A DNA stretch of 53,359 nt from Chloroflexota bacterium (GTDB lineage Bacteria; Chloroflexota; Anaerolineae; Anaerolineales; Villigracilaceae): assembly GCA_021414245.1 (NCBI GenBank), contig JAIOOU010000014.1, forward strand, positions 1 to 53,359. The letters are read 5' to 3'. The notes beneath the pieces were generated by a model, which was not told the DNA's origin, did not search any database, and saw only the letters and a list, made by a program, of their open reading frames with translations. Positions 1 to 53,359 of this stretch are shown piece by piece. The first letter of the stretch is position 1; each line of letters opens with the position of its first letter. The translations under genes and the position numbers were made by a program.

Positions 1-1
1 G

Positions 2-142
2 GAAATGGTCATGCCCGGGGACAACGTGAACCTGACGGTTCAACTGATCGTGCCGGTGGCACTTGAGCAGGGTTCCAAGTTCGCCATTCGTGAGGGCGGT
101 CTGACCGTCGGCGCGGGTGTCGTGACCAAGATCCTCGAATAG
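2..142 (+). CDS. tuf: elongation factor Tu, C-terminal end (5' truncated by window)
   Basis: The first 46 codons read in frame 2 and end at TAG; they begin [11 protein letters not shown] and finish with [15 protein letters not shown]. This is the last beta-barrel domain of EF-Tu, the GTPase that delivers aminoacyl-tRNA to the ribosome. The family usually ends [15 protein letters not shown], so the match is near complete. It lies 10 nt before rpsJ, the usual str/S10 arrangement. The rest of the gene is outside the window. Confidence 0.96.
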
Positions 143-152
143 GTGAGATATG

Positions 153-461
153 ATGGCAAAACAGAAAATACGTATCCGCCTCAAGGCGTATGATCATCGC
201 GTTCTAGACCAATCGGCAAAGCGAATTGTCGAAACTGCCGAGCGCACCGGTGCGCATGTGGTTGGCCCCGTACCCTTGCCAAGCAAGAAGGAACGCTTTA
301 CAATACGTCGCTCGGCATTCATCGACAAGGACTCTCATGAGCACTTTGAGATCCGCACGCACAATCGCTTGATCGATGTTTTGGATCCAGATTCAAAGAC
401 CATTGACATGTTAATGCGTTTGAATTTGCCCGCAGGTGTTGATATCGAAATCAAAATCTAG
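153..461 (+). CDS. rpsJ: 30S ribosomal protein S10
   Basis: 102 residues beginning [20 protein letters not shown], the standard uS10 start. uS10 sits in the 30S head and is also the NusE antitermination factor. Two ATGs lie in tandem at 150 and 153; the second is chosen because AGGTGA at 141-146 is then 6 nt away and the protein starts at the family position. It opens the S10 operon directly after tuf. The following 174-nt gap before rplC is unusually long for this cluster. Confidence 0.97.
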
Positions 462-635
462 TTGTAAATAACTCCGCATACATTGCGGATTATTGAGACA
501 GCGCAAGAGCAGGTCTGTGTTGTAGAACCGACACAACCGCTTCGCACCAGGCCTTCTGACTGCGCTGCACGGAGATGATGCGGCCTACGCCCAGGCTGGC
601 AGTCTCGTCAATATCTTCTAAGGAGAAAATTGAGT
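462..635 (+). promoter_or_regulatory. possible structured leader between rpsJ and rplC
   Basis: Nothing protein-like reads through these 174 nt, while almost every other gap in this cluster is under 40 nt. A 6-bp hairpin (TCCGCA/TGCGGA) lies near 473-490 and several GC-rich pairing segments follow up to the AAGGAG at 620-625. A ribosomal-protein-binding autoregulatory leader is a reasonable inference, since S10 operons are often controlled by such RNAs. I do not recognise a named leader family, and no clear promoter was seen. Confidence 0.3.
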
Positions 636-1268
636 ATGTTGAAAGGGCTAATTGGAAAGAAGATTGGCATGACCCAGATCTTCGATGAGCAAGGTGTTGC
701 CTATCCGGTGACACTCATCGAAGCTGGGCCATGTTACGTTACCCAGGTTCGCATGCCGGAAAAGGAAGGATATTCTTCCGTGCAACTGGGCTTTGGCGAA
801 GTAAACCCTAAACGCCTGACAGGCGGTCAATTGGGGCACTTCAAAGCCATCGAGATATCCCCTATGCGTTTTTTGCGCGAATTTCGTGCCAAAGATCACG
901 GATTAAAAGTTGGTGACAAGCTTACCGTCGTCGACGCTTTTGCCGTGGGCGAGCGCGTGGACGTGATTGGCATCAGCAAGGGCAAGGGCTTTGCCGGCGT
1001 TGTAAAGCGCTATCACTTCCATGGAATGAATGCCACACATGGTACCTCTGATCGCAATCGTGCACCTGGTTCCAGTGGATCAGGTACTACACCAGGTCGC
1101 GTCTATAAAGGGCACCGAAACTCCGGTCATATGGGCGTGGATCGTGTCACTGCTCAGAACATCAAGGTTGTTATGGTGGATGCGGAACGCAACCTGCTTG
1201 CCATTAATGGCGCGGTTCCGGGTGGCAAGGGCAGTCTCGTCATAATCAAGGAATCGCGCAAGCAGTAA
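636..1268 (+). CDS. rplC: 50S ribosomal protein L3
   Basis: 210 residues from ATG 636: MLKGLIGKKIGMTQIFDE is the family N-terminus. uL3 is an early-assembly protein whose long loop reaches the peptidyl transferase centre; the loop here includes GMNATHGTSDRNRAPGSSG. An in-frame TTG at 630 would add two residues but sits only 4 nt after AAGGAG (620-625), so ATG 636 with 10 nt spacing is preferred. It is followed after 28 nt by rplD. Confidence 0.97.
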   Translation: MLKGLIGKKIGMTQIFDEQGVAYPVTLIEAGPCYVTQVRMPEKEGYSSVQLGFGEVNPKRLTGGQLGHFKAIEISPMRFLREFRAKDHGLKVGDKLTVVDAFAVGERVDVIGISKGKGFAGVVKRYHFHGMNATHGTSDRNRAPGSSGSGTTPGRVYKGHRNSGHMGVDRVTAQNIKVVMVDAERNLLAINGAVPGGKGSLVIIKESRKQ

Positions 1269-1296
1269 GCGCGAAGGAAACGGGAGCCATATAACC

Positions 1297-1926
1297 ATGA
1301 AAGTAGATGTTCTTGATTTGAAGGGAAAGAAAATTCGCGAAATGGATTTGCCCGCGAAACTCTTTGAAGCCCCTGTGAATGTAGATTTGATGCACCAGGC
1401 TTACACGCGCCAGATGGCGAATGCCCGTCTTGGTACGCATCAGACCAAAGTCCGATCCGAAGTCGCTGGTGGCGGCCGAAAGCCCTGGAAGCAAAAGGGG
1501 ACTGGCCGTGCCCGTCAAGGATCGACCAATGCAGCGCAATTTGTCGGTGGTGGTCGAATCCATACACCGCATCCTCGCAGCTATGAACAGCGCATGCCCA
1601 AGAAAATGCGCCAGGCTGCCTTGCGATCCGCACTCTCTGTAAAGGCCGCAGGGGCGGGCATTGTGGTTGTTGATGAACTCAATATTAAAGAAGCCAAAAC
1701 CCGTATTATGGTAGAAGCTTTGGGCAATCTTGTGGGCACTTCCACCGTCCTGGTGTTGATGCCGGTCAAAGACCTGAATTACGACACTGTAATGCGTTCG
1801 GCCGATAATATCGAGAATGCCAAGGTGCTTCTCGCAAGCTATTTAAATGTGCGTGACATCCTGAGCTTTGATAAGGTCGTCCTGCCGCTCAAAACAATTG
1901 ATGCGTTAGTGGCGCACCTGGGATAA
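1297..1926 (+). CDS. rplD: 50S ribosomal protein L4
   Basis: 209 residues, normal uL4 length. The central tunnel loop is visible as TKVRSEVAGGGRKPWKQKGT followed by GRARQGSTNAAQFVGGGRIH, the most conserved part of the family. uL4 binds 23S rRNA, lines the exit tunnel and in many bacteria represses its own operon. GGGAG at 1281-1287 precedes the ATG. The stop is 10 nt before rplW. Confidence 0.97.
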   Translation: MKVDVLDLKGKKIREMDLPAKLFEAPVNVDLMHQAYTRQMANARLGTHQTKVRSEVAGGGRKPWKQKGTGRARQGSTNAAQFVGGGRIHTPHPRSYEQRMPKKMRQAALRSALSVKAAGAGIVVVDELNIKEAKTRIMVEALGNLVGTSTVLVLMPVKDLNYDTVMRSADNIENAKVLLASYLNVRDILSFDKVVLPLKTIDALVAHLG

Positions 1927-1936
1927 GGAGAGAGAC

Positions 1937-2242
1937 ATGAAAAATATGTATGATGTCCTCGTCCGCCCATTGGTAACCGAGAAATCCAGTTACCAATCCG
2001 GCAAATTGAGTCAATATGCTTTTGTTGTTGCTGATGAAGCAACCCGTACCACTGTGAAGGATGCGGTCGAATCACTGTTCGATGTTACTGTGGCACGTGT
2101 AAATATCCTGAATGCGCCTGCAAAACGCGGTCGTCGAAATCGCTCTCGCCGCTTGTTAGTGCGAAGACCCTCTTTCAAGAAGGCGATAGTGACCCTTGCC
2201 GAGGGAAGCAAACCCCTCGAGATCTTTGAAGGGGTGCAATAA
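1937..2242 (+). CDS. rplW: 50S ribosomal protein L23
   Basis: 101 residues beginning [20 protein letters not shown], matching uL23. It sits at the tunnel exit and docks trigger factor and SRP. The basic loop [21 protein letters not shown] is typical. Shine-Dalgarno AAGGAGAG is close upstream. The last base of its TAA is the first base of the rplB ATG, so translation is probably coupled. Confidence 0.96.
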
Positions 2243-3078
2243 TGGCAGTTAAAAAATACAAACCGGTGACTCCCGGTATGCGCGACATGACGGGATATAC
2301 TTTCGAGGAAATCACCAAGAGCACGCCCGAACGCTCCCTGCTGGTTAACCGCCAGGGACATGGCGGACGTAATGCTCAAGGTCGTGTGACGGTTCGCCAT
2401 CGCGGCGGCGGCGCGCGTCGTTTCATCCGTATTATCGATTTCAAACGGGAGAAACACGGGATTCCAGCAAAGGTCGCTGCAATTGAATATGATCCAAACC
2501 GCACCGCCCGTATTGCCCTCCTGTTTTACGCGGATGGCGAAAAGCGATACATTATCGCACCTCTGGACATGAAGGTTGGTGACAGCATTTTATCCGGCCC
2601 CAATGCCGAAATTCGTCCTGGCAATTCCCTGCCGATCAGCAATATTCCGGTTGGTACCTTGATCCATAATATTGAGATGAAAGAGGGCAAGGGCGCACAA
2701 TTGGTTCGTTCGGCTGGTGGGGCGGCGCAACTCCTCGCAAAAGAAGGTGATTTTGCGCAGGTGCGAATGCCTTCAGGTGAGGTCCGCCTGATTCATCAGG
2801 TATGTTATGCAACAATTGGCCAGGTTGGTAACTTGGACCATGGCAACGTTAAACTGGGTAAGGCTGGCCGCAAACGTCATATGGGCATTCGCCCGACCGT
2901 TCGCGGTACTGCGATGAGTCCCCGTGACCATCCACATGGTGGTGGTGAAGGCCGTCAACCAATCGGTCTTGCAGGTCCCAAGAGTCCGTGGGGTAAACCT
3001 ACACTCGGCAAGAAGACTCGCCGTAATAAGAAGACCGACCAGTACATCGTGCGCCGTCGTAGTAAGACGAGCCGCTAA
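2242..3078 (+). CDS. rplB: 50S ribosomal protein L2
   Basis: 278 residues, full length for uL2. It begins [19 protein letters not shown] and holds the hallmark segment [20 protein letters not shown] near residue 220, containing the universally conserved His needed for peptidyl transferase assembly. The C-terminus [18 protein letters not shown] is typical. It overlaps the rplW stop by one base. Confidence 0.98.
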
Positions 3079-3100
3079 GACTTAGACGAGGTACGTATAT

Positions 3101-3379
3101 ATGTCACGATCATTGAAAAAAGGCCCTTTCATTGAGCCGAAATTGCTCAAGCGGATTGAGGCTATGAATCAGAAAAAAGAAAAGAAAGTCATCCGGACAT
3201 GGAGTCGCGCATCTGTGATCTTTCCGCAGATGGTGGGACATACCATTGCCGTGCATGATGGACGCCGCCATGTGCCGATCTACATTACCGAGAACATGGT
3301 CGGTCATCGATTGGGTGAATTCGCCCCGACGCGCACATTCCGCGGTCATCAGACCAGCGAGAAAGCCGCTGCGGCATAA
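3101..3379 (+). CDS. rpsS: 30S ribosomal protein S19
   Basis: 92 residues: [20 protein letters not shown] at the start and [15 protein letters not shown] near the end, both diagnostic of uS19, which binds 16S rRNA in the head with S13. GAGG at about 3089 provides a loosely spaced ribosome site. Standard position between rplB and rplV. Confidence 0.97.
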
Positions 3380-3391
3380 GGAGAGTGGACC

Positions 3392-3733
3392 ATGCATGAT
3401 ATTCACGCAAAAATTAGCCATCTTTCCCTTTCCGCCCAGAAGGTCCGTATCGTAATTGATATGGTGCGAGGCAAGAGCGCGAATGAAGCGCTGGAAATTT
3501 TGCGCTTTGTAAATAAACGCGCAGCTCTGCCGGTGCAAAAACTCGTCGCCTCCGCAGTTGCGAATGCCGAAGAGAATTTTGGCGTCAGCCGCGATGATTT
3601 GTATGTAGTCAAAATTACGGCTGACGAGGCGCCTACTCGCAAGTGGAGACGCTTTGGTGCTCGTGGTCGTTTCAAGCCGATTTTGCGCCGCAGTTCTCAT
3701 GTGACTGTCGTATTGCGCGAGCGCGGAGCTTAA
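3392..3733 (+). CDS. rplV: 50S ribosomal protein L22
   Basis: 113 residues of uL22. It starts MHDIHAKISHLSLSAQKVRI and has the conserved hairpin-tip segment APTRKWRRFGARGRFKPI that reaches into the exit tunnel. GGAGAG precedes the ATG. It lies 12 nt after rpsS and 10 nt before rpsC. Confidence 0.96.
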   Translation: MHDIHAKISHLSLSAQKVRIVIDMVRGKSANEALEILRFVNKRAALPVQKLVASAVANAEENFGVSRDDLYVVKITADEAPTRKWRRFGARGRFKPILRRSSHVTVVLRERGA

Positions 3734-3743
3734 GGAGAATTTT

Positions 3744-4493
3744 ATGGGTCGTAAAGTACATCCCGTTGGTTTTCGTCTGGGGATAAATCAGCCCTGGGGC
3801 GGCCGCTGGTTCGCCGAAGGTACCACATATCGCCAGCAATTGCACCAGGACTTTGCCATCCGCAATTTATTGCTGGGCAAACTCTCCAAGGGCGGCGCTG
3901 CCGCCAATGAAAAGGTCCGGGAATTGCGCAAGCAGATGCCTGATTCTGTGATTGACGGCAAGGCTGGTATTTCTCGGATCGATGTGGAGCGCACGCCTGG
4001 AAAAGTCCGCATCTCCATTTATACTGCCAAACCCGGCATTTTGATTGGCCGTAAAGGGGAAGGCGTGAAGAAGATTCGCCAGGCCTTTGAAAGTCTGGTT
4101 GGCAAGAAGATCGAATTGGATATCAAGGAGATCACTTCGCCGGACACGGATGCCATGTTGGTTGCCAAGAACATTGCCGATCAGCTCGAACGCCGTATTG
4201 CATATCGCCGGGCCATGAAGCGCGCCATTCAACAGGCAATCAAGCAGGGCGCCGAAGGTATCAAGATCCTGGTCGGTGGACGCCTGGGCGGTGCGGAAAT
4301 GTCCCGCGATGTATGGTTGCGCGAAGGACGGGTTCCATTACAGACCTTGCGCGCAAATCTCGATTTTGCGACCACTGAAGCCTCCACCACCTACGGTCAG
4401 ATCGGTATCAAGGTCTGGATCTATAAGGGGGAAGCCAAGCCTGAAGTTGAAGAAAAAGTCGAAGCGACGGAAGGCGTGTACGTTAGCGAGTAA
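3744..4493 (+). CDS. rpsC: 30S ribosomal protein S3
   Basis: 249 residues. It begins MGRKVHPVGFRLGINQPWGG; the KH domain motif ILIGRKGEGVKKI is near residue 95, and LGGAEMSRDVWLREGRVPLQ marks the C-terminal domain. uS3 forms part of the mRNA entry channel. The tail VEEKVEATEGVYVSE is acidic and variable, as is common. Perfect AAGGAG upstream. Confidence 0.97.
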   Translation: MGRKVHPVGFRLGINQPWGGRWFAEGTTYRQQLHQDFAIRNLLLGKLSKGGAAANEKVRELRKQMPDSVIDGKAGISRIDVERTPGKVRISIYTAKPGILIGRKGEGVKKIRQAFESLVGKKIELDIKEITSPDTDAMLVAKNIADQLERRIAYRRAMKRAIQQAIKQGAEGIKILVGGRLGGAEMSRDVWLREGRVPLQTLRANLDFATTEASTTYGQIGIKVWIYKGEAKPEVEEKVEATEGVYVSE

Positions 4494-4524
4494 TCGCGAC
4501 GACGCCTGAGATGAGGTTTTTGAT

Positions 4525-4944
4525 ATGTTGATGCCTAAACGAGTTAAGTGGCGCAAGCAGATGCGCGGTCGTATGACCGGCAAGGCTCTCCGCGGTGCGG
4601 AAGTCTCCTTTGGTGAATTTGGTCTGCAGGCGTTGGAACCGGGCTGGATTACAGCCCGTCAAATTGAAGCGGCCCGCCGCACCATTGTTCGTGGCATGAA
4701 ACGCCGCGGCAAGATCTGGATCCGGATATTTCCGTCCAAACCCTATACGCACAAGCCGCCGGAGACACGCATGGGTTCCGGTAAGGGTAACGTGGAATAT
4801 TACGTAGCTCCGGTAAAACCCGGCCGTATCATGTTCGAGGTCAGCGGTTTGGCTGAAGACATTGCGGTTGCAGCTTTAAAGAGTGCACAATATAAATTCT
4901 CCATTAAGACCAAGGTTATTGGCCGCCATGCAGGAGGAGAATAA
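4525..4944 (+). CDS. rplP: 50S ribosomal protein L16
   Basis: 139 residues beginning [20 protein letters not shown], the usual uL16 start, which decides ATG 4525 over ATG 4531; GAGG at 4513-4516 is 8 nt away. uL16 organises the A-site tRNA elbow region. The motif [20 protein letters not shown] is the conserved core. Followed after 2 nt by rpmC. Confidence 0.97.
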
Positions 4945-4946
4945 AT

Positions 4947-5162
4947 ATGAAAGCAATGAATGTAGAAGATGTCCGTAAATTGGCAGTGGAAGAAATTCGC
5001 ACGAAGATCGCGGAATCCCGTGAAGAAATGATGAAGTTGCGCTTTCAGCAGGTAACGGGTCAATTGACCGACTCAAGCACCCTGCGGACATTGCGCCGCA
5101 ACATCGCCCGAATGGAAACAATCCTGGGCGAGGCAGAACGTGCCGCCGTGGAAGGTGCTTAA
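4947..5162 (+). CDS. rpmC: 50S ribosomal protein L29
   Basis: 71 residues, a two-helix protein near the tunnel exit. It contains [20 protein letters not shown] and [12 protein letters not shown], matching uL29. GGAGGAG just upstream. Its TAA shares one base with the rpsQ ATG, so coupling is expected. Confidence 0.95.
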
Positions 5163-5434
5163 TGAATAATCGACGTCGTATGACTGGTGTCGTAACCAGC
5201 AACAAAATGACCAAAACAGTCGTGGTGGAGATCACCCGTAAGTTTCGTCATCCGCTTTACAAGAAGGTGGTTTATTCCAGCTCCCGGGTTAAGGCACATG
5301 ATGAAATCGGCTGTCAGATCGGTGACGAGGTTCAGATCGTGGAGACCCGTCCTTTGTCCCGAGACAAGCGCTGGGCCGTTGAGGCTGTTGTAAAGCGCGA
5401 GACCCGCACTGCTGACCAGGGCGTAGGAGAATAA
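5162..5434 (+). CDS. rpsQ: 30S ribosomal protein S17
   Basis: 90 residues of uS17, a primary 16S-binding OB-fold protein. The motifs [31 protein letters not shown] and [13 protein letters not shown] follow in order as in the family. It overlaps rpmC by one base and precedes rplN by 3 nt. Confidence 0.96.
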
Positions 5435-5437
5435 ACC

Positions 5438-5809
5438 ATGATTCAGCATGAGTCTCGAATAAAGGTTGCTGATAATACCGGTGCGCGCGAATTGCTCGTC
5501 ATTCATGTGATGGGCGGTTCCAGTCGCAAATACGGTTCGATCGGTGATGTGGTGGTGGCCACTGTCAAAGCTGCCGCGCCACAAGGTTCGGTCAAGAAAA
5601 GTGAAGTTGTAAAAGCCGTCATTGTCCGCTGCACGAAGGAATGGCGTCGTGAAGATGGCTCTTACATCCGTTTTGATGATAACGCCGCGGTGATTTTGGA
5701 TGCTGATGGCGAAAACCCGAGGGGCACGCGTATCTTCGGACCTGTGGCTCGCGAGTTGCGCGACATGGGTTATATGAAGATCGTGTCGCTGGCCCCGGAA
5801 GTACTGTAG
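5438..5809 (+). CDS. rplN: 50S ribosomal protein L14
   Basis: 123 residues, exactly the usual uL14 length. [20 protein letters not shown] at the start, [20 protein letters not shown] in the middle, and [20 protein letters not shown] at the end. uL14 lies at the subunit interface next to L19. Good AGGAG ribosome site. Confidence 0.98.
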
Positions 5810-5818
5810 GAGCGAAGA

Positions 5819-6151
5819 ATGAAAGTTAAGATTCGAAAAGGCGATACAGTAGAAGTGATTAGTGGCCGCCTGGAAGACAAAGGCAAACGTGGAGAGGTCA
5901 TTAATGTGATCTTGGATGACCGCCGTGTGGTAGTGCAGGGTGTTAATATCCGCACAAAACACCAAAAGCAGGTGCAGACACAGGCAGGACGCAATATGAA
6001 TCCTGGACGCATCCAGTTCGAAGGTCCGGTTGATATCTCCAACGTCATGTTGATCTGCCCAAAATGCAGCGAGCCCACTCGAGTTGCCGTCCAGCGTGAT
6101 GAGAATGGAGCCCACCGTGTTTGCAAGAACTGTGAGGCCACGATTGACTAG
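5819..6151 (+). CDS. rplX: 50S ribosomal protein L24
   Basis: 110 residues. The N-terminal KOW segment [16 protein letters not shown] and the block [20 protein letters not shown] identify uL24, an assembly initiator at the tunnel exit. The C-terminal part carries CPKC and CKNC pairs (around residues 80 and 103), a zinc-ribbon-like tail seen in many bacterial L24 proteins. AGGAG is 7 nt before the ATG. Confidence 0.96.
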
Positions 6152-6168
6152 GCCGTGGAGCAAATAAG

Positions 6169-6720
6169 ATGAACAGAATGCAAGAACTCTATAACAAAGA
6201 AGTGGCCCCGGCCCTGTTCAAATCGTTCGGTTATAAGAACGTAATGCAGGTGCCCCGCATCGAAAAGGTGGTTTTGAACATTGGTCTCGGAGAGGCCATG
6301 GACAATCCCAAGGCTCTTGATGCGGCCACAGCGGATTTGGCACAGATCTCCGGACAGAAGCCCGTTCAGACAAAAGCCCGCAAAAGCATTGCGAACTTTA
6401 AACTGCGTGAAGGCCGTCTGATTGGCGCCAAAGTGACGCTGCGGGGACCCCGCATGTGGGCTTTCCTTGATCGTTTGTTGAACATTGCCCTGCCCCGCGT
6501 GCGTGACTTTCGCGGCGTTTCGGCCAATGCCTTTGACGGTCGTGGAAATTACACACTTGGCCTCAAGGATCAATTGGTTTTCCCCGAGATTGAGTACGAC
6601 AAAATTGATAAATTGCGCGGTATGGAGGTCACCATTGTGACTTCTGCCAAGAGTGATGATCAGGCGCGCGCATTGTTGCAATTGCTCGGAATGCCGTTCA
6701 GTAGCAAGAAGGATGCTTAA
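6169..6720 (+). CDS. rplE: 50S ribosomal protein L5
   Basis: 183 residues. [40 protein letters not shown] and [20 protein letters not shown] are the uL5 signatures. uL5 binds 5S rRNA and contacts P-site tRNA. Followed after 3 nt by rpsN. Confidence 0.97.
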
Positions 6721-6723
6721 CCT

Positions 6724-6906
6724 ATGGCAAAAAAATGTATGCAATACCGTGAACTGCGCCGCAAACATGCCGTGCAGGTACGCAATCGCTGTCAGCGCTG
6801 TGGACGTCCGCGCGGTTTTATTCGTCGCTTCGGTTTGTGCCGTATTTGCTTCCGCGAATTAGCATTAACGGGCAAGATTCCCGGCGTCGTGAAGGCGTCC
6901 TGGTAG
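6724..6906 (+). CDS. rpsN: 30S ribosomal protein S14, zinc-binding type
   Basis: 60 residues, the short zinc-binding (type Z) form of uS14. The four cysteines are in CQRC and CRIC within [16 protein letters not shown] and [11 protein letters not shown]. This form does not need the zinc-free long paralogue. The ribosome site is weak, so translation may depend on reading through from rplE. Confidence 0.97.
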
Positions 6907-6925
6907 CCCCAGGTGGAGGTAGATT

Positions 6926-7339
6926 ATGTCATTTACTGATCCGATCGCTGATATGTTGACCCGCATCCGCAATGCTGTGCTGGCTGGCCATGCCCAGGTT
7001 GCAATGCCCAACTCAAAGATTAAAGTGGAGATCGCCAAGATCCTCAAGGATGAAGGCTTCCTCGAAGGTTTCGAAGTGGTGGAAGGTGAACGTGAGGCTC
7101 AGAAAGTCCTGCGCGTGAAATTGAAATATGTTGGTGAGAGACGCCAACGACGCCCGGTCCTGACTGGTCTGGAGCGCGTTAGCAAACCCGGCCGCCGCAT
7201 CTACACCAAAAAGACAGACATCCCCTGGGTGCTTTCCGGAATTGGCGTTGCCATAATTTCCACGCCCAAAGGTGTTATGACCGGCGTACGCGCTCGACAG
7301 TTGGGCGTGGGCGGCGAGATCATCTGCAAGGTGTGGTAG
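6926..7339 (+). CDS. rpsH: 30S ribosomal protein S8
   Basis: 137 residues beginning [20 protein letters not shown], the uS8 start. The C-terminal [21 protein letters not shown] is the family ending. uS8 binds helix 21 of 16S rRNA and in some bacteria represses the spc operon. AGGTGGAGG lies upstream. Confidence 0.97.
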
Positions 7340-7349
7340 GAGGTTTATC

Positions 7350-7898
7350 GTGTCCCGCATTGGTCGATTACCAGTAGATATTCCCAGTGGCGTTCAGGTG
7401 GACCTTAAAGGTTCCCACGTCCGTATCAAAGGCCCGAAAGGTGAAATGCAGCGCATCTTCTCCAGTTTGATTGGCATTACCATGGAGAATAATCAGTTGA
7501 ACATTACCAGAAATTCGGAAGAACCCGCGGAACGTGCCTTACACGGCACCACCCGAGCTGTGCTTGCAAACATGATCCACGGTGTAAGCAAAGGCTTTGA
7601 GGTTGTTCTGGAAGTGGAAGGTGTGGGATACCGCGCTGAAATGGAAGGGAAGACCCTCGCCTTGCATGTTGGTTATTCACATCCTGTAAAAATGGAACCG
7701 CCTTCCGGTATTTCATTCGAGACAGATCCAAAAACCCGCCAGATCAAAGTAATCGGCTTCGATAAGGAGTTGATCGGTCAGGTGGCAGCAAATATTCGCA
7801 AAGTCCGTCCGCCTGAGCCCTACCATGGTAAAGGTATTCGCTACCAGGGTGAACGCGTTCGCCGCAAGGCTGGCAAGGCCGGAAAAGGAGCCAAATAA
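7350..7898 (+). CDS. rplF: 50S ribosomal protein L6
   Basis: 182 residues from a GTG start after TAGGAGG. MSRIGRLPVDIPSGVQVDL and the end RKVRPPEPYHGKGIRYQGE are diagnostic of uL6, which sits near the factor-binding centre. Two repeated alpha-beta domains fit the length. It is 3 nt before rplR. Confidence 0.97.
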   Translation: MSRIGRLPVDIPSGVQVDLKGSHVRIKGPKGEMQRIFSSLIGITMENNQLNITRNSEEPAERALHGTTRAVLANMIHGVSKGFEVVLEVEGVGYRAEMEGKTLALHVGYSHPVKMEPPSGISFETDPKTRQIKVIGFDKELIGQVAANIRKVRPPEPYHGKGIRYQGERVRRKAGKAGKGAK

Positions 7899-7901
7899 AT
7901 C

Positions 7902-8267
7902 ATGGCTAAAAAGAGTCGCTCTCAAGCCCGGGAACGCCGCCACGTGCGTGTTCGCAAACATGTGGTTGGCACCACTGTTCGTCCGCGTTTGAATGTTTTC
8001 AAAAGTTTAACAGGGATCTATGCCCAGATCATCGACGATAGCGAGGGCAACACCCTGATCTCGGCATCCACGGTCGATAAGGATCTGCGCGAGAAAATGA
8101 AGGGATTGAAAAAGATTGAACAGGCCGCTGCGATTGGCAAGGCAGTTGCTGAGCGCGCGAAATCCAAGGGCATTTCGTCCGTTGTGTTTGATCGTGGTGG
8201 CTTCCGGTACGTCGGTCGTGTCAAGGCATTGGCTGATGGCGCCCGCGAAGGTGGCCTGCAATTCTAA
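7902..8267 (+). CDS. rplR: 50S ribosomal protein L18
   Basis: 121 residues. [31 protein letters not shown] and [20 protein letters not shown] are the uL18 motifs; the protein brings 5S rRNA to the large subunit. AAAGGAG upstream. The next gene starts 42 nt later. Confidence 0.97.
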
Positions 8268-8309
8268 AATGTTCGGTGACGATCCGTTCGTTACCACATG
8301 GAGAAAGAT

Positions 8310-8870
8310 ATGGCAGAAAAGAAATTTGAAAAGAAGCATGAGAATAAGCAGCAATTCGAAGCACAGGATGCGTTTGAAGAGCGTGTGATTGAAATTGCCC
8401 GCGTCTCGAAGGTGGTAAAAGGTGGTCGCCGCTTCCGCTTCCGCGTGACAGTTGTCGTTGGAGACAAGAACGGCACGATCGGCATGGGAGTAGGCAAGGC
8501 GAATGCGGTCCCGGATGCGATGAGAAAAGCATCCGAGCGCGCCCGCAAGGATTTACGCCAGGTCCACCTTTCCAGCACCACCATTCCTCATGAGTCTTTG
8601 GGAAAAGTTGCCGGCGCCAAGGTTTTCCTAAAACCAGCTTCTGCGGGTACAGGTGTGATTGCGGCTGGTGGTGTCCGTGCGGTTTTGGAACTTGCCGGTA
8701 TTCGCGATATTCTTACAAAATCCATGGGAAGCGCGAATGTGCTGAACGTGGTCATGGCAACCTTCGGAGCTTTGGATGGGCTACGCTCTCCTGCTCTTGA
8801 AGCCGCGCGTCGTGGAAAGCGTGTCGAAGATCTCATGCCTTTCTGGGAACGGAGGAAGCAACATGCCTAA
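8310..8870 (+). CDS. rpsE: 30S ribosomal protein S5
   Basis: 186 residues from ATG 8310 ([20 protein letters not shown]). An in-frame ATG at 8298 lacks a ribosome site, while GGAGA at 8300-8304 fits 8310. The core [40 protein letters not shown] and [18 protein letters not shown] defines uS5, a fidelity protein at the mRNA entry. The N-terminal Lys/Glu-rich extension is variable in the family. The last 8 nt overlap rpmD. Confidence 0.96.
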
Positions 8871-9063
8871 CAAGCAAAATTCCTCCGGCAAGATTCTGCG
8901 TGTGACCTGGGTGAAAAGCGACATCGGTTTTCCGAAGGATCAGAAAGCCACGGTCAAAGCCCTCGGCCTTCGCCGTTTACATCAAACTGTTGAGCACAAG
9001 GATACGCCAGCTTTACGCGGCATGTTGAACAAGATCATCCATTTGCTCAAGATTGAAGAGTAG
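8863..9063 (+). CDS. rpmD: 50S ribosomal protein L30
   Basis: 66 residues from ATG 8863, with GGAGG at 8851-8855. [39 protein letters not shown] and [13 protein letters not shown] follow the uL30 pattern. Its first 8 nt lie inside rpsE in another frame, so translation is probably coupled. Many bacteria lack uL30, so its presence is mildly informative. Confidence 0.95.
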
Positions 9064-9070
9064 GTTGAAT

Positions 9071-9526
9071 ATGAAGTTACACGATCTCGTGCCCAATGTA
9101 GGGTCCAAAAAGAATCGCAAACGTGTAGGTCGGGGTATTTCGGCGGGGCAGGGTAAGACTGCCGGTCGGGGTACCAAAGGCGCAGGTGCGCGCTCTGGTG
9201 AAGGCGGTCATGCCTATCGTCAGGGTGGCAATCTTCCCTTCTTCCGCCGTCTGCCGTTTATGCGCGGTGAGGGATTCACCCCGCCAAATCAGGTTTTCTA
9301 TAATGAAGTGAATCTCGATCAACTTTCAGAATTTTTCAAGGCCAATGCAAGTGTTACGCCTGAGGCTCTTGAAGAGGCACATCTTCTTCGTGACAAGCGT
9401 AATCCCGTGGTGATTCTTGGCCGTGGCGAGATGACAGTCGCGCTCAAGGTACGTGTTCATCGTGTCAGTGCAGGTGCAAAGGCCAAAATTGAAAAGGCCG
9501 GCGGCACTGTTGAGTTGATTGCTTAA
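9071..9526 (+). CDS. rplO: 50S ribosomal protein L15
   Basis: 151 residues. MKLHDLVPNVGSKKNRKRVG and the glycine-rich RGISAGQGKTAGRGTKGAGA are the uL15 signature, followed by FFRRLPFMRGEGFTPPNQVF. ATG 9071 is the family start; upstream TTG at 9053 would add residues unlike L15. The ribosome site is weak and the gene is 7 nt after rpmD. Confidence 0.96.
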   Translation: MKLHDLVPNVGSKKNRKRVGRGISAGQGKTAGRGTKGAGARSGEGGHAYRQGGNLPFFRRLPFMRGEGFTPPNQVFYNEVNLDQLSEFFKANASVTPEALEEAHLLRDKRNPVVILGRGEMTVALKVRVHRVSAGAKAKIEKAGGTVELIA

Positions 9527-9547
9527 CCTAATTAAAGGATACTTTGC

Positions 9548-10927
9548 ATGAAGAGCACTTTTTCAGGTTGGCATTACCTTTGGAAATCGGAAGACATTCG
9601 CCGAAAATTGGTGATTACGTTTGTCATTTTGGCGATTTATCGCCTTGCGGCAAATGTGCCCGTTCCTGGCGTGGATTTTGCTGTTCTTGCTCAATTTCGT
9701 AATTCAGCCTCCGGTGGCGGGAACTTCCTTGATTTTCTTGATCTCCTTTCCGGTGGCACCGTTTCCAATTTCTCGCTGCTGTCTATGGGCGTTTATCCAT
9801 ATATTACCGCCCAGATTATTTTGCAGCTGCTGATTCCGATTATTCCTGCTTTACAGCGCAGGATGGAGGAGGATCCGCGGGAGGCTCGCCGCTGGCAGGA
9901 AAAGTGGACCTACTATCTAGCGGTTCCCATGGCTGCCCTTTCCGCCATCGGGCAAATCAACATCTTTAATTCCCTCTCCAGCCAGGCTGTTGGAAGTTTC
10001 ATCCTTCCCTTCGGTTTTAGTGCTGATTTGGCGCTTAAATCCACTACAGTGTTGCTGGCGATGACTGCAGGAACCATGTTTGCGATCTGGCTTGGTGAGT
10101 TGATCTCTGAATATGGTATTCGTGGTCAAGGTCTTTCCCTTATCATTTTTGCAGGTATTGTTTCCAGGATGCCTGCAAACCTGGCCCGCCTCCTGGCCGA
10201 TAAGGAAACCGCCGTATTTATGTTTATCTTTACGATCATCATCATTGTCCTGACTGTGTTTGCAATTGTATATGTGCAGCAGGGCCGCCGCAATGTGCCC
10301 GTTATGTATCCGGGACGTCGCATGGGCAACCGCATGTCAATGCCTGTTAAAGGTACACTGCCTTTGATGGTAAACCTTTCCGGCATGATCCCGCTGATCT
10401 TTGCGAGCGCAATTTTGCAGTTCCCTGCAATTTTGGCCAGTTATTTTACCCGAAGCGCAAACGCCGGAGTTGCGAATTTCTTCACAGGTGTGCAAAATTT
10501 CTTTGGCGCCACGGGTACCAGCAATTGGGGTTACTGGCTGATTTACTTCTTCATGGTTGTTGTTTTCACTTTTTTCTATACCTCTGTGTTGTTTGATCAA
10601 CAGAATTATGGTGAGAATTTGAAAAAGGTTGGAGCAACGGTCCCGGGTGTTCATACGGGCGCGCCGACTCAAAAGTATTTGAGCACAGTTCAGCGGCGCA
10701 TCACCTTTGTGGGAGCGGTCTTCCTTGGCATTGTTGCCATTATGCCCTTCCTGCTTGGCTTGTTGTTGAAGGCTTTTAGTTTATCAACAGCCAGCGGGCA
10801 GACCGGTTTATTTCTTGTTTCCTCCTCGGGTTTGCTGATTGTTGTCGGTGTTGTTCGCGACACCTTCCAGAATATTGATGCTGAGTTAAAGCTTCATGGT
10901 TATAAAGATTCACTTCTCGTCCGCTAA
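9548..10927 (+). CDS. secY: preprotein translocase subunit SecY
   Basis: 459 residues with about ten hydrophobic segments. It contains PVPGVDFAVLAQF, the plug-adjacent LSGGTVSNFSLLSMGVYPYI, RRMEEDPREARRWQEKWTYY and the cytosolic loop GRRMGNRMSMPVKGTLPLMV. SecY forms the membrane channel of the Sec translocon with SecE and SecG. The location after rplO and before adk is standard. AAAGGA lies before the ATG. Confidence 0.98.
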   Translation: MKSTFSGWHYLWKSEDIRRKLVITFVILAIYRLAANVPVPGVDFAVLAQFRNSASGGGNFLDFLDLLSGGTVSNFSLLSMGVYPYITAQIILQLLIPIIPALQRRMEEDPREARRWQEKWTYYLAVPMAALSAIGQINIFNSLSSQAVGSFILPFGFSADLALKSTTVLLAMTAGTMFAIWLGELISEYGIRGQGLSLIIFAGIVSRMPANLARLLADKETAVFMFIFTIIIIVLTVFAIVYVQQGRRNVPVMYPGRRMGNRMSMPVKGTLPLMVNLSGMIPLIFASAILQFPAILASYFTRSANAGVANFFTGVQNFFGATGTSNWGYWLIYFFMVVVFTFFYTSVLFDQQNYGENLKKVGATVPGVHTGAPTQKYLSTVQRRITFVGAVFLGIVAIMPFLLGLLLKAFSLSTASGQTGLFLVSSSGLLIVVGVVRDTFQNIDAELKLHGYKDSLLVR

Positions 10928-10935
10928 GGAGCTTT

Positions 10936-11586
10936 ATGACGACCTTTATCGTCTTGCTTGGCCCCCCCGGTGTTGGTAAAGGAACTCAGGCCAAAATATT
11001 GGCCGAAACAACAAACCTTGCGCACGTTTCATCCGGAGATCTTTTCCGGGAGAACATTAAAAATCAAACAGATCTTGGCAAGCTTGCCAAATCCTATATG
11101 GATAAGGGCGAGTTGGTGCCTGATGATGTAACCATCAAAATGATCCGTGATCGGATAAGTCGCCCGGATTGTTCGTTGGGCGCTATTCTCGACGGATTTC
11201 CCCGCACCCCCGCCCAGGCGGAAGCGCTTGAAGCGATGCTTGCCGAATTCAATGGTCAGGTGGATGCGGTTCCATATATCACTGCCGCCGAATCGGTGCT
11301 TGTCGAGCGCACGGGCGGGCGGTTTACCTGCCGCGCAAATGGCCACATTTATCATCAGACCTTTAATCCCCCGAAGAAAAATGGCATTTGTGATATTGAT
11401 GGGTCTGAACTTTACCAACGGGATGATGATAAAGTTGAAACTGTTACTGTTCGAATTCGGGTTTATCTTGAGCAGACCATCCCTTTAGTGGAATACTATC
11501 GCAAGCTTGGCAAGCTCATTGAAATCAATGGGGCCCAGGCGGTTGAGCAGGTAACAAAGGATCTGCTTGCCGCCCTGAAAAAATAA
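10936..11586 (+). CDS. adk: adenylate kinase
   Basis: 216 residues. P-loop GPPGVGKGTQAKI at residues 8-20, then SSGDLFRENIK and DGFPRTPAQAEAL. The enzyme interconverts ATP+AMP and 2 ADP. It is the long-LID form: the LID reads RFTCRANGHIYHQTFNPPKK and later CDIDGSELYQR. The usual zinc ligands C-x2-C and C-x2-C/D appear as C-x2-N and C-x2-D, so one ligand is replaced by Asn and zinc binding is uncertain. AAGGAG upstream, 8 nt after secY. Confidence 0.97.
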   Translation: MTTFIVLLGPPGVGKGTQAKILAETTNLAHVSSGDLFRENIKNQTDLGKLAKSYMDKGELVPDDVTIKMIRDRISRPDCSLGAILDGFPRTPAQAEALEAMLAEFNGQVDAVPYITAAESVLVERTGGRFTCRANGHIYHQTFNPPKKNGICDIDGSELYQRDDDKVETVTVRIRVYLEQTIPLVEYYRKLGKLIEINGAQAVEQVTKDLLAALKK

Positions 11587-11645
11587 TTATTTGTGAGTAT
11601 GCAGAGTTGAAGAAGTCAAGCTCTGTTGAAAAGTAGGTTGTGTCG

Positions 11646-12416
11646 ATGAGTTGGGAACGCCAGATCAATGTAAAAAACCCTGCAGAATTAAGAATTATGC
11701 GCGAGGCAGGGCGCATCAATGCAACCGTTCTGGCAGCAGTTAAGGAACGTTTACAACCCGGAGTGACAACAGCGGACCTCAACGCGGCTGCTGAGGAAGT
11801 GCTGAAGTCATTCGGATGTGTATCGCCGTTCATGAATTATGGCCGGCCGCCATTTCCAGCATCCATCACGGTAAGTATTAATGATGAGATGGTGCATGGT
11901 ATCCCGAACCCGAGACGGAAGTTGAAGGAGGGGGATATCGTATCGATTGATTGCGGCACGATTTATGATGGCTTTGTTGCTGATTCCGCTTTCACTGCCG
12001 GAGTCGGGGAAATTTCCCCTCAAGCGACAAATCTGCTCGAAGTTACCAATGGTGCGTTATATGCCGGCATTGAAAAAATGCGCAAAGGCAACCGCACCGG
12101 TGATGTTTCGGCAGCGATACAGAAACATGTCGAAGATCGTGGTTTGCATGTAACCCGTGAATATACGGGGCATGGCGTCGGAAGGAAAATGCATGAAGGT
12201 CCCCAGGTGCCGAACATTGGTACCGCCGGAACCGGTTTACTCCTTCGACCCGGATTGACAATTGCTCTTGAACCGATGGTGCTGGTCGGGACACATGAAA
12301 CCCGTGTCCTTCCAGACAAGTGGACGGTTGTCTCTGCTGACGGTTCCTTGACGGCCCATTTTGAACATACAGTGGCCGTTACCGAAGGAGAACCTCTCCT
12401 CCTGACTGTCCTGTAA
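11646..12416 (+). CDS. map: methionine aminopeptidase, type I
   Basis: 256 residues removing N-terminal Met from new proteins. Metal ligands are seen in order: the D in SIDCGTIYDGFVADSAFT (two Asp), the His of GHGVGRKMHEGP, and Glu residues in ALEPMV and HFEHTVAVT. N-terminal NPAELRIMREAGRINATVL is typical. ATG 11646 is preferred over GTG 11640 because GTAGG at 11633-11637 is better spaced. It follows adk after a 59-nt gap. Confidence 0.96.
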   Translation: MSWERQINVKNPAELRIMREAGRINATVLAAVKERLQPGVTTADLNAAAEEVLKSFGCVSPFMNYGRPPFPASITVSINDEMVHGIPNPRRKLKEGDIVSIDCGTIYDGFVADSAFTAGVGEISPQATNLLEVTNGALYAGIEKMRKGNRTGDVSAAIQKHVEDRGLHVTREYTGHGVGRKMHEGPQVPNIGTAGTGLLLRPGLTIALEPMVLVGTHETRVLPDKWTVVSADGSLTAHFEHTVAVTEGEPLLLTVL

Positions 12417-12441
12417 CCTAAGCAGGCAACCGGAAAAAGCA

Positions 12442-12470
12442 TGGACGGTTTGTAAAACAACCAGTATAAT
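12442..12470 (+). promoter_or_regulatory. candidate internal promoter before rpmJ
   Basis: TGGACG at 12442-12447, a 17-nt spacer, and a perfect TATAAT at 12465-12470. It would start transcription near 12477, serving rpmJ-rpsM-rpsK-rpsD-rpoA-rplQ separately from the upstream operon. The -35 matches 4 of 6 consensus positions. Prediction by eye only. Confidence 0.45.
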
Positions 12471-12518
12471 TAGACCTTTGGCTGTCCTGAAACAGCCTAT
12501 AGTAAGGAGATAGAATTC

Positions 12519-12632
12519 ATGAAAGTTTCGCCCTCCATTCGCAAGCGTTGTGCCAAGTGTCGTATTGTACGGCGCAAGGGAATTATCTTCATCATTTGCG
12601 AAAATCCAAAACATAAGCAGAGACAGGGGTAG
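12519..12632 (+). CDS. rpmJ: 50S ribosomal protein L36
   Basis: 37 residues, [20 protein letters not shown] then [17 protein letters not shown]. The zinc ligands C11, C14, C27 and H32 are all present. AAGGAGATAG upstream gives a good ribosome site. infA, which normally lies between map and rpmJ, is not here; the 102-nt gap after map has only a promoter-like site. Confidence 0.97.
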
Positions 12633-12643
12633 TGTGGTGACCT

Positions 12644-13030
12644 ATGGCGAGAATTGAAGGTGTTGATCTGCCCCGTAATAAACGGGTGGAAGTCGGTATC
12701 ACGTATCTTTTCGGTATTGGACCGACCCGCGCGCAGAAGATCCTGGCTCATACCAAGATTAATCCTGATACGCGAATAAAAGACTTAAGCGAAGCGGAAG
12801 TTGCCGCCATTCGCGAATATATATCCAAAAATTTCAAGGTCGAAGGCGATTTGCGGCGCGAAGTTCAAATGAACATCAAGCGTCTGATCGAAATCGGCTC
12901 GTATCGCGGCCTGCGTCATCGTCGTAACCTGCCTGTTCGCGGACAGAGGACGAAGACAAATGCCCGTATTCGAAAAGGCACCAAGAAAACGGTTGCCGGT
13001 CGCGGCCGTCGTAAGGGCGCCAAGAAGTAA
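12644..13030 (+). CDS. rpsM: 30S ribosomal protein S13
   Basis: 128 residues. [34 protein letters not shown] and the basic tail [20 protein letters not shown] identify uS13, which contacts the P-site tRNA and the large subunit in the head. It is 11 nt after rpmJ. Confidence 0.97.
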
Positions 13031-13058
13031 TCATCCTGTCCGAAAGGTATAAAGAAAA

Positions 13059-13463
13059 ATGGCTCAGAGTGTTCGTTCCACCCGCCGCGCTTCTGGCGCA
13101 AAAAAAGGGAAGCGTACCCTGTCCTCCGGACAGGTGCATATTTTTGCCTCCTTTAATAATACCATTGTGACCGTTACTGACACCGAAGGCAATACCATCG
13201 CTTGGGGTTCGGCCGGTTCGGCTGGTTTTAAGGGCTCGCGCAAAAGCACGCCTTTTGCTGCGCGGCTTGCCGCTGAACAGGCTTTGAAAGCCGCCCAGCA
13301 ACTGGGTTTGCAGGAAGTGGAGCTTTTTGTAAAAGGCCCCGGACCTGGTCGCGAGAACGCGATTCGCGCTGTCCAGTCCATGGGCTTGAGAGTCCGCTCG
13401 ATTTCGGATATCACCCCGGTACCGCATAACGGCTGCCGCCCTCCGAAAAAGCGACGCGTGTAA
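13059..13463 (+). CDS. rpsK: 30S ribosomal protein S11
   Basis: 134 residues. The core [40 protein letters not shown] and [18 protein letters not shown] is uS11, a platform protein near the Shine-Dalgarno helix. AAAGG is about 12 nt before the ATG. Confidence 0.97.
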
Positions 13464-13482
13464 TAAATGAGGTTTTTACCAT

Positions 13483-14139
13483 ATGGCTAAATCATTAAGT
13501 CCAGTTTGTAAACTTTGCAGACGCGAAGGCGAGAAGCTTTTCCTGAAGGGGGAGCGCTGTTTCACGCCCAAGTGCTCCTTTGAAAAACGCGATTTCGCTC
13601 CCGGTCAGCATGGCCGTACGGGCGGCGGTAAAGGCAAGGGGATGGGTACCGGCCGTGCTTCCGACTTCGCCCGCCAGTTGCGTGCAAAACAGAAGGCCCG
13701 CCGTATCTACGGAGTGATGGAACGCCAGTTCCGCCGCTATTATGACACCGCTATTGCTCGCAGTGGTATCACAGGTTTGAACCTGCTTCAAATCCTTGAG
13801 TCGCGTCTCGACAATGTCGTATTTCGACTCGGATTTGCATCCAGCCGGTCCCAGGCTCGTTTGCTTGTTGCCCATGGCCACTTTACCGTGAATGGCCGCC
13901 GCAATGACGTGCCCTCCACGCTTCTCAGCAAGGGTGATGTGGTGGGTGTGCGCGAAGGATCCGGCAAGTTGACCTATTTCAAGGATCTGAGCGCCTATAC
14001 TGAGAAACGCAATGCCCCCAGTTGGCTCGGGCGCGATATTAAAGCGATGGCTGGTTCTGTGGCTCGTATGCCGGAACGTGCTGAAATTGACGGAAGTCTC
14101 GACGAGCAGTTGATCGTCGAATACTACTCCAGACGCTAA
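13483..14139 (+). CDS. rpsD: 30S ribosomal protein S4
   Basis: 218 residues. The N-terminus has cysteines in SPVCKLCRREG and GERCFTPKCSFEKR, the zinc-binding C+ form of uS4. The S4 RNA-binding domain is seen as LESRLDNVVFRLGFASSRSQ and LLVAHGHFTVNGRRNDVPS. S4 nucleates 16S assembly and often represses the alpha operon. It is followed after 73 nt by rpoA. Confidence 0.97.
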   Translation: MAKSLSPVCKLCRREGEKLFLKGERCFTPKCSFEKRDFAPGQHGRTGGGKGKGMGTGRASDFARQLRAKQKARRIYGVMERQFRRYYDTAIARSGITGLNLLQILESRLDNVVFRLGFASSRSQARLLVAHGHFTVNGRRNDVPSTLLSKGDVVGVREGSGKLTYFKDLSAYTEKRNAPSWLGRDIKAMAGSVARMPERAEIDGSLDEQLIVEYYSRR

Positions 14140-14212
14140 ACCTCCAACTGCGCTTCGGGTCAGTTTGCGGTATTGAGCCTGACCCGGCACATTATCAAAG
14201 GATAGGTGGACC

Positions 14213-15184
14213 GTGACGAGTATCATCACGAACATGGTAATGCCAAAAATCGAGCGTGAAGCCGAAGCTCGTAATTATGGCAAATTCACCATCAGCCCGC
14301 TGGAAGGCGGCTATGGTGTAACGTTAGGCAATGCCCTGCGACGGGTCCTGCTTTCCTCTCTTGAGGGAGCGGCGATCACCTCCATACGGATTGCGGATGT
14401 CCTTCATGAATTCAGCGACATTCCGGGCGTGCGTGAGGATGTCGTCCAGGTGATGCTGCAAGTCAAGCAGATTCGCATCAAAATGGACGGGGTGGACAGC
14501 GCCCGCATGCAACTTGAAGTGCGCGGTGAGGGTACGGTCACCGCAGCTGACATTGTTCCGTCAGCGGAAGTGGAGATCGTCAATCCGGATACGTATCTGT
14601 TTACCGTGGATGGCGCCAAGACCAAGCACGACATCGAATTCGTTGTCGAACGCGGACGTGGTTATTCACCCTCCAATGAACGCGCCGGTCATATGCCCAT
14701 CGGAGAAATCCCGGTGGATGCGATCTACAGCCCGGTCAAACGCGTAAATTGGGAGGTTGCCTCCGCCCGTGTGGGTCAGAGCACCAATTACGACAAATTA
14801 ATTATTGAGATCTGGACAGACGGCACGATCTCCCCGGAACGCGCTCTTAGTTCCTCGGCTCGCATTTTGATCGATCACCTGCGATACGTGGCAGGCATCA
14901 ATGAAGAAATGCTGGCGGTGGCAGTGGAACGCGAATCCTCGGGCAGCCGTTTGAGCAGTGAACTGGCGGAAACGCCAGTGGAAGCCCTCGACCTTTCCGT
15001 CCGTGTCTTCAACTCATTGAAGCGCACCGGAATCACCAATGTTGGTGACGTGCTCGACCTGTTGGAAAAAGGCGAGACCGCGGTCATGTCCATCCGCAAT
15101 TTTGGCGAGAAGAGCCTCGATGAGCTCCGCCAGAAGATGCAGGAAAAGGGCTTTATGAAAGACGACACATCCTCGGAGAGTTAG
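14213..15184 (+). CDS. rpoA: DNA-directed RNA polymerase subunit alpha
   Basis: 323 residues. N-terminal dimer domain with FTISPLEGGYGVTLGNALRR and VLLSSLEGAAITSIRI; C-terminal domain (about 245-315) with RVFNSLKRTGITNVGDVLDL and the LRQKMQEKGF ending. The alpha dimer scaffolds core polymerase and its C-terminal domain binds UP elements and activators. Start is GTG 14213 with AAAGGA about 10 nt upstream; ATG 14234 is a shorter option. Confidence 0.97.
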   Translation: MTSIITNMVMPKIEREAEARNYGKFTISPLEGGYGVTLGNALRRVLLSSLEGAAITSIRIADVLHEFSDIPGVREDVVQVMLQVKQIRIKMDGVDSARMQLEVRGEGTVTAADIVPSAEVEIVNPDTYLFTVDGAKTKHDIEFVVERGRGYSPSNERAGHMPIGEIPVDAIYSPVKRVNWEVASARVGQSTNYDKLIIEIWTDGTISPERALSSSARILIDHLRYVAGINEEMLAVAVERESSGSRLSSELAETPVEALDLSVRVFNSLKRTGITNVGDVLDLLEKGETAVMSIRNFGEKSLDELRQKMQEKGFMKDDTSSES

Positions 15185-15186
15185 AG

Positions 15187-15564
15187 ATGCGACATTCAGT
15201 AGCTGGTTATCGATTAGGACGCACCAAAGGTGCACGAATTGCCCTTCGGCGCAACCTGATCAAACAATTCTTTACCCATGAGCGGATTCAGACCACCAAG
15301 GCCAAGGCCGCAGCCATTCGCGGCGATGCCGAAAGATTGATCACGCTCGCACGCAACAGCGCCAATGGCACCGATGCCCAGAAAGTCAATGCCCGTCGCC
15401 TGGCAGTTTCGCGTCTGGGTGACAATCAACTCATCAAGCGCCTGTTCGATGAAATTGCCCCCCGGTTTGCGACGCGCCCGGGTGGTTATACTCGTGTGAT
15501 GAAACTTGGCCCGCGCCACGGCGATGCGGCTGAGATGGTTATTCTTGAATTGGTCGAAGATTAG
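15187..15564 (+). CDS. rplQ: 50S ribosomal protein L17
   Basis: 125 residues. MRHSVAGYRLGRTKGARIAL, RNLIKQFFTHERIQTTKAKA and the end MKLGPRHGDAAEMVILELVE identify bL17, a tunnel-exit protein. It follows rpoA after 2 nt, the usual arrangement, and ends the alpha operon. Confidence 0.97.
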   Translation: MRHSVAGYRLGRTKGARIALRRNLIKQFFTHERIQTTKAKAAAIRGDAERLITLARNSANGTDAQKVNARRLAVSRLGDNQLIKRLFDEIAPRFATRPGGYTRVMKLGPRHGDAAEMVILELVED

Positions 15565-15572
15565 GTTTTATC

Positions 15573-15588
15573 AGCGACGCGAGTCGCT
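15573..15588 (+). promoter_or_regulatory. GNRA-capped hairpin just before truA
   Basis: A perfect 6-bp stem, AGCGAC/GTCGCT, closed by the tetraloop GCGA, ends 5 nt before the truA ATG. No Shine-Dalgarno is visible for truA, so the hairpin occupies the place where one would be. It may shape translation or RNA processing; this is inference. Confidence 0.35.
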
Positions 15589-15593
15589 ATGCA

Positions 15594-16340
15594 ATGGCAC
15601 GTTACCAAGTGATCCTTGCCTATGATGGGACCGGTTTTACCGGCAGCCAGATACAGGCATCCTCACGCACAGTGCAGGGCGAGTTGGAAAGTGCGCTCCG
15701 CAAACTGGGCTGGTCCGGCAGGTCGGTCATTATGGCCGGCAGGACGGATACTGGGGTTCATGCGACAGGGCAGGTGGCAGCTTTTGACTTTGAGTGGAGG
15801 CACTCCATGCAAAAACTGCTCAATGCGCTCAATGCGGACCTTCCGGCTGATCTGGCCGTCAAGGATCTGCAACCGGCCGGAACACATTTTCACCCGCGCT
15901 TTGACGCAGTCTCAAGAAGGTATCGTTACAGGTTGATCTGCGATCCGATCCGCGACCCGCTGCGTGAAAAATTCGTTTGGCGAGTCTGGCCGGACGTGGA
16001 CGGGAATGCACTCAAGCGGAACGCGAAGATCTTTCTCGGTACGCATGACTTTGCCGCCATTGGGTCGCCGACGACGCCGAGAGGCACGACGGTGCGCACG
16101 GTGACAAAGTCCGAGTGGAGGATCCTGCCGGATGGTGAGTGGCAGTTTGAAGTCCAGGCGGATGCGTTCTTATATCGCATGGTCAGAAGACTGGTATTTG
16201 TGCAGGTGGCGGTAGCCCAGGGAAGGTGCCCGGTCGAGAAAGTCGAGCATGCCCTGGAAAAGCAGGGAAAACTGCTTGCCGGCCTGGCTCCCGCGCACGG
16301 CCTGACACTGGTGAATGTAACATATGGATCACATGATTAG
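15594..16340 (+). CDS. truA: tRNA pseudouridine(38-40) synthase TruA
   Basis: 248 residues. MARYQVILAYDGTGFTGSQI and SVIMAGRTDTGVHATGQVAA hold the family core; the catalytic Asp is D52. The second half has FHPRFDAVSRRYRYRLI and DAFLYRMVRRLV. The enzyme makes pseudouridine at positions 38-40 of the tRNA anticodon arm. Its place between rplQ and rplM is common in Gram-positive-like operons. Confidence 0.95.
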   Translation: MARYQVILAYDGTGFTGSQIQASSRTVQGELESALRKLGWSGRSVIMAGRTDTGVHATGQVAAFDFEWRHSMQKLLNALNADLPADLAVKDLQPAGTHFHPRFDAVSRRYRYRLICDPIRDPLREKFVWRVWPDVDGNALKRNAKIFLGTHDFAAIGSPTTPRGTTVRTVTKSEWRILPDGEWQFEVQADAFLYRMVRRLVFVQVAVAQGRCPVEKVEHALEKQGKLLAGLAPAHGLTLVNVTYGSHD

Positions 16341-16362
16341 ATTATGAAACGGAGTGACGAAA

Positions 16363-16806
16363 GTGCAACAGAAAACATATTATCCGAAAGCTGCTGAAAT
16401 TCAGCGTGACTGGGTCGTCATAGATGCCGAAGGGCAGACCCTCGGCCGCCTGGCCGCGCGCGTCGCACATATTCTCCTTGGCAAACACAAACCGACTTTT
16501 ACGCCGGGTGTGGAAATGGGAGATTTTGTGGTGGTGGTGAATACCGAGCGCGTCAGCGTGACCGGTACCCGCACCAACAGCAAACTCGAAAGCAAGATCT
16601 ACTATAGTCACTCCGGGTATCCAGGTGGCTTGAAGAGCATCTCTCTGAAGGACCAGCTTGCCCAGCATCCCGATCGCGCCCTGCGCGACGCTGTTTGGGG
16701 CATGCTTCCGCACAACCGCATGGGCCGTTCAACCCTCAAGCGATTGAAGATTTATGCCGGTCCCGATCATCCGCACAAAGTGCAAACCCCGAAAGTTTCG
16801 GAATAA
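16363..16806 (+). CDS. rplM: 50S ribosomal protein L13
   Basis: 147 residues from GTG 16363; GGAG at 16351-16354 is 8 nt away, while the upstream in-frame GTG 16354 overlaps it. [40 protein letters not shown] and [19 protein letters not shown] define uL13, an early 23S-binding protein. It forms the usual pair with rpsI. Confidence 0.97.
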
Positions 16807-16819
16807 GAGGTAAGTGAAT

Positions 16820-17212
16820 ATGGCTCAATATTATGAAGGCATTGGCCGTCGCAAGGAAAGCACCGCACGTGTGCGCCTGATGACCGGCAGTGGTAAATTC
16901 ACCGTCAACGAAAAAGACGGCGCCGCGTTCTTCACCCGCATGGGCGATCTTGAAGACATCATGCGCCCGTTTGGCGCGGTGGGTCAGGAAGCCGCAAAAT
17001 ACGATGTAAGCGTTTTGGTCAACGGCGGTGGCACCACCGGACAGACCGAATCCGTTCGCCTCGGCATTGCGCGCGCGCTCCAGCTCATCAATGCGGACTG
17101 GACTTCCGCTTTACGCAAGAAGGGCCTGCTCACCCGTGACGCCCGCGTCAAGGAACGCAAAAAACCTGGTCTCAAGAAAGCCCGCAAGGCTCCGACCTAC
17201 ACCAAGCGTTAG
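16820..17212 (+). CDS. rpsI: 30S ribosomal protein S9
   Basis: 130 residues from ATG 16820; GAGG at 16807-16810 is 9 nt away and favours it over GTG 16814. MAQYYEGIGRRKESTARVRL and the basic tail KERKKPGLKKARKAPTYTKR are uS9; the last Lys-Arg touches P-site tRNA. It is the last gene of the superoperon. Confidence 0.97.
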   Translation: MAQYYEGIGRRKESTARVRLMTGSGKFTVNEKDGAAFFTRMGDLEDIMRPFGAVGQEAAKYDVSVLVNGGGTTGQTESVRLGIARALQLINADWTSALRKKGLLTRDARVKERKKPGLKKARKAPTYTKR

Positions 17213-17235
17213 AAAACCCCTTTTCTCAACGTTCC

Positions 17236-17280
17236 ACGTAATGCGTGATACACTTTTGTGCACGCATTACGTTTTGCTTT
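17236..17280 (+). terminator. terminator of the ribosomal superoperon
   Basis: A perfect 12-bp stem, ACGTAATGCGTG (17236-17247) with its complement at 17261-17272, and a 13-nt loop, followed by TTTGCTTT. It lies 24 nt after rpsI and just before the mazG ribosome site. Confidence 0.75.
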
Positions 17281-17293
17281 AAGGATATTTGAA

Positions 17294-18388
17294 ATGGACC
17301 TCTCCCTGATCGCATCCGCATTTGAGACTCTGCGCCTCGCACCGCCCCCGAAGCTGTCCCTGCTCGAGGCGCACACGCTTTCGTCCGGTCATTTTCCCCC
17401 CTTCCCTCCGGACATACCCTTGTTGATCACCGGCATTGATTCGCGCGAGTTGTCCATCCAGGTCAGGCAGGTGCTGTCCGCGGTTTATCCTCTGGAGCAT
17501 GAGGTTGTTTCCGTGACTGCAGGAACACGGAAATCTGGGAGTCTTGAGGATTTTCCGAATGGTGAATTTCAGAAGGATACCTGTTTATATGTTCCCGCAT
17601 TGGGGGAGGGGACATCGTTTGAATCGTTTGCCGAGATCGTGGCACATTTACGGGCCCCGGATGGATGTCCCTGGGACAAGGAGCAGACCCACCAAAGCCT
17701 GAGGACTCATTTACTGGAAGAGGCCTATGAAACTTTAACGGCCATGGATGAAAACGACCCGGCCGGAATGCGTGAGGAATTTGGGGACTTGCTGCTTCAA
17801 ATTGTATTGAACACCCAGATCGCCAGGGAGCAAAATACTTTTTCGATAAGCATTCTTATCAAAAGCATATATGACAAGATCGTCCGCCGTCACCCGCATG
17901 TTTTTGGAGATCTGGAATTAAGCACAGTCGACGGTGTGCTGCAAAATTGGGAAAAATTAAAGGAAAAGGAACGCAAGGAAAGCGGGCAGGATAAAAAGGA
18001 AAAGGGATTGCTGGATGGAGTATCGTTGTCCCTGCCGGCTCTGACCCAGGCTCAGGAATATCAGGATCGCGCCGCCCGTGTTGGATTTGACTGGCCGGGG
18101 ATCGATGGCGTCCTCGACAAAATAACAGAGGAGATCGAGGAGATCAAACTCGCCGAAACTGATTTTGAGCTTGCTTCCGAGATTGGCGATCTATATTTTG
18201 TGCTGGTTAATCTCGCGCGCTGGAAAAATATCGACGCTGAGTCTGCTTTGCGGGGCACGAATCTGAAATTCAAGAAGCGCTTTGCCCATGTGGAACAGGG
18301 CGCCAGAAAACAGGGACGGAATTTATCGGATATGACCCTGGAAGAAATGGATGTTCTCTGGAATGAAGCCAAGAAATTGGGAATATAA
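17294..18388 (+). CDS. mazG: MazG nucleoside triphosphate pyrophosphohydrolase with shortened N-terminal domain
   Basis: 364 residues from ATG 17294 with AAGGA 8 nt upstream. The MazG fold occupies about 110-364: LRAPDGCPWDKEQTHQSLRT, LLEEAYETLTAMD and EEFGDLLLQIVL hold the metal-binding Glu/Asp, and EEIEEIKLAETDFELASEIG with DLYFVLVNLARW is the second helical pair. MazG hydrolyses NTPs to NMP and PPi. Residues 20-108 (LSLLEAHTLSSGHFPPFPPD, VYPLEHEVVSV) resemble only the last part of the tetrapyrrole-methylase domain fused to MazG in YabN-type proteins; the SAM-binding part is missing. Confidence 0.9.
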   Translation: MDLSLIASAFETLRLAPPPKLSLLEAHTLSSGHFPPFPPDIPLLITGIDSRELSIQVRQVLSAVYPLEHEVVSVTAGTRKSGSLEDFPNGEFQKDTCLYVPALGEGTSFESFAEIVAHLRAPDGCPWDKEQTHQSLRTHLLEEAYETLTAMDENDPAGMREEFGDLLLQIVLNTQIAREQNTFSISILIKSIYDKIVRRHPHVFGDLELSTVDGVLQNWEKLKEKERKESGQDKKEKGLLDGVSLSLPALTQAQEYQDRAARVGFDWPGIDGVLDKITEEIEEIKLAETDFELASEIGDLYFVLVNLARWKNIDAESALRGTNLKFKKRFAHVEQGARKQGRNLSDMTLEEMDVLWNEAKKLGI

Positions 18389-18418
18389 AAAGAGGACGGC
18401 AGAAGCCGTCCTCTTTTT
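18387..18418. terminator. bidirectional terminator between mazG and the L12-like gene
   Basis: A 14-bp perfect stem, AAAAAGAGGACGGC (18387-18400) against 18405-18418, with loop AGAA. A/T runs on both sides let it work on both strands. The two flanking genes converge on it. Confidence 0.9.
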
Positions 18419-18671
18419 ATATTCCCAGCCGTCCTTGAATTTCCTCGACAGCTGTTTTTGCTTCAGCAAGTCCCGCGCCGGTGTTCTGACGGTAGACCTT
18501 GATCGCCTCGATCACCTGGCCTTGCTTAAGGTGCTCTACGATCGTTGGGTCATCGGTCAGATGGATTTCGGGGATGAATTCGATATTCAGTTTCTCGTAC
18601 AGGAACTTTACCATGCCTTCCAGCTTGATCACCCGTGCCCGCAGGGCGGCAACATCGACTTCTGATACCAT
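18417..18671 (-). CDS. small protein resembling the ribosomal L7/L12 C-terminal domain
   Basis: 84 residues. Residues 1-35 form a predicted helix or coiled coil (ALRARVIKLEGMVKFLYEKL). The second half, VIEAIKVYRQNTGAGLAEAK then TAVEEIQGRL, follows the bL12 C-terminal pattern, which recruits GTPase factors to the ribosome. It is much too short for bL12 and lacks its N-terminal dimer domain, so it is not rplL. Such stand-alone domains occur in several phyla with unknown role. AAGGAGAAAACACC precedes the ATG. Confidence 0.8.
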   Translation of the reverse strand: MVSEVDVAALRARVIKLEGMVKFLYEKLNIEFIPEIHLTDDPTIVEHLKQGQVIEAIKVYRQNTGAGLAEAKTAVEEIQGRLGI

Positions 18672-18769
18672 GGTGTTTTCTCCTTTGGAATTTTATGCTG
18701 GGATTGTAGTACCAATTTTCCTCGGGGGTATCGTACTGTAGTACTGGCAGAAAACCGGGGCGCCTTTAT

Positions 18770-18868
18770 TTTTTTGAGTTCCACGGCCATAAGATATTCG
18801 TCATAATACCTGCCCCCGTGTTGAATGGCCTTTGGTTCGGTTCCGTAAATGTTGAAGCCGCATGCCGT
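18770..18868 (-). pseudogene. remnant of a GNAT-family acetyltransferase C-terminus
   Basis: One reading frame on the minus strand between two genes encodes CGFNIYGTEPKAIQHGGRYY then DEYLMAVELKK. That is the usual end of GNAT N-acetyltransferases (GFxxYGTEPxAI....YxDEYLM). No catalytic part is present upstream, where the lipoprotein gene lies, and no start codon fits. It is best read as a decayed gene end. Identification is from pattern memory. Confidence 0.5.
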
Positions 18869-18869
18869 T

Positions 18870-19499
18870 TTATTTCCCGCAGGTAAATCGTGCCAATGCC
18901 TCTTCAAAGATCGGTCCGGCTGTTTCAGCCTGTGGCGTATATACCTTCCAGGCAAAGACACGGTCGCCGCAGGTCCATGCGCCTGAGCCGCCAAATGGCA
19001 GAACCGGGGTGGCGGTGGATGTGATGGCCGTATACATGACGTTCATGTTCCGAACGAGTTTTACCTGCAGACTGCCTTCACGGACATCTGTATTGTCGTC
19101 GAGGATCAGGTCCAGGGCGAATTCGGGGTCCGCGGCGCCGGGAGCGAGCTGCCAGATCACTTGAATGAACAGGTTGCCGTTGAGGGCGGCGATCAGCCCC
19201 TGCCCATAACTGCTTGGGGCGGCCGGGTTCTGCTGGGCACTGACATCGAAGAAGGCCAGGTCGATCGGATGTCCGATGCAAAACTGATATTCACAAAACA
19301 AGCCGGCCAGATTAAAGGGAGTCGGCGAGGGGTAGGGTGTGGATGCGGGGAAAGGGGTGGCTGTGGGAATTGCCGCAAGAGTGCCTGCCACCGCTCGGCG
19401 AATTAGCTCACTGGGGTTGGGAGTCGCTTTCGAGGTGCAGGAGGCCAGTAGAAGCAGAATCAGGCTGGCCGTTAAGAAAAGAAGCGATTGTTTTTTCAT
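18870..19499 (-). CDS. predicted lipoprotein of unknown function
   Basis: 209 residues from ATG 19499. MKKQSLLFLTASLILLLLAS then Cys is a lipoprotein signal peptide with the modified Cys at residue 21. A Thr/Pro-rich linker (TATPFPASTPYPSPTPF) follows, then a domain with four cysteines (two in CEYQFC, then two near the end) that may form disulfides. The family is not recognised. It lies downstream of the nitrite reductase gene but a strong terminator separates them. Confidence 0.8.
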   Translation of the reverse strand: MKKQSLLFLTASLILLLLASCTSKATPNPSELIRRAVAGTLAAIPTATPFPASTPYPSPTPFNLAGLFCEYQFCIGHPIDLAFFDVSAQQNPAAPSSYGQGLIAALNGNLFIQVIWQLAPGAADPEFALDLILDDNTDVREGSLQVKLVRNMNVMYTAITSTATPVLPFGGSGAWTCGDRVFAWKVYTPQAETAGPIFEEALARFTCGK

Positions 19500-19515
19500 C
19501 TCAAAATTATAATGG

Positions 19516-19545
19516 AAAAGCCCCGTCGAATCCGACGGGGCTTTT
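19516..19545 (-). terminator. terminator after the nitrite reductase gene
   Basis: A 13-bp perfect stem, AAAAGCCCCGTCG (19516-19528) against 19533-19545, with a 4-nt loop and A/T runs on both sides. It stands 16 nt after the minus-strand nirK-like gene and would end the crp-DUF1858-nirK transcript. Confidence 0.88.
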
Positions 19546-19560
19546 GTTTGTGAATTGTTT

Positions 19561-21327
19561 CTAATGTCCGCTTCCTGCGGAGGGTGTGCCCAGGAAGATA
19601 TCGGGCGCATCCGGGCCTTCTACGATCAGATATCCGGCGAGCCCGCGTTGCAGCCTTGAGAGGGCGTGGTCCACCAAAATGTAGCGTCCCGGGACTTGAA
19701 GGTCGAACTCGACCACAGTGGCACCACCGGGAGGAACGATTGTGGTCTGCACGTCTGTAAGGGGAGCAGCGGTCAGCGAGGCCTGGTCGTACACTCTGTC
19801 GAAGATCTCACCGATCACATGGAAGGAGGAGGTCAGATTGGGTCCGCCCACTCCAAAGAAGATGCGTACGGTTTCGCCGACATTGGCTTTGAGGGGCTTT
19901 TGGGTGGTGAGGGAGCCAACTGCGCCATTGAAGACTACATATTCCGGGTCTTCGTTGAGCAGTTTGGTGATGTCGGTTGTCTGTCTGCCTTGTTCACCAA
20001 ATGCGCCTGTGGTGTAGATATCGCCCTGCATCACATAAAACTCGCGATCCACCCTGGGCAGGCCGCCTTCCGGCTCGACCAGAATGAGGCCGTACATGCC
20101 GTTGGAGATGTGATTGGCAACCATCGGGGTTGCACAATGATAAACGAAGAGTCCGGGATTAAGTGCTTTGGCAGTGAAAACACTTTCCTTGCCGGGTTCG
20201 GTCTGGGTCATGACTGCGCCGCCGCCAGGACCGGTTACGGCATGGAAATCAACCGAGTGATTCATGGTGCTGGTGGTGCTGTTCTTCATGTGGACTTCAA
20301 TGGTGTCGCCAACGCGCACACGGAAGAAAGGGCCGGGGACGGCACCGTTAAAGGTCCAGTATGTGAAGGTGGTGCCATCCGCGAGCTGGCCTTCGACTTC
20401 GACAGCTTCCAGGTCAATGCGGACGGTGGTGGGTTCGCGGACGCCAATGGGTGCGGGAAGGTCGGTTGGGTCCCGAACGATATCTGCGCCTGTGGCAGGG
20501 ACCGCTGCCGCGGCAGCCGCGGGGGCTTCACCATACGCGCCCGCAGGCAGGCTGCTAAGATATGTAACGATGGAGTTGACCTCGTCTGTGGTCAGGGTTT
20601 CTGATAAATTGGCGGGCATGACATTTGCTGCGCACGGTCCGGTGGGACAGGTGGGGGCGACGAAAGTATTCGGTTCAAGAATGGACTCGCGGATATAGTC
20701 CTCGGCGGTTTTTGCTTTTCCGGTGTACGAACCACTCTTAAAGTGCTCTTCTGCGGCAACATTCACATCGGTGAGGTTTGGAGCGATAACACCCGCTGCA
20801 TTGGGAATTCCGGCAATTGTATGGCAGCTGCCGCAGGCGCCTTTTTGAAAGGCGGCAAGAACCTGCGGGTCGCCGGAACCGGAACCCTGCGCAGCCGGCA
20901 TCGGGGATTGTGCAACATCGCTGACGACCAGGATGCCCTTCATCCCCAATTCCTTGTGATTTGCGACGCTGTCGTAATATTCCATTTGTCCGTGGGTGTT
21001 CGGAACGGTAAAAGTGACCGAGGTTTCCTCGCCCTTTTCTTTTACGATGCCCGTGCTGGCCTGAACTTCGGGGAAGGTGATATCATGCTGTCCCATTCCG
21101 CCGTTGATCAGTGTGATCGTGATCGTCTCGCCCGGCGCGGCGCTCAACGTGGGGTTGGCAATCCCGTTAATCTCGTCGCTGACGCCCAGAAAGACCAGAT
21201 TCCCGTCCTTCAGATCGGTGGTTAGGACATATTCCTTGCCGGCAATTTCGGATCTGGTTCCGGCGCAGGCTGCAATGAATACTGCTGCAATGACGGTGAG
21301 TCCCAAATAAGTGACTATTCTTTTCAT
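19561..21327 (-). CDS. nirK: cupredoxin-cytochrome c-copper nitrite reductase fusion (NirK type)
   Basis: 588 residues. Residues 1-20 are a lipoprotein signal with Cys21, so it is anchored outside the membrane. Domain 1 (30-137) is cupredoxin-like with H81, H124 and M129 but Asp119 where the copper Cys should be. Domain 2 (150-262) is cytochrome c: C165-x2-C168-H169, distal M237. Domain 3 (300-588) is NirK: type 1 copper H357, C398, H406, M411; type 2 copper H362, H397, H554; catalytic D360 and H503. NirK reduces nitrite to nitric oxide; the fused cytochrome c probably feeds electrons. The loop C398-H406 is one residue shorter than in classical NirK. Third gene of the crp operon. Confidence 0.92.
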   Translation of the reverse strand: MKRIVTYLGLTVIAAVFIAACAGTRSEIAGKEYVLTTDLKDGNLVFLGVSDEINGIANPTLSAAPGETITITLINGGMGQHDITFPEVQASTGIVKEKGEETSVTFTVPNTHGQMEYYDSVANHKELGMKGILVVSDVAQSPMPAAQGSGSGDPQVLAAFQKGACGSCHTIAGIPNAAGVIAPNLTDVNVAAEEHFKSGSYTGKAKTAEDYIRESILEPNTFVAPTCPTGPCAANVMPANLSETLTTDEVNSIVTYLSSLPAGAYGEAPAAAAAAVPATGADIVRDPTDLPAPIGVREPTTVRIDLEAVEVEGQLADGTTFTYWTFNGAVPGPFFRVRVGDTIEVHMKNSTTSTMNHSVDFHAVTGPGGGAVMTQTEPGKESVFTAKALNPGLFVYHCATPMVANHISNGMYGLILVEPEGGLPRVDREFYVMQGDIYTTGAFGEQGRQTTDITKLLNEDPEYVVFNGAVGSLTTQKPLKANVGETVRIFFGVGGPNLTSSFHVIGEIFDRVYDQASLTAAPLTDVQTTIVPPGGATVVEFDLQVPGRYILVDHALSRLQRGLAGYLIVEGPDAPDIFLGTPSAGSGH

Positions 21328-21339
21328 TTCATGCTCCTC

Positions 21340-21603
21340 TTAAAATTTTTGAACTTCAAGTTTGGCGAGATCTTCCATGAAGGCTTTCTCATCCAGATCA
21401 TAGGCAAGGATGACATCCTTAAGGGTGCAGAAACGTGCCAGGGAACAGATCGCGCAGGCTGTGCCGTGATCGATGAAGAACCTGACCGCTTGTGGAGTCG
21501 CCTGTAATAAATCCGCCGCACTGGTTTCCGAAATTGCCAAATTTTCGTTCATGATGACCACAGAATACAGCTTTTCCCCCAAATCGTCTTTGCGCTGGCG
21601 CAA
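21340..21603 (-). CDS. small DUF1858-like protein
   Basis: 87 residues from TTG 21603, which has GGAGA about 7 nt upstream inside the end of the crp gene; ATG 21552 (70 residues) lacks a ribosome site but is nearer the usual family start. The segment TSAADLLQATPQAVRFFIDH then GTACAICSLARFCTLKDVIL resembles the DUF1858/ScdA N-terminal fold (periodic Val-Leu pattern, Cys-x2-Cys, LxDv). Such domains accompany hybrid-cluster and NO-stress proteins. Lying between a Crp/Fnr regulator and NirK, a role in nitrogen-oxide handling is plausible. Confidence 0.7.
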   Translation of the reverse strand: MRQRKDDLGEKLYSVVIMNENLAISETSAADLLQATPQAVRFFIDHGTACAICSLARFCTLKDVILAYDLDEKAFMEDLAKLEVQKF

Positions 21604-21609
21604 ACAAGG

Positions 21610-22308
21610 TTATTTCTCCAAACCATCCGCAATACGAACAAGTTCGTGCGGTTTTAGGAGCGTGATCCGCTCCCGGCCGGTCTCAATAAAGCCTTTTCGT
21701 TCCCAGTCGCTGAGCAGCCGGCTGATGGTGTACAAGGTGGTCCCGGTCATTTCGGCGACATCCTGCCTGGAAAAGGTCAATTCGATGCCCGCTTCCTTCC
21801 TGGACTTGACGCCTGATTGCCCGGCCAGGCGAATCAGCGCGTTGGCCACTCTTTGCTCGACCCGTTCCGTGGCCAGTTCGCGATACCTTGCCTGCATTTC
21901 CTGAATGTAGGAGGTCATCAATGTCATTAAATCAAAAGCGATCTGTGGACTGGTTTCCAGTATTTTATGCAGGAAGCTGCTCTCAATGGCAAGCGCTGAA
22001 CTGTCCTCCATGGCCTGTGCTGTTGCGGGGTAGACAGCCTCTGCACGGACGGCTCCCAATGCGCCAAACATCTGCCAGGGATGGATGGTCCGCAGGTTTA
22101 CCTGCTGCCCGCTGGGATTGGATTGCATGAGTTTGACCTGTCCGCTGGTCAGAACATATAAATATTGTGCCGTGTCGCCTTGAAAAAAGAAGAATTCATT
22201 TTCTTCGACAGTACGGATGATGCTGTTTTTCAGGATATTCTGCAATTCATCCTCGGTTGCATTCTGAAAAACGATAACTTGCTTTAAATCCCTTGGCAAC
22301 AGGTCCAT
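21610..22308 (-). CDS. Crp/Fnr family transcriptional regulator
   Basis: 232 residues. Cyclic-nucleotide-binding-type barrel (about 10-125; ENEFFFFQGDTAQYLYVLTS, GQVKLMQ), a dimer helix, and a Crp HTH (about 170-225; TFSRQDVAEMTGTTLYTISR then LLSDWERKGFIE). There is not one Cys in the protein, so it cannot carry an FNR [4Fe-4S] cluster; sensing of NO through heme (DNR-like) or of a small molecule is possible. First gene of the operon with DUF1858 and nirK, so it probably controls them. TAAAAT lies 6 nt before the ATG with no Shine-Dalgarno. Confidence 0.92.
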   Translation of the reverse strand: MDLLPRDLKQVIVFQNATEDELQNILKNSIIRTVEENEFFFFQGDTAQYLYVLTSGQVKLMQSNPSGQQVNLRTIHPWQMFGALGAVRAEAVYPATAQAMEDSSALAIESSFLHKILETSPQIAFDLMTLMTSYIQEMQARYRELATERVEQRVANALIRLAGQSGVKSRKEAGIELTFSRQDVAEMTGTTLYTISRLLSDWERKGFIETGRERITLLKPHELVRIADGLEK

Positions 22309-22314
22309 TCTGTG

Positions 22315-22320
22315 ATTTTA
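22315..22320 (-). promoter_or_regulatory. -10 element of the crp operon, leaderless start
   Basis: On the minus strand TAAAAT is followed by exactly 6 nt and then the crp ATG (22308). No Shine-Dalgarno is present. The transcript would begin at or within a base of the start codon. No clear -35 is seen, which fits an activated promoter. Confidence 0.5.
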
Positions 22321-22382
22321 CACCAGGAAAGACCATATTCCTCCGAAATCCGGTTTTTTCCACCGCCGCAACCCGTGGAACA

Positions 22383-22396
22383 TTGCGCTGCATCAA
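22383..22396. promoter_or_regulatory. candidate FNR/DNR-type operator
   Basis: TTGCGCTGCATCAA matches 8 of 10 defined bases of the FNR consensus TTGAT-N4-ATCAA, with a perfect right half. Its centre (22389.5) is 41.5 nt before the start predicted from TATATT at 22419-22424 for the SCO1 fusion gene, the classic class II activator distance. It is about 81 nt before the predicted leaderless crp start. It lies in the divergent gap beside a Crp/Fnr gene. Confidence 0.45.
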
Positions 22397-22418
22397 AGAA
22401 GGAAATGGGCGCTTTTAG

Positions 22419-22424
22419 TATATT
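22419..22424 (+). promoter_or_regulatory. -10 element for the SCO1-cytochrome c gene
   Basis: TATATT within an AT-rich stretch, 34 nt before the ATG at 22458. No good -35 hexamer lies 17 nt upstream; instead the FNR-like box occupies the -41.5 region. This fits activator dependence. Confidence 0.4.
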
Positions 22425-22457
22425 GAATATTATTCGTAACCTGAAAAGAGGAATTTA

Positions 22458-23525
22458 ATGAAAAAGGCCTATGTAATATTGATTGGTATTTTCCTGCTGA
22501 CTGCCCTTGGCATTTTTGGCCTTCCGCTTTTTAAATCGCAGCAATTCCACGGTTCAGTGTTGCAGGAACCAAAACTGGCAGCCGAGATCGTATTGCGTTC
22601 GGCCGCCGGCCCGGTCCGGCTGAGCGATTATCGGGGCAGGATTGCCTTGTTATATTTTGGATATACATCCTGTCCCGATATTTGTCCGGCCTCATTGGCA
22701 AATTTGAAACTGGCGCTGGGCAACCTGTCACCCGAAGAATCTGCCCAGGTGCAGGTCATTTTTGTTTCGGTGGATCCCGGCCGGGATACCCCAGAAAAAC
22801 TGGGTCAGTATATCCGTTTGTTTGATGATGGGTTTATCGGGGCCACCGGAACCCGGGACGAAATTGATCTGATTACCAGTGCCTTTAATGTATACTATAA
22901 AATCAATCCTCCAGAATCAAATAATAATGATTATACGGTGGACCATTCGGGATTCATTACCGTGATCGACCGTGATGGTTATGTCATCATGAGCTGGCCG
23001 CACGGCACCCCGCCGGCGGATATGAGTGCCGACCTCAGATACCTGCTCAAGAACGGCATGCCGATCAGTGCGCAAATCCTGGCGGGCCCGACCTATACTC
23101 CGGTGGTATGTGCAGTGACTCTCGCCCCGGCGCATGTACAAGGCGGCGAGTGGCTGTATCAACATCACTGCGCGCAGTGCCATGGAGCCGATCTGGCCGG
23201 GAATTCCGCCTGGCAAACTGAATTAGTGGATGGGTCACACCTGCCTCCACCGCTCAACGGCGACGGCAAAGCCTGGCAGTATTCCGAACAGGATCTTATC
23301 AGGATCATCAAGGAAGGCCGTAATCTGGAAAAGCCCATTCATATGCCTGCCTTCAAAAATACGCTGGCGGATTGGGAGATCAGTTTTGTCCTGACCTATT
23401 TGAAAAGCAATTGGGACATCAATCAGCGCAACTATCAGCACGGATTCATGACGCTGACCCCCCAGGCGACTCCAACCTTGAGTGCGACTCCTTCCCCGAC
23501 CGTAACTGGCACGCTGCTTCCGTAA
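22458..23525 (+). CDS. SCO1/SenC copper chaperone fused to cytochrome c
   Basis: 355 residues. N-terminal membrane anchor (5-25), then a SCO domain with the copper site C72-PDI-C76 and H163 (VDHSGFITVI) in a thioredoxin fold. Cytochrome c follows: C238-AQ-C241-H242, with M296 (HMPAF) as likely axial ligand. A Thr/Pro-rich tail ends the protein. SCO proteins insert copper into CuA sites of cytochrome oxidase and sometimes other copper enzymes. Divergent from the crp-nirK operon and before copper genes, so copper delivery to NirK or to an oxidase is inferred. GAGGAA precedes the ATG. Confidence 0.92.
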   Translation: MKKAYVILIGIFLLTALGIFGLPLFKSQQFHGSVLQEPKLAAEIVLRSAAGPVRLSDYRGRIALLYFGYTSCPDICPASLANLKLALGNLSPEESAQVQVIFVSVDPGRDTPEKLGQYIRLFDDGFIGATGTRDEIDLITSAFNVYYKINPPESNNNDYTVDHSGFITVIDRDGYVIMSWPHGTPPADMSADLRYLLKNGMPISAQILAGPTYTPVVCAVTLAPAHVQGGEWLYQHHCAQCHGADLAGNSAWQTELVDGSHLPPPLNGDGKAWQYSEQDLIRIIKEGRNLEKPIHMPAFKNTLADWEISFVLTYLKSNWDINQRNYQHGFMTLTPQATPTLSATPSPTVTGTLLP

Positions 23526-23591
23526 AATTTCCCCGCCGAGAGGGGTCGAACAGAGCAGGGAAAACGACGCATATTAAGGTGATTTTCTTCC

Positions 23592-23621
23592 TTGACGGGG
23601 GAGTGCTTCCAAGTTTATCAT
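23592..23621 (+). promoter_or_regulatory. promoter of the csoR copper operon
   Basis: TTGACG at 23592-23597 and TATCAT at 23616-23621 with an 18-nt spacer; each differs from consensus by one base. The predicted start falls inside the adjacent palindromic operator, so repressor binding would block initiation. Confidence 0.65.
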
Positions 23622-23626
23622 TGCCA

Positions 23627-23650
23627 TACCCGACCCCCCTGGGGGGGGTA
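23627..23650. promoter_or_regulatory. CsoR-type operator
   Basis: A 24-nt GC-rich interrupted palindrome with outer arms TACCC and GGGTA and a run of C then G around a central T. CsoR/RcnR-family repressors bind such G-tract sites. It lies 41 nt before csoR and directly after a -10 element, so copper-relieved autorepression of csoR-copZ-copA is a strong inference. Confidence 0.7.
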
Positions 23651-23691
23651 AGAGAATTGGATGATGCCTTATCTGGAAGGTGGAGGTAACC

Positions 23692-23961
23692 ATGGAAAAC
23701 GATAGCACGATTCGAAGACTGAAGACCGTGGAAGGCCACCTGCGTGGTGTGATTCGCATGGTGGAGGAGGAGGCGTATTGCATTGACGTGATCCGTCAAA
23801 TCCAGGCTGTCGAAGCGGCCTTGAATAAGGTCAGTTCGCGTATTTTGGAGGACCACCTGAATTCCTGTGTGATCACCGCGATTCAGGGAAATGACAAAAA
23901 GGAACGCGAGCGCGTGCTCAAGGAAATCACGGAAGTTTTTGAAATGTCCACCAAGGTTTAA
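23692..23961 (+). CDS. csoR: CsoR-family copper-sensing repressor
   Basis: 89 residues from ATG 23692, with GGAGG close upstream. The all-helical DUF156 fold is seen in TIRRLKTVEGHLRGVIRMVE and IDVIRQIQAVEAALNKVSSR. The Cu(I) ligand set C30, H55, C59 is complete, which favours copper over nickel/cobalt (RcnR) or sulfide sensing. Copper binding releases DNA. It heads the operon with copZ, copA and probably further genes to 28784. Confidence 0.93.
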   Translation: MENDSTIRRLKTVEGHLRGVIRMVEEEAYCIDVIRQIQAVEAALNKVSSRILEDHLNSCVITAIQGNDKKERERVLKEITEVFEMSTKV

Positions 23962-24034
23962 AGCTTCGCCGGGTGACATTCCTCCCGGCTGCCCCCAAAA
24001 ATACAATCTTATTAAATCAAGGAGAAATCAAATC

Positions 24035-24253
24035 ATGACCACAGTAACTTATACCGTCCCCGCAATTTCCTGCGGACATTGCACCCATACGATCGAGACT
24101 GAAGTTGGGGAGCTCCTGGGCGTTCAATCCGTCAAGGCGGATGAGGCCTCCAAGAAGGTGGAGATCACATTTGACGCCCCGGCAAATGAAACCGTCATTA
24201 AGGCTTTGCTGGCTGAGATCAATTACCCGGCCGAGGGCCTGATCACCTTGTAA
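24035..24253 (+). CDS. copZ: copper chaperone, HMA domain (CopZ-like)
   Basis: 72 residues from ATG 24035 after AAGGAGAAATCAAATC. One HMA fold: YTVPAISCGHCTHTIETEVG has the C-x2-C metal site (C13, C16), with His between as in CGHC chaperones. It ferries Cu(I) in the cytoplasm to CopA or CsoR. Between csoR and copA, the usual order. Confidence 0.93.
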   Translation: MTTVTYTVPAISCGHCTHTIETEVGELLGVQSVKADEASKKVEITFDAPANETVIKALLAEINYPAEGLITL

Positions 24254-24260
24254 GTATTCA

Positions 24261-24285
24261 CAGGCCGGGTCGAAAGCCCGACCTG
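24261..24285 (+). promoter_or_regulatory. hairpin between copZ and copA
   Basis: CAGGCCGGG (24261-24269) pairs with CCCGACCTG (24277-24285) with one mismatch. There is no T-run, so it is not a full terminator. It could be a processing or stabilising element giving more CopZ than CopA. Confidence 0.35.
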
Positions 24286-24303
24286 TTCTCTGGATGGTGA
24301 AAA

Positions 24304-26757
24304 ATGAGTGATACGAAACAATTAACTCTTCCAATTACCGGAATGACCTGTGCGAACTGCGTTGCCACAGTGGAACGCAATTTGAAGAGGCTGGATGGGG
24401 TGAATAGCGCGGTGGTGAACCTGTCCTCGGAACGTGCGACCGTTGACTTTGATGCCGCCAAACTTGGTCTGTCCGAGGTCATAGCCCGCGTGAATCGTGC
24501 CGGATATGGCGTGGCCACCGGTGAAGCGGATTTGATCATCAAGCGCTTGTCTGATGACAACGATGCCCGCCGGTTGGAAAAAGCGCTTGCCAGGCTCGAA
24601 GGTGTGCTGGAAGCTCAGGTGACCTTCACCACGGAAAAAGCGCGGGTGAAATACATTCCCACGATCGTCACACAGGCGGAACTTCGTCGCGCGGTGGCTT
24701 CGGCTGGGTTTGAAGCCTTGGAACTTGGCGGCGAGGCCGAGGATGCGGAAGCACAGGCGCGCGAACATGAGATCAATGAACAGCGCCGTTTGTTGATCAT
24801 TGGTTTAATTTTCACAGTACCGCTCTTCCTGCTTTCCATGGGCAAGGACTTCAACCTGCTGCCCGCTTTTGTATATTCCAGTAACGCCATGGATGGGATG
24901 CGCGAGGCACAGCCCTGGTTTGGCTGGTTAATGCTGGTGCTGGCGCTGCCGGTTCAATTCTACGTGGGCTGGCAATACTATGTGGGTGCGTTCAAGGCCT
25001 TGCGAAACCGTTCCGCGAACATGGATGTCCTGATCGTGATGGGATCCTCGGCTGCATTCTTTTATTCCCTGCCGATCACCTTTGATCTGTTGATGGGTCA
25101 TGTCTATTATGAAACAGCTGCGGTCATCATTACACTCATCAAACTGGGTAAATTTCTGGAGGCGCGTGCCAAGGGCCGCACCTCCGAGGCGATCAAGAAA
25201 TTAATGGGATTGAGGGCAAAGACAGCCCGCATCATTCGTGACGGGGTGGAGGCTGAGGTGCCCGCGGACGATGTGCGTGTGGGCGACATTGTGATCGTGA
25301 GACCGGGCGAGAAGATCCCGGTGGACGGAGTGGTGGTGGACGGTAGAAGTGCCATCGACGAATCCATGCTGACGGGCGAGTCTCTGCCCGTGGAAAAAAA
25401 ACCCGGTGACGTGGTCATCGGTGCCACCCTCAATAAACTGGGCATGCTGAGGTTCGAAGCTACAAAGGTCGGCAGGGAAACTGCCCTGGCACAAATCGTA
25501 AAACTGGTGGAGGATGCGCAGGGCAGCAAGGCTCCCATTCAAAAGCTGGCGGATCAGGTCTCAGCCATATTTGTACCGATCGTGATCGGCATTGCCGCCC
25601 TGACCTTTGCAGGCTGGTATTTCCTTGGACCAACCCTGCCGATTAATTCCGATATTGATAATTTCACACGCGCCCTGATTTATATGGTGGCCGTGTTAGT
25701 GATCGCCTGTCCGTGTGCGATGGGTCTGGCCACTCCGACTGCAATCATGGTAGGCACCGGCAAGGGCGCAGAAGTGGGCATCCTCTTCCGCAACAGCGAG
25801 GCCCTCGAGCGGGCCGGCAACGTAAGCGTGGTCATCCTGGATAAGACCGGGACCATCACCAAGGGACAACCGGCAGTGACCGATATCGTCACAGGCGGAA
25901 AATACGACGGCGATGAAGTATTGCGCCTGGCTGCCTCGGTTGAAAAAGGCAGTGAACATCCGTTGGGAGAGTCCATCTGGGCCGAGGCCACGACTCGCGG
26001 ATTGATTTTGGTGGAACCCACCGGTTTTAAAGCAGAGGCCGGGCATGGCGTGCAGGCCGAGGTCGGGGGAAGAAGCGTGATCGTCGGGAATGTGAGAATG
26101 TTCCAGACACGCGGAATCCAATTGGGAAATCTTGCGTCTGAAGTTTCGCGTTTGCAGTCCGAGGCAAAAACCGCGATGCTGGTCGCAATTGATAATGAAG
26201 CCGCCGGGGTCATTGCCGTGGCGGATACGATCAAGGAAAGTTCAAAGGATGCGATAGCGGACCTTCACAAAATGGGATTGAAGGTCGCCATGATCACCGG
26301 TGATAACCAAAAGACCGCGGACGCGATCGCGAAACAAGTGGGTGTGGATACCGTACTGGCAGAAGTGTTACCTGAGGGAAAATCCGCCGAGGTTAAGAAA
26401 CTGCAAGCCGGCAGTGTAGTGGTTGCCATGGTGGGTGACGGGGTGAACGATGCCCCTGCCCTCGCACAGGCGGACGTTGGCCTAGCGATCGGCACCGGTA
26501 CGGATGTGGCCATGGCGGCTGCACCCGTGACCCTGATGAGCGGTGACCTGCGCGGAGTTGCGCGGGCGATCAATCTTTCACGTAAGACATTGGGAACGAT
26601 CAAACAAAACCTGTTCTGGGCGTTTTTCTATAATGTGGTTCTGATTCCTGCCGCAGCGCTTGGATATTTGAATCCCATGCTGGCAGCCGGTGCGATGGCC
26701 TTTAGCAGTGTGTTCGTTGTGACGAATAGCCTGCGTCTGCGCGGCCAGAAAATATAA
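24304..26757 (+). CDS. copA: copper-translocating P1B-type ATPase
   Basis: 817 residues. The first HMA domain has MTCANC (C16, C19); a second HMA-like repeat (about 75-140) has lost its CxxC. Eight membrane helices are expected; the transport motif C469-P-C471 lies in helix 6. TGES (actuator), D513-KTGT (phosphorylation), SEHPLGES and [10 protein letters not shown] are all present. CPC marks a Cu(I)/Ag(I) exporter. ATP-driven efflux protects the cytoplasm and can load extracytoplasmic copper enzymes such as the NirK nearby. Confidence 0.95.
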
Positions 26758-26787
26758 TGATCCTGACGTATAAAAGGAACCTTTAAC

Positions 26788-27294
26788 ATGAAGAAACTCA
26801 TTATTCTCCTCATCACGGTCATGATGATATTAACTGCATGTGCTCCGAAACAAAGCGGGCCGGCCAAAGCCGAGCTGCCCGCGGGGAGAGCCTATGCGGA
26901 TGGCAAGGAAATTTATTTTGTCCATACGGAAGCCTCAGACCCGGGCGTGGCGGACAAATTGACCGCCATGATGAAATCTCCGGTGCTCCTGGTGCCTTCG
27001 CTGGCAAACGTCCCTGCTGAATCTCTCGCAAATGTTTACGTGTTCACCAATGGCCTTGCCGGCTCCGGTCCCTTCGGGTTTCAACCGGATGTCTTCGACA
27101 ACCCGCCTGGTACGGATGGGTATTCCCCGCTTCGTCGTTTGAACGTGATCACCTGGCTGGATGAAAACAAAGCCCGTGAACTCAAGTCTGCCTCCGAGGT
27201 GTTGGATGCGCAAACTGCAGGCGAGTTAACCATCGAGCAGCCCGGTGTGGTCATTAATATGCCCTTTGTTCTTTGGGATGGTGGAATGCGATAA
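26788..27294 (+). CDS. DUF7482-type lipoprotein
   Basis: 168 residues. MKKLIILLITVMMILTAC gives a lipobox with Cys18. The mature part has EIYFVHTEASDPGVADKLT, LANVYVFTNGLAGSGPFGFQ and SPLRRLNVITWLDENKAREL, which I recall as a conserved uncharacterised family (DUF7482-like). It has His and Met that could bind metal but no clear motif. Position directly after copA and before another copper-type membrane gene suggests an extracytoplasmic copper role; that is inference. Confidence 0.75.
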   Translation: MKKLIILLITVMMILTACAPKQSGPAKAELPAGRAYADGKEIYFVHTEASDPGVADKLTAMMKSPVLLVPSLANVPAESLANVYVFTNGLAGSGPFGFQPDVFDNPPGTDGYSPLRRLNVITWLDENKARELKSASEVLDAQTAGELTIEQPGVVINMPFVLWDGGMR

Positions 27295-27301
27295 CCCTTT
27301 G

Positions 27302-27340
27302 GCTATCAGGATCTGATCAAGGATCCTGATAGCTGATTTC
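27302..27340 (+). terminator. hairpin after the DUF7482 gene
   Basis: A perfect 12-bp stem, GCTATCAGGATC (27302-27313) against 27322-27333, with an 8-nt loop, followed by TGATTTCCATTTTA. The T-run is weak, so it may be a partial terminator separating csoR-copA from the TauE-like gene. Confidence 0.6.
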
Positions 27341-27357
27341 CATTTTATTGAGGTCAA

Positions 27358-28557
27358 ATGTCAAAACAGCAGCAGAAGAAGAACACTTTAAATCCGGTCA
27401 TGATTGTATCTTTGGGCGTGGTCTTCGTCGCGATTGCCCTGGTTCTGCTCGTGCTAAAACCGGGCGTACAGTCCCAGGTTTTGAGCACGGGTTCGGGCAC
27501 ATGGAGTCAACTTGTGGTGGCGTTCATCACGGGCATCACCACCGGTGGATTAAGCTGCCTGGCGGTCCAGGGTGGTTTGCTGGCAAGCTCACTCGCACAT
27601 CAAATTGAACAGGATTATGTTGGACAAAATGCGAACAGAAAACAAAGACAAAATGTCGCAGTCCGGCCCAATTCCGCCTTCCCGATCTTCCTTTTCCTGA
27701 TCGCCAAACTGGTTGCCTATACTTTGCTGGGCGCCCTGCTGGGCTGGCTTGGCTCTTATTTGACGCTCAGCCCAATGACGCGCGCCATGCTCATGATCGC
27801 GATCGGCATTTTTATGATCGGGAATGCGCTGCGCATGTTCAATGTGCATCCCATCTTTCGTTACTTCTCGATCGAGCCGCCCAAATTCATCACCCGCTAT
27901 ATCCGGCGCACCGCCAAGGGCACCGACATGTTTACGCCACTCTTCCTTGGTGCACTCACGGTCTTCATTCCCTGCGGTGTGACACAAGCCATGATGGCCA
28001 CTGCGCTTGGCACGGGCAGCGCCGCGATTGGTGCTGCGCTCATGTTTGCTTTTATCCTTGGGACCAGTCCGGTCTTTTTCATCGTGGCTTATTTGACGAC
28101 GGAACTTGGGGCAAAACTCGAAAAATTTTTTATGCGATTTGTGGCGGTTGTATTGCTGGTTTTGGGATTTGTCACTCTGGACGGGGGACTCAATGTATTG
28201 GGCTCTCCCTTCTCGTTTCAAAACCTGACCCGCTCGCTGTTCCCCTCCGAAAGCAGTTCTGTGTCTGCGGCTCCTCTGGTTCTTGCTGTCGAAGGGGAAT
28301 TGACTCTGCAAGTCCGGAACGATGGATATTTCCCGGTCAGTTTGAAGGCGCCCGCAGACAAGGCCTTTACGCTCAATCTTGTCACTGATCAAACCTATTC
28401 CTGTGCCCGGGATTTTGTCATCCCTGCACTGGATTACTATCAACTGCTTCCGGATACAGGCACTGTGCAGGTTAACATCCCCGCTCAGAAACCGGGTTCG
28501 ACCCTGTTTTTTACCTGTTCGATGGGAATGTACACCGGGCAGATCGTTTTTGAATAA
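27358..28557 (+). CDS. TauE/SafE-like membrane protein with C-terminal cupredoxin-like domain
   Basis: 399 residues. About seven membrane segments; GLSCLAVQGG (near 65) and FIPCGVTQAMMATALGTGSA (near 205) place conserved Cys in helices, as in SafE/CcdA-like transporters. From about 300, outside the membrane, a beta-rich domain ends with SCARDFVIP and FFTCSMGMYTGQIVFE. That Cys-Ser-Met-Gly-Met pattern could hold copper as in cupredoxins. No Shine-Dalgarno stands out. Placed among copper genes and followed 14 nt later by an HMA chaperone, so copper transport or assembly is likely; substrate direction is unknown. Confidence 0.82.
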   Translation: MSKQQQKKNTLNPVMIVSLGVVFVAIALVLLVLKPGVQSQVLSTGSGTWSQLVVAFITGITTGGLSCLAVQGGLLASSLAHQIEQDYVGQNANRKQRQNVAVRPNSAFPIFLFLIAKLVAYTLLGALLGWLGSYLTLSPMTRAMLMIAIGIFMIGNALRMFNVHPIFRYFSIEPPKFITRYIRRTAKGTDMFTPLFLGALTVFIPCGVTQAMMATALGTGSAAIGAALMFAFILGTSPVFFIVAYLTTELGAKLEKFFMRFVAVVLLVLGFVTLDGGLNVLGSPFSFQNLTRSLFPSESSSVSAAPLVLAVEGELTLQVRNDGYFPVSLKAPADKAFTLNLVTDQTYSCARDFVIPALDYYQLLPDTGTVQVNIPAQKPGSTLFFTCSMGMYTGQIVFE

Positions 28558-28571
28558 ATGCGGAGATGTCC

Positions 28572-28784
28572 ATGATCAAGAAAACCTTTAAAATCCCCGA
28601 CATGACCTGCTCCAACTGCGCCATGAAACTCGAATCCCTGGAGGACAGCCTGGAAGGTGTCCGGGAGATCAACGCGAGTTATCACCGCCTTGAAATGGTC
28701 ATTGAGTATGACGAATCGAAATTGACAGATGAACAGATCGTTGCGGCGGTAAAGAAAAAAGGCTACCAGGCCATCGCTGCTTAA
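28572..28784 (+). CDS. second HMA-domain metal chaperone
   Basis: 70 residues from ATG 28572 (GGAG 6 nt upstream; ATG 28566 overlaps that site). KTFKIPDMTCSNCAMKLESL has C-x2-C in the MTCSNC form. It differs from the CopZ at 24035 (SCGHC), so the two may serve different partners: this one plausibly the TauE-like protein just upstream. Last gene of the copper cluster. Confidence 0.9.
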   Translation: MIKKTFKIPDMTCSNCAMKLESLEDSLEGVREINASYHRLEMVIEYDESKLTDEQIVAAVKKKGYQAIAA

Positions 28785-28799
28785 TCTCACATCTGAAAG

Positions 28800-28838
28800 A
28801 CAGGCATACAAGTGGAAAGTTCCTTGTATGCCTGTTTG
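28800..28838 (+). terminator. terminator of the copper cluster
   Basis: A perfect 13-bp stem, ACAGGCATACAAG (28800-28812) with its complement at 28823-28835, and a 10-nt loop; only TT follows. It overlaps the promoter region of the next gene. Confidence 0.65.
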
Positions 28839-28842
28839 CGTG

Positions 28843-28848
28843 TATACT
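28843..28848 (+). promoter_or_regulatory. -10 element of the DUF2203 gene, leaderless start
   Basis: TATACT followed by exactly 6 nt and ATG 28855. No Shine-Dalgarno is present between the preceding hairpin and the start. The -35 region overlaps the terminator stem and is weak. Confidence 0.5.
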
Positions 28849-28854
28849 TTTGCC

Positions 28855-29238
28855 ATGCCAAAATATTACACTCCCGGGGAAGCAAATCAAACATTGGGTA
28901 TCGTCCGTCCGATCGTGGCTGAGTTGATGCAGATCGGCGAACGCATCCGTGCGAGCCAGCCCGAATACTGGTCTGTGGTGCAAAAGTCCGCGGGTAACGG
29001 CGGGAACCCTGCCCTGAGCAAGCTGCTGCCTGATTTTGACCGCCTGGATGAGCTTTTGCACAAGATCCAGGATATGGGTATTGAAGTCAAGGATCTGACC
29101 ATTGGGCTGATTGATTTCGTTGCCATGCATGAGGGCCGTGAAGTGTATCTGTGCTGGAAGTATGGTGAGGACAGGATCGAGTTCTGGCATGAAGTCGAGG
29201 ATGGATTTTCCGGTCGCCGGTTGATCGACTGGGAATAG
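28855..29238 (+). CDS. DUF2203 family protein
   Basis: 127 residues from ATG 28855. PKYYTPGEANQTLGIVRPIV, LDELLHKIQDMGIEVKDLTI and GLIDFVAMHEGREVYLCWKY follow the DUF2203 pattern; the end GEDRIEFWHEVEDGFSGRRL is its most conserved part. Function is unknown. It stands alone between the copper cluster and the kinase gene, each with its own promoter. Confidence 0.88.
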   Translation: MPKYYTPGEANQTLGIVRPIVAELMQIGERIRASQPEYWSVVQKSAGNGGNPALSKLLPDFDRLDELLHKIQDMGIEVKDLTIGLIDFVAMHEGREVYLCWKYGEDRIEFWHEVEDGFSGRRLIDWE

Positions 29239-29243
29239 GCCTG

Positions 29244-29272
29244 TTGTCAACTATCCCGAATTGACCTATACT
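29244..29272 (+). promoter_or_regulatory. promoter of the kinase gene
   Basis: TTGTCA at 29244-29249 and TATACT at 29267-29272 with a 17-nt spacer; 5 of 6 consensus bases each. The start would be near 29279, giving a 25-nt leader containing GAGG. Confidence 0.7.
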
Positions 29273-29303
29273 AGCAGCCATTCTGATTACTGGTTGAGGC
29301 GAA

Positions 29304-30134
29304 ATGACGATTTCAAAAATAGGCCGATATGACGTGGAGAAGGAACTGGCACAGGGAGGCATGGGACTGATCTTCCTGGCTCGTGACCCCTACATTCAAC
29401 GACAGGTCGTTGTAAAAGTCCTTATGTATAGCCGCATGGTCGATGACGTTTATCGTGAATTTTTCCAGCAGGAAGCTGAGTTGATTGCGGCGCTCGAACA
29501 CCCCTGTATTGTTCCCATTTATGATTTCGGCTTCCACGGGGAGCAGCCTTATATTGTCATGCGTTATATGTCCGAGGGGACCCTGGATGACCGTCTTGCA
29601 AAGGGTGAGTTGAAACATACCGAAATTGCGCACATCCTTAGGCGGGTGGCGGATGCCCTGGATGCCGCGCACCTTCGCAAAATCGTGCATCGGGATGTAA
29701 AACTTTCCAATATCCTCTTTGATTCAACAGGCGAGGCTTTCCTTTCGGATTTTGGAATTGCCAAATCCAAAACCGTGTCTGACGATGGCGGGGATTGGCT
29801 GGTGGGTACGCCTGCCTACATGAGCCCTGAGCAGGCCACGGGCGCGCCTGTGGATGGACGCTCAGATGTCTATGCCCTGGGGGTCGTGTTATACCGCCTC
29901 CTGACCGGTCAACTGCCCTTTTCGTCTGATTCCACAACCGGTTTGATCAATGCTCACGTGGACCTGCCCATTCCGGATGTCCGTCTGGTCAAGGGCAACA
30001 TCCCTGCGGCCTGGCAGGAGGTGGTTGCCAAAGCCATGGCAAAGGAGCCGGGTGACCGTTATGCGACTGCAGGCGATTTTGCCCGGGATGTACAGGAAGT
30101 TGCTTCCGGAAAATGGTATTTAAGAAAATTGTAA
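29304..30134 (+). CDS. Hanks-type Ser/Thr protein kinase
   Basis: 276 residues, only the kinase domain, with no membrane segment or PASTA repeats. Gly-rich loop ELAQGGMG (15-21), Lys38 in VVVKVL, catalytic HRDVKLSN with D131 and N136, DFG at 149-151, and SPEQ for the APE motif. RSDVYALGVVLYRLLTGQLP is subdomain IX. All catalytic residues are present, so it should be active. Being soluble and alone, its input and targets cannot be read from context. Confidence 0.95.
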   Translation: MTISKIGRYDVEKELAQGGMGLIFLARDPYIQRQVVVKVLMYSRMVDDVYREFFQQEAELIAALEHPCIVPIYDFGFHGEQPYIVMRYMSEGTLDDRLAKGELKHTEIAHILRRVADALDAAHLRKIVHRDVKLSNILFDSTGEAFLSDFGIAKSKTVSDDGGDWLVGTPAYMSPEQATGAPVDGRSDVYALGVVLYRLLTGQLPFSSDSTTGLINAHVDLPIPDVRLVKGNIPAAWQEVVAKAMAKEPGDRYATAGDFARDVQEVASGKWYLRKL

Positions 30135-30156
30135 GAGGATTCACAGTTTTCTCATC

Positions 30157-30193
30157 AAGACCTTGTTGCCACATTGACAAGGTCTTCTTTTTG
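30157..30193 (+). terminator. terminator after the kinase gene
   Basis: AAGACCTTGT (30157-30166) pairs perfectly with 30177-30186 around a 10-nt loop, followed by CTTTTT. Canonical Rho-independent form. Confidence 0.88.
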
Positions 30194-30216
30194 AGTTGCG
30201 TATTTGAAGGAGAAAA

Positions 30217-31116
30217 ATGAAAAAAGGTGTTTTGTACGGAATTGGGGCTTATGTGCTTTGGGGTTTCTTCCCGATCTACTGGAAATTTTTACATGTGGTC
30301 CCTGCCATGCAGGTGATCGGTCACCGCATCGGATGGTCCTTTGCGGTTCTGCTGATTTATATCCTTGCCACAAAACAATGGCACGAATTTCGCTCGGTCG
30401 CGTTTAATGCCAAAACGATTGGCATGTATGCGGTGGCCGGAGTGTTACTTTCAATTAACTGGCTTATCTATGTATGGGGTGTGAATGCCGGCTTTATTGT
30501 GGAGACCAGTCTGGGCTACTTCATTAATCCTCTTTTGAGCGTGTTGATGGGGGTGATCTTTTTGCGCGAGCGTCTGCGACCTGCGCAATGGGTCCCGGTA
30601 GTGATCGCCGCGGTCGGAGTGATCTACCTGACCAGCGTCTATGGACGCCTGCCCTGGATCGCATTGTCCCTGGCCCTGTCTTTTGGGATTTACGGGCTTG
30701 TAAAAAAGCTTGCCCCCCTGGGTTCGCTCTATGGTCTGACATTGGAAACCGGAATCGTTTTCCCGGCCGCCCTGATCTATCTGATGGTTGTACAAGCACA
30801 GGGTGCAGGCGCATTCCTGCACGATGGCACAACGGTTGACCTATTCCTGATGGGAGCCGGGATTGTGACCACCATTCCGCTCCTGATGTTTGCCTCCGCA
30901 GCAAAACAGATCCCGCTCAGCATGGTCGGAATCCTTCAATATATCGCTCCGACCCTGCAATTCCTGATCGGTGTCTTCATATACAAGGAGCCGTTTGACC
31001 ATGCCCACTTGACCGGGTTTGGCATTGTCTGGGTGGCTCTGGTTATTTTCTGGGTTGAGAATTTCCTGTCCAATCGGGTGCCTGTTGAGCCCATACCGGA
31101 GCTTGGAGAAGGATAG
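30217..31116 (+). CDS. rarD: EamA-family transporter, RarD-like
   Basis: 299 residues with about ten membrane helices. GIGAYVLWGFFPIYWKFLHV, ISINWLIYVWGVN-type segment LLSINWLIYVWGVNAGFIVE, and SLGYFINPLLSVLMGVIFLR are the RarD/YojE signatures of the drug/metabolite transporter superfamily. Some members move amino acids or other metabolites; the substrate is not evident. AAGGAG is 7 nt before the ATG. Confidence 0.9.
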   Translation: MKKGVLYGIGAYVLWGFFPIYWKFLHVVPAMQVIGHRIGWSFAVLLIYILATKQWHEFRSVAFNAKTIGMYAVAGVLLSINWLIYVWGVNAGFIVETSLGYFINPLLSVLMGVIFLRERLRPAQWVPVVIAAVGVIYLTSVYGRLPWIALSLALSFGIYGLVKKLAPLGSLYGLTLETGIVFPAALIYLMVVQAQGAGAFLHDGTTVDLFLMGAGIVTTIPLLMFASAAKQIPLSMVGILQYIAPTLQFLIGVFIYKEPFDHAHLTGFGIVWVALVIFWVENFLSNRVPVEPIPELGEG

Positions 31117-31149
31117 TGAATTTTTTCGTCTATTTTTATGACATATGTC

Positions 31150-31180
31150 TGGTTATAAATAGGATTGGATTGGTTATAAT
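31150..31180 (+). promoter_or_regulatory. promoter region with direct repeat before the first UbiA gene
   Basis: TGGTTATAA occurs at 31150-31158 and again at 31171-31179, 21 nt apart, about two helical turns. The second copy contains a perfect TATAAT (31175-31180), 27 nt before the ATG. No good -35 is seen. The repeat could bind a regulator or may be chance in AT-rich DNA. Confidence 0.4.
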
Positions 31181-31207
31181 AAACAAAATTATTCAAGGAG
31201 TGACCGG

Positions 31208-32221
31208 ATGAATTTCGCAATGTGGAAGAAAGCGTTGACTGTAATCCCTAATGTTTCCAAACAGGAATGGGACGGGCTCGATATGATTTCCAAGTGGCTG
31301 ATCTCAACTCGCGCGGCGGTGCTTGTAATGACTTTCATCTCAGCTGCCCTCGCGGGGCTGTTTGCCTGGCGTGCGGGTTCATTCAGTTTTGTGCCGTGGA
31401 TTGCGCTGGCTCTGGGGCTTATCCTGGCACATGCCAGCAACAACATCTTCAACGATTACACTGATTATGTGCGCGGCGTGGACAAGGACAATTATTATCG
31501 TACGTTATATGGTGCGCAGCCTGTAGCGGATGGATTGTTGACCAGGCGCCAGCATCTCACTTATTTTGCAGTGACCGGGTTGGTCGCACTGGCTTTTGGC
31601 TTGTACCTGATCTGGTATACCGGTTTCAGCTCCACCACCTGGATTTTGCTCGGCCTTGGCGCGTTCTTTGTCTTGTTCTATACATGGCCGCTTAAAGGAC
31701 TGGCGATGGGTGAGCTGGCCGTTTTGATCGTCTGGGGGCCTTTGATGATCGGCGGCGGCTTTTATGTCCTGACAGGCCGTTGGGACTGGAATGTGACGAT
31801 TGCCAGCCTTCCCTACGTACTCGGTGTGACCACCGTCATTTTTGGCAAACATATAGATAAGATCCTCGCGGACACTGAAAAGAAGATCCACACCTTGCCG
31901 GTGGTGATCGGAGAAAAGGCTGCCCGTTATACGGTCCTGGGGATGATGATCCTTCCGTATTTTCTAACGGCGTATCTGATCGCCACGAAATTCTTCACAC
32001 CGGTGATGGCGATTGTGGTGCTGGCAATCCCAGCCTTCCTGAAGATCTATCCCATATTCCTGAAACCCAAACCACAAACTGCTCCCGAAGGTCAGCAGGG
32101 CTGGCCTCTATACTTCGTTGGATATGCCTTCTATAATAATCGCACCTTCGGCTCGCTCTTCATGCTCGGGCTGTTGGTTGATGCAGCTTTGAGAATTTTC
32201 CTGCCAGCTTTCTGGCGCTAA
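31208..32221 (+). CDS. UbiA-family prenyltransferase (copy 1)
   Basis: 337 residues, about eight to nine membrane helices. First Asp motif NNIFNDYTDYVRGVDKDNYY (around 87), second motif GKHIDKILADTEKKIHTLPV (around 218): both coordinate Mg-prenyl diphosphate. The family prenylates quinone, chlorin or lipid acceptors. No quinone genes are next to it, so the acceptor is unknown. It is a clear paralogue of the next gene, from NFAMWKKAL onward. AAGGAG 7 nt upstream. Confidence 0.88.
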   Translation: MNFAMWKKALTVIPNVSKQEWDGLDMISKWLISTRAAVLVMTFISAALAGLFAWRAGSFSFVPWIALALGLILAHASNNIFNDYTDYVRGVDKDNYYRTLYGAQPVADGLLTRRQHLTYFAVTGLVALAFGLYLIWYTGFSSTTWILLGLGAFFVLFYTWPLKGLAMGELAVLIVWGPLMIGGGFYVLTGRWDWNVTIASLPYVLGVTTVIFGKHIDKILADTEKKIHTLPVVIGEKAARYTVLGMMILPYFLTAYLIATKFFTPVMAIVVLAIPAFLKIYPIFLKPKPQTAPEGQQGWPLYFVGYAFYNNRTFGSLFMLGLLVDAALRIFLPAFWR

Positions 32222-32233
32222 GGCCTGTATTTG

Positions 32234-32280
32234 AAAGGGCTCCCCGGGATTTTTAAATCCTGGGGAGCCCTTTTTCTTTA
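32234..32280 (+). terminator. terminator between the two UbiA genes
   Basis: AAAGGGCTCCCC (32234-32245) pairs with 32262-32273, with a further inner pairing GGAT/ATCC, followed by TTTTTCTTT. Very strong stem. It shows the two paralogues are separately transcribed. Confidence 0.9.
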
Positions 32281-32315
32281 ATCAGACAAAAGTACTCAAT
32301 TTCACAAAAGAGTTG

Positions 32316-32470
32316 TATAATCTCGATTTGACGGATCTTCCTGACGGCATTTGCCGTCATTCAGACAAGAATCTGCCTGGCAAGTAATCACAAGGGCTCG
32401 TGTAATTTTATAAAACCCTTAGTGCCTTTGTGATGAAAATACATTCCCAGGCAGGTTCCAGACTTGCTCA
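32316..32470 (+). promoter_or_regulatory. promoter and structured leader of the second UbiA gene
   Basis: TATAAT lies at 32316-32321, about 160 nt before the ATG. The leader holds a tight hairpin GACGGCA/TGCCGTC (32343-32358), a longer-range pairing TGCCTGG with CCAGGCA (about 32374 and 32447), and a third pair from TCACAAGGG to CCTTTGTGA. No known riboswitch motif is recognised. Roles are inferred only from pairing. Confidence 0.35.
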
Positions 32471-32480
32471 AGGAGAGAGT

Positions 32481-33620
32481 ATGCACATCAACTTTGCCAT
32501 GTGGCGCAAGGCCTCATGGGAACTCATTAAAATGGATGACAAGAAGGAATGGGATGCCCTGGATGTCATCTCCAAATGGTTGATCGCCACCCGTTCCGCA
32601 GTTACAACAGTAACCATCTACTCGTGTATTATCGCGGGAGCCCTCGCCTGGCGTGACGGGTATTTTTCCTGGCTTCCCTGGCTTATTTTGACTCTTGGTT
32701 TGTTCATTGCGCATGGCACGAATAACCTGCTCAATGACTACACTGATTTTTCGCGCGGTGTGGACAAGGACAACTACTTCCGCACCCAGTATGGTGTGCA
32801 CCCGCTCGTGCAGAATTTCTGGACAAAGAGCAAGCAGATCCAGTGGTTCCTGGTCAGCGGGGTGCTGGCCACTCTTTCAGGGGTGTTCGCCCTTTTTTAT
32901 ACCAAATTCGATCCATACATCATCGGTCTCTTCGCTTTCGGCGCCCTTGTTCTGCTTTTCTATACCTGGCCCTTTAAATACTGGGGTATCGGTGAATTGG
33001 CGATCTTTCTCATTTGGGGGCCGATCATGATCGGGAGTGTGTACATTGTGCTCACTCTCGGCGCCGGTGGCGAGATCTCCAACGTGTTCAGAGTTGCGCT
33101 GGCGGGAATTCCCTTTGGCTTGAGCGTTGCCAGCATTAACATTGGCAAGCACATCGACAAAATGGATGACGACAGGAAAAAAGGTGTTGGCACCTTCCCG
33201 GTGCGTGTTGGCCAGACCGTGGCTCGCTATGTCAACATCCTTTCGATCGTCATTGCCTACGGGGTCATCATTTATTTGGTGGTCACAGGTTATTTTTCCA
33301 CCCTGATGCTGCTTGTCGTGTTCGCGGCGCAGCGTGCCATGTACGCCATTGCGGTGCTCTCCAAGCCGCGCCCGGATGCGGCTCCCAAGGGTTTTGAAAC
33401 CTTCTGGCCCACCTGGTTCTCCGGTTTCTGTTTCTATCACAACCGCATGTTCGGCGGCCTCTTTATCCTCGGCATTTTGCTGGATACGGTCGCCCGCAAG
33501 TTTGCAACTTCCCTGCCTTTCCACATCAACGTGCTTGGCGCCATTGCCCTGGGTATCGGGCTGGTCTATACTGTCACACAAATGATGATCGCCAAGGCCA
33601 AAACCAAACCGGCTGCCTGA
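32481..33620 (+). CDS. UbiA-family prenyltransferase (copy 2)
   Basis: 379 residues from ATG 32481 with AAGGAGAG upstream. Motif 1 is NNLLNDYTDFSRGVDKDNYF and motif 2 GKHIDKMDDDRKKGVGTFPV, both complete. It shares order and many residues with copy 1 (NFAMWRKASWE, EWDALDVISKWLIATRSAV) but has an extra C-terminal helix. Tandem duplication with divergence is the simple reading; substrates may differ. Confidence 0.88.
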   Translation: MHINFAMWRKASWELIKMDDKKEWDALDVISKWLIATRSAVTTVTIYSCIIAGALAWRDGYFSWLPWLILTLGLFIAHGTNNLLNDYTDFSRGVDKDNYFRTQYGVHPLVQNFWTKSKQIQWFLVSGVLATLSGVFALFYTKFDPYIIGLFAFGALVLLFYTWPFKYWGIGELAIFLIWGPIMIGSVYIVLTLGAGGEISNVFRVALAGIPFGLSVASINIGKHIDKMDDDRKKGVGTFPVRVGQTVARYVNILSIVIAYGVIIYLVVTGYFSTLMLLVVFAAQRAMYAIAVLSKPRPDAAPKGFETFWPTWFSGFCFYHNRMFGGLFILGILLDTVARKFATSLPFHINVLGAIALGIGLVYTVTQMMIAKAKTKPAA

Positions 33621-33626
33621 TAAACG

Positions 33627-33663
33627 AAAATCCCCAAAGGTTGAAAGCCTTTGGGGATTTTTT
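33627..33663. terminator. bidirectional terminator after the second UbiA gene
   Basis: AAAATCCCCAAAGG (33627-33640) pairs perfectly with 33648-33661 around TTGAAAG, with T-rich sequence after it and A-rich before. The plus UbiA gene and the minus gene ending at 33662 converge here. Confidence 0.9.
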
Positions 33664-34384
33664 AATTAATCGCCAATCCCTCAATTTCGAGCCATTCATC
33701 ATTCCCTTCCAAGACCCCGAAGGCGATCCTGCCTGCGGGAGTGAAGGCGGCATATTGATTATCGATCCAGATAATGACTCCCAGCGGCGGATGCGGACTC
33801 ACCGGCGACTCGAAAACGAGGGCCTGATCCACATGAAATAGTACGCGCATCGGACTCCAATCCAGCTCGTACGCGTGCCATTGGGTGACATCCACGCTGA
33901 GTGCGGCTGAGTCTTCGTTGATGATTTTGCTTAATAATTTTCTCGCTGACTTTTGGGAAAAGGGCAAAGTTAATCCTGCAAGAGGCAGGAGAGGATGAAA
34001 TTTGGACGAACGAAAAGTTTGAGCCAGAAACCCATGTGCGGGTTTGTCGTCTGTAAACGACAGGTGGTTTTGAGGGGAAGCGGAAAAGAACCAGGCTGCG
34101 TTCGGCAGAGTCGGCAAACGAAACGGATTCCCGCCAAAACCCGGTGATAATCCAAACGGATCGTTCCACAATCCGAAACCCCAGGTCCCGGCGATGGAAT
34201 TGCTCGAGGCGCGCGCGCGCAGGCTCAAGGTCAGGGAGTGATGCGGAAACTTATGCCGGGGGAGTTGGGAATAATCATCGAGCTGGGCATCCCGATAGTG
34301 AAGGGAATCGCCTTTTTGTATTCCCAATTTCCAGCCCTTTTCAGTTGACTCAACGCCTGCATTTTGTGTCGCGCGCGGTTTCAT
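33662..34384 (-). CDS. unknown protein with a possible GH16/concanavalin-like fold
   Basis: 240 residues, no signal peptide. Segments SLTLSLRARASSNSIAGTWG, FGLWNDPFG and WHAYELDWSPMRVLFHVDQA resemble the beta-sandwich of GH16-like proteins, where LDW...VLFHVD is the usual strand pair. The GH16 catalytic ExDxxE is not present, so hydrolase activity is doubtful. It follows the EamA gene after 2 nt on the same strand, so they are probably co-transcribed. Confidence 0.6.
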   Translation of the reverse strand: MKPRATQNAGVESTEKGWKLGIQKGDSLHYRDAQLDDYSQLPRHKFPHHSLTLSLRARASSNSIAGTWGFGLWNDPFGLSPGFGGNPFRLPTLPNAAWFFSASPQNHLSFTDDKPAHGFLAQTFRSSKFHPLLPLAGLTLPFSQKSARKLLSKIINEDSAALSVDVTQWHAYELDWSPMRVLFHVDQALVFESPVSPHPPLGVIIWIDNQYAAFTPAGRIAFGVLEGNDEWLEIEGLAIN

Positions 34385-34386
34385 GG

Positions 34387-35271
34387 TTAATCTCTATTCA
34401 CCAGCCAGATGCCCAGCAGGATCACCGCGCCACCCAGAATGGAAACCAGGGTGACCTGTTCGTTCAAGATAATGGCCGCCACCACCATGCTGGTCAGCGG
34501 CTCGACAAAAAGGAAGGCACCGGTTTGCGCGGCAGGCAGTTGACCGAGCGCATCGAACCAGGCGATGTAAGCCAGACCTGTGGTGAAGATGCCGAGGAAG
34601 ATCATTGCCACCCAGCCGCGGGTATCCAGCAAATGGATCTCGGTGTAATTCCTGCCGGTCAGGAAGGCCGCTGAAGTGATCAGCCAGCCGATGGTCATCA
34701 CCCAGAACGTCATGCGCGTAGAAGGATGATGCTGCAGCCCGCGCCGTGACAGGATGGAAAAGACCGCCCAGTTGACCGCGCTGATCAGAATCAGAAAATC
34801 CCCGTAGCTTCCAAACCTGCCGATGGCCAGGTTGGAGAGGTCGCCCTTGCTGACCACTGCCAGTACGCCGACCATGGCGAGCACAATTCCCAGTGATTGC
34901 AACAGGCTGAGTTTTTCCTTTAGAACCAGCCAGCCCAAAATGGCAATGAAGGCCGGCGAGGTGGAGACGATCCAGGCGGTGGTGGTGGCCTGCGCGGTCT
35001 TCAGCCCGTTGGATTGCAGCCATTGATGAAATGAGATTCCCAAAAAGCCAAGCAGGGCAAAGTACAGCCACTCGCCGCCTTTTGGAAATGCAAATTGTTT
35101 GCGCACGACGACCGCGACCAGCAGGATGGGAATGCCCATGGCAAAGCGCAGCCAGACCACCGCGATGGGGGAGATTTCGCCTACTGCAATTTTCGTGGCG
35201 ATAAAGGAGGCGCCCCAGACGATGACCGCGAAGAGGGCTTCAAGATAGGGGAGAAATTTCGTTTTGTGCAT
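34387..35271 (-). CDS. EamA-family (DMT) transporter
   Basis: 294 residues from ATG 35271 (AAGGA about 7 nt upstream). Ten membrane helices in two EamA repeats: ALFAVIVWGASFIATKIAVG at the start and GIFTTGLAYIAWFDALGQLP in the second half, with EPLTSMVVAAIILNEQVT. Export of small metabolites is the family role; substrate unknown. Unrelated in sequence detail to the RarD-like gene at 30217. Confidence 0.92.
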   Translation of the reverse strand: MHKTKFLPYLEALFAVIVWGASFIATKIAVGEISPIAVVWLRFAMGIPILLVAVVVRKQFAFPKGGEWLYFALLGFLGISFHQWLQSNGLKTAQATTTAWIVSTSPAFIAILGWLVLKEKLSLLQSLGIVLAMVGVLAVVSKGDLSNLAIGRFGSYGDFLILISAVNWAVFSILSRRGLQHHPSTRMTFWVMTIGWLITSAAFLTGRNYTEIHLLDTRGWVAMIFLGIFTTGLAYIAWFDALGQLPAAQTGAFLFVEPLTSMVVAAIILNEQVTLVSILGGAVILLGIWLVNRD

Positions 35272-35410
35272 GGGGAGTCCTTTGTTATCAGTATGCGGAA
35301 TTATATACTCTTTGGGTCGTACAGGTGGCATGGTCGTTCTTTACCCGCGCTGCAAATCTGTACATGCGGCTTTTATTGCGTGTATAATTACCGCTCGGAG
35401 GCAACACTTA

Positions 35411-36058
35411 ATGGAAATTACCTGGTACGGACATTCCTGTTTTCGGCTCACGGAACGCAATTTTGTCACCGTGGTGACCGATCCATACGATCATAAAAAA
35501 GCGGGTTACGAGCCGCTCAAACTGAAGGCGGAGATCGTCACCATCAGCCATGACGCTCCCGGTCACAATAACAACGATGCGGTCAAGGGCACGACCCATG
35601 TATTAACCGGCCCCGGCGAATTTGAGATTGGCGGTGTGTTCATCACGGCGGTCCAGACCGACAGCGTGGCAAAGAAGGCAAAAGACAACGTTCGCAACAC
35701 GATCTACGTGTTTGATTATGACGGCATCACCGTGGCGCACCTTGGCGATCTGCAAAAGATCCCGACCCAAAGCGAGGTTGAATTGCTGGGTTCCGTCAAT
35801 GTGGCGCTGGTCCCGGTTGGCGGAGGCACCAGCCTTAACGCGGCCAAGGCGGCGGAAGTTGTCAGCATGCTTGAACCCAACCTGGTCATTCCGATGCATT
35901 ATTCCACACCCGACTCCAAGTTGAATCTGGATGCGCTCGGCAAGTTCATCAAGGAGATGGGATTAAGCAAGCCCGAAGCCCAGCCCTCCCTCAAGGTTTC
36001 ACGCTCCAGCCTGCCCGAAGAAACGCACGTGGTGGTTCTGGATTACCAAAAAGGATAA
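35411..36058 (+). CDS. MBL-fold protein, UPF0173-like, with altered metal motif
   Basis: 215 residues from ATG 35411; GGAGG at 35397-35401. EITWYGHSCFRLTERNF, GPGEFEIGGVFI, GITVAHLGDLQ and LVIPMHYSTP match the UPF0173/YtkL-type metallo-beta-lactamase branch. The normal HxHxDH metal site is SHDAPGH, where the second His and the Asp are replaced by Ala and Gly. Either metal is bound differently or activity is lost. A TATAAT at 35383-35388 is a likely -10. Confidence 0.85.
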   Translation: MEITWYGHSCFRLTERNFVTVVTDPYDHKKAGYEPLKLKAEIVTISHDAPGHNNNDAVKGTTHVLTGPGEFEIGGVFITAVQTDSVAKKAKDNVRNTIYVFDYDGITVAHLGDLQKIPTQSEVELLGSVNVALVPVGGGTSLNAAKAAEVVSMLEPNLVIPMHYSTPDSKLNLDALGKFIKEMGLSKPEAQPSLKVSRSSLPEETHVVVLDYQKG

Positions 36059-36059
36059 T

Positions 36060-36362
36060 ATGTCGGTCAAAGTGATCATGACCTGGGACATCGCCGCCGA
36101 GCGCGATCAGGAATATTTTGAATTCGTTATCGGGGAATTTGTCCCGGGAGTACAGCGGCTTGGACTGCAGCCTTCCGAGGCGTGGGCGACCATTTACGGC
36201 TCCTATCCTCAGATTCAGGTCGGACTGCTGGCCTCGGATGCCTCACAGGCTCGCCGTATTCTGGCATCTTCAGACTGGGCGCTGTTGCAGGACAGGCTGT
36301 TCGGATATGTAAAGAATTATTCGTACAAGGTTGTGCCTGTCCGTGGCGGCTTCCAGTTTTAA
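36060..36362 (+). CDS. small unknown protein linked to the MBL-fold gene
   Basis: 100 residues, MSVKVIMTWDIAAERDQEYF at the start. It starts one base after the MBL-fold stop codon and so is surely co-expressed. The layout (strand, helix, LGLQPSEAWATIYGSYPQIQ, then AWALLQDRLFGYVKNYSYK-like end) suggests a ferredoxin-like alpha-beta dimeric fold of the ABM type. No catalytic residues are apparent; function unknown. Confidence 0.75.
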   Translation: MSVKVIMTWDIAAERDQEYFEFVIGEFVPGVQRLGLQPSEAWATIYGSYPQIQVGLLASDASQARRILASSDWALLQDRLFGYVKNYSYKVVPVRGGFQF

Positions 36363-36390
36363 TCAAACTCGAAAGTTGTTACTTAAATGC

Positions 36391-36420
36391 GGCCGCGGCT
36401 TTTGCTGCGGCCTTTGAGTT
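36391..36420 (+). terminator. terminator after the MBL-fold pair
   Basis: GGCCGCGGC (36391-36399) pairs with GCTGCGGCC (36404-36412) with one G-U pair around TTTT, followed by TTTGAGTTT. It stands 15 nt before the mutY ATG. Confidence 0.72.
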
Positions 36421-36434
36421 TCCATTGATCTTTC

Positions 36435-37487
36435 ATGCCCAAACTGCCCCATCTTCTTCTTGATTGGTATTCCCGGCATGGGCGAAAGAACATGCCCTGG
36501 CGCAATCATCCCGACCCGTATGCGGTCTGGGTCTCTGAGATCATGCTCCAGCAGACCCGCGTTGAAACGGTCATCCCGTATTTTGAAAATTGGATGGGGC
36601 AATTCCCGAATGTGACGACATTGGCAAAAGCCTCCGAGCAGGATGTCTTGAACGCCTGGGAGGGACTGGGCTATTACAGCCGTGCCCGCAATTTGCATAA
36701 AGCCGCCAAAAGGATCGCTTCAGAATTTAACGGACAGCTGCCTCGCGATCTGACACAGCTGCGAAGCCTGCCGGGGATTGGCCGCTATACGGTCGGTGCG
36801 ATCGCCTCGATGGCTTTTGGCATGGACGAGCCGACTCTGGATGGCAATCTGCGCCGCGTGTTTTCCCGGCTTTTCGATGTCGGTCAATTGGCCGATTCTC
36901 CCGAAGGCGAAAAAATATTGTGGTCACTGGCCGCAAAGAATCTACCGAAAGGGCAGGCCGGAGATTACAACCAGGCGCTGATGGACCTGGGTGCCACGAT
37001 CTGTGTCCCGAAGAATCCGCGCTGTTTGTTGTGCCCTTTAATCGAGATCTGTGAGTCGCGCAAAAACGGAACCCAGGAATTGCGGCCGGTCTTAAAGACG
37101 AAGAAATCGGTACCTCACTATATTCAAGCAGCGGCGGTGATCGTGAATCGCGGACGGGTGCTGCTGGCCCAAAGACCTGTGGATGGGCTCTTGGGCGGCA
37201 TGTGGGAATTCCCAAATGGAAGAGTCAAATCCGATCCGGTCAGGGAGTTGACGAAAGTCATTAACGCCGCATACAGGTTGAGAGTCAGGAGGAAGGAAGC
37301 GCTTGGGATTATCCAGCATGCGTACACTCATTTTAAGGTGACCGAACATGCTTTTTTGTGCGACTGTGCCCCGATCCCCAAAAATAAAAATTTGAAGTGG
37401 GTGCGGCTGGATGGGCTGGATGAATACCCGATGGGCAGGATAGACCGTCAGATCGCCGCTAGAATCAAAAAGACCACCTCTAAATAA
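36435..37487 (+). CDS. mutY: A/G-specific adenine DNA glycosylase
   Basis: 350 residues. It removes A paired with 8-oxoG. Catalytic E35 lies in VSEIMLQQTRVETV and D136 in PTLDGNLRRVF; the helix-hairpin-helix is LRSLPGIGRYTVGAIASMAF. The [4Fe-4S] site C-x6-C-x2-C-x5-C is complete (CVPKNPRCLLCPLIEIC). The C-terminal NUDIX-like 8-oxoG reader has GGMWEFPNGRV. No clear ribosome site precedes ATG 36435. Confidence 0.96.
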   Translation: MPKLPHLLLDWYSRHGRKNMPWRNHPDPYAVWVSEIMLQQTRVETVIPYFENWMGQFPNVTTLAKASEQDVLNAWEGLGYYSRARNLHKAAKRIASEFNGQLPRDLTQLRSLPGIGRYTVGAIASMAFGMDEPTLDGNLRRVFSRLFDVGQLADSPEGEKILWSLAAKNLPKGQAGDYNQALMDLGATICVPKNPRCLLCPLIEICESRKNGTQELRPVLKTKKSVPHYIQAAAVIVNRGRVLLAQRPVDGLLGGMWEFPNGRVKSDPVRELTKVINAAYRLRVRRKEALGIIQHAYTHFKVTEHAFLCDCAPIPKNKNLKWVRLDGLDEYPMGRIDRQIAARIKKTTSK

Positions 37488-37503
37488 GGCGGTCTTTTTT
37501 TTT
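37467..37503. terminator. bidirectional terminator between mutY and rnj
   Basis: AAAAGACCACC (37467-37477) pairs with GGCGGTCTTTT (37488-37498) with one mismatch; T-runs flank both sides. The stem overlaps the last codons of mutY and lies 4 nt from the end of the convergent RNase J gene. Confidence 0.85.
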
Positions 37504-37506
37504 ATA

Positions 37507-39150
37507 TTAGCCTTTGCTCAGGGTGACGAAGACCATCGGCCTGCGTTTTGTTTCCTGATGCAGATAGCTCTTGATGGTATTGATGATGTCCTTTTCACTA
37601 TCCATCCCGCCGCCGTTGACCGCCTGCATGACGCGTTTGCGGACCTCGGGCAGGAGTTTTTCGGCCTCGTCGGGAGAGACAAACCCGCGGGTCAGGATCT
37701 CGGGTTCATGCAGCAACTTGCCCGAGCGCTTGTCCAGGCTGATGTCGATCAGCAGGATGCCGTTGCGGGCCAGCTGGCCGCGTTCCTTCATGATGTCGTG
37801 GTCGACATCGCCGATGGAATCGCCGTCCACGAAGACGTAGCCGCCGGGGATGCGTTCGCCGAGCTGGATCTTGCTGCCGACCAGTTCAACGACCTGGCCG
37901 TTCTCCACCACAATGATGTTCTGTTCGTCCACGCCAACCTCTTTGGCCAGCTGGGCGTGTCGTTTCAACTGCCGCAGTTCCCCATGGATCGGCATGAAGT
38001 GTTTGGGGCGCACCAGGTTGATGAGCAGTTTCTGCTCCTCCTGGGCAGCGTGGCCGGAGACGTGGATCGGGGCGATCCCGTCATGGATCACATTGGCGCC
38101 GCGCCGCAGCAGGCGGTTGATGGTCTTGCTGATGGTTTCCTCGTTGCCGGGAATGGGGTGTGATGAAAGTACCACCGTGTCGCCGGTCTTGAGGTCAAAT
38201 TGGCGGTTCGTTCCCGCGGAAAGCCTGCCCACGATGGAGGAGGGTTCGCCCTGCGAGCCGGTGCACATGATGACCACCTTGTGATCCTGCATGTTCATGG
38301 CTTGTTCGATCGGCACGATGACGTCATCCGGGATTTCCAGATATTTCATCTTGCGCGCGATCTTGACATTGTCCACCATGCTCGGACCGGCCAGAGCCAT
38401 TTTCCGTCCGCTTTTGATGGCGGAATCCGCCACCTGCTGCACACGCGAAATCAAGGAGGCAAAGGTGGCCACTATGATGCGGCCTTTGGCTTCGGCGAAG
38501 ACCTTGTCGAAGGCCGGGCCGATGATCTTTTCGGAGGGGGTCCAACCCGGGCGTTCCGCGTTGGTCGAATCGGAGAGCAGCAGGTCCACGCCGCGAGCCG
38601 CGAATTCCGCGAGTTTGGCGAAGTCGGTCGGCCAGCCGTCCACGGGGGTGTGGTCGAATTTGAAGTCGCTCATATGAACGACCAGTCCCGCCGGCGTGGT
38701 AATGCCAAGGGCGACCGCATCCGGAATGGAGTGGCTGACGTGGAAATATTCCACTTTGAAGGGTCCGATGTTGGAGGATTCACCGGCCTGGACGGTTTTG
38801 AAGTGCGCCTTGTGCTGGGAATTGTTCCTGAAGAGTTTGCCTTCGATCAATCCACGGGTGAGCGGGGTGGCGTAGATCGGCACATTGATCAGATCGATCA
38901 CGTGCTGGATGGCGCCGATATGGTCCTCATGACCGTGTGTGATGATCAGGCCGCGGACGCGGTCCGCGCGTTTGGTCAAATATTCGAAATCGGGGATGAT
39001 GTAATCCACCCCGAGCATGTCGTTCTGCGGGAACATGATTCCCGCGTCCACCACGATGATGTCGCCTCCGAATTCGTAGGCCATCATGTTCTTACCCACT
39101 TCGCCAAGGCCCCCAAGCGGGATAATTCTTAACTTGTTTTTCTTGCTCAT
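37507..39150 (-). CDS. rnj: ribonuclease J
   Basis: 547 residues. Beta-lactamase/beta-CASP nuclease with THGHEDHIGA (H72, H74, D76, H77), LLLSDSTNAERPGWTPSEK and SGHAAQEEQKLLINLVRPKH then FMPIHGE. RNase J combines endonuclease and 5'-3' exonuclease activity in mRNA decay and rRNA maturation. The C-terminal domain is present. It is transcribed alone from a strong promoter through a leader of about 200 nt with its own hairpin and T-run. Confidence 0.96.
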   Translation of the reverse strand: MSKKNKLRIIPLGGLGEVGKNMMAYEFGGDIIVVDAGIMFPQNDMLGVDYIIPDFEYLTKRADRVRGLIITHGHEDHIGAIQHVIDLINVPIYATPLTRGLIEGKLFRNNSQHKAHFKTVQAGESSNIGPFKVEYFHVSHSIPDAVALGITTPAGLVVHMSDFKFDHTPVDGWPTDFAKLAEFAARGVDLLLSDSTNAERPGWTPSEKIIGPAFDKVFAEAKGRIIVATFASLISRVQQVADSAIKSGRKMALAGPSMVDNVKIARKMKYLEIPDDVIVPIEQAMNMQDHKVVIMCTGSQGEPSSIVGRLSAGTNRQFDLKTGDTVVLSSHPIPGNEETISKTINRLLRRGANVIHDGIAPIHVSGHAAQEEQKLLINLVRPKHFMPIHGELRQLKRHAQLAKEVGVDEQNIIVVENGQVVELVGSKIQLGERIPGGYVFVDGDSIGDVDHDIMKERGQLARNGILLIDISLDKRSGKLLHEPEILTRGFVSPDEAEKLLPEVRKRVMQAVNGGGMDSEKDIINTIKSYLHQETKRRPMVFVTLSKG

Positions 39151-39250
39151 GTTTTTTGTTTTCCTTTTGTAACTTAAAAATGGTATTTAACCGCCAAAGG
39201 CGGATTAGGTCAATTTAGGATGCGGGTAGGGCTGTATTCGAGCTCTGCAT

Positions 39251-39290
39251 AAAAAAAGACCCCTGCCAACTAGCTCGCGAGGGGAAGGTC
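39251..39290 (-). terminator. attenuator-like hairpin in the rnj leader
   Basis: Read on the minus strand, GACCTTCCCCT pairs with AGGGGTC across a 15-nt loop (bulge in the left arm), directly followed by seven T (39257-39251). It is a full intrinsic-terminator shape about 100 nt before the rnj ATG and about 65 nt after the predicted start. Either it attenuates rnj or it ends a separate small RNA of about 100 nt. Confidence 0.65.
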
Positions 39291-39320
39291 CGTGCCACGT
39301 TGCGATTGTTCTGAAACAAA

Positions 39321-39338
39321 CTGCCGATCTTGCGGCAG
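39321..39338 (-). promoter_or_regulatory. 5' hairpin of the rnj leader RNA
   Basis: CTGCCG/CGGCAG, a perfect 6-bp stem with a 6-nt loop, about 15-30 nt after the predicted transcription start. Between it and the terminator lies GTGGCACGG, which could pair with leader sequence in an alternative fold. No recognised riboswitch family. Confidence 0.5.
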
Positions 39339-39360
39339 TGAAAGTCAACTAATGTGGGAG

Positions 39361-39389
39361 AGTATAGCAGGTTGAGGATGATTTGTCAA
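39361..39389 (-). promoter_or_regulatory. strong promoter of rnj
   Basis: On the minus strand: TTGACA (39389-39384), a 17-nt spacer, TATACT (39366-39361). The -35 is perfect and the -10 has 5 of 6 consensus bases. Transcription should begin near 39354. Confidence 0.85.
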
Positions 39390-39456
39390 AGTCCCTTTGA
39401 CGCACGCGTGGGACGATCGTTCTGGAAGTTTGGGCTTGATTTCCCGCAAAAACTTC

Positions 39457-39487
39457 TGTAAGGGGAATTAACTTGATTCCCCTTACA
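39457..39487 (-). terminator. terminator of the lipoprotein gene
   Basis: TGTAAGGGGAAT (39457-39468) pairs perfectly with 39476-39487 around a 7-nt loop. On the minus strand it is followed by GAAGTTTTTG. It lies 145 nt after the lipoprotein stop. Confidence 0.7.
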
Positions 39488-39590
39488 TGATGCTGGGCTG
39501 CATGCGGAAAGTGTAAGTGTCAACCATAAGAATGTATACTTTCTTCATTGTATGAACGATTTCATCCGAGTCTCCTTGAATTGAGAATCA

Positions 39591-39618
39591 ATTGATCCTC
39601 ATGATCATGATGATCAAT
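39591..39618. repeat. 28-nt near-perfect palindrome
   Basis: Two 14-nt arms with one mismatch and no loop, centred on ATGATCAT, flanked by ATTGATC and GATCAAT. It begins 14 nt after the minus-strand lipoprotein stop. Full symmetry with no loop is more like a protein-binding site or an mRNA 3' protective hairpin than a terminator. Confidence 0.55.
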
Positions 39619-39631
39619 AGTTTGCAGCCGA

Positions 39632-40633
39632 TCAATGACAGTTTATATCGGCACAGATCCTCGGCACCTTCGGCGGAGCAGGCGCCCCAAACTCGACATC
39701 TGACGGGTCTTCCTGTGCAACGCTGCATCCCATCGGTTCGTTCCCGGTCGCTTGAAAACCGAATGGTACGCGGCAGGTGTTGTCGAAGCCCCACAATTCG
39801 TTGATGGGATAAAAATTCTTGAGTTGCTTTCGCGGGGACCCGGCGCGCTTTGCTGTCAGCGTATCGTTAAAGTAGAGCTTGGTGGGATCGACCGGGTTGG
39901 CCGAGGCAAGCACATCCCACATGAAGGTGGATGTGTCTTCGAAGAGATCACGCTTGACAGCCAGTTCAATGATGGGTTTGCTGGAGTTGACATACCGTGC
40001 CCAGACTACGTCGGGGTCCGGGCCAGCTCCCGAGTCAACCAGAACTGTCTCGTATCCATTCCCGGTATAAGTGTCGTCCGGGTACATGCGCGTTCCGCCA
40101 ATATCGCCGTTCTGGTCAAAATACAGTGCGAGGCCATCCGTGCTCCAGGCCTCGGAAAAGGGCGGTTTTGCAAGGATCAAATACTCTGCGCGACCATCCA
40201 TGTTCAGATCGAACTCGGCGCCGTATGAACCTTTTGGCAGGTTATTGCCTTTTCCAAGACCGACCAGTTCGATGTCAATATAGAACCAGGTGTCATCGCT
40301 TTTCATGACCATATTCTTGATGTCGACGTAGGGCAGATACTTCATATCCTTGGATGTGAAGGGCCGTTCGAATCGATTGACCTTAAATTGATCGCCGCTT
40401 TGAACGTCCTTGTCTTGAAAGCTGTTGCTTTCATCGTTATCGTGCGCACTGGCTTCCTGCGTGGACCCCGTACCGGGTGTGGCAATGTGTACAATTACGC
40501 CGGCTTGAGGGACCTGTGCAGCGGGTTCGGTTGCGGTAGACGGGCTGACTGTTGCCGGTGCTGGGCCACAGGCGTTGGTGATCAGGACAAATAGAAATGG
40601 AAGATACCTGATTCTTGAATCCTGTAATTTCAT
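39632..40633 (-). CDS. predicted lipoprotein, unknown family
   Basis: 333 residues. LPFLFVLITNAC is a lipobox with Cys22. A Thr/Ser/Pro-rich linker (to about 60) leads to a beta-rich region: KDMKYLPYVDIKNMVMKSDD, GAEFDLNMDGRAEYLILAKP and ALYFDQNGDIGG. The D-x-N-x-D-G-like turns could bind calcium. Such extracytoplasmic proteins are common in Anaerolineae but I do not recognise a function. TAGGAG 7 nt upstream of the ATG. Confidence 0.82.
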   Translation of the reverse strand: MKLQDSRIRYLPFLFVLITNACGPAPATVSPSTATEPAAQVPQAGVIVHIATPGTGSTQEASAHDNDESNSFQDKDVQSGDQFKVNRFERPFTSKDMKYLPYVDIKNMVMKSDDTWFYIDIELVGLGKGNNLPKGSYGAEFDLNMDGRAEYLILAKPPFSEAWSTDGLALYFDQNGDIGGTRMYPDDTYTGNGYETVLVDSGAGPDPDVVWARYVNSSKPIIELAVKRDLFEDTSTFMWDVLASANPVDPTKLYFNDTLTAKRAGSPRKQLKNFYPINELWGFDNTCRVPFGFQATGNEPMGCSVAQEDPSDVEFGAPAPPKVPRICADINCH

Positions 40634-40775
40634 ATTAGTCTCCTATAAGGTTAAAGCCGCGTATTTGTGTATATCGTATGACTCCGCCTAATCCGGGGAT
40701 ATGCCCCCTAGGTAGGGGATTGGCGTCCCGCGATCAAACTTCATTAAGATAATTCCCGATCTATACCATCCCAAA

Positions 40776-40804
40776 TTGACAATCTTCATCAACTCCTGTA
40801 AACT
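40776..40804 (+). promoter_or_regulatory. promoter of the hydrolase-ligase gene, leaderless start
   Basis: Perfect TTGACA at 40776-40781, a 17-nt spacer, TAAACT at 40799-40804, then exactly 6 nt to ATG 40811. No Shine-Dalgarno exists. This is the clearest leaderless promoter in the window. Confidence 0.72.
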
Positions 40805-40810
40805 CCCTGC

Positions 40811-43294
40811 ATGGATATTGACCTCGACCTGTACCGGCACGAAATCCGGGTTTCCTCCGATCCGCTGGTGCGCCTTTCGGCGATCGATGTCTCCCCGGAG
40901 CTTCCGAAGCACACCATCGTCTTTATTCACGGCTTCGGCGGCAAGGCGGAGCAATGGCAGTATCAAATGCAGAAGTTCGCATTGGATAACCGCGTCATTG
41001 CATTGGACCTGCGCGGGCATGGCCTCTCCGACAAGCCGGCTTCCGGCTACGATATGGCCCGCATCCAGCTGGACCTAGAAACCGTCCTGACCCAGTTGAA
41101 GGTTTCCAAGCCCTTTGTTTTGGCAGGCCATTCCTACGGCGGGGCCATTGTCACTGAATATGCGCTTGCTCACCCCGATCTAGTCGAGAAGTTGATCATC
41201 ATCGCGACAGCGGGCGAGTTCAAATTAAAGCCCCTGTTTAAATTTGCCCTCAACCTGCCATCATCCCTTTTACGCGTGGTGGGTCTCTTTACCCGCCGCT
41301 GGCTGCATGCACCCCCGCATGCCCTGCGCCAGTTCTATTTGACCAACCTCTCACAATGGATCGGCTGGGACCGGTTTACAAAACTGGCCGTTCCAACCCT
41401 GATCATTCGCGGGCACCGTGACCTGGTGTTTGAACGGCCCTTGTTCGAGAAGGTGGCCGCATCCATTCCCGGCGGGGAGGATGTCGATATCGGCGTATCC
41501 GGTCACATGGTCATGCTCGAGCGGCGCGAAGCCGTGGACCGTGCCATCGCGCGCTTCCTCAAAGGCGAGTCCCAAAAATCCTGGCGGGACGCCTCGTTTG
41601 TCGCGCCCAAATCCTCGCGTGACGAGTTGAAGCGTGAACGGGGCTGGCTCAGTCATTATGAAGACGGCGTCCCGTATACTGTGGATGTGCCGCGCATTCC
41701 CGTGCATCATCTGCTGCGTTCCTCCGTGCGGCGCTTCCCAAACCGAACGGCGGTTTATTTTGAAGGCACGCGTCTTTCCTATCGAAAATTAAATCGCCAG
41801 GCCAATCGTTTTGCCAACGCCCTGCTTGCCCAGGGACTTGGCAGAGGCGCGCGCGTGGTGCTGCTTTTACCCAATGTTCCGCAAATGGTGATCGGATATT
41901 ACGGCGCGTTGAAGGCTGGCGCCACCGTGGTGCTGATCCCGCCCATGATCGACCCGGAGGAAGTCTCGCGCCAGGTTAAGGATGCGGACACGGGCGTGCT
42001 GGTCACGCTTTCGATCTGGTCCGGCCTCGCCAAAAAGATCCAAAGCGAAAGTGGCGTGCCGCATGTGGTGTTGACCGATCCTGCGGATTATCTTGCCCTT
42101 CCGAAATATCTCATATCCCGCTGGCGCAATCGCGGCCTGGGACTTGCGAATGCCCTGCATTGGAAACGCTGGCTGGCCGCGCAAAGTGACAAGTCCCCGG
42201 CGGTGGAAGTCATGCCGGATGAACTGGCCGTGATCCAATACACGGGCGGGACCACTGCGCAATCCAAAGGCGTGATGCTTTCGCATCGCAACCTGGTTGC
42301 CAACGCCCTGCAGACCCGTCACTGGCTGCCGCGGGCGGAGGAGGGCCGCGAACGGTTTCTGTGCGTGGTGCCTTTCTTCCATAGCTACGGCATGACCGCC
42401 GCCCTGAACGTGCCCGTTTCCCTGGGCGCGGCCATGATCCTGAAGACACAATTCCAGACCCTGGATGTCTTGAAGACCATCAAGCGCTACAAACCCACCA
42501 TTTTCCCCGGCTCACCGAACATGTATGTGGCCATTAATAATTTCCGCGCTGTAAGAAAGTATGGCATCCATTCCATCAAAGCCTGCATCAGCGGTTCGGC
42601 GCCTTTGCCGGTGGAAGTGCAGGAATCCTTTGAGAAATTAACCAAGGGCAGGTTGGTGGAAGGATACGGTTTGACCGAGGCTTCCCCGATCACACATGCC
42701 AACCCGTTGGGAAAGAACCGCAAGGTGGGCAGTATCGGCGTGCCTTTGCCCTCCACCCAGGCCGCTGTTGTTGACCTGACGGCCGGGCGCAAGGAAGTGG
42801 AGCCGGGTCAGATCGGCGAACTGGCTGTCCGCGGTCCGCAGGTGATGATGGGCTATTGGAAGAATGAGGCCGCCACCGAGGCTGTCCTGACGAATGACGG
42901 CTGGTTGTTGACCGGTGACGTGGCGCAGATGGATGATGACGGTTATTTTCGCATCATCGCACGCAAGGCCGATATGTGGTATCCGGACAAGCCCGGCAAA
43001 CCGGCTTTCCCGCGCGACGTGGAGGAAGTGATCTATGAAATCCCCCAGGTTAAGGAAGTGGCGGTCGTGGCGGTGGCCGGGCATCCCTTCGCCTTCGTGA
43101 TCGCAGGCCGGGAAAAACCAAGCGCCGAGTCGGTCATGGCGTATTGCAAGCGGCGCCTGCCGCCGTATCTTGTTCCGCGTTTTGTGATCTTTATGGAGGA
43201 TTTCCCGAGGACGTTTATCGGAAAGGTGGTGCGGTATCAGTTAGCGAGGATGGTTAATCGACGTGGAACAGGCATCTCTGCTGAGGAAAGCTGA
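40811..43294 (+). CDS. alpha/beta hydrolase fused to acyl-CoA ligase (AMP-forming)
   Basis: 827 residues. Residues 1-260 are an alpha/beta hydrolase: oxyanion HGFGG, nucleophile S108 in GHSYGG, Asp in IIRGHRDLVF, His in SGHMVML. From about 300 an ANL-family adenylating enzyme follows: YTGGTTAQSKGVMLSH (P-loop), GYGLTEASP, LLTGDVAQMDDDGYFRI, and TFIGKVVR with the catalytic Lys. It should activate a fatty or aromatic acid; the hydrolase might release the acid first. The last 25 residues look diverged, and a degraded second copy of this 3' end lies at 45487-45581 beyond an inserted island. Confidence 0.92.
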   Translation: MDIDLDLYRHEIRVSSDPLVRLSAIDVSPELPKHTIVFIHGFGGKAEQWQYQMQKFALDNRVIALDLRGHGLSDKPASGYDMARIQLDLETVLTQLKVSKPFVLAGHSYGGAIVTEYALAHPDLVEKLIIIATAGEFKLKPLFKFALNLPSSLLRVVGLFTRRWLHAPPHALRQFYLTNLSQWIGWDRFTKLAVPTLIIRGHRDLVFERPLFEKVAASIPGGEDVDIGVSGHMVMLERREAVDRAIARFLKGESQKSWRDASFVAPKSSRDELKRERGWLSHYEDGVPYTVDVPRIPVHHLLRSSVRRFPNRTAVYFEGTRLSYRKLNRQANRFANALLAQGLGRGARVVLLLPNVPQMVIGYYGALKAGATVVLIPPMIDPEEVSRQVKDADTGVLVTLSIWSGLAKKIQSESGVPHVVLTDPADYLALPKYLISRWRNRGLGLANALHWKRWLAAQSDKSPAVEVMPDELAVIQYTGGTTAQSKGVMLSHRNLVANALQTRHWLPRAEEGRERFLCVVPFFHSYGMTAALNVPVSLGAAMILKTQFQTLDVLKTIKRYKPTIFPGSPNMYVAINNFRAVRKYGIHSIKACISGSAPLPVEVQESFEKLTKGRLVEGYGLTEASPITHANPLGKNRKVGSIGVPLPSTQAAVVDLTAGRKEVEPGQIGELAVRGPQVMMGYWKNEAATEAVLTNDGWLLTGDVAQMDDDGYFRIIARKADMWYPDKPGKPAFPRDVEEVIYEIPQVKEVAVVAVAGHPFAFVIAGREKPSAESVMAYCKRRLPPYLVPRFVIFMEDFPRTFIGKVVRYQLARMVNRRGTGISAEES

Positions 43295-43373
43295 CCGGCC
43301 GGCATTTTAGACATGGTGGCTGCGCCGCCGCGCCCTCCTCAAAAATGGCTCGTAACAATCTGTAATTATGATT

Positions 43374-43379
43374 TATAAT
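43374..43379 (+). promoter_or_regulatory. -10 element of the protease-Fic cassette
   Basis: TATAAT in AT-rich DNA 25 nt before ATG 43404, with AGAGGA between them. No good -35 is seen 17-18 nt upstream. Confidence 0.45.
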
Positions 43380-43403
43380 TTATGTCTTAAGAGGACGTTT
43401 TAG

Positions 43404-44399
43404 ATGAATCAAAAAAGGCTTGAACTAATTGCAGCTCTTGAGAAAGCTCGATCAGCGCGAGTAATCTCATATATTACAAGTGATCGCAACCCGTTTCCTG
43501 CCCAAATTGCTTTGGACGTTCTTCCCCTTTTTAATCAAGCTTTGGAATCCATAGGTACAACAAAGAAGGTTTTGATATTCTTATATAGTACCGGCGGAAA
43601 TCTCGATGCGCCCTGGCCTTTAATGAGTTTGATTAGGGAGTACTGCGAAGAAGTTGAAGTTGTGATACCTTTTCGCGCCTTGAGTGCAGCGACATTGATC
43701 GCCCTGGGTGCAAATAGGATTATTATGACCCCGCTAAGTGAATTAAGTCCCATTGACCCCCAGGGAACTTTCGTAAATAATGATGGGAAAGCAGAACAAT
43801 ATTCGGTCGAGGATATGGCAAGTTTTATCGATTTCGCGAAAGATAAGATTGGCATCGCGGAGTCACAGCCCTTAAGCGAAGTATTACGGCTGCTCTCTCA
43901 AGAGATTAAGCCCACAGTTATCGGCTCATTAAATAGAACATATTCTCGCATCCGTAGGCTAGCACGAATTATGTTGCAGTCTCATATGAGGGACCCTAAA
44001 CACGAAACTCAAATCACGGAAATAATCAACAATCTCACTCAGTCCCTAGGCTCTCATAATCATTTAATCCACAGACGAGAGGCACGTGACACACTTGGAT
44101 TTGGTGCATTAATTGAAGATGCGTCGCCCGAAACGGAGAAAATCATCAAGGAGCTTTTCGAGTCTTATAAAGAAGATTTGGAACTGAATAAGCCCTTTGA
44201 TCCGTTGAAAATATTGGTCGAAAATGAAACTGAAAAAGACATTATAATAAAACAAGCTTACATTGAAAGTGCAGATATTAGCCATGTTTTTGAGAGTTCC
44301 CTGCATCTTCAATTAAATTCTCAAACGCGGCAAATCAATATGCAACCGCGAGCAATGCCAGCGTGGACAACAGAGTATATAAAGAAAGAAAAAAAATGA
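43404..44399 (+). CDS. SDH-family serine protease (ClpP/crotonase fold)
   Basis: 331 residues, no signal peptide or membrane helix. KKVLIFLYSTGGNLDAPWPL (55-74) gives the oxyanion turn STGGN, VVIPFRALSAATLIALGANR (87-105) contains S94, the likely nucleophile, and SELSPIDPQ (112-120) a conserved Asp. These match the serine dehydrogenase proteinase/SppA-like family (PF01972). The C-terminal half is helical and charged. AT-richer than its neighbours. Its TGA overlaps the next ATG (ATGA), so the three cassette genes are translated together. Confidence 0.85.
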   Translation: MNQKRLELIAALEKARSARVISYITSDRNPFPAQIALDVLPLFNQALESIGTTKKVLIFLYSTGGNLDAPWPLMSLIREYCEEVEVVIPFRALSAATLIALGANRIIMTPLSELSPIDPQGTFVNNDGKAEQYSVEDMASFIDFAKDKIGIAESQPLSEVLRLLSQEIKPTVIGSLNRTYSRIRRLARIMLQSHMRDPKHETQITEIINNLTQSLGSHNHLIHRREARDTLGFGALIEDASPETEKIIKELFESYKEDLELNKPFDPLKILVENETEKDIIIKQAYIESADISHVFESSLHLQLNSQTRQINMQPRAMPAWTTEYIKKEKK

Positions 44400-44719
44400 A
44401 AAACATATCAACAGCAAAACCCGTGAGCAGCAATGTTTTCGCACAACAAATGCAAACCGGCACAAGTTCTGCAATATCATGGCCGATCGTTCAGACCTAT
44501 ATTGAACGGAAAGTCTTACAGCTTTCTGAAAAGGGAGCCTTAAATGCGCTCGGAAAAGTGGCTGCTGTCCATCTTGATCAACCTATAGTGTGGAATGAAT
44601 GGCAAGTTCATGTCGAACAAGAGCCTGTTCTGGTAGTCAAACAAAAAGGCTGGGAAGAGGCAATGGAAGAAGTCCTAACTAATCGGGCCCGGACTTGGGA
44701 GGAGTTAGCTAAGCTTTGA
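44396..44719 (+). CDS. 107-residue protein of the Fic cassette, possible antitoxin
   Basis: Overlaps the protease gene by ATGA and the Fic gene by TTGA. Start MKNISTAKPVSSNVFAQQMQ, then ERKVLQLSEKGALNALGKVA, ending MEEVLTNRARTWEELAKL. No family recognised. Size, charge and position directly before a Fic/Doc gene match a Phd-type antitoxin role, but no (S/T)xxxE(G/N) Fic inhibitory motif is clear. Function as antitoxin is inference from context. Confidence 0.75.
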   Translation: MKNISTAKPVSSNVFAQQMQTGTSSAISWPIVQTYIERKVLQLSEKGALNALGKVAAVHLDQPIVWNEWQVHVEQEPVLVVKQKGWEEAMEEVLTNRARTWEELAKL

Positions 44720-45150
44720 TTTTTCCAAATCGACTGGCGATCATAAATCTCAATCGCCGTCATATCATTCTTAGCGGTGGCACTTGGAATGGTCCTGAAA
44801 ATTTGATAAATCCTGGTACTTTAGAGTGGGCACTGGATGCAATTCAGTACCCACTCTTTGATTTACAGCTCTATCCTTCTATGGCAGAAAAAGCCGCGAT
44901 TCTAGCCTGGTCAATTATTGACGGACATGTATTCTATGATGGTTGCAAGAGAACTGGAATGTCAGTCATTGAAGTCTTCTTGCTAACAAATGGCTATGGC
45001 TTGGACGCACAAGGTGCAGAAATCATAGATTTAGCAAAAAAAATCGCCAAACGAGTCGAAGAACCATACTCATTAGTTGAATTTACTGGTTGGCTGAGAA
45101 GTAGAATTCAACCCCTGAACGCTCCGAGTTTCAGCTATACAATTCCATGA
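44716..45150 (+). CDS. Fic/Doc family protein with altered motif
   Basis: 144 residues from TTG 44716, which overlaps the previous stop. The Doc-like helical core has EKAAILAWSIIDGHVFYDGC then KRTGMSVIEVFLLTNGY. The Fic motif HxFx(D/N)(G/A)NKRT is HVFYDGCKRT here: His, Phe, Asp, Lys, Arg, Thr are kept but Asn is Cys. Fic and Doc enzymes transfer AMP or phosphate to target proteins such as EF-Tu. The exchange may change chemistry or weaken it. Confidence 0.85.
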   Translation: MIFPNRLAIINLNRRHIILSGGTWNGPENLINPGTLEWALDAIQYPLFDLQLYPSMAEKAAILAWSIIDGHVFYDGCKRTGMSVIEVFLLTNGYGLDAQGAEIIDLAKKIAKRVEEPYSLVEFTGWLRSRIQPLNAPSFSYTIP

Positions 45151-45228
45151 GTTCCAAAGAAATGTAAAGAGGGGGAACTACAACTAGGCTGGACTTTTTT
45201 CGTAGGAATAGGAAAAGGAGAGATAACC

Positions 45229-45354
45229 ATGACTCTATTGGATATTCTAAAGTGGTTCGGTTCGCTCTGGCCGGTTTGGGGTGGCATACTACTGGTCATT
45301 TTATATTTCGCAGGGAGATGGCTGATAAAAACGGTTGTGGGTTTGTTCTCTTGA
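45229..45354 (+). CDS. 41-residue single-helix membrane peptide
   Basis: MTLLDILKWFGSLWPVWGGI then LLVILYFAGRWLIKTVVGLF and Ser. AAAGGAGAG at 45214-45222 is a near-perfect ribosome site 6 nt before the ATG, which supports a real gene. One membrane helix (about 13-37) with aromatic ends and a basic C-terminal side. It follows the Fic gene by 78 nt. A toxin-like or anchoring role is possible; no family recognised. Confidence 0.6.
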   Translation: MTLLDILKWFGSLWPVWGGILLVILYFAGRWLIKTVVGLFS

Positions 45355-45395
45355 CTATTCCCAAAAGAAAATTTGATCACGCCCCCACCGGGCTC

Positions 45396-45446
45396 CCGCT
45401 ACCGCACAACTATAGGCATATAATTGCAGAGGTGGTACGGTAGCGG
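45396..45446. repeat. 9-bp inverted repeat around a -10-like site
   Basis: CCGCTACCG (45396-45404) and CGGTAGCGG (45438-45446) are perfect inverted copies 33 nt apart. A TATAAT (45419-45424) lies between them. The pair sits near the right edge of the inserted island, so it may be a recombination or attachment site, or a weak terminator. Confidence 0.45.
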
Positions 45447-45486
45447 TAAAAACAGATTGATTTCAGCAGAAAACCGGAGAAAACTA

Positions 45487-45581
45487 TCGATTTTGAGGGC
45501 ATTTCCCACTCGCCCGCCATCGGAAAGGTCCTGCGCCGCGAACTGGCCAAACGTTATGGAAAGCAAATTGCAGGTGAATAG
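45487..45581 (+). pseudogene. degraded 3' end of an acyl-CoA ligase gene
   Basis: The last 21 codons read IGKVLRRELAKRYGKQIAGE then TAG, a typical acyl-CoA ligase ending with the catalytic-Lys motif. It aligns with the ligase gene at 43190-43250: TTTCCC, an identical 11-mer ATCGGAAAGGT (43217-43227 and 45519-45529) and TGCG follow in the same order. One extra base between TTTCCC and ATCGG breaks the frame. No start or upstream part exists. It marks the right side of the inserted cassette. Confidence 0.7.
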
Positions 45582-45596
45582 AATTTCGCCGCGGAC

Positions 45597-46031
45597 CTAC
45601 TTCTTATTCTTTGTGAATTCCTGCCAGAAAAATATGGCTTCCTTTTCCTGATCCGCCAGCCCCAGCCATCGCACTGCTTCGTGGATCGTATGGAAAAGCT
45701 CCAGGTCCATGGGTAGATTGTCCCCCAGCACCTTGAGCGTGTTTGCCAGCAGACCCATGCTTGAACTTTTTGACAGGATCGCCACACGATCACGTGGATA
45801 TCCATTTTCCTTGTTGTTTGCCATGATGGACGTGGCCTCATGCAGATTTTTGGCTTCGAAGTAAAATTCTGCATTGGTGAGATCCATGAGTATTTTCATG
45901 CCGTGATGACGGCGAGAGTCTTTGAGGTAAATGGAATGGTAAAGATCGAAGTATTCCCTGGCGGAACATTCCCCTTCAAATATATACAGCAGCAGATCAA
46001 AACCAGGGTGTATATCGTAACGGATTGGCAT
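45597..46031 (-). CDS. unknown 144-residue protein
   Basis: From ATG 46031 with GGAGAG upstream. MPIRYDIHPGFDLLLYIFEG, then HHGMKILMDLTNAEFYFEAK and VRWLGLADQEKEAIFFWQE. The arrangement (beta strands with FEG, then DL, then helices) resembles SpoIIAA/STAS-like small proteins but the match is weak. It converges on the ligase remnant and is divergent from the hydrolase gene at 46180. Confidence 0.72.
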   Translation of the reverse strand: MPIRYDIHPGFDLLLYIFEGECSAREYFDLYHSIYLKDSRRHHGMKILMDLTNAEFYFEAKNLHEATSIMANNKENGYPRDRVAILSKSSSMGLLANTLKVLGDNLPMDLELFHTIHEAVRWLGLADQEKEAIFFWQEFTKNKK

Positions 46032-46179
46032 ATCAGCTCTCCAGAAAGTTGCCATTGCCATCTTTCGACGAAACTTCGCCGTTCAAGTACAGGTAATTCA
46101 TAGTATCACATTTCGCAGAACCGGGAATTTTTGTGAAATTGGGGAATATTTGAAATGAATTGGACAGGAAGAAACATCA

Positions 46180-47052
46180 ATGGATTTGAGAACCGACAAT
46201 ATCAAATATGAAAGTGCGATGCTTGCCAATCATCAAAAAGTGAATTTTGTTCACGCGGGACTGGGTGCTCCGGTGATCCTTACTCATGGTCTCGCGGCCT
46301 CGCTGCACGATTGGGATGATCTGCTGCCGGAACTGGCCGGGGCCGGGTACGCGGGATATGCGCTGGATCTGCTCGGGCATGGCGAAAGCGAAAAACCGGA
46401 AAGTCGCTCCGCATACACCGTCGAAAAAGTGTACGAACATTTTTCGGAATGGATCGACCTGCTGGAAATCGGCCGGCCGATGACCTTGATCGGTCACTCG
46501 CTGGGGGGCGCACTGTCCCTTCTGTATGCGATCCGCAATCCGCAGCGTGTCAATGCCCTCGTGCTGGTCAATCCCTTTTATGACCTCAAACAATTATCCA
46601 CGGTCATCCAATCCCCGCTGCTGCGCAGGGTTCTGGGCAGCCACATTCTTGACCTGACACCCTACTGGCTGTTCCGGGTCTTTGTGGACCTGACCAGCTT
46701 CAACTATTATGCCGGGCATCTCCAGCCGCATATTCTGCCCGAACACATCCGCTATCAAACCGCTTTGGATTTTAAGCGCGCCTCTTCCGGCATCTATAAT
46801 ATCGTGCACACCCTTCCCAGCCTGCTGGCCGATCTGCCCCATCTGCGGCAGCCCACCCTGCTGGTGTGGGGCAGGCGCGATCAAACCCTGGCCCCGTCCT
46901 CCTTCCCGAAACTTTCCGCGCTGATGACGAACGGGGTGACTTCACATTCCATGCCGGTCTGCGGACATGTGCCGCATCAATGCCATCCTGAAAAATTCAA
47001 CCCGCTGGTCATGAATTTCCTGCATGACCAGCATCTCTCGTCTGCGCCGTAA
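46180..47052 (+). CDS. alpha/beta hydrolase
   Basis: 290 residues. Oxyanion HGLAA (36-40), nucleophile S107 in GHSLGG, acid in LVWGRRDQTL, base His in CGHVPHQCHPEKF. DLLGHGESEKPE follows strand 4. This is the MhpC-like branch with many possible substrates (esters, epoxides, halides). AGGAAG precedes the ATG. Stops 3 nt from a convergent gene. Confidence 0.9.
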   Translation: MDLRTDNIKYESAMLANHQKVNFVHAGLGAPVILTHGLAASLHDWDDLLPELAGAGYAGYALDLLGHGESEKPESRSAYTVEKVYEHFSEWIDLLEIGRPMTLIGHSLGGALSLLYAIRNPQRVNALVLVNPFYDLKQLSTVIQSPLLRRVLGSHILDLTPYWLFRVFVDLTSFNYYAGHLQPHILPEHIRYQTALDFKRASSGIYNIVHTLPSLLADLPHLRQPTLLVWGRRDQTLAPSSFPKLSALMTNGVTSHSMPVCGHVPHQCHPEKFNPLVMNFLHDQHLSSAP

Positions 47053-47055
47053 AAT

Positions 47056-49305
47056 TCACGGACGCAGGGTCAGCCGCGCATACAGCAGTCTCCAGAATAG
47101 TCGTTTCCAGGCCTTGACGGCCTTCGAGCGCTCATCCGTTGTGACCGGGTGGGCGCTGTATGTTTCCTGGATATAAAGGTCCGTGAGCAGGCGGATCTCT
47201 TCCACGGCCGGAGCGGGGCCGGTCTGCAGTGACTTGAACCGCAGGGACAGATTGTCGGCAAACAGGAGGGGCGTTTCGTACAGCGGCGCATCCGTGTAGA
47301 TCTTTCTGCCGTGATAATACACATAAGCGTACAGCGAGCCGATCGTTTTGTGGACACGCCACAAACCCTGCGCCCGGAAAAACCAGAAGATGGACGCGGC
47401 AGCCGTTGCAGCAGCAAGCCCAAGGGCGGGCGGAAGCGGATTCCAGCGCGGGAAGAAACTGTTTTTCGCCTGGAAATTTTCATTGGGCACTGGACCATCG
47501 GGGAGGGTTTCCTGCGGCAATTGATCCGGCAGGGTGATCTCCAATTCGCTGGCGGTGGGTTCGAACTCGATCCAGCCGTAGCCGGTGAAATAGATCTCCA
47601 CCCAGCTGTGCGCTTCGGCTTCATGCACCACATACTCGGCCCGGATGGGATCGTACACGCCGTTCGCATACCCGATCACCAACCGCGCCGGCAGCCCGAC
47701 CGAGCGGGCCAGCACCACCATGGACGTGGCGTAATAATCGCAATAGCCTTTCTTCAGGTCAAATAGAAAATAATCCGCCACATCCCGGTCCGGCGGCGGC
47801 GGCGGGACATCCAAAGTGTAGGGATATTCGCGCAAATAGGCTTCGATGGCCCTGGCCCGGTCGTAGGGATTTTCGATGCCGGCCGTCAGGCTTTGCGCAA
47901 GGTCACGCACGCGCTGTGGAAGCGTCTCGGGCAGGGGCAAATATTTTGCAGTGAACTCCTGCGGGTATTCGTTGGAGGAGCCGCGCAGCTCTTCTGCGCT
48001 GACAAGCGGCACGATTGAATCAGCTTGATAACTTTGCGCATCGCTGACCGCGCCCAGCATGTCCGCGCCGAAGGTGGGGTCCGGGCTTGAGACCAGAGAC
48101 TCGGGTTGCGACCGCCAGCTTGCATTGAAAGGCTGGCTTACGCTCACCAGAGACCCGGTCCAATATAAGCGCGTATCGTCGGGCAGGGCTTTTTCCACCT
48201 GTTGATGGATGATCTGATACCCCGTATTTGGAATGGAAAACAACGGTTCTGCAGCAGAATACGATTGCGATTCCACAGGGGAGGTCGCCCAGCCCTGACC
48301 GTTGTACACGTCATAGGTCAGCCAGCGCCAGTAGTGACGCGGCACGGCCGCCCCCAGAATGGAATTTTCGGTGGGGGGCAGTTCGCCGGTCCTGACCTTG
48401 AAGATCACGGTTCGGGACAGGGCCGGACTCAGACCGATCAGGTGCTGGCGCGGCAGGCCGGAAATTGCATAAGCCGCCACCATCTCTTTTTCGAGGCCGA
48501 TGGTTTTCGCGATCTCGTCCTTGCGGCTGAGTTTTTTGGCCACTTCGTGAATGGAGATGGAAGGGGCCAGGCCGGCCAGAATGGCGACCCCAATCGAAAG
48601 CAGGATGACGGCCGAATAGGTCTCGCGGGCGGCCCGTTCGGAATTTTCCGTTCGTTCGCGCGGACCGCTCCATTTTTGATTGATGCCGATCAGCAGGATC
48701 AGGGCAAAGACGGCGATCTGCAGTGAGAAAGTCTCGCGGCCGGTGTAATTCAATAGAAAGGCGTGGAAGGCCAGCGCGGGCGCGAGCGCGGACAGGATCT
48801 GATCGTGCCGGCCGACCCGCCAGCCTGCCCAGATGACGAGCAGCAGCAGCGGGATGTCCCACAGGAATTCCCGCACGCGCGGATCCTCAACGGAGAAGGT
48901 CAATACCTGTGACAAGAAAGCGCCGGCCGTGGCTTCCAGTCCCGCGAATTGGGTTTGCAGCCCGCCCAAGTCGGGGGCCTCATTTCCGGCCAGCCAGCGC
49001 AGGACACTCAGTTCAAATTGTGGAATCGATTGCAGCAAGGTGCGGACCGGTCCGGCCAGCCCCGCGCTTTCGATAAAAGCCAGAACGAATCCCGCGGCAA
49101 CGATCACGGGCAAGGCGCGCCGCGCCGGCCAGGTCCCCAGTCCTAATAGATAAGCAAGCGTGGCCGCGAAGGCAGCCACCACGAAGAAGGAAGCTTCCTG
49201 CACTTCGCTCACGCTGACCTTGATGCCCAGGATCAGCGCGCTGACCGCGATCCATAGGATCGCCAGCGTGGACAGGGAGCGCAGGCTGAAAAGTTTTTTC
49301 ATCAT
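47056..49305 (-). CDS. transglutaminase-like membrane protein (TgpA type)
   Basis: 749 residues. About seven helices in the first 215 residues, then an outer region, then the transglutaminase core (about 490-590): KKGYCDYYATSMVVLARSVG with the catalytic Cys, EAHSWVEIYFTGYGWIEFEP with His and acid. One more helix (near 630) and a cytosolic tail follow. TgpA-type proteins are thought to crosslink or cleave envelope proteins. It is 3 nt after the DUF58 gene on the same strand, a common pair. Confidence 0.9.
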   Translation of the reverse strand: MMKKLFSLRSLSTLAILWIAVSALILGIKVSVSEVQEASFFVVAAFAATLAYLLGLGTWPARRALPVIVAAGFVLAFIESAGLAGPVRTLLQSIPQFELSVLRWLAGNEAPDLGGLQTQFAGLEATAGAFLSQVLTFSVEDPRVREFLWDIPLLLLVIWAGWRVGRHDQILSALAPALAFHAFLLNYTGRETFSLQIAVFALILLIGINQKWSGPRERTENSERAARETYSAVILLSIGVAILAGLAPSISIHEVAKKLSRKDEIAKTIGLEKEMVAAYAISGLPRQHLIGLSPALSRTVIFKVRTGELPPTENSILGAAVPRHYWRWLTYDVYNGQGWATSPVESQSYSAAEPLFSIPNTGYQIIHQQVEKALPDDTRLYWTGSLVSVSQPFNASWRSQPESLVSSPDPTFGADMLGAVSDAQSYQADSIVPLVSAEELRGSSNEYPQEFTAKYLPLPETLPQRVRDLAQSLTAGIENPYDRARAIEAYLREYPYTLDVPPPPPDRDVADYFLFDLKKGYCDYYATSMVVLARSVGLPARLVIGYANGVYDPIRAEYVVHEAEAHSWVEIYFTGYGWIEFEPTASELEITLPDQLPQETLPDGPVPNENFQAKNSFFPRWNPLPPALGLAAATAAASIFWFFRAQGLWRVHKTIGSLYAYVYYHGRKIYTDAPLYETPLLFADNLSLRFKSLQTGPAPAVEEIRLLTDLYIQETYSAHPVTTDERSKAVKAWKRLFWRLLYARLTLRP

Positions 49306-49308
49306 GGG

Positions 49309-50565
49309 TCAGGTTCTGACGGGTACGATCTCGCCGCCTGGCGTGGCATGCCAGCTCCAGTTATTGGATCGTTCGGCCTGGGACGCGGGCGGTTCGATCA
49401 GCCCGGGCGGGATCAGATGACAGGCGATGCCGCGCTGCTGCAAAATGGAAGCGATGCCGGCAGCGGAATGCGCTTCGCCATGAGTGGAGGAGTCCATCAA
49501 TAACACGGTGGGGGTGACGCCGCGCAGGGAGAGCGGCAGCAGCGATTGGATCCAGCTTGGGTCCGTGCAGGCGCTGATCACGATCAGGCTGTGGTGCCGG
49601 CCGATGGAGGATTGAGTGCGTTCGAGTAGGGTGGCGAGGTCAAGCCGCGAGGGCTGGGCCAGGGCCAATCCCTGCATGATCTCCCAGCGTTGACCTTCGC
49701 CCTTTTCGGGCGGGAGCCAGGTTAAGGTTTTGCTGTTGGTCACCAGCCCCACGGCTTTGCGTTTGCGCAGTCCGAAATGAGCCAGCGAAGCGGCCAGGGT
49801 CACACTTTGTTCCTCGACCGAGTCCCAGCCCCGGCCGAGCATGTATTTTTGATGCAGGTCCAGCACGATCCACCAGTGACCTTCAGGCGCGCTTTCCATC
49901 AGGCGCACAAATACTTTTTGGGTGCGTGCGGTCGTCGGCCAGTGGATCAGGCGTGTGCTGTCGCCGTGCGCAAACTCGCGCACGGTGGAGGCGTGAATGG
50001 TTTGTTCGGGCGCGTTGCGGCGCGGACGTCCGTCACCGAAGGAACCGGAGGGCGTGATGATCAGATCCGGCAGAGTCGCAATTTGCGGCAGGACCAGCAC
50101 CGAGGTCCGCTGCGAAGCGTGCAGGTTGACTTCGAAGATCCCAAAGGGATCGCCGGTCTGGATGTGCGCGTCGCCCAGCGAATACAATCCGCGTTGGGTG
50201 CACACGGAATTCACGGACCATTGTTCGAAATAGCCCGCGCCGATGCTGAGCGTGCGCGAGGGGTCGAAGCCGGGCAGGCTGGAGTGGTCGTTGAATTGGA
50301 TCCACGAGGCGGGGAAGATCGAGGTGTTGGATAACGTGAAACGTTCCTCGATGCGGCCGCCGACCTGCACCCAGCCCAGGCGGGTCTCGCGCCGCAATTG
50401 CAAACTGCGGCCGAGCGACGCGGCCCAGAAATAGGCGCAGGCATACATGCCGAGCAGGCCCGCGAACAGAATGGTCCACACGCGCGAGGGATCCATCAGC
50501 TGCAGGGCCAGCAGAAAGGCGATCAGCATGGGAATGGCGGGTTGACGCAGGCGCAGGCGGAACAT
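49309..50565 (-). CDS. DUF58 domain protein
   Basis: 418 residues. Two N-terminal helices (to about 55), a beta-rich middle, then the DUF58 core with TVREFAHGDSTRLIHWPTTA (around 195), which is the family hallmark RxYxxGDxxRxIxW. The rest resembles a von Willebrand A fold. The usual partner MoxR ATPase is not adjacent. TATAAT lies 6 nt before ATG and no Shine-Dalgarno is seen. Confidence 0.9.
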   Translation of the reverse strand: MFRLRLRQPAIPMLIAFLLALQLMDPSRVWTILFAGLLGMYACAYFWAASLGRSLQLRRETRLGWVQVGGRIEERFTLSNTSIFPASWIQFNDHSSLPGFDPSRTLSIGAGYFEQWSVNSVCTQRGLYSLGDAHIQTGDPFGIFEVNLHASQRTSVLVLPQIATLPDLIITPSGSFGDGRPRRNAPEQTIHASTVREFAHGDSTRLIHWPTTARTQKVFVRLMESAPEGHWWIVLDLHQKYMLGRGWDSVEEQSVTLAASLAHFGLRKRKAVGLVTNSKTLTWLPPEKGEGQRWEIMQGLALAQPSRLDLATLLERTQSSIGRHHSLIVISACTDPSWIQSLLPLSLRGVTPTVLLMDSSTHGEAHSAAGIASILQQRGIACHLIPPGLIEPPASQAERSNNWSWHATPGGEIVPVRT

Positions 50566-50571
50566 AAAAGG

Positions 50572-50577
50572 ATTATA
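50572..50577 (-). promoter_or_regulatory. -10 element of the DUF58 gene, leaderless start
   Basis: On the minus strand TATAAT is followed by CCTTTT and ATG 50565. The spacing of 6 nt equals that of three other genes in this window. The -35 is weak. Confidence 0.55.
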
Positions 50578-50761
50578 ACTTTTGCAGGCCCGCTGCCCAC
50601 CCTCTTTTGTGACCGTTTTATTTTTTTCAGTATCATCGACAACAAACCTACGCGTTGAATTAACTTAAAAAATCGGAACTGGCGATATTTTAAGGATGGC
50701 ATCCCACAATTGACCTCTTGCATTTGTATTTGGAAGGTGCTAAAATGCCGAACACATTTGA

Positions 50762-50802
50762 CCATATGTACGGGGATGCAGTGCAGGAACGCCCATATAT
50801 GG
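50762..50802 (+). promoter_or_regulatory. candidate NrdR-box pair
   Basis: CCATATATGG at 50793-50802 is a perfect 10-nt palindrome; CCATATGTACGG at 50762-50773 is an imperfect relative. Their centres are about 30-32 nt apart, about three helical turns, as in known NrdR-box pairs. They stand before nrdR and nrdJ, so autoregulation by NrdR is plausible. The match to the NrdR consensus is only partial. Confidence 0.45.
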
Positions 50803-50836
50803 CTCTGACATTTGTTCTAATTATGGAGAGAAATTA

Positions 50837-51286
50837 ATGCGTTGTCCGTACTGCAAACACCATGATTCCAAGGTATTGGACACCTCCCACGACAGTCATG
50901 GGGGCATCCGCCGCCGAAGGGAATGTTTGAAGTGCAGGCAGAGATTTAGCAGTTACGAGAGACCCATCCTGGCCACCCCGCTCATCATCAAGCAGGACGG
51001 CGCCCGCGAAGAGTTCGACCGCGAGAAGCTCGCGCGCGGCATCCGCATTTCGTGCGCGAAGAGACCCGTCTCCGCGGCGGACATCGAGCGCATGATCGGC
51101 GCAGTCGAAACCCAATTGCAGAAGCTCGGCAAGGCCGAGGTCTCCTCCCGCATTGTGGGTGACCTGGTGATGGAGACCTTGAAGGAAGTGGACCAGATCG
51201 CATACGTCCGCTATGCAATCGTTTATTTGGGATTGGATGACCTGAAGTCCATCCGCACAGAGATCGACCAGTTACTCGAGGATTAA
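50837..51286 (+). CDS. nrdR: transcriptional repressor NrdR
   Basis: 149 residues, usual length. Zinc ribbon MRCPYC (C3, C6) and CLKC (C31, C34), the basic GGIRRRRECLKCRQRFSSYE, then the ATP-cone (about 47-137; ILATPLIIKQDGAREEFDRE). NrdR senses ATP/dATP and represses ribonucleotide reductase genes. nrdJ follows after 160 nt. GGAGAG about 7 nt before the ATG. Confidence 0.97.
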   Translation: MRCPYCKHHDSKVLDTSHDSHGGIRRRRECLKCRQRFSSYERPILATPLIIKQDGAREEFDREKLARGIRISCAKRPVSAADIERMIGAVETQLQKLGKAEVSSRIVGDLVMETLKEVDQIAYVRYAIVYLGLDDLKSIRTEIDQLLED

Positions 51287-51366
51287 TTTCCAGGCGAAGG
51301 CCCTCCGTTTGCGCGGAGACCGGCTTTTGCCTGTTTTGTTCCAAACCCGTGCCCGTGTCATTCTGA

Positions 51367-51411
51367 TTGTGTCATCCTGAGCGCAGCGAAGGATCTCACA
51401 GGATGACACAA
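51367..51411. repeat. dispersed-repeat hairpin between nrdR and nrdJ
   Basis: A perfect 13-bp stem, TTGTGTCATCCTG (51367-51379) with its complement at 51399-51411, enclosing a 19-nt loop AGCGCAGCGAAGGATCTCA. The core GTCATCCTGAGCG..GCGAAGGATCT is a pattern I recall as a multi-copy intergenic repeat in several bacteria, including Chloroflexota. A degraded partial copy (GTGTCATTCTGA) lies just before. Only one full copy is in this window. Confidence 0.65.
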
Positions 51412-51446
51412 CAACAAAGAACATTTTATTTATAGGAGAGAATCCA

Positions 51447-53359
51447 ATGGTTACAAAATCTGCTGACACCAAAGTCAAGAACGGGCTGCTGCCCACACCC
51501 GCCATCGCGAAGGGCATGCCCAAGGCCGCCCTGACCGATAACGCGCGCCAGGTGCTGATGAAGCGCTACGTGCGGCGCGGCGACGACGGCAAGCCGGCTG
51601 AGAACGTCGAAGAGATGTTCTGGCGCGTGGCCTATCACGTCGCCAAGGTCGAGGAGGAATGGGGCGGCGATGTGCAGAAGCGCACCGTCGAGTATTACCA
51701 TTTGCTCTCCAGCAAGAAGTTCTTCCCGAACTCTCCCACCTTCACCGGTGCGGGAACACCTCTTGGCCAGCTGGCGGCCTGTTTCGTACTGCCCATCACC
51801 GATGACATGGGACGCGACTCGGCCGGCATCTTCCAGACTTTGCGTGACGCGGCCCTGATCCAGCAGACAGGCGGCGGCAACGGATTCTCCTTCTCCAGAC
51901 TGCGCCCGAAAGGCGCGCTCGTGCAGACCTCGGCTGGGCAGGCCACGGGACCGGTCGGTTTCCTGCGCGTGTACGATCACGCCTTCGGCGAGATCGCCCA
52001 GGGCGGCACCCGGCGCGGCGCGAACATGGCCGTGCTGCGGGTGGACCACCCGGACGTCGAGGATTTCATCACCTGCAAGATCAACGAAAACCAGATCACC
52101 AACTTCAACATTTCGGTCGGCATCACGGACGCCTTCATGCAGGCCGTCCAGGACGACAAGGATTGGGCTCTGCGCTTCCCCGATATCGCCGAGATGAAGC
52201 ACAAGGGATTCAGCGGCACGCTCGAACAGGCCGAAGCCGCCGGCATCAAGATCCACACCTACAAGACCGTCAAGGCGCGTGACCTGTTCAACAGGATCGT
52301 CAAGCAGGCCCACCACAACGGCGAGCCGGGCATGTTGTTCCTGGATGCCGCCAACCGCGGCAACCCCGTCCCGCATTTGTATCCGCTCGAAGCCACCAAT
52401 CCGTGCGGGGAACAATGGCTGGGACCGTACGAGAACTGCTGCCTGGGTTCCGTTAACCTGAACGAGCACTGCGGACCGGACGGCTCGGTCGATTGGGAAA
52501 CTTTGCGGCAGAGCGTGGTCACTTCCACCCGCTTCCTCGACGATGTGGTCGAGGCCAATGCCTATGTCCCGGCTGTCCCGCAGTTAACCGAGGCCGCCCA
52601 CAAGGCGCGCCGCATCGGGCTGGGTATCATGGGTCTGGCGGACCTGATGTACCACGCCGGCGTGCGCTACGGTTCGAAGGAAGGCCAGGAGTTCGGCGCG
52701 CAGGTCATGGAGTTCGTGCGTTACCACGCCATGAAGACCAGCATCGAACTGGCCGAAGAACGCGGACCGTTCCCGGCCATCGAAGGCTCGATCTATGACA
52801 TGGACGATATGAAATGGGAATCGCCCAAGGCGCTGAGCGCCTATCAGAACAACTGGAACCGGCCCGAGGTTAAGTGGGACGCGATCGTCAAGGGCATCAA
52901 ATCCCACGGCATTCGCAATGCCGCACAGACCACCGTGGCCCCCACGGGAACCATCGCCACCGTGGCCGGCTGTGAAGGCTACGGCTGTGAGCCGGTCTTC
53001 GCGCTGGCTTACATCCGGCACGTCAACGACAACGGCAAGGACTTGAAACTCACCTACGCCAGCCCGCGCTTCGATGAAGCCCTTAAGAAGCTCGGCCTCG
53101 GCGAAGAGAAACGCCAGGAGATCGTCGAGCAGGTGATGAACGAAGGCACCTGCCAGAACATCACCGAACTTCCACAGGCCGTGCGCGATACGTTCGTGGT
53201 CTCCGCCGATATCACCGCCGAAGAGCACGTGTATATGCAGGGCGCGCTGCAGGCCTTCGTGGATAACTCGCTTTCGAAGACCGTCAACTTCCACGAGAAC
53301 GCCACCGAGGCAGACGTGGCCGAAGCCTACATGACCGCCTGGGAATTGGTCTGCAAGGG
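51447..53359 (+). CDS. nrdJ: adenosylcobalamin-dependent (class II) ribonucleotide reductase, 3' truncated by window
   Basis: 637 codons are present. Starts [20 protein letters not shown] after TAGGAGAG. Active-site pieces: C112 (LAACFVL), N318-P-C320-G-E322 (NPCGEQW), [20 protein letters not shown], and [20 protein letters not shown]. These fit the B12-dependent class II enzyme, which needs no oxygen and no separate small subunit. It reduces ribonucleotides to deoxyribonucleotides. nrdR upstream and candidate NrdR boxes suggest its control. The C-terminal redox Cys pair is outside the window. Confidence 0.95.

Follow-up and report, generated by a model that had tools for sequence, protein, structure and literature searches.

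A cupredoxin-cytochrome c-NirK fusion with aspartate at the type-1 copper cysteine position of its N-terminal domain in a genus of Anaerolineales

Electron feeding of CuNiRs by tethered domains is debated. According to the available text of PMC7201279, the heme lies ca. 10 Å from the type-1 (T1) copper in RpNiR and PhNiR, and the corresponding distances are ca. 14 Å in TsNiR and, from the tethered to the core T1 copper, ca. 24 Å in the Hyphomicrobium denitrificans enzyme HdNiR; tethering is said there to play a more complex role. The available text of PMC13324648 describes tethered CuNiRs as less active than two-domain ones and the role of tethered donors as debatable. From Chloroflexi, Schwartz et al. 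(2022) described a cupredoxin-C1-NirK ORF in a few MAGs, where the ORFs were identical and an artefact was suspected (PMC8756737, as far as its text is available). Beyond that report, the cupredoxin-heme-NirK order was not found in the open-licence literature searched.

The window, i.e. the whole stretch of 53,359 nucleotides analysed here (contig JAIOOU010000014.1, Chloroflexota), contains a gene of this kind on the minus strand, whereas the plus strand is not open over the same positions. From N- to C-terminus, the encoded protein consists of a lipoprotein signal, a cupredoxin-like domain, a cytochrome c domain (C1) and a NirK core. Cupredoxins with Asp at the Cys position are named cupD in the following, and Cys-bearing cupredoxins cupC.

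19561..21327, minus strand: cupD-C1-NirK fusion gene, 588 aa in a single open frame
21265..21327, minus strand: signal peptide and lipobox, residues 1-21, with Cys21 as predicted lipid anchor (sequence)
20908..21246, minus strand: cupD, residues 28-140, without the type-1 Cys (sequence match, alignment, AlphaFold)
20971..20973, minus strand: codon of Asp119, the residue that stands in for the type-1 copper Cys (alignment)
20509..20874, minus strand: C1, cytochrome c domain of class-I type including its flanks, residues 152-273 (alignment, Pfam)
20821..20835, minus strand: CGSCH heme-binding motif, residues 165-169 (sequence)
20617..20619, minus strand: Met237 codon; the residue is a candidate for the distal heme ligand, the alignment column being Met in all 45 C1 domains
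19594..20481, minus strand: NirK core, residues 283-578, with complete T1 and T2 copper sites (TIGR02376, alignments)

The first-pass annotation had read a signal Cys and a single chain of 588 residues from this gene, and both readings hold. The frame is uninterrupted, with the heme domain immediately N-terminal to the core, and the lipobox is IAAC (residues 18-21), ending in Cys21; a motif of this kind occurs in all 20 proteins of the same domain order (class I, see below), and as a lipoprotein anchor motif it is consistent with a membrane-anchored enzyme. The earlier count of three domains, in turn, becomes four by the field's counting, because the NirK core alone comprises two cupredoxin domains.

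The core scored 332.2 bits with TIGR02376 over residues 283-578, above the curated cut-off of 296.3. The copper sites, previously called complete, are indeed so: the T1 ligands H357, C398, H406 and M411, the T2 ligands H362, H397 and H554, and the catalytic residues D360, H503 and I505 are all present, with roles that we take to be those of their homologues in known NirK. These ten positions were invariant in a 28-row alignment and in 55 of 55 cores, a count from which, as from the core tree, one gene cut by a contig end (G415) is left out. The core is an intact class II-type NirK. The closest solved structures, by both sequence and fold, are HdNiR (2dv6, 6tfd, 6tfo) and the core of the Bradyrhizobium four-domain enzyme (6the).

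The CxxCH cytochrome c proposed earlier was likewise recovered, on the basis of CGSCH at 165-169, the candidate axial ligand Met237, and a Pfam Cytochrom_C score of 25.1 bits for C1 alone (cut-off 21.3). The CxxCH motif, the Met and two further Cys are kept in all 45 C1 domains compared, and the NirK chain accordingly includes a covalently joined cytochrome c domain of class I type. In the AlphaFold model of the full chain (mean pLDDT 80.3, pTM 0.55), cupD and the core were mostly at ca. 90 or above and C1 was of low confidence, with pLDDT 42-79 within the chain and 62.7 when modelled alone; a Foldseek search with this low-confidence model of C1 alone gave no significant match.

The N-terminal cupredoxin of the first-pass annotation stands as a cupredoxin-like domain, but not as a blue-copper domain. 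Its relation to cupredoxins is seen in a 57.5-bit stretch to the cupredoxin domain of HdNiR and in a Foldseek match spanning cupD, which was modelled with pLDDT of ca. 89-97 over residues 31-130; against Pfam, cupD alone reached 18.9 bits, below the cut-off of 21.2. The Cys thiolate ligand of type-1 copper is absent. In the window its place is taken by Asp119 within YYDSVANHKELGM (a Cys-bearing counterpart is, e.g., YYCSIPGHRQAGM), and Asp replaces the Cys in 51 of 51 cupD domains, NirK- and NirS-fused alike. These 51 rows, which exclude the Cys-bearing cupredoxins L216 and L217, represent 49 distinct sequences, and a further pair (L013/L233) seems to be one record. With the type-1 Cys missing throughout, cupD as an ordinary blue-copper relay was ruled out. 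At the other site positions, the first His was present in 48, the second His in 37 and the Met in 50 of the 51 domains, and the H/D/H/M set (His80, Asp119, His124 and Met129 in the window) was complete in 19 of 20 class I cupD.

The invariant Asp is the unexpected feature of cupD. It occupies one of only 13 columns, out of 113, that are conserved at 98% or more, while pairwise identity between cupD domains goes down to 32%, and it is encoded by GAC in 27 and by GAT in 6 of 33 cupD rows. Since the residue is invariant at such low identity and both Asp codons are used, this looks like selection for Asp and not like decay. In all 51 cases cupD is followed by either C1 or a Cys-bearing cupredoxin. 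A presumably copper-less cupredoxin is retained at the outer end of many chains.

The distribution of domain orders was surveyed by search and frame analysis in 57 genomes of the window's genus. Class I (cupD-C1-NirK) was found in 20 genomes, about a third, and the 19 other class I proteins were 67-81% identical to that of the window. Class II (C1-NirK without the cupredoxin) was present in eight genomes, with one more gene truncated at the end of its contig, class III (cupD-cupC-NirK) in seven, and class IV (cupC-NirK) in one. Five genomes gave no match of any kind, the rest having fragments, core-type NirK, NirS fusions, or distant multicopper and cytochrome matches. The class count leaves out the fragments of G438 and G424, and classes I-IV also leave out G325, G420, G421 and the second nirK copies of G400, G402 and G417 (51-56% identity, core-type).

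The first-pass annotation had made its reading depend on homologues sharing the domain order, which those 20 genus genomes do, and had looked for the order across Chloroflexota, where it is not general: the full-chain matches listed for 400 sampled genomes of the phylum came from three genomes of a single genus, namely the window's own, G372 and G046. The cupD profile, with matches to cupC included, matched 86 of 400 genomes from the order. No class I gene outside the genus was present among 20 examined cupD-profile loci of those listed, a set that excludes the strong matches G755:C1 and G605. The loci examined outside the genus carried class III, cupD-C1-C2-NirS, two cupD-C1 pieces and two Cys-bearing cupredoxins. 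In total, cupD preceded C1 in 11 examined NirS fusion genes. One locus (L215:992-3360) has cupD-C1 and C2-NirS in two overlapping frames of the same strand; the gene is either split or frameshifted.

NirK and NirS are commonly regarded as mutually exclusive. Strong NirS matches (>400 bits) occurred in 11 of the 57 genus genomes, eight of which also had a NirK of class I, II or III. In G437 and G403 (L170:5463-9467 and L171:7733-11732), class I nirK is followed immediately downstream, in the same orientation, by a C1-C2-NirS gene with a cytochrome d1 match of 413 bits.

The surroundings of the gene are shared with most of the 19 other class I loci, the cases of absence including short contigs:

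18870..19499, minus strand: gene downstream of nirK for a lipoprotein of unknown family, putative start MKKQS (adjacent to nirK at 16 of 19 loci)
21340..21552, minus strand: small Cys-containing protein of the hybrid-cluster-protein-associated domain type, putative ATG start (19 of 19)
21610..22308, minus strand: Crp/Fnr-type regulator without Cys (family match; 18 of 19)
23680..23961, plus strand: CsoR-type copper repressor (family match; 18 of 19)
24035..24253, plus strand: CopZ-type copper chaperone, putative start (family match; 17 of 19)
24304..26757, plus strand: CopA-type copper ATPase (family match; 17 of 19)

The lipoprotein, for which no Pfam family was found, is a possible partner of the enzyme. 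The small Cys protein scored 35.9 bits with TIGR03980, below the cut-off of 45, and the Crp/Fnr-type regulator likely responds to NO or nitrite. Between the latter and csoR, positions 22458-23525 of the window encode a fusion of a SCO1-like domain with a cytochrome c one; of the other 19 class I loci, a single one gave a match to it, which was weak (78 bits). Within the copper gene cluster, positions 27358-28557 encode a membrane protein of the DsbD_2 type whose C-terminal domain is cupredoxin-like.

In a tree of the cores (55 rows), the class III sequences grouped as a single clade (100/100) and those of classes I and II were intermixed, the clade joining these two being weak (87/18). Well-supported branches force at least three changes each for classes I and II, and gain or loss of cupD on C1-NirK must therefore have occurred more than once. 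The tree of C1 domains (45 rows) split the C1 of NirK from that of NirS (98/95). In the cupredoxin tree (60 rows), one branch separated 33 cupD from 27 cupC (100/100), and of two NirS-borne cupD, one grouped with class I and the other with class III. A tie between the first Cys-to-Asp change and the insertion of the cytochrome was rejected, because cupD also precedes intact cupredoxins in class III as well as NirS, and all cupD form one clade. In two class III genes (L231:2671-4512 and L232:2751-4781), the blue-copper loop of cupD is whole (YMDSVPGHAEAGM) save for the change of Cys to Asp, and these likely represent an early form of the cupD clade.

The genome G224, of a sister genus, has cupC-NirK within the window's gene order of rpsI, MazG, lipoprotein, nirK, small Cys protein, Crp/Fnr, CsoR, CopZ and CopA. 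The other two class IV loci examined in the sister genus (L177, L130) did not share this order, and no CsoR neighbour was present at the seven class III loci. As judged from sequences and trees, C1 and an intact cupredoxin would be alternatives in the slot immediately before the NirK core, and the simplest history would be an exchange of this pre-core domain, taking place partly at one locus. For the invariant Asp and the donor-slot exchange, no description was found within the same open-licence scope. The genus thus offers a natural experiment, in which related cores are combined with C1 behind cupD, with C1 alone, or with an intact cupredoxin, and this suggests that electrons are donated by whichever domain adjoins the core on its N-terminal side, the outer domain having another function.

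On the whole, the gene probably encodes a membrane-anchored, self-contained nitrite reductase in which C1 serves as donor to the core and cupD as a non-blue scaffold or docking module. C1, and not cupD, is the constant donor candidate, because eight class II genes keep C1 without cupD. Electron delivery is assigned to C1 because its heme ligation is complete in every C1 domain compared and because it swaps with an intact cupredoxin in the same slot. The built-in cytochrome donor of the first-pass annotation, with C1 present in every class I and class II NirK, therefore remains the best inference. The NirK part would form the usual trimer, a membrane-side donor would reduce the C1 heme, and the heme would pass the electron to the T1 copper of the core, from where the type-2 copper would reduce nitrite to NO. 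cupD, in turn, might hold the donor domain off the membrane or bind a partner common to NirK and NirS.

An unlikely alternative is that C1 is no donor, but a regulator or an NO- or nitrite-responsive lock, the enzyme serving detoxification or signalling and not respiration. More complex roles of tethered domains have been reported in the available texts of PMC13324648 and PMC7201279. In the window's genome, which is 98% complete, neither a heme-copper NO reductase nor Hcp was found, cytochrome d1 (NirS) had no match, and NarG and the NosZ of TIGR04246 had none over the cut-off; its one heme-copper oxidase over the cut-off has an HPxVY motif, presumably of oxidase type. With NO reductase, NirS and this NosZ all missing from the matches, no denitrification chain is apparent, which together with the presence of NrfA speaks for such a role. 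NrfA is strong (449 bits), an enzyme also able to reduce NO, and may be the sink for NO. It is plausible from this gene content that the organism reduces nitrite to NO, as the first-pass annotation had suggested, and does so without a classical NO reductase. Against the role as regulator or lock stand the complete heme ligands in 45 of 45 C1 domains and the intact cupredoxin that fills the same slot elsewhere, both of which argue for electron delivery.

Two further loci of this genome were noted. A second NirK-like protein (G000:C1:424986-425720, L002) is a two-domain multicopper protein of 345 aa with a Tat-like start. An 896-codon frame (G000:C4, L003) was rejected as a C1-C2-NirS gene, as it has an internal stop and the genome is without a cytochrome d1 match.

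It is also rather unlikely that cupD binds copper or another metal via His80, Asp119, His124 and Met129 and relays membrane-side electrons to C1, as a natural counterpart of C112D azurin. That variant is a studied, copper-binding one with a crystal structure (PMC8915257), and in cupD the Asp is fixed while adjacent positions vary, all four residues are kept in 19 of 20 class I proteins, and copper genes lie beside the cupD-C1-NirK locus. The same source, however, in its available text requires ligation by C112 and M121 for functional electron flow. Moreover, conservation of the metal site does not extend over the whole clade, because over all cupD the second His is found in only 37 and the first in 48 of 51 domains, and in class II cupD is lost when C1 is retained. 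A still broader proposal, which we regard as improbable, makes cupD a new kind of cupredoxin: the change from Cys to an invariant Asp would have preceded its spread over NirK and NirS, and a natural His/Asp/His/Met copper site like that of engineered C112D azurin would have a shared role in nitrite reduction of Anaerolineales, as redox relay, in copper delivery to the neighbouring enzyme, or in docking to one membrane donor.

That the fusion arose by misassembly or faulty gene prediction, a possibility that Schwartz et al. considered for their few MAGs with identical ORFs (PMC8756737, available text), has a negligible probability and was ruled out by 20 species-level genomes with stop-free open frames of 592-658 codons, by the 67-81% identity to the window's protein, by conserved synteny beside copper-homeostasis genes, and by class I genes on long contigs (4.74 Mb in G403, 1.16 Mb in G046). 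The architecture has been known since 2022, and the doubt attached to it is cleared here, because the surroundings are conserved, the identities are spread and the contigs are long. The window's gene is a real, heritable four-domain heme-CuNiR variant within one genus of Anaerolineales. This bears on the calling of nirK in wastewater Chloroflexota, and the genus provides an evolutionary series for domain-swap enzymology.

Among the described systems, the Chloroflexi ORF of Schwartz et al. resembles that of the window in having an N-terminal cupredoxin/plastocyanin, a C1 cytochrome and NirK in this order; the available text of that paper (PMC8756737) deals mainly with C1-C2-NirS, suspects an artefact and passes over the missing Cys. 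The Chloroflexi C1-C2-NirS fusions themselves (PMC8756737, in part) have a homologous C1, and the same cupD ahead of it in the 11 examined genes, but their catalytic part is cytochrome cd1 and their C1 falls into a separate clade (98/95). RpNiR and PhNiR (3ziy, 2zoo) share with the window a tethered cytochrome c as donor candidate (available texts of PMC13324648 and PMC7201279), and their core is 53% identical to the window's; their cytochrome is C-terminal to the core, whereas that of the window is N-terminal. The four-domain CuNiR of Bradyrhizobium sp. ORS 375 likewise has one heme domain and one cupredoxin added (PMC7775769, in part), and its core (6the) is 65% identical to the window's, with an rmsd of 1.3 over 298 columns. 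Its order is heme-cupredoxin-NirK (title of 6the; L027, L022) with a Cys in the cupredoxin, whereas the window has cupredoxin-heme-NirK with Asp, and so does not belong to the Bradyrhizobium type. HdNiR (2dv6, 6tfd, 6tfo) is the best full-length match in both sequence and fold, and has an N-terminal cupredoxin tether as in the window (PMC7201279, available text). As described there, however, HdNiR is without a cytochrome and its tethered cupredoxin holds a T1 copper. The window's protein is thus not of the HdNiR type, in which a blue cupredoxin directly precedes the core: here C1 intervenes, and the cupredoxin has Asp in place of the Cys.
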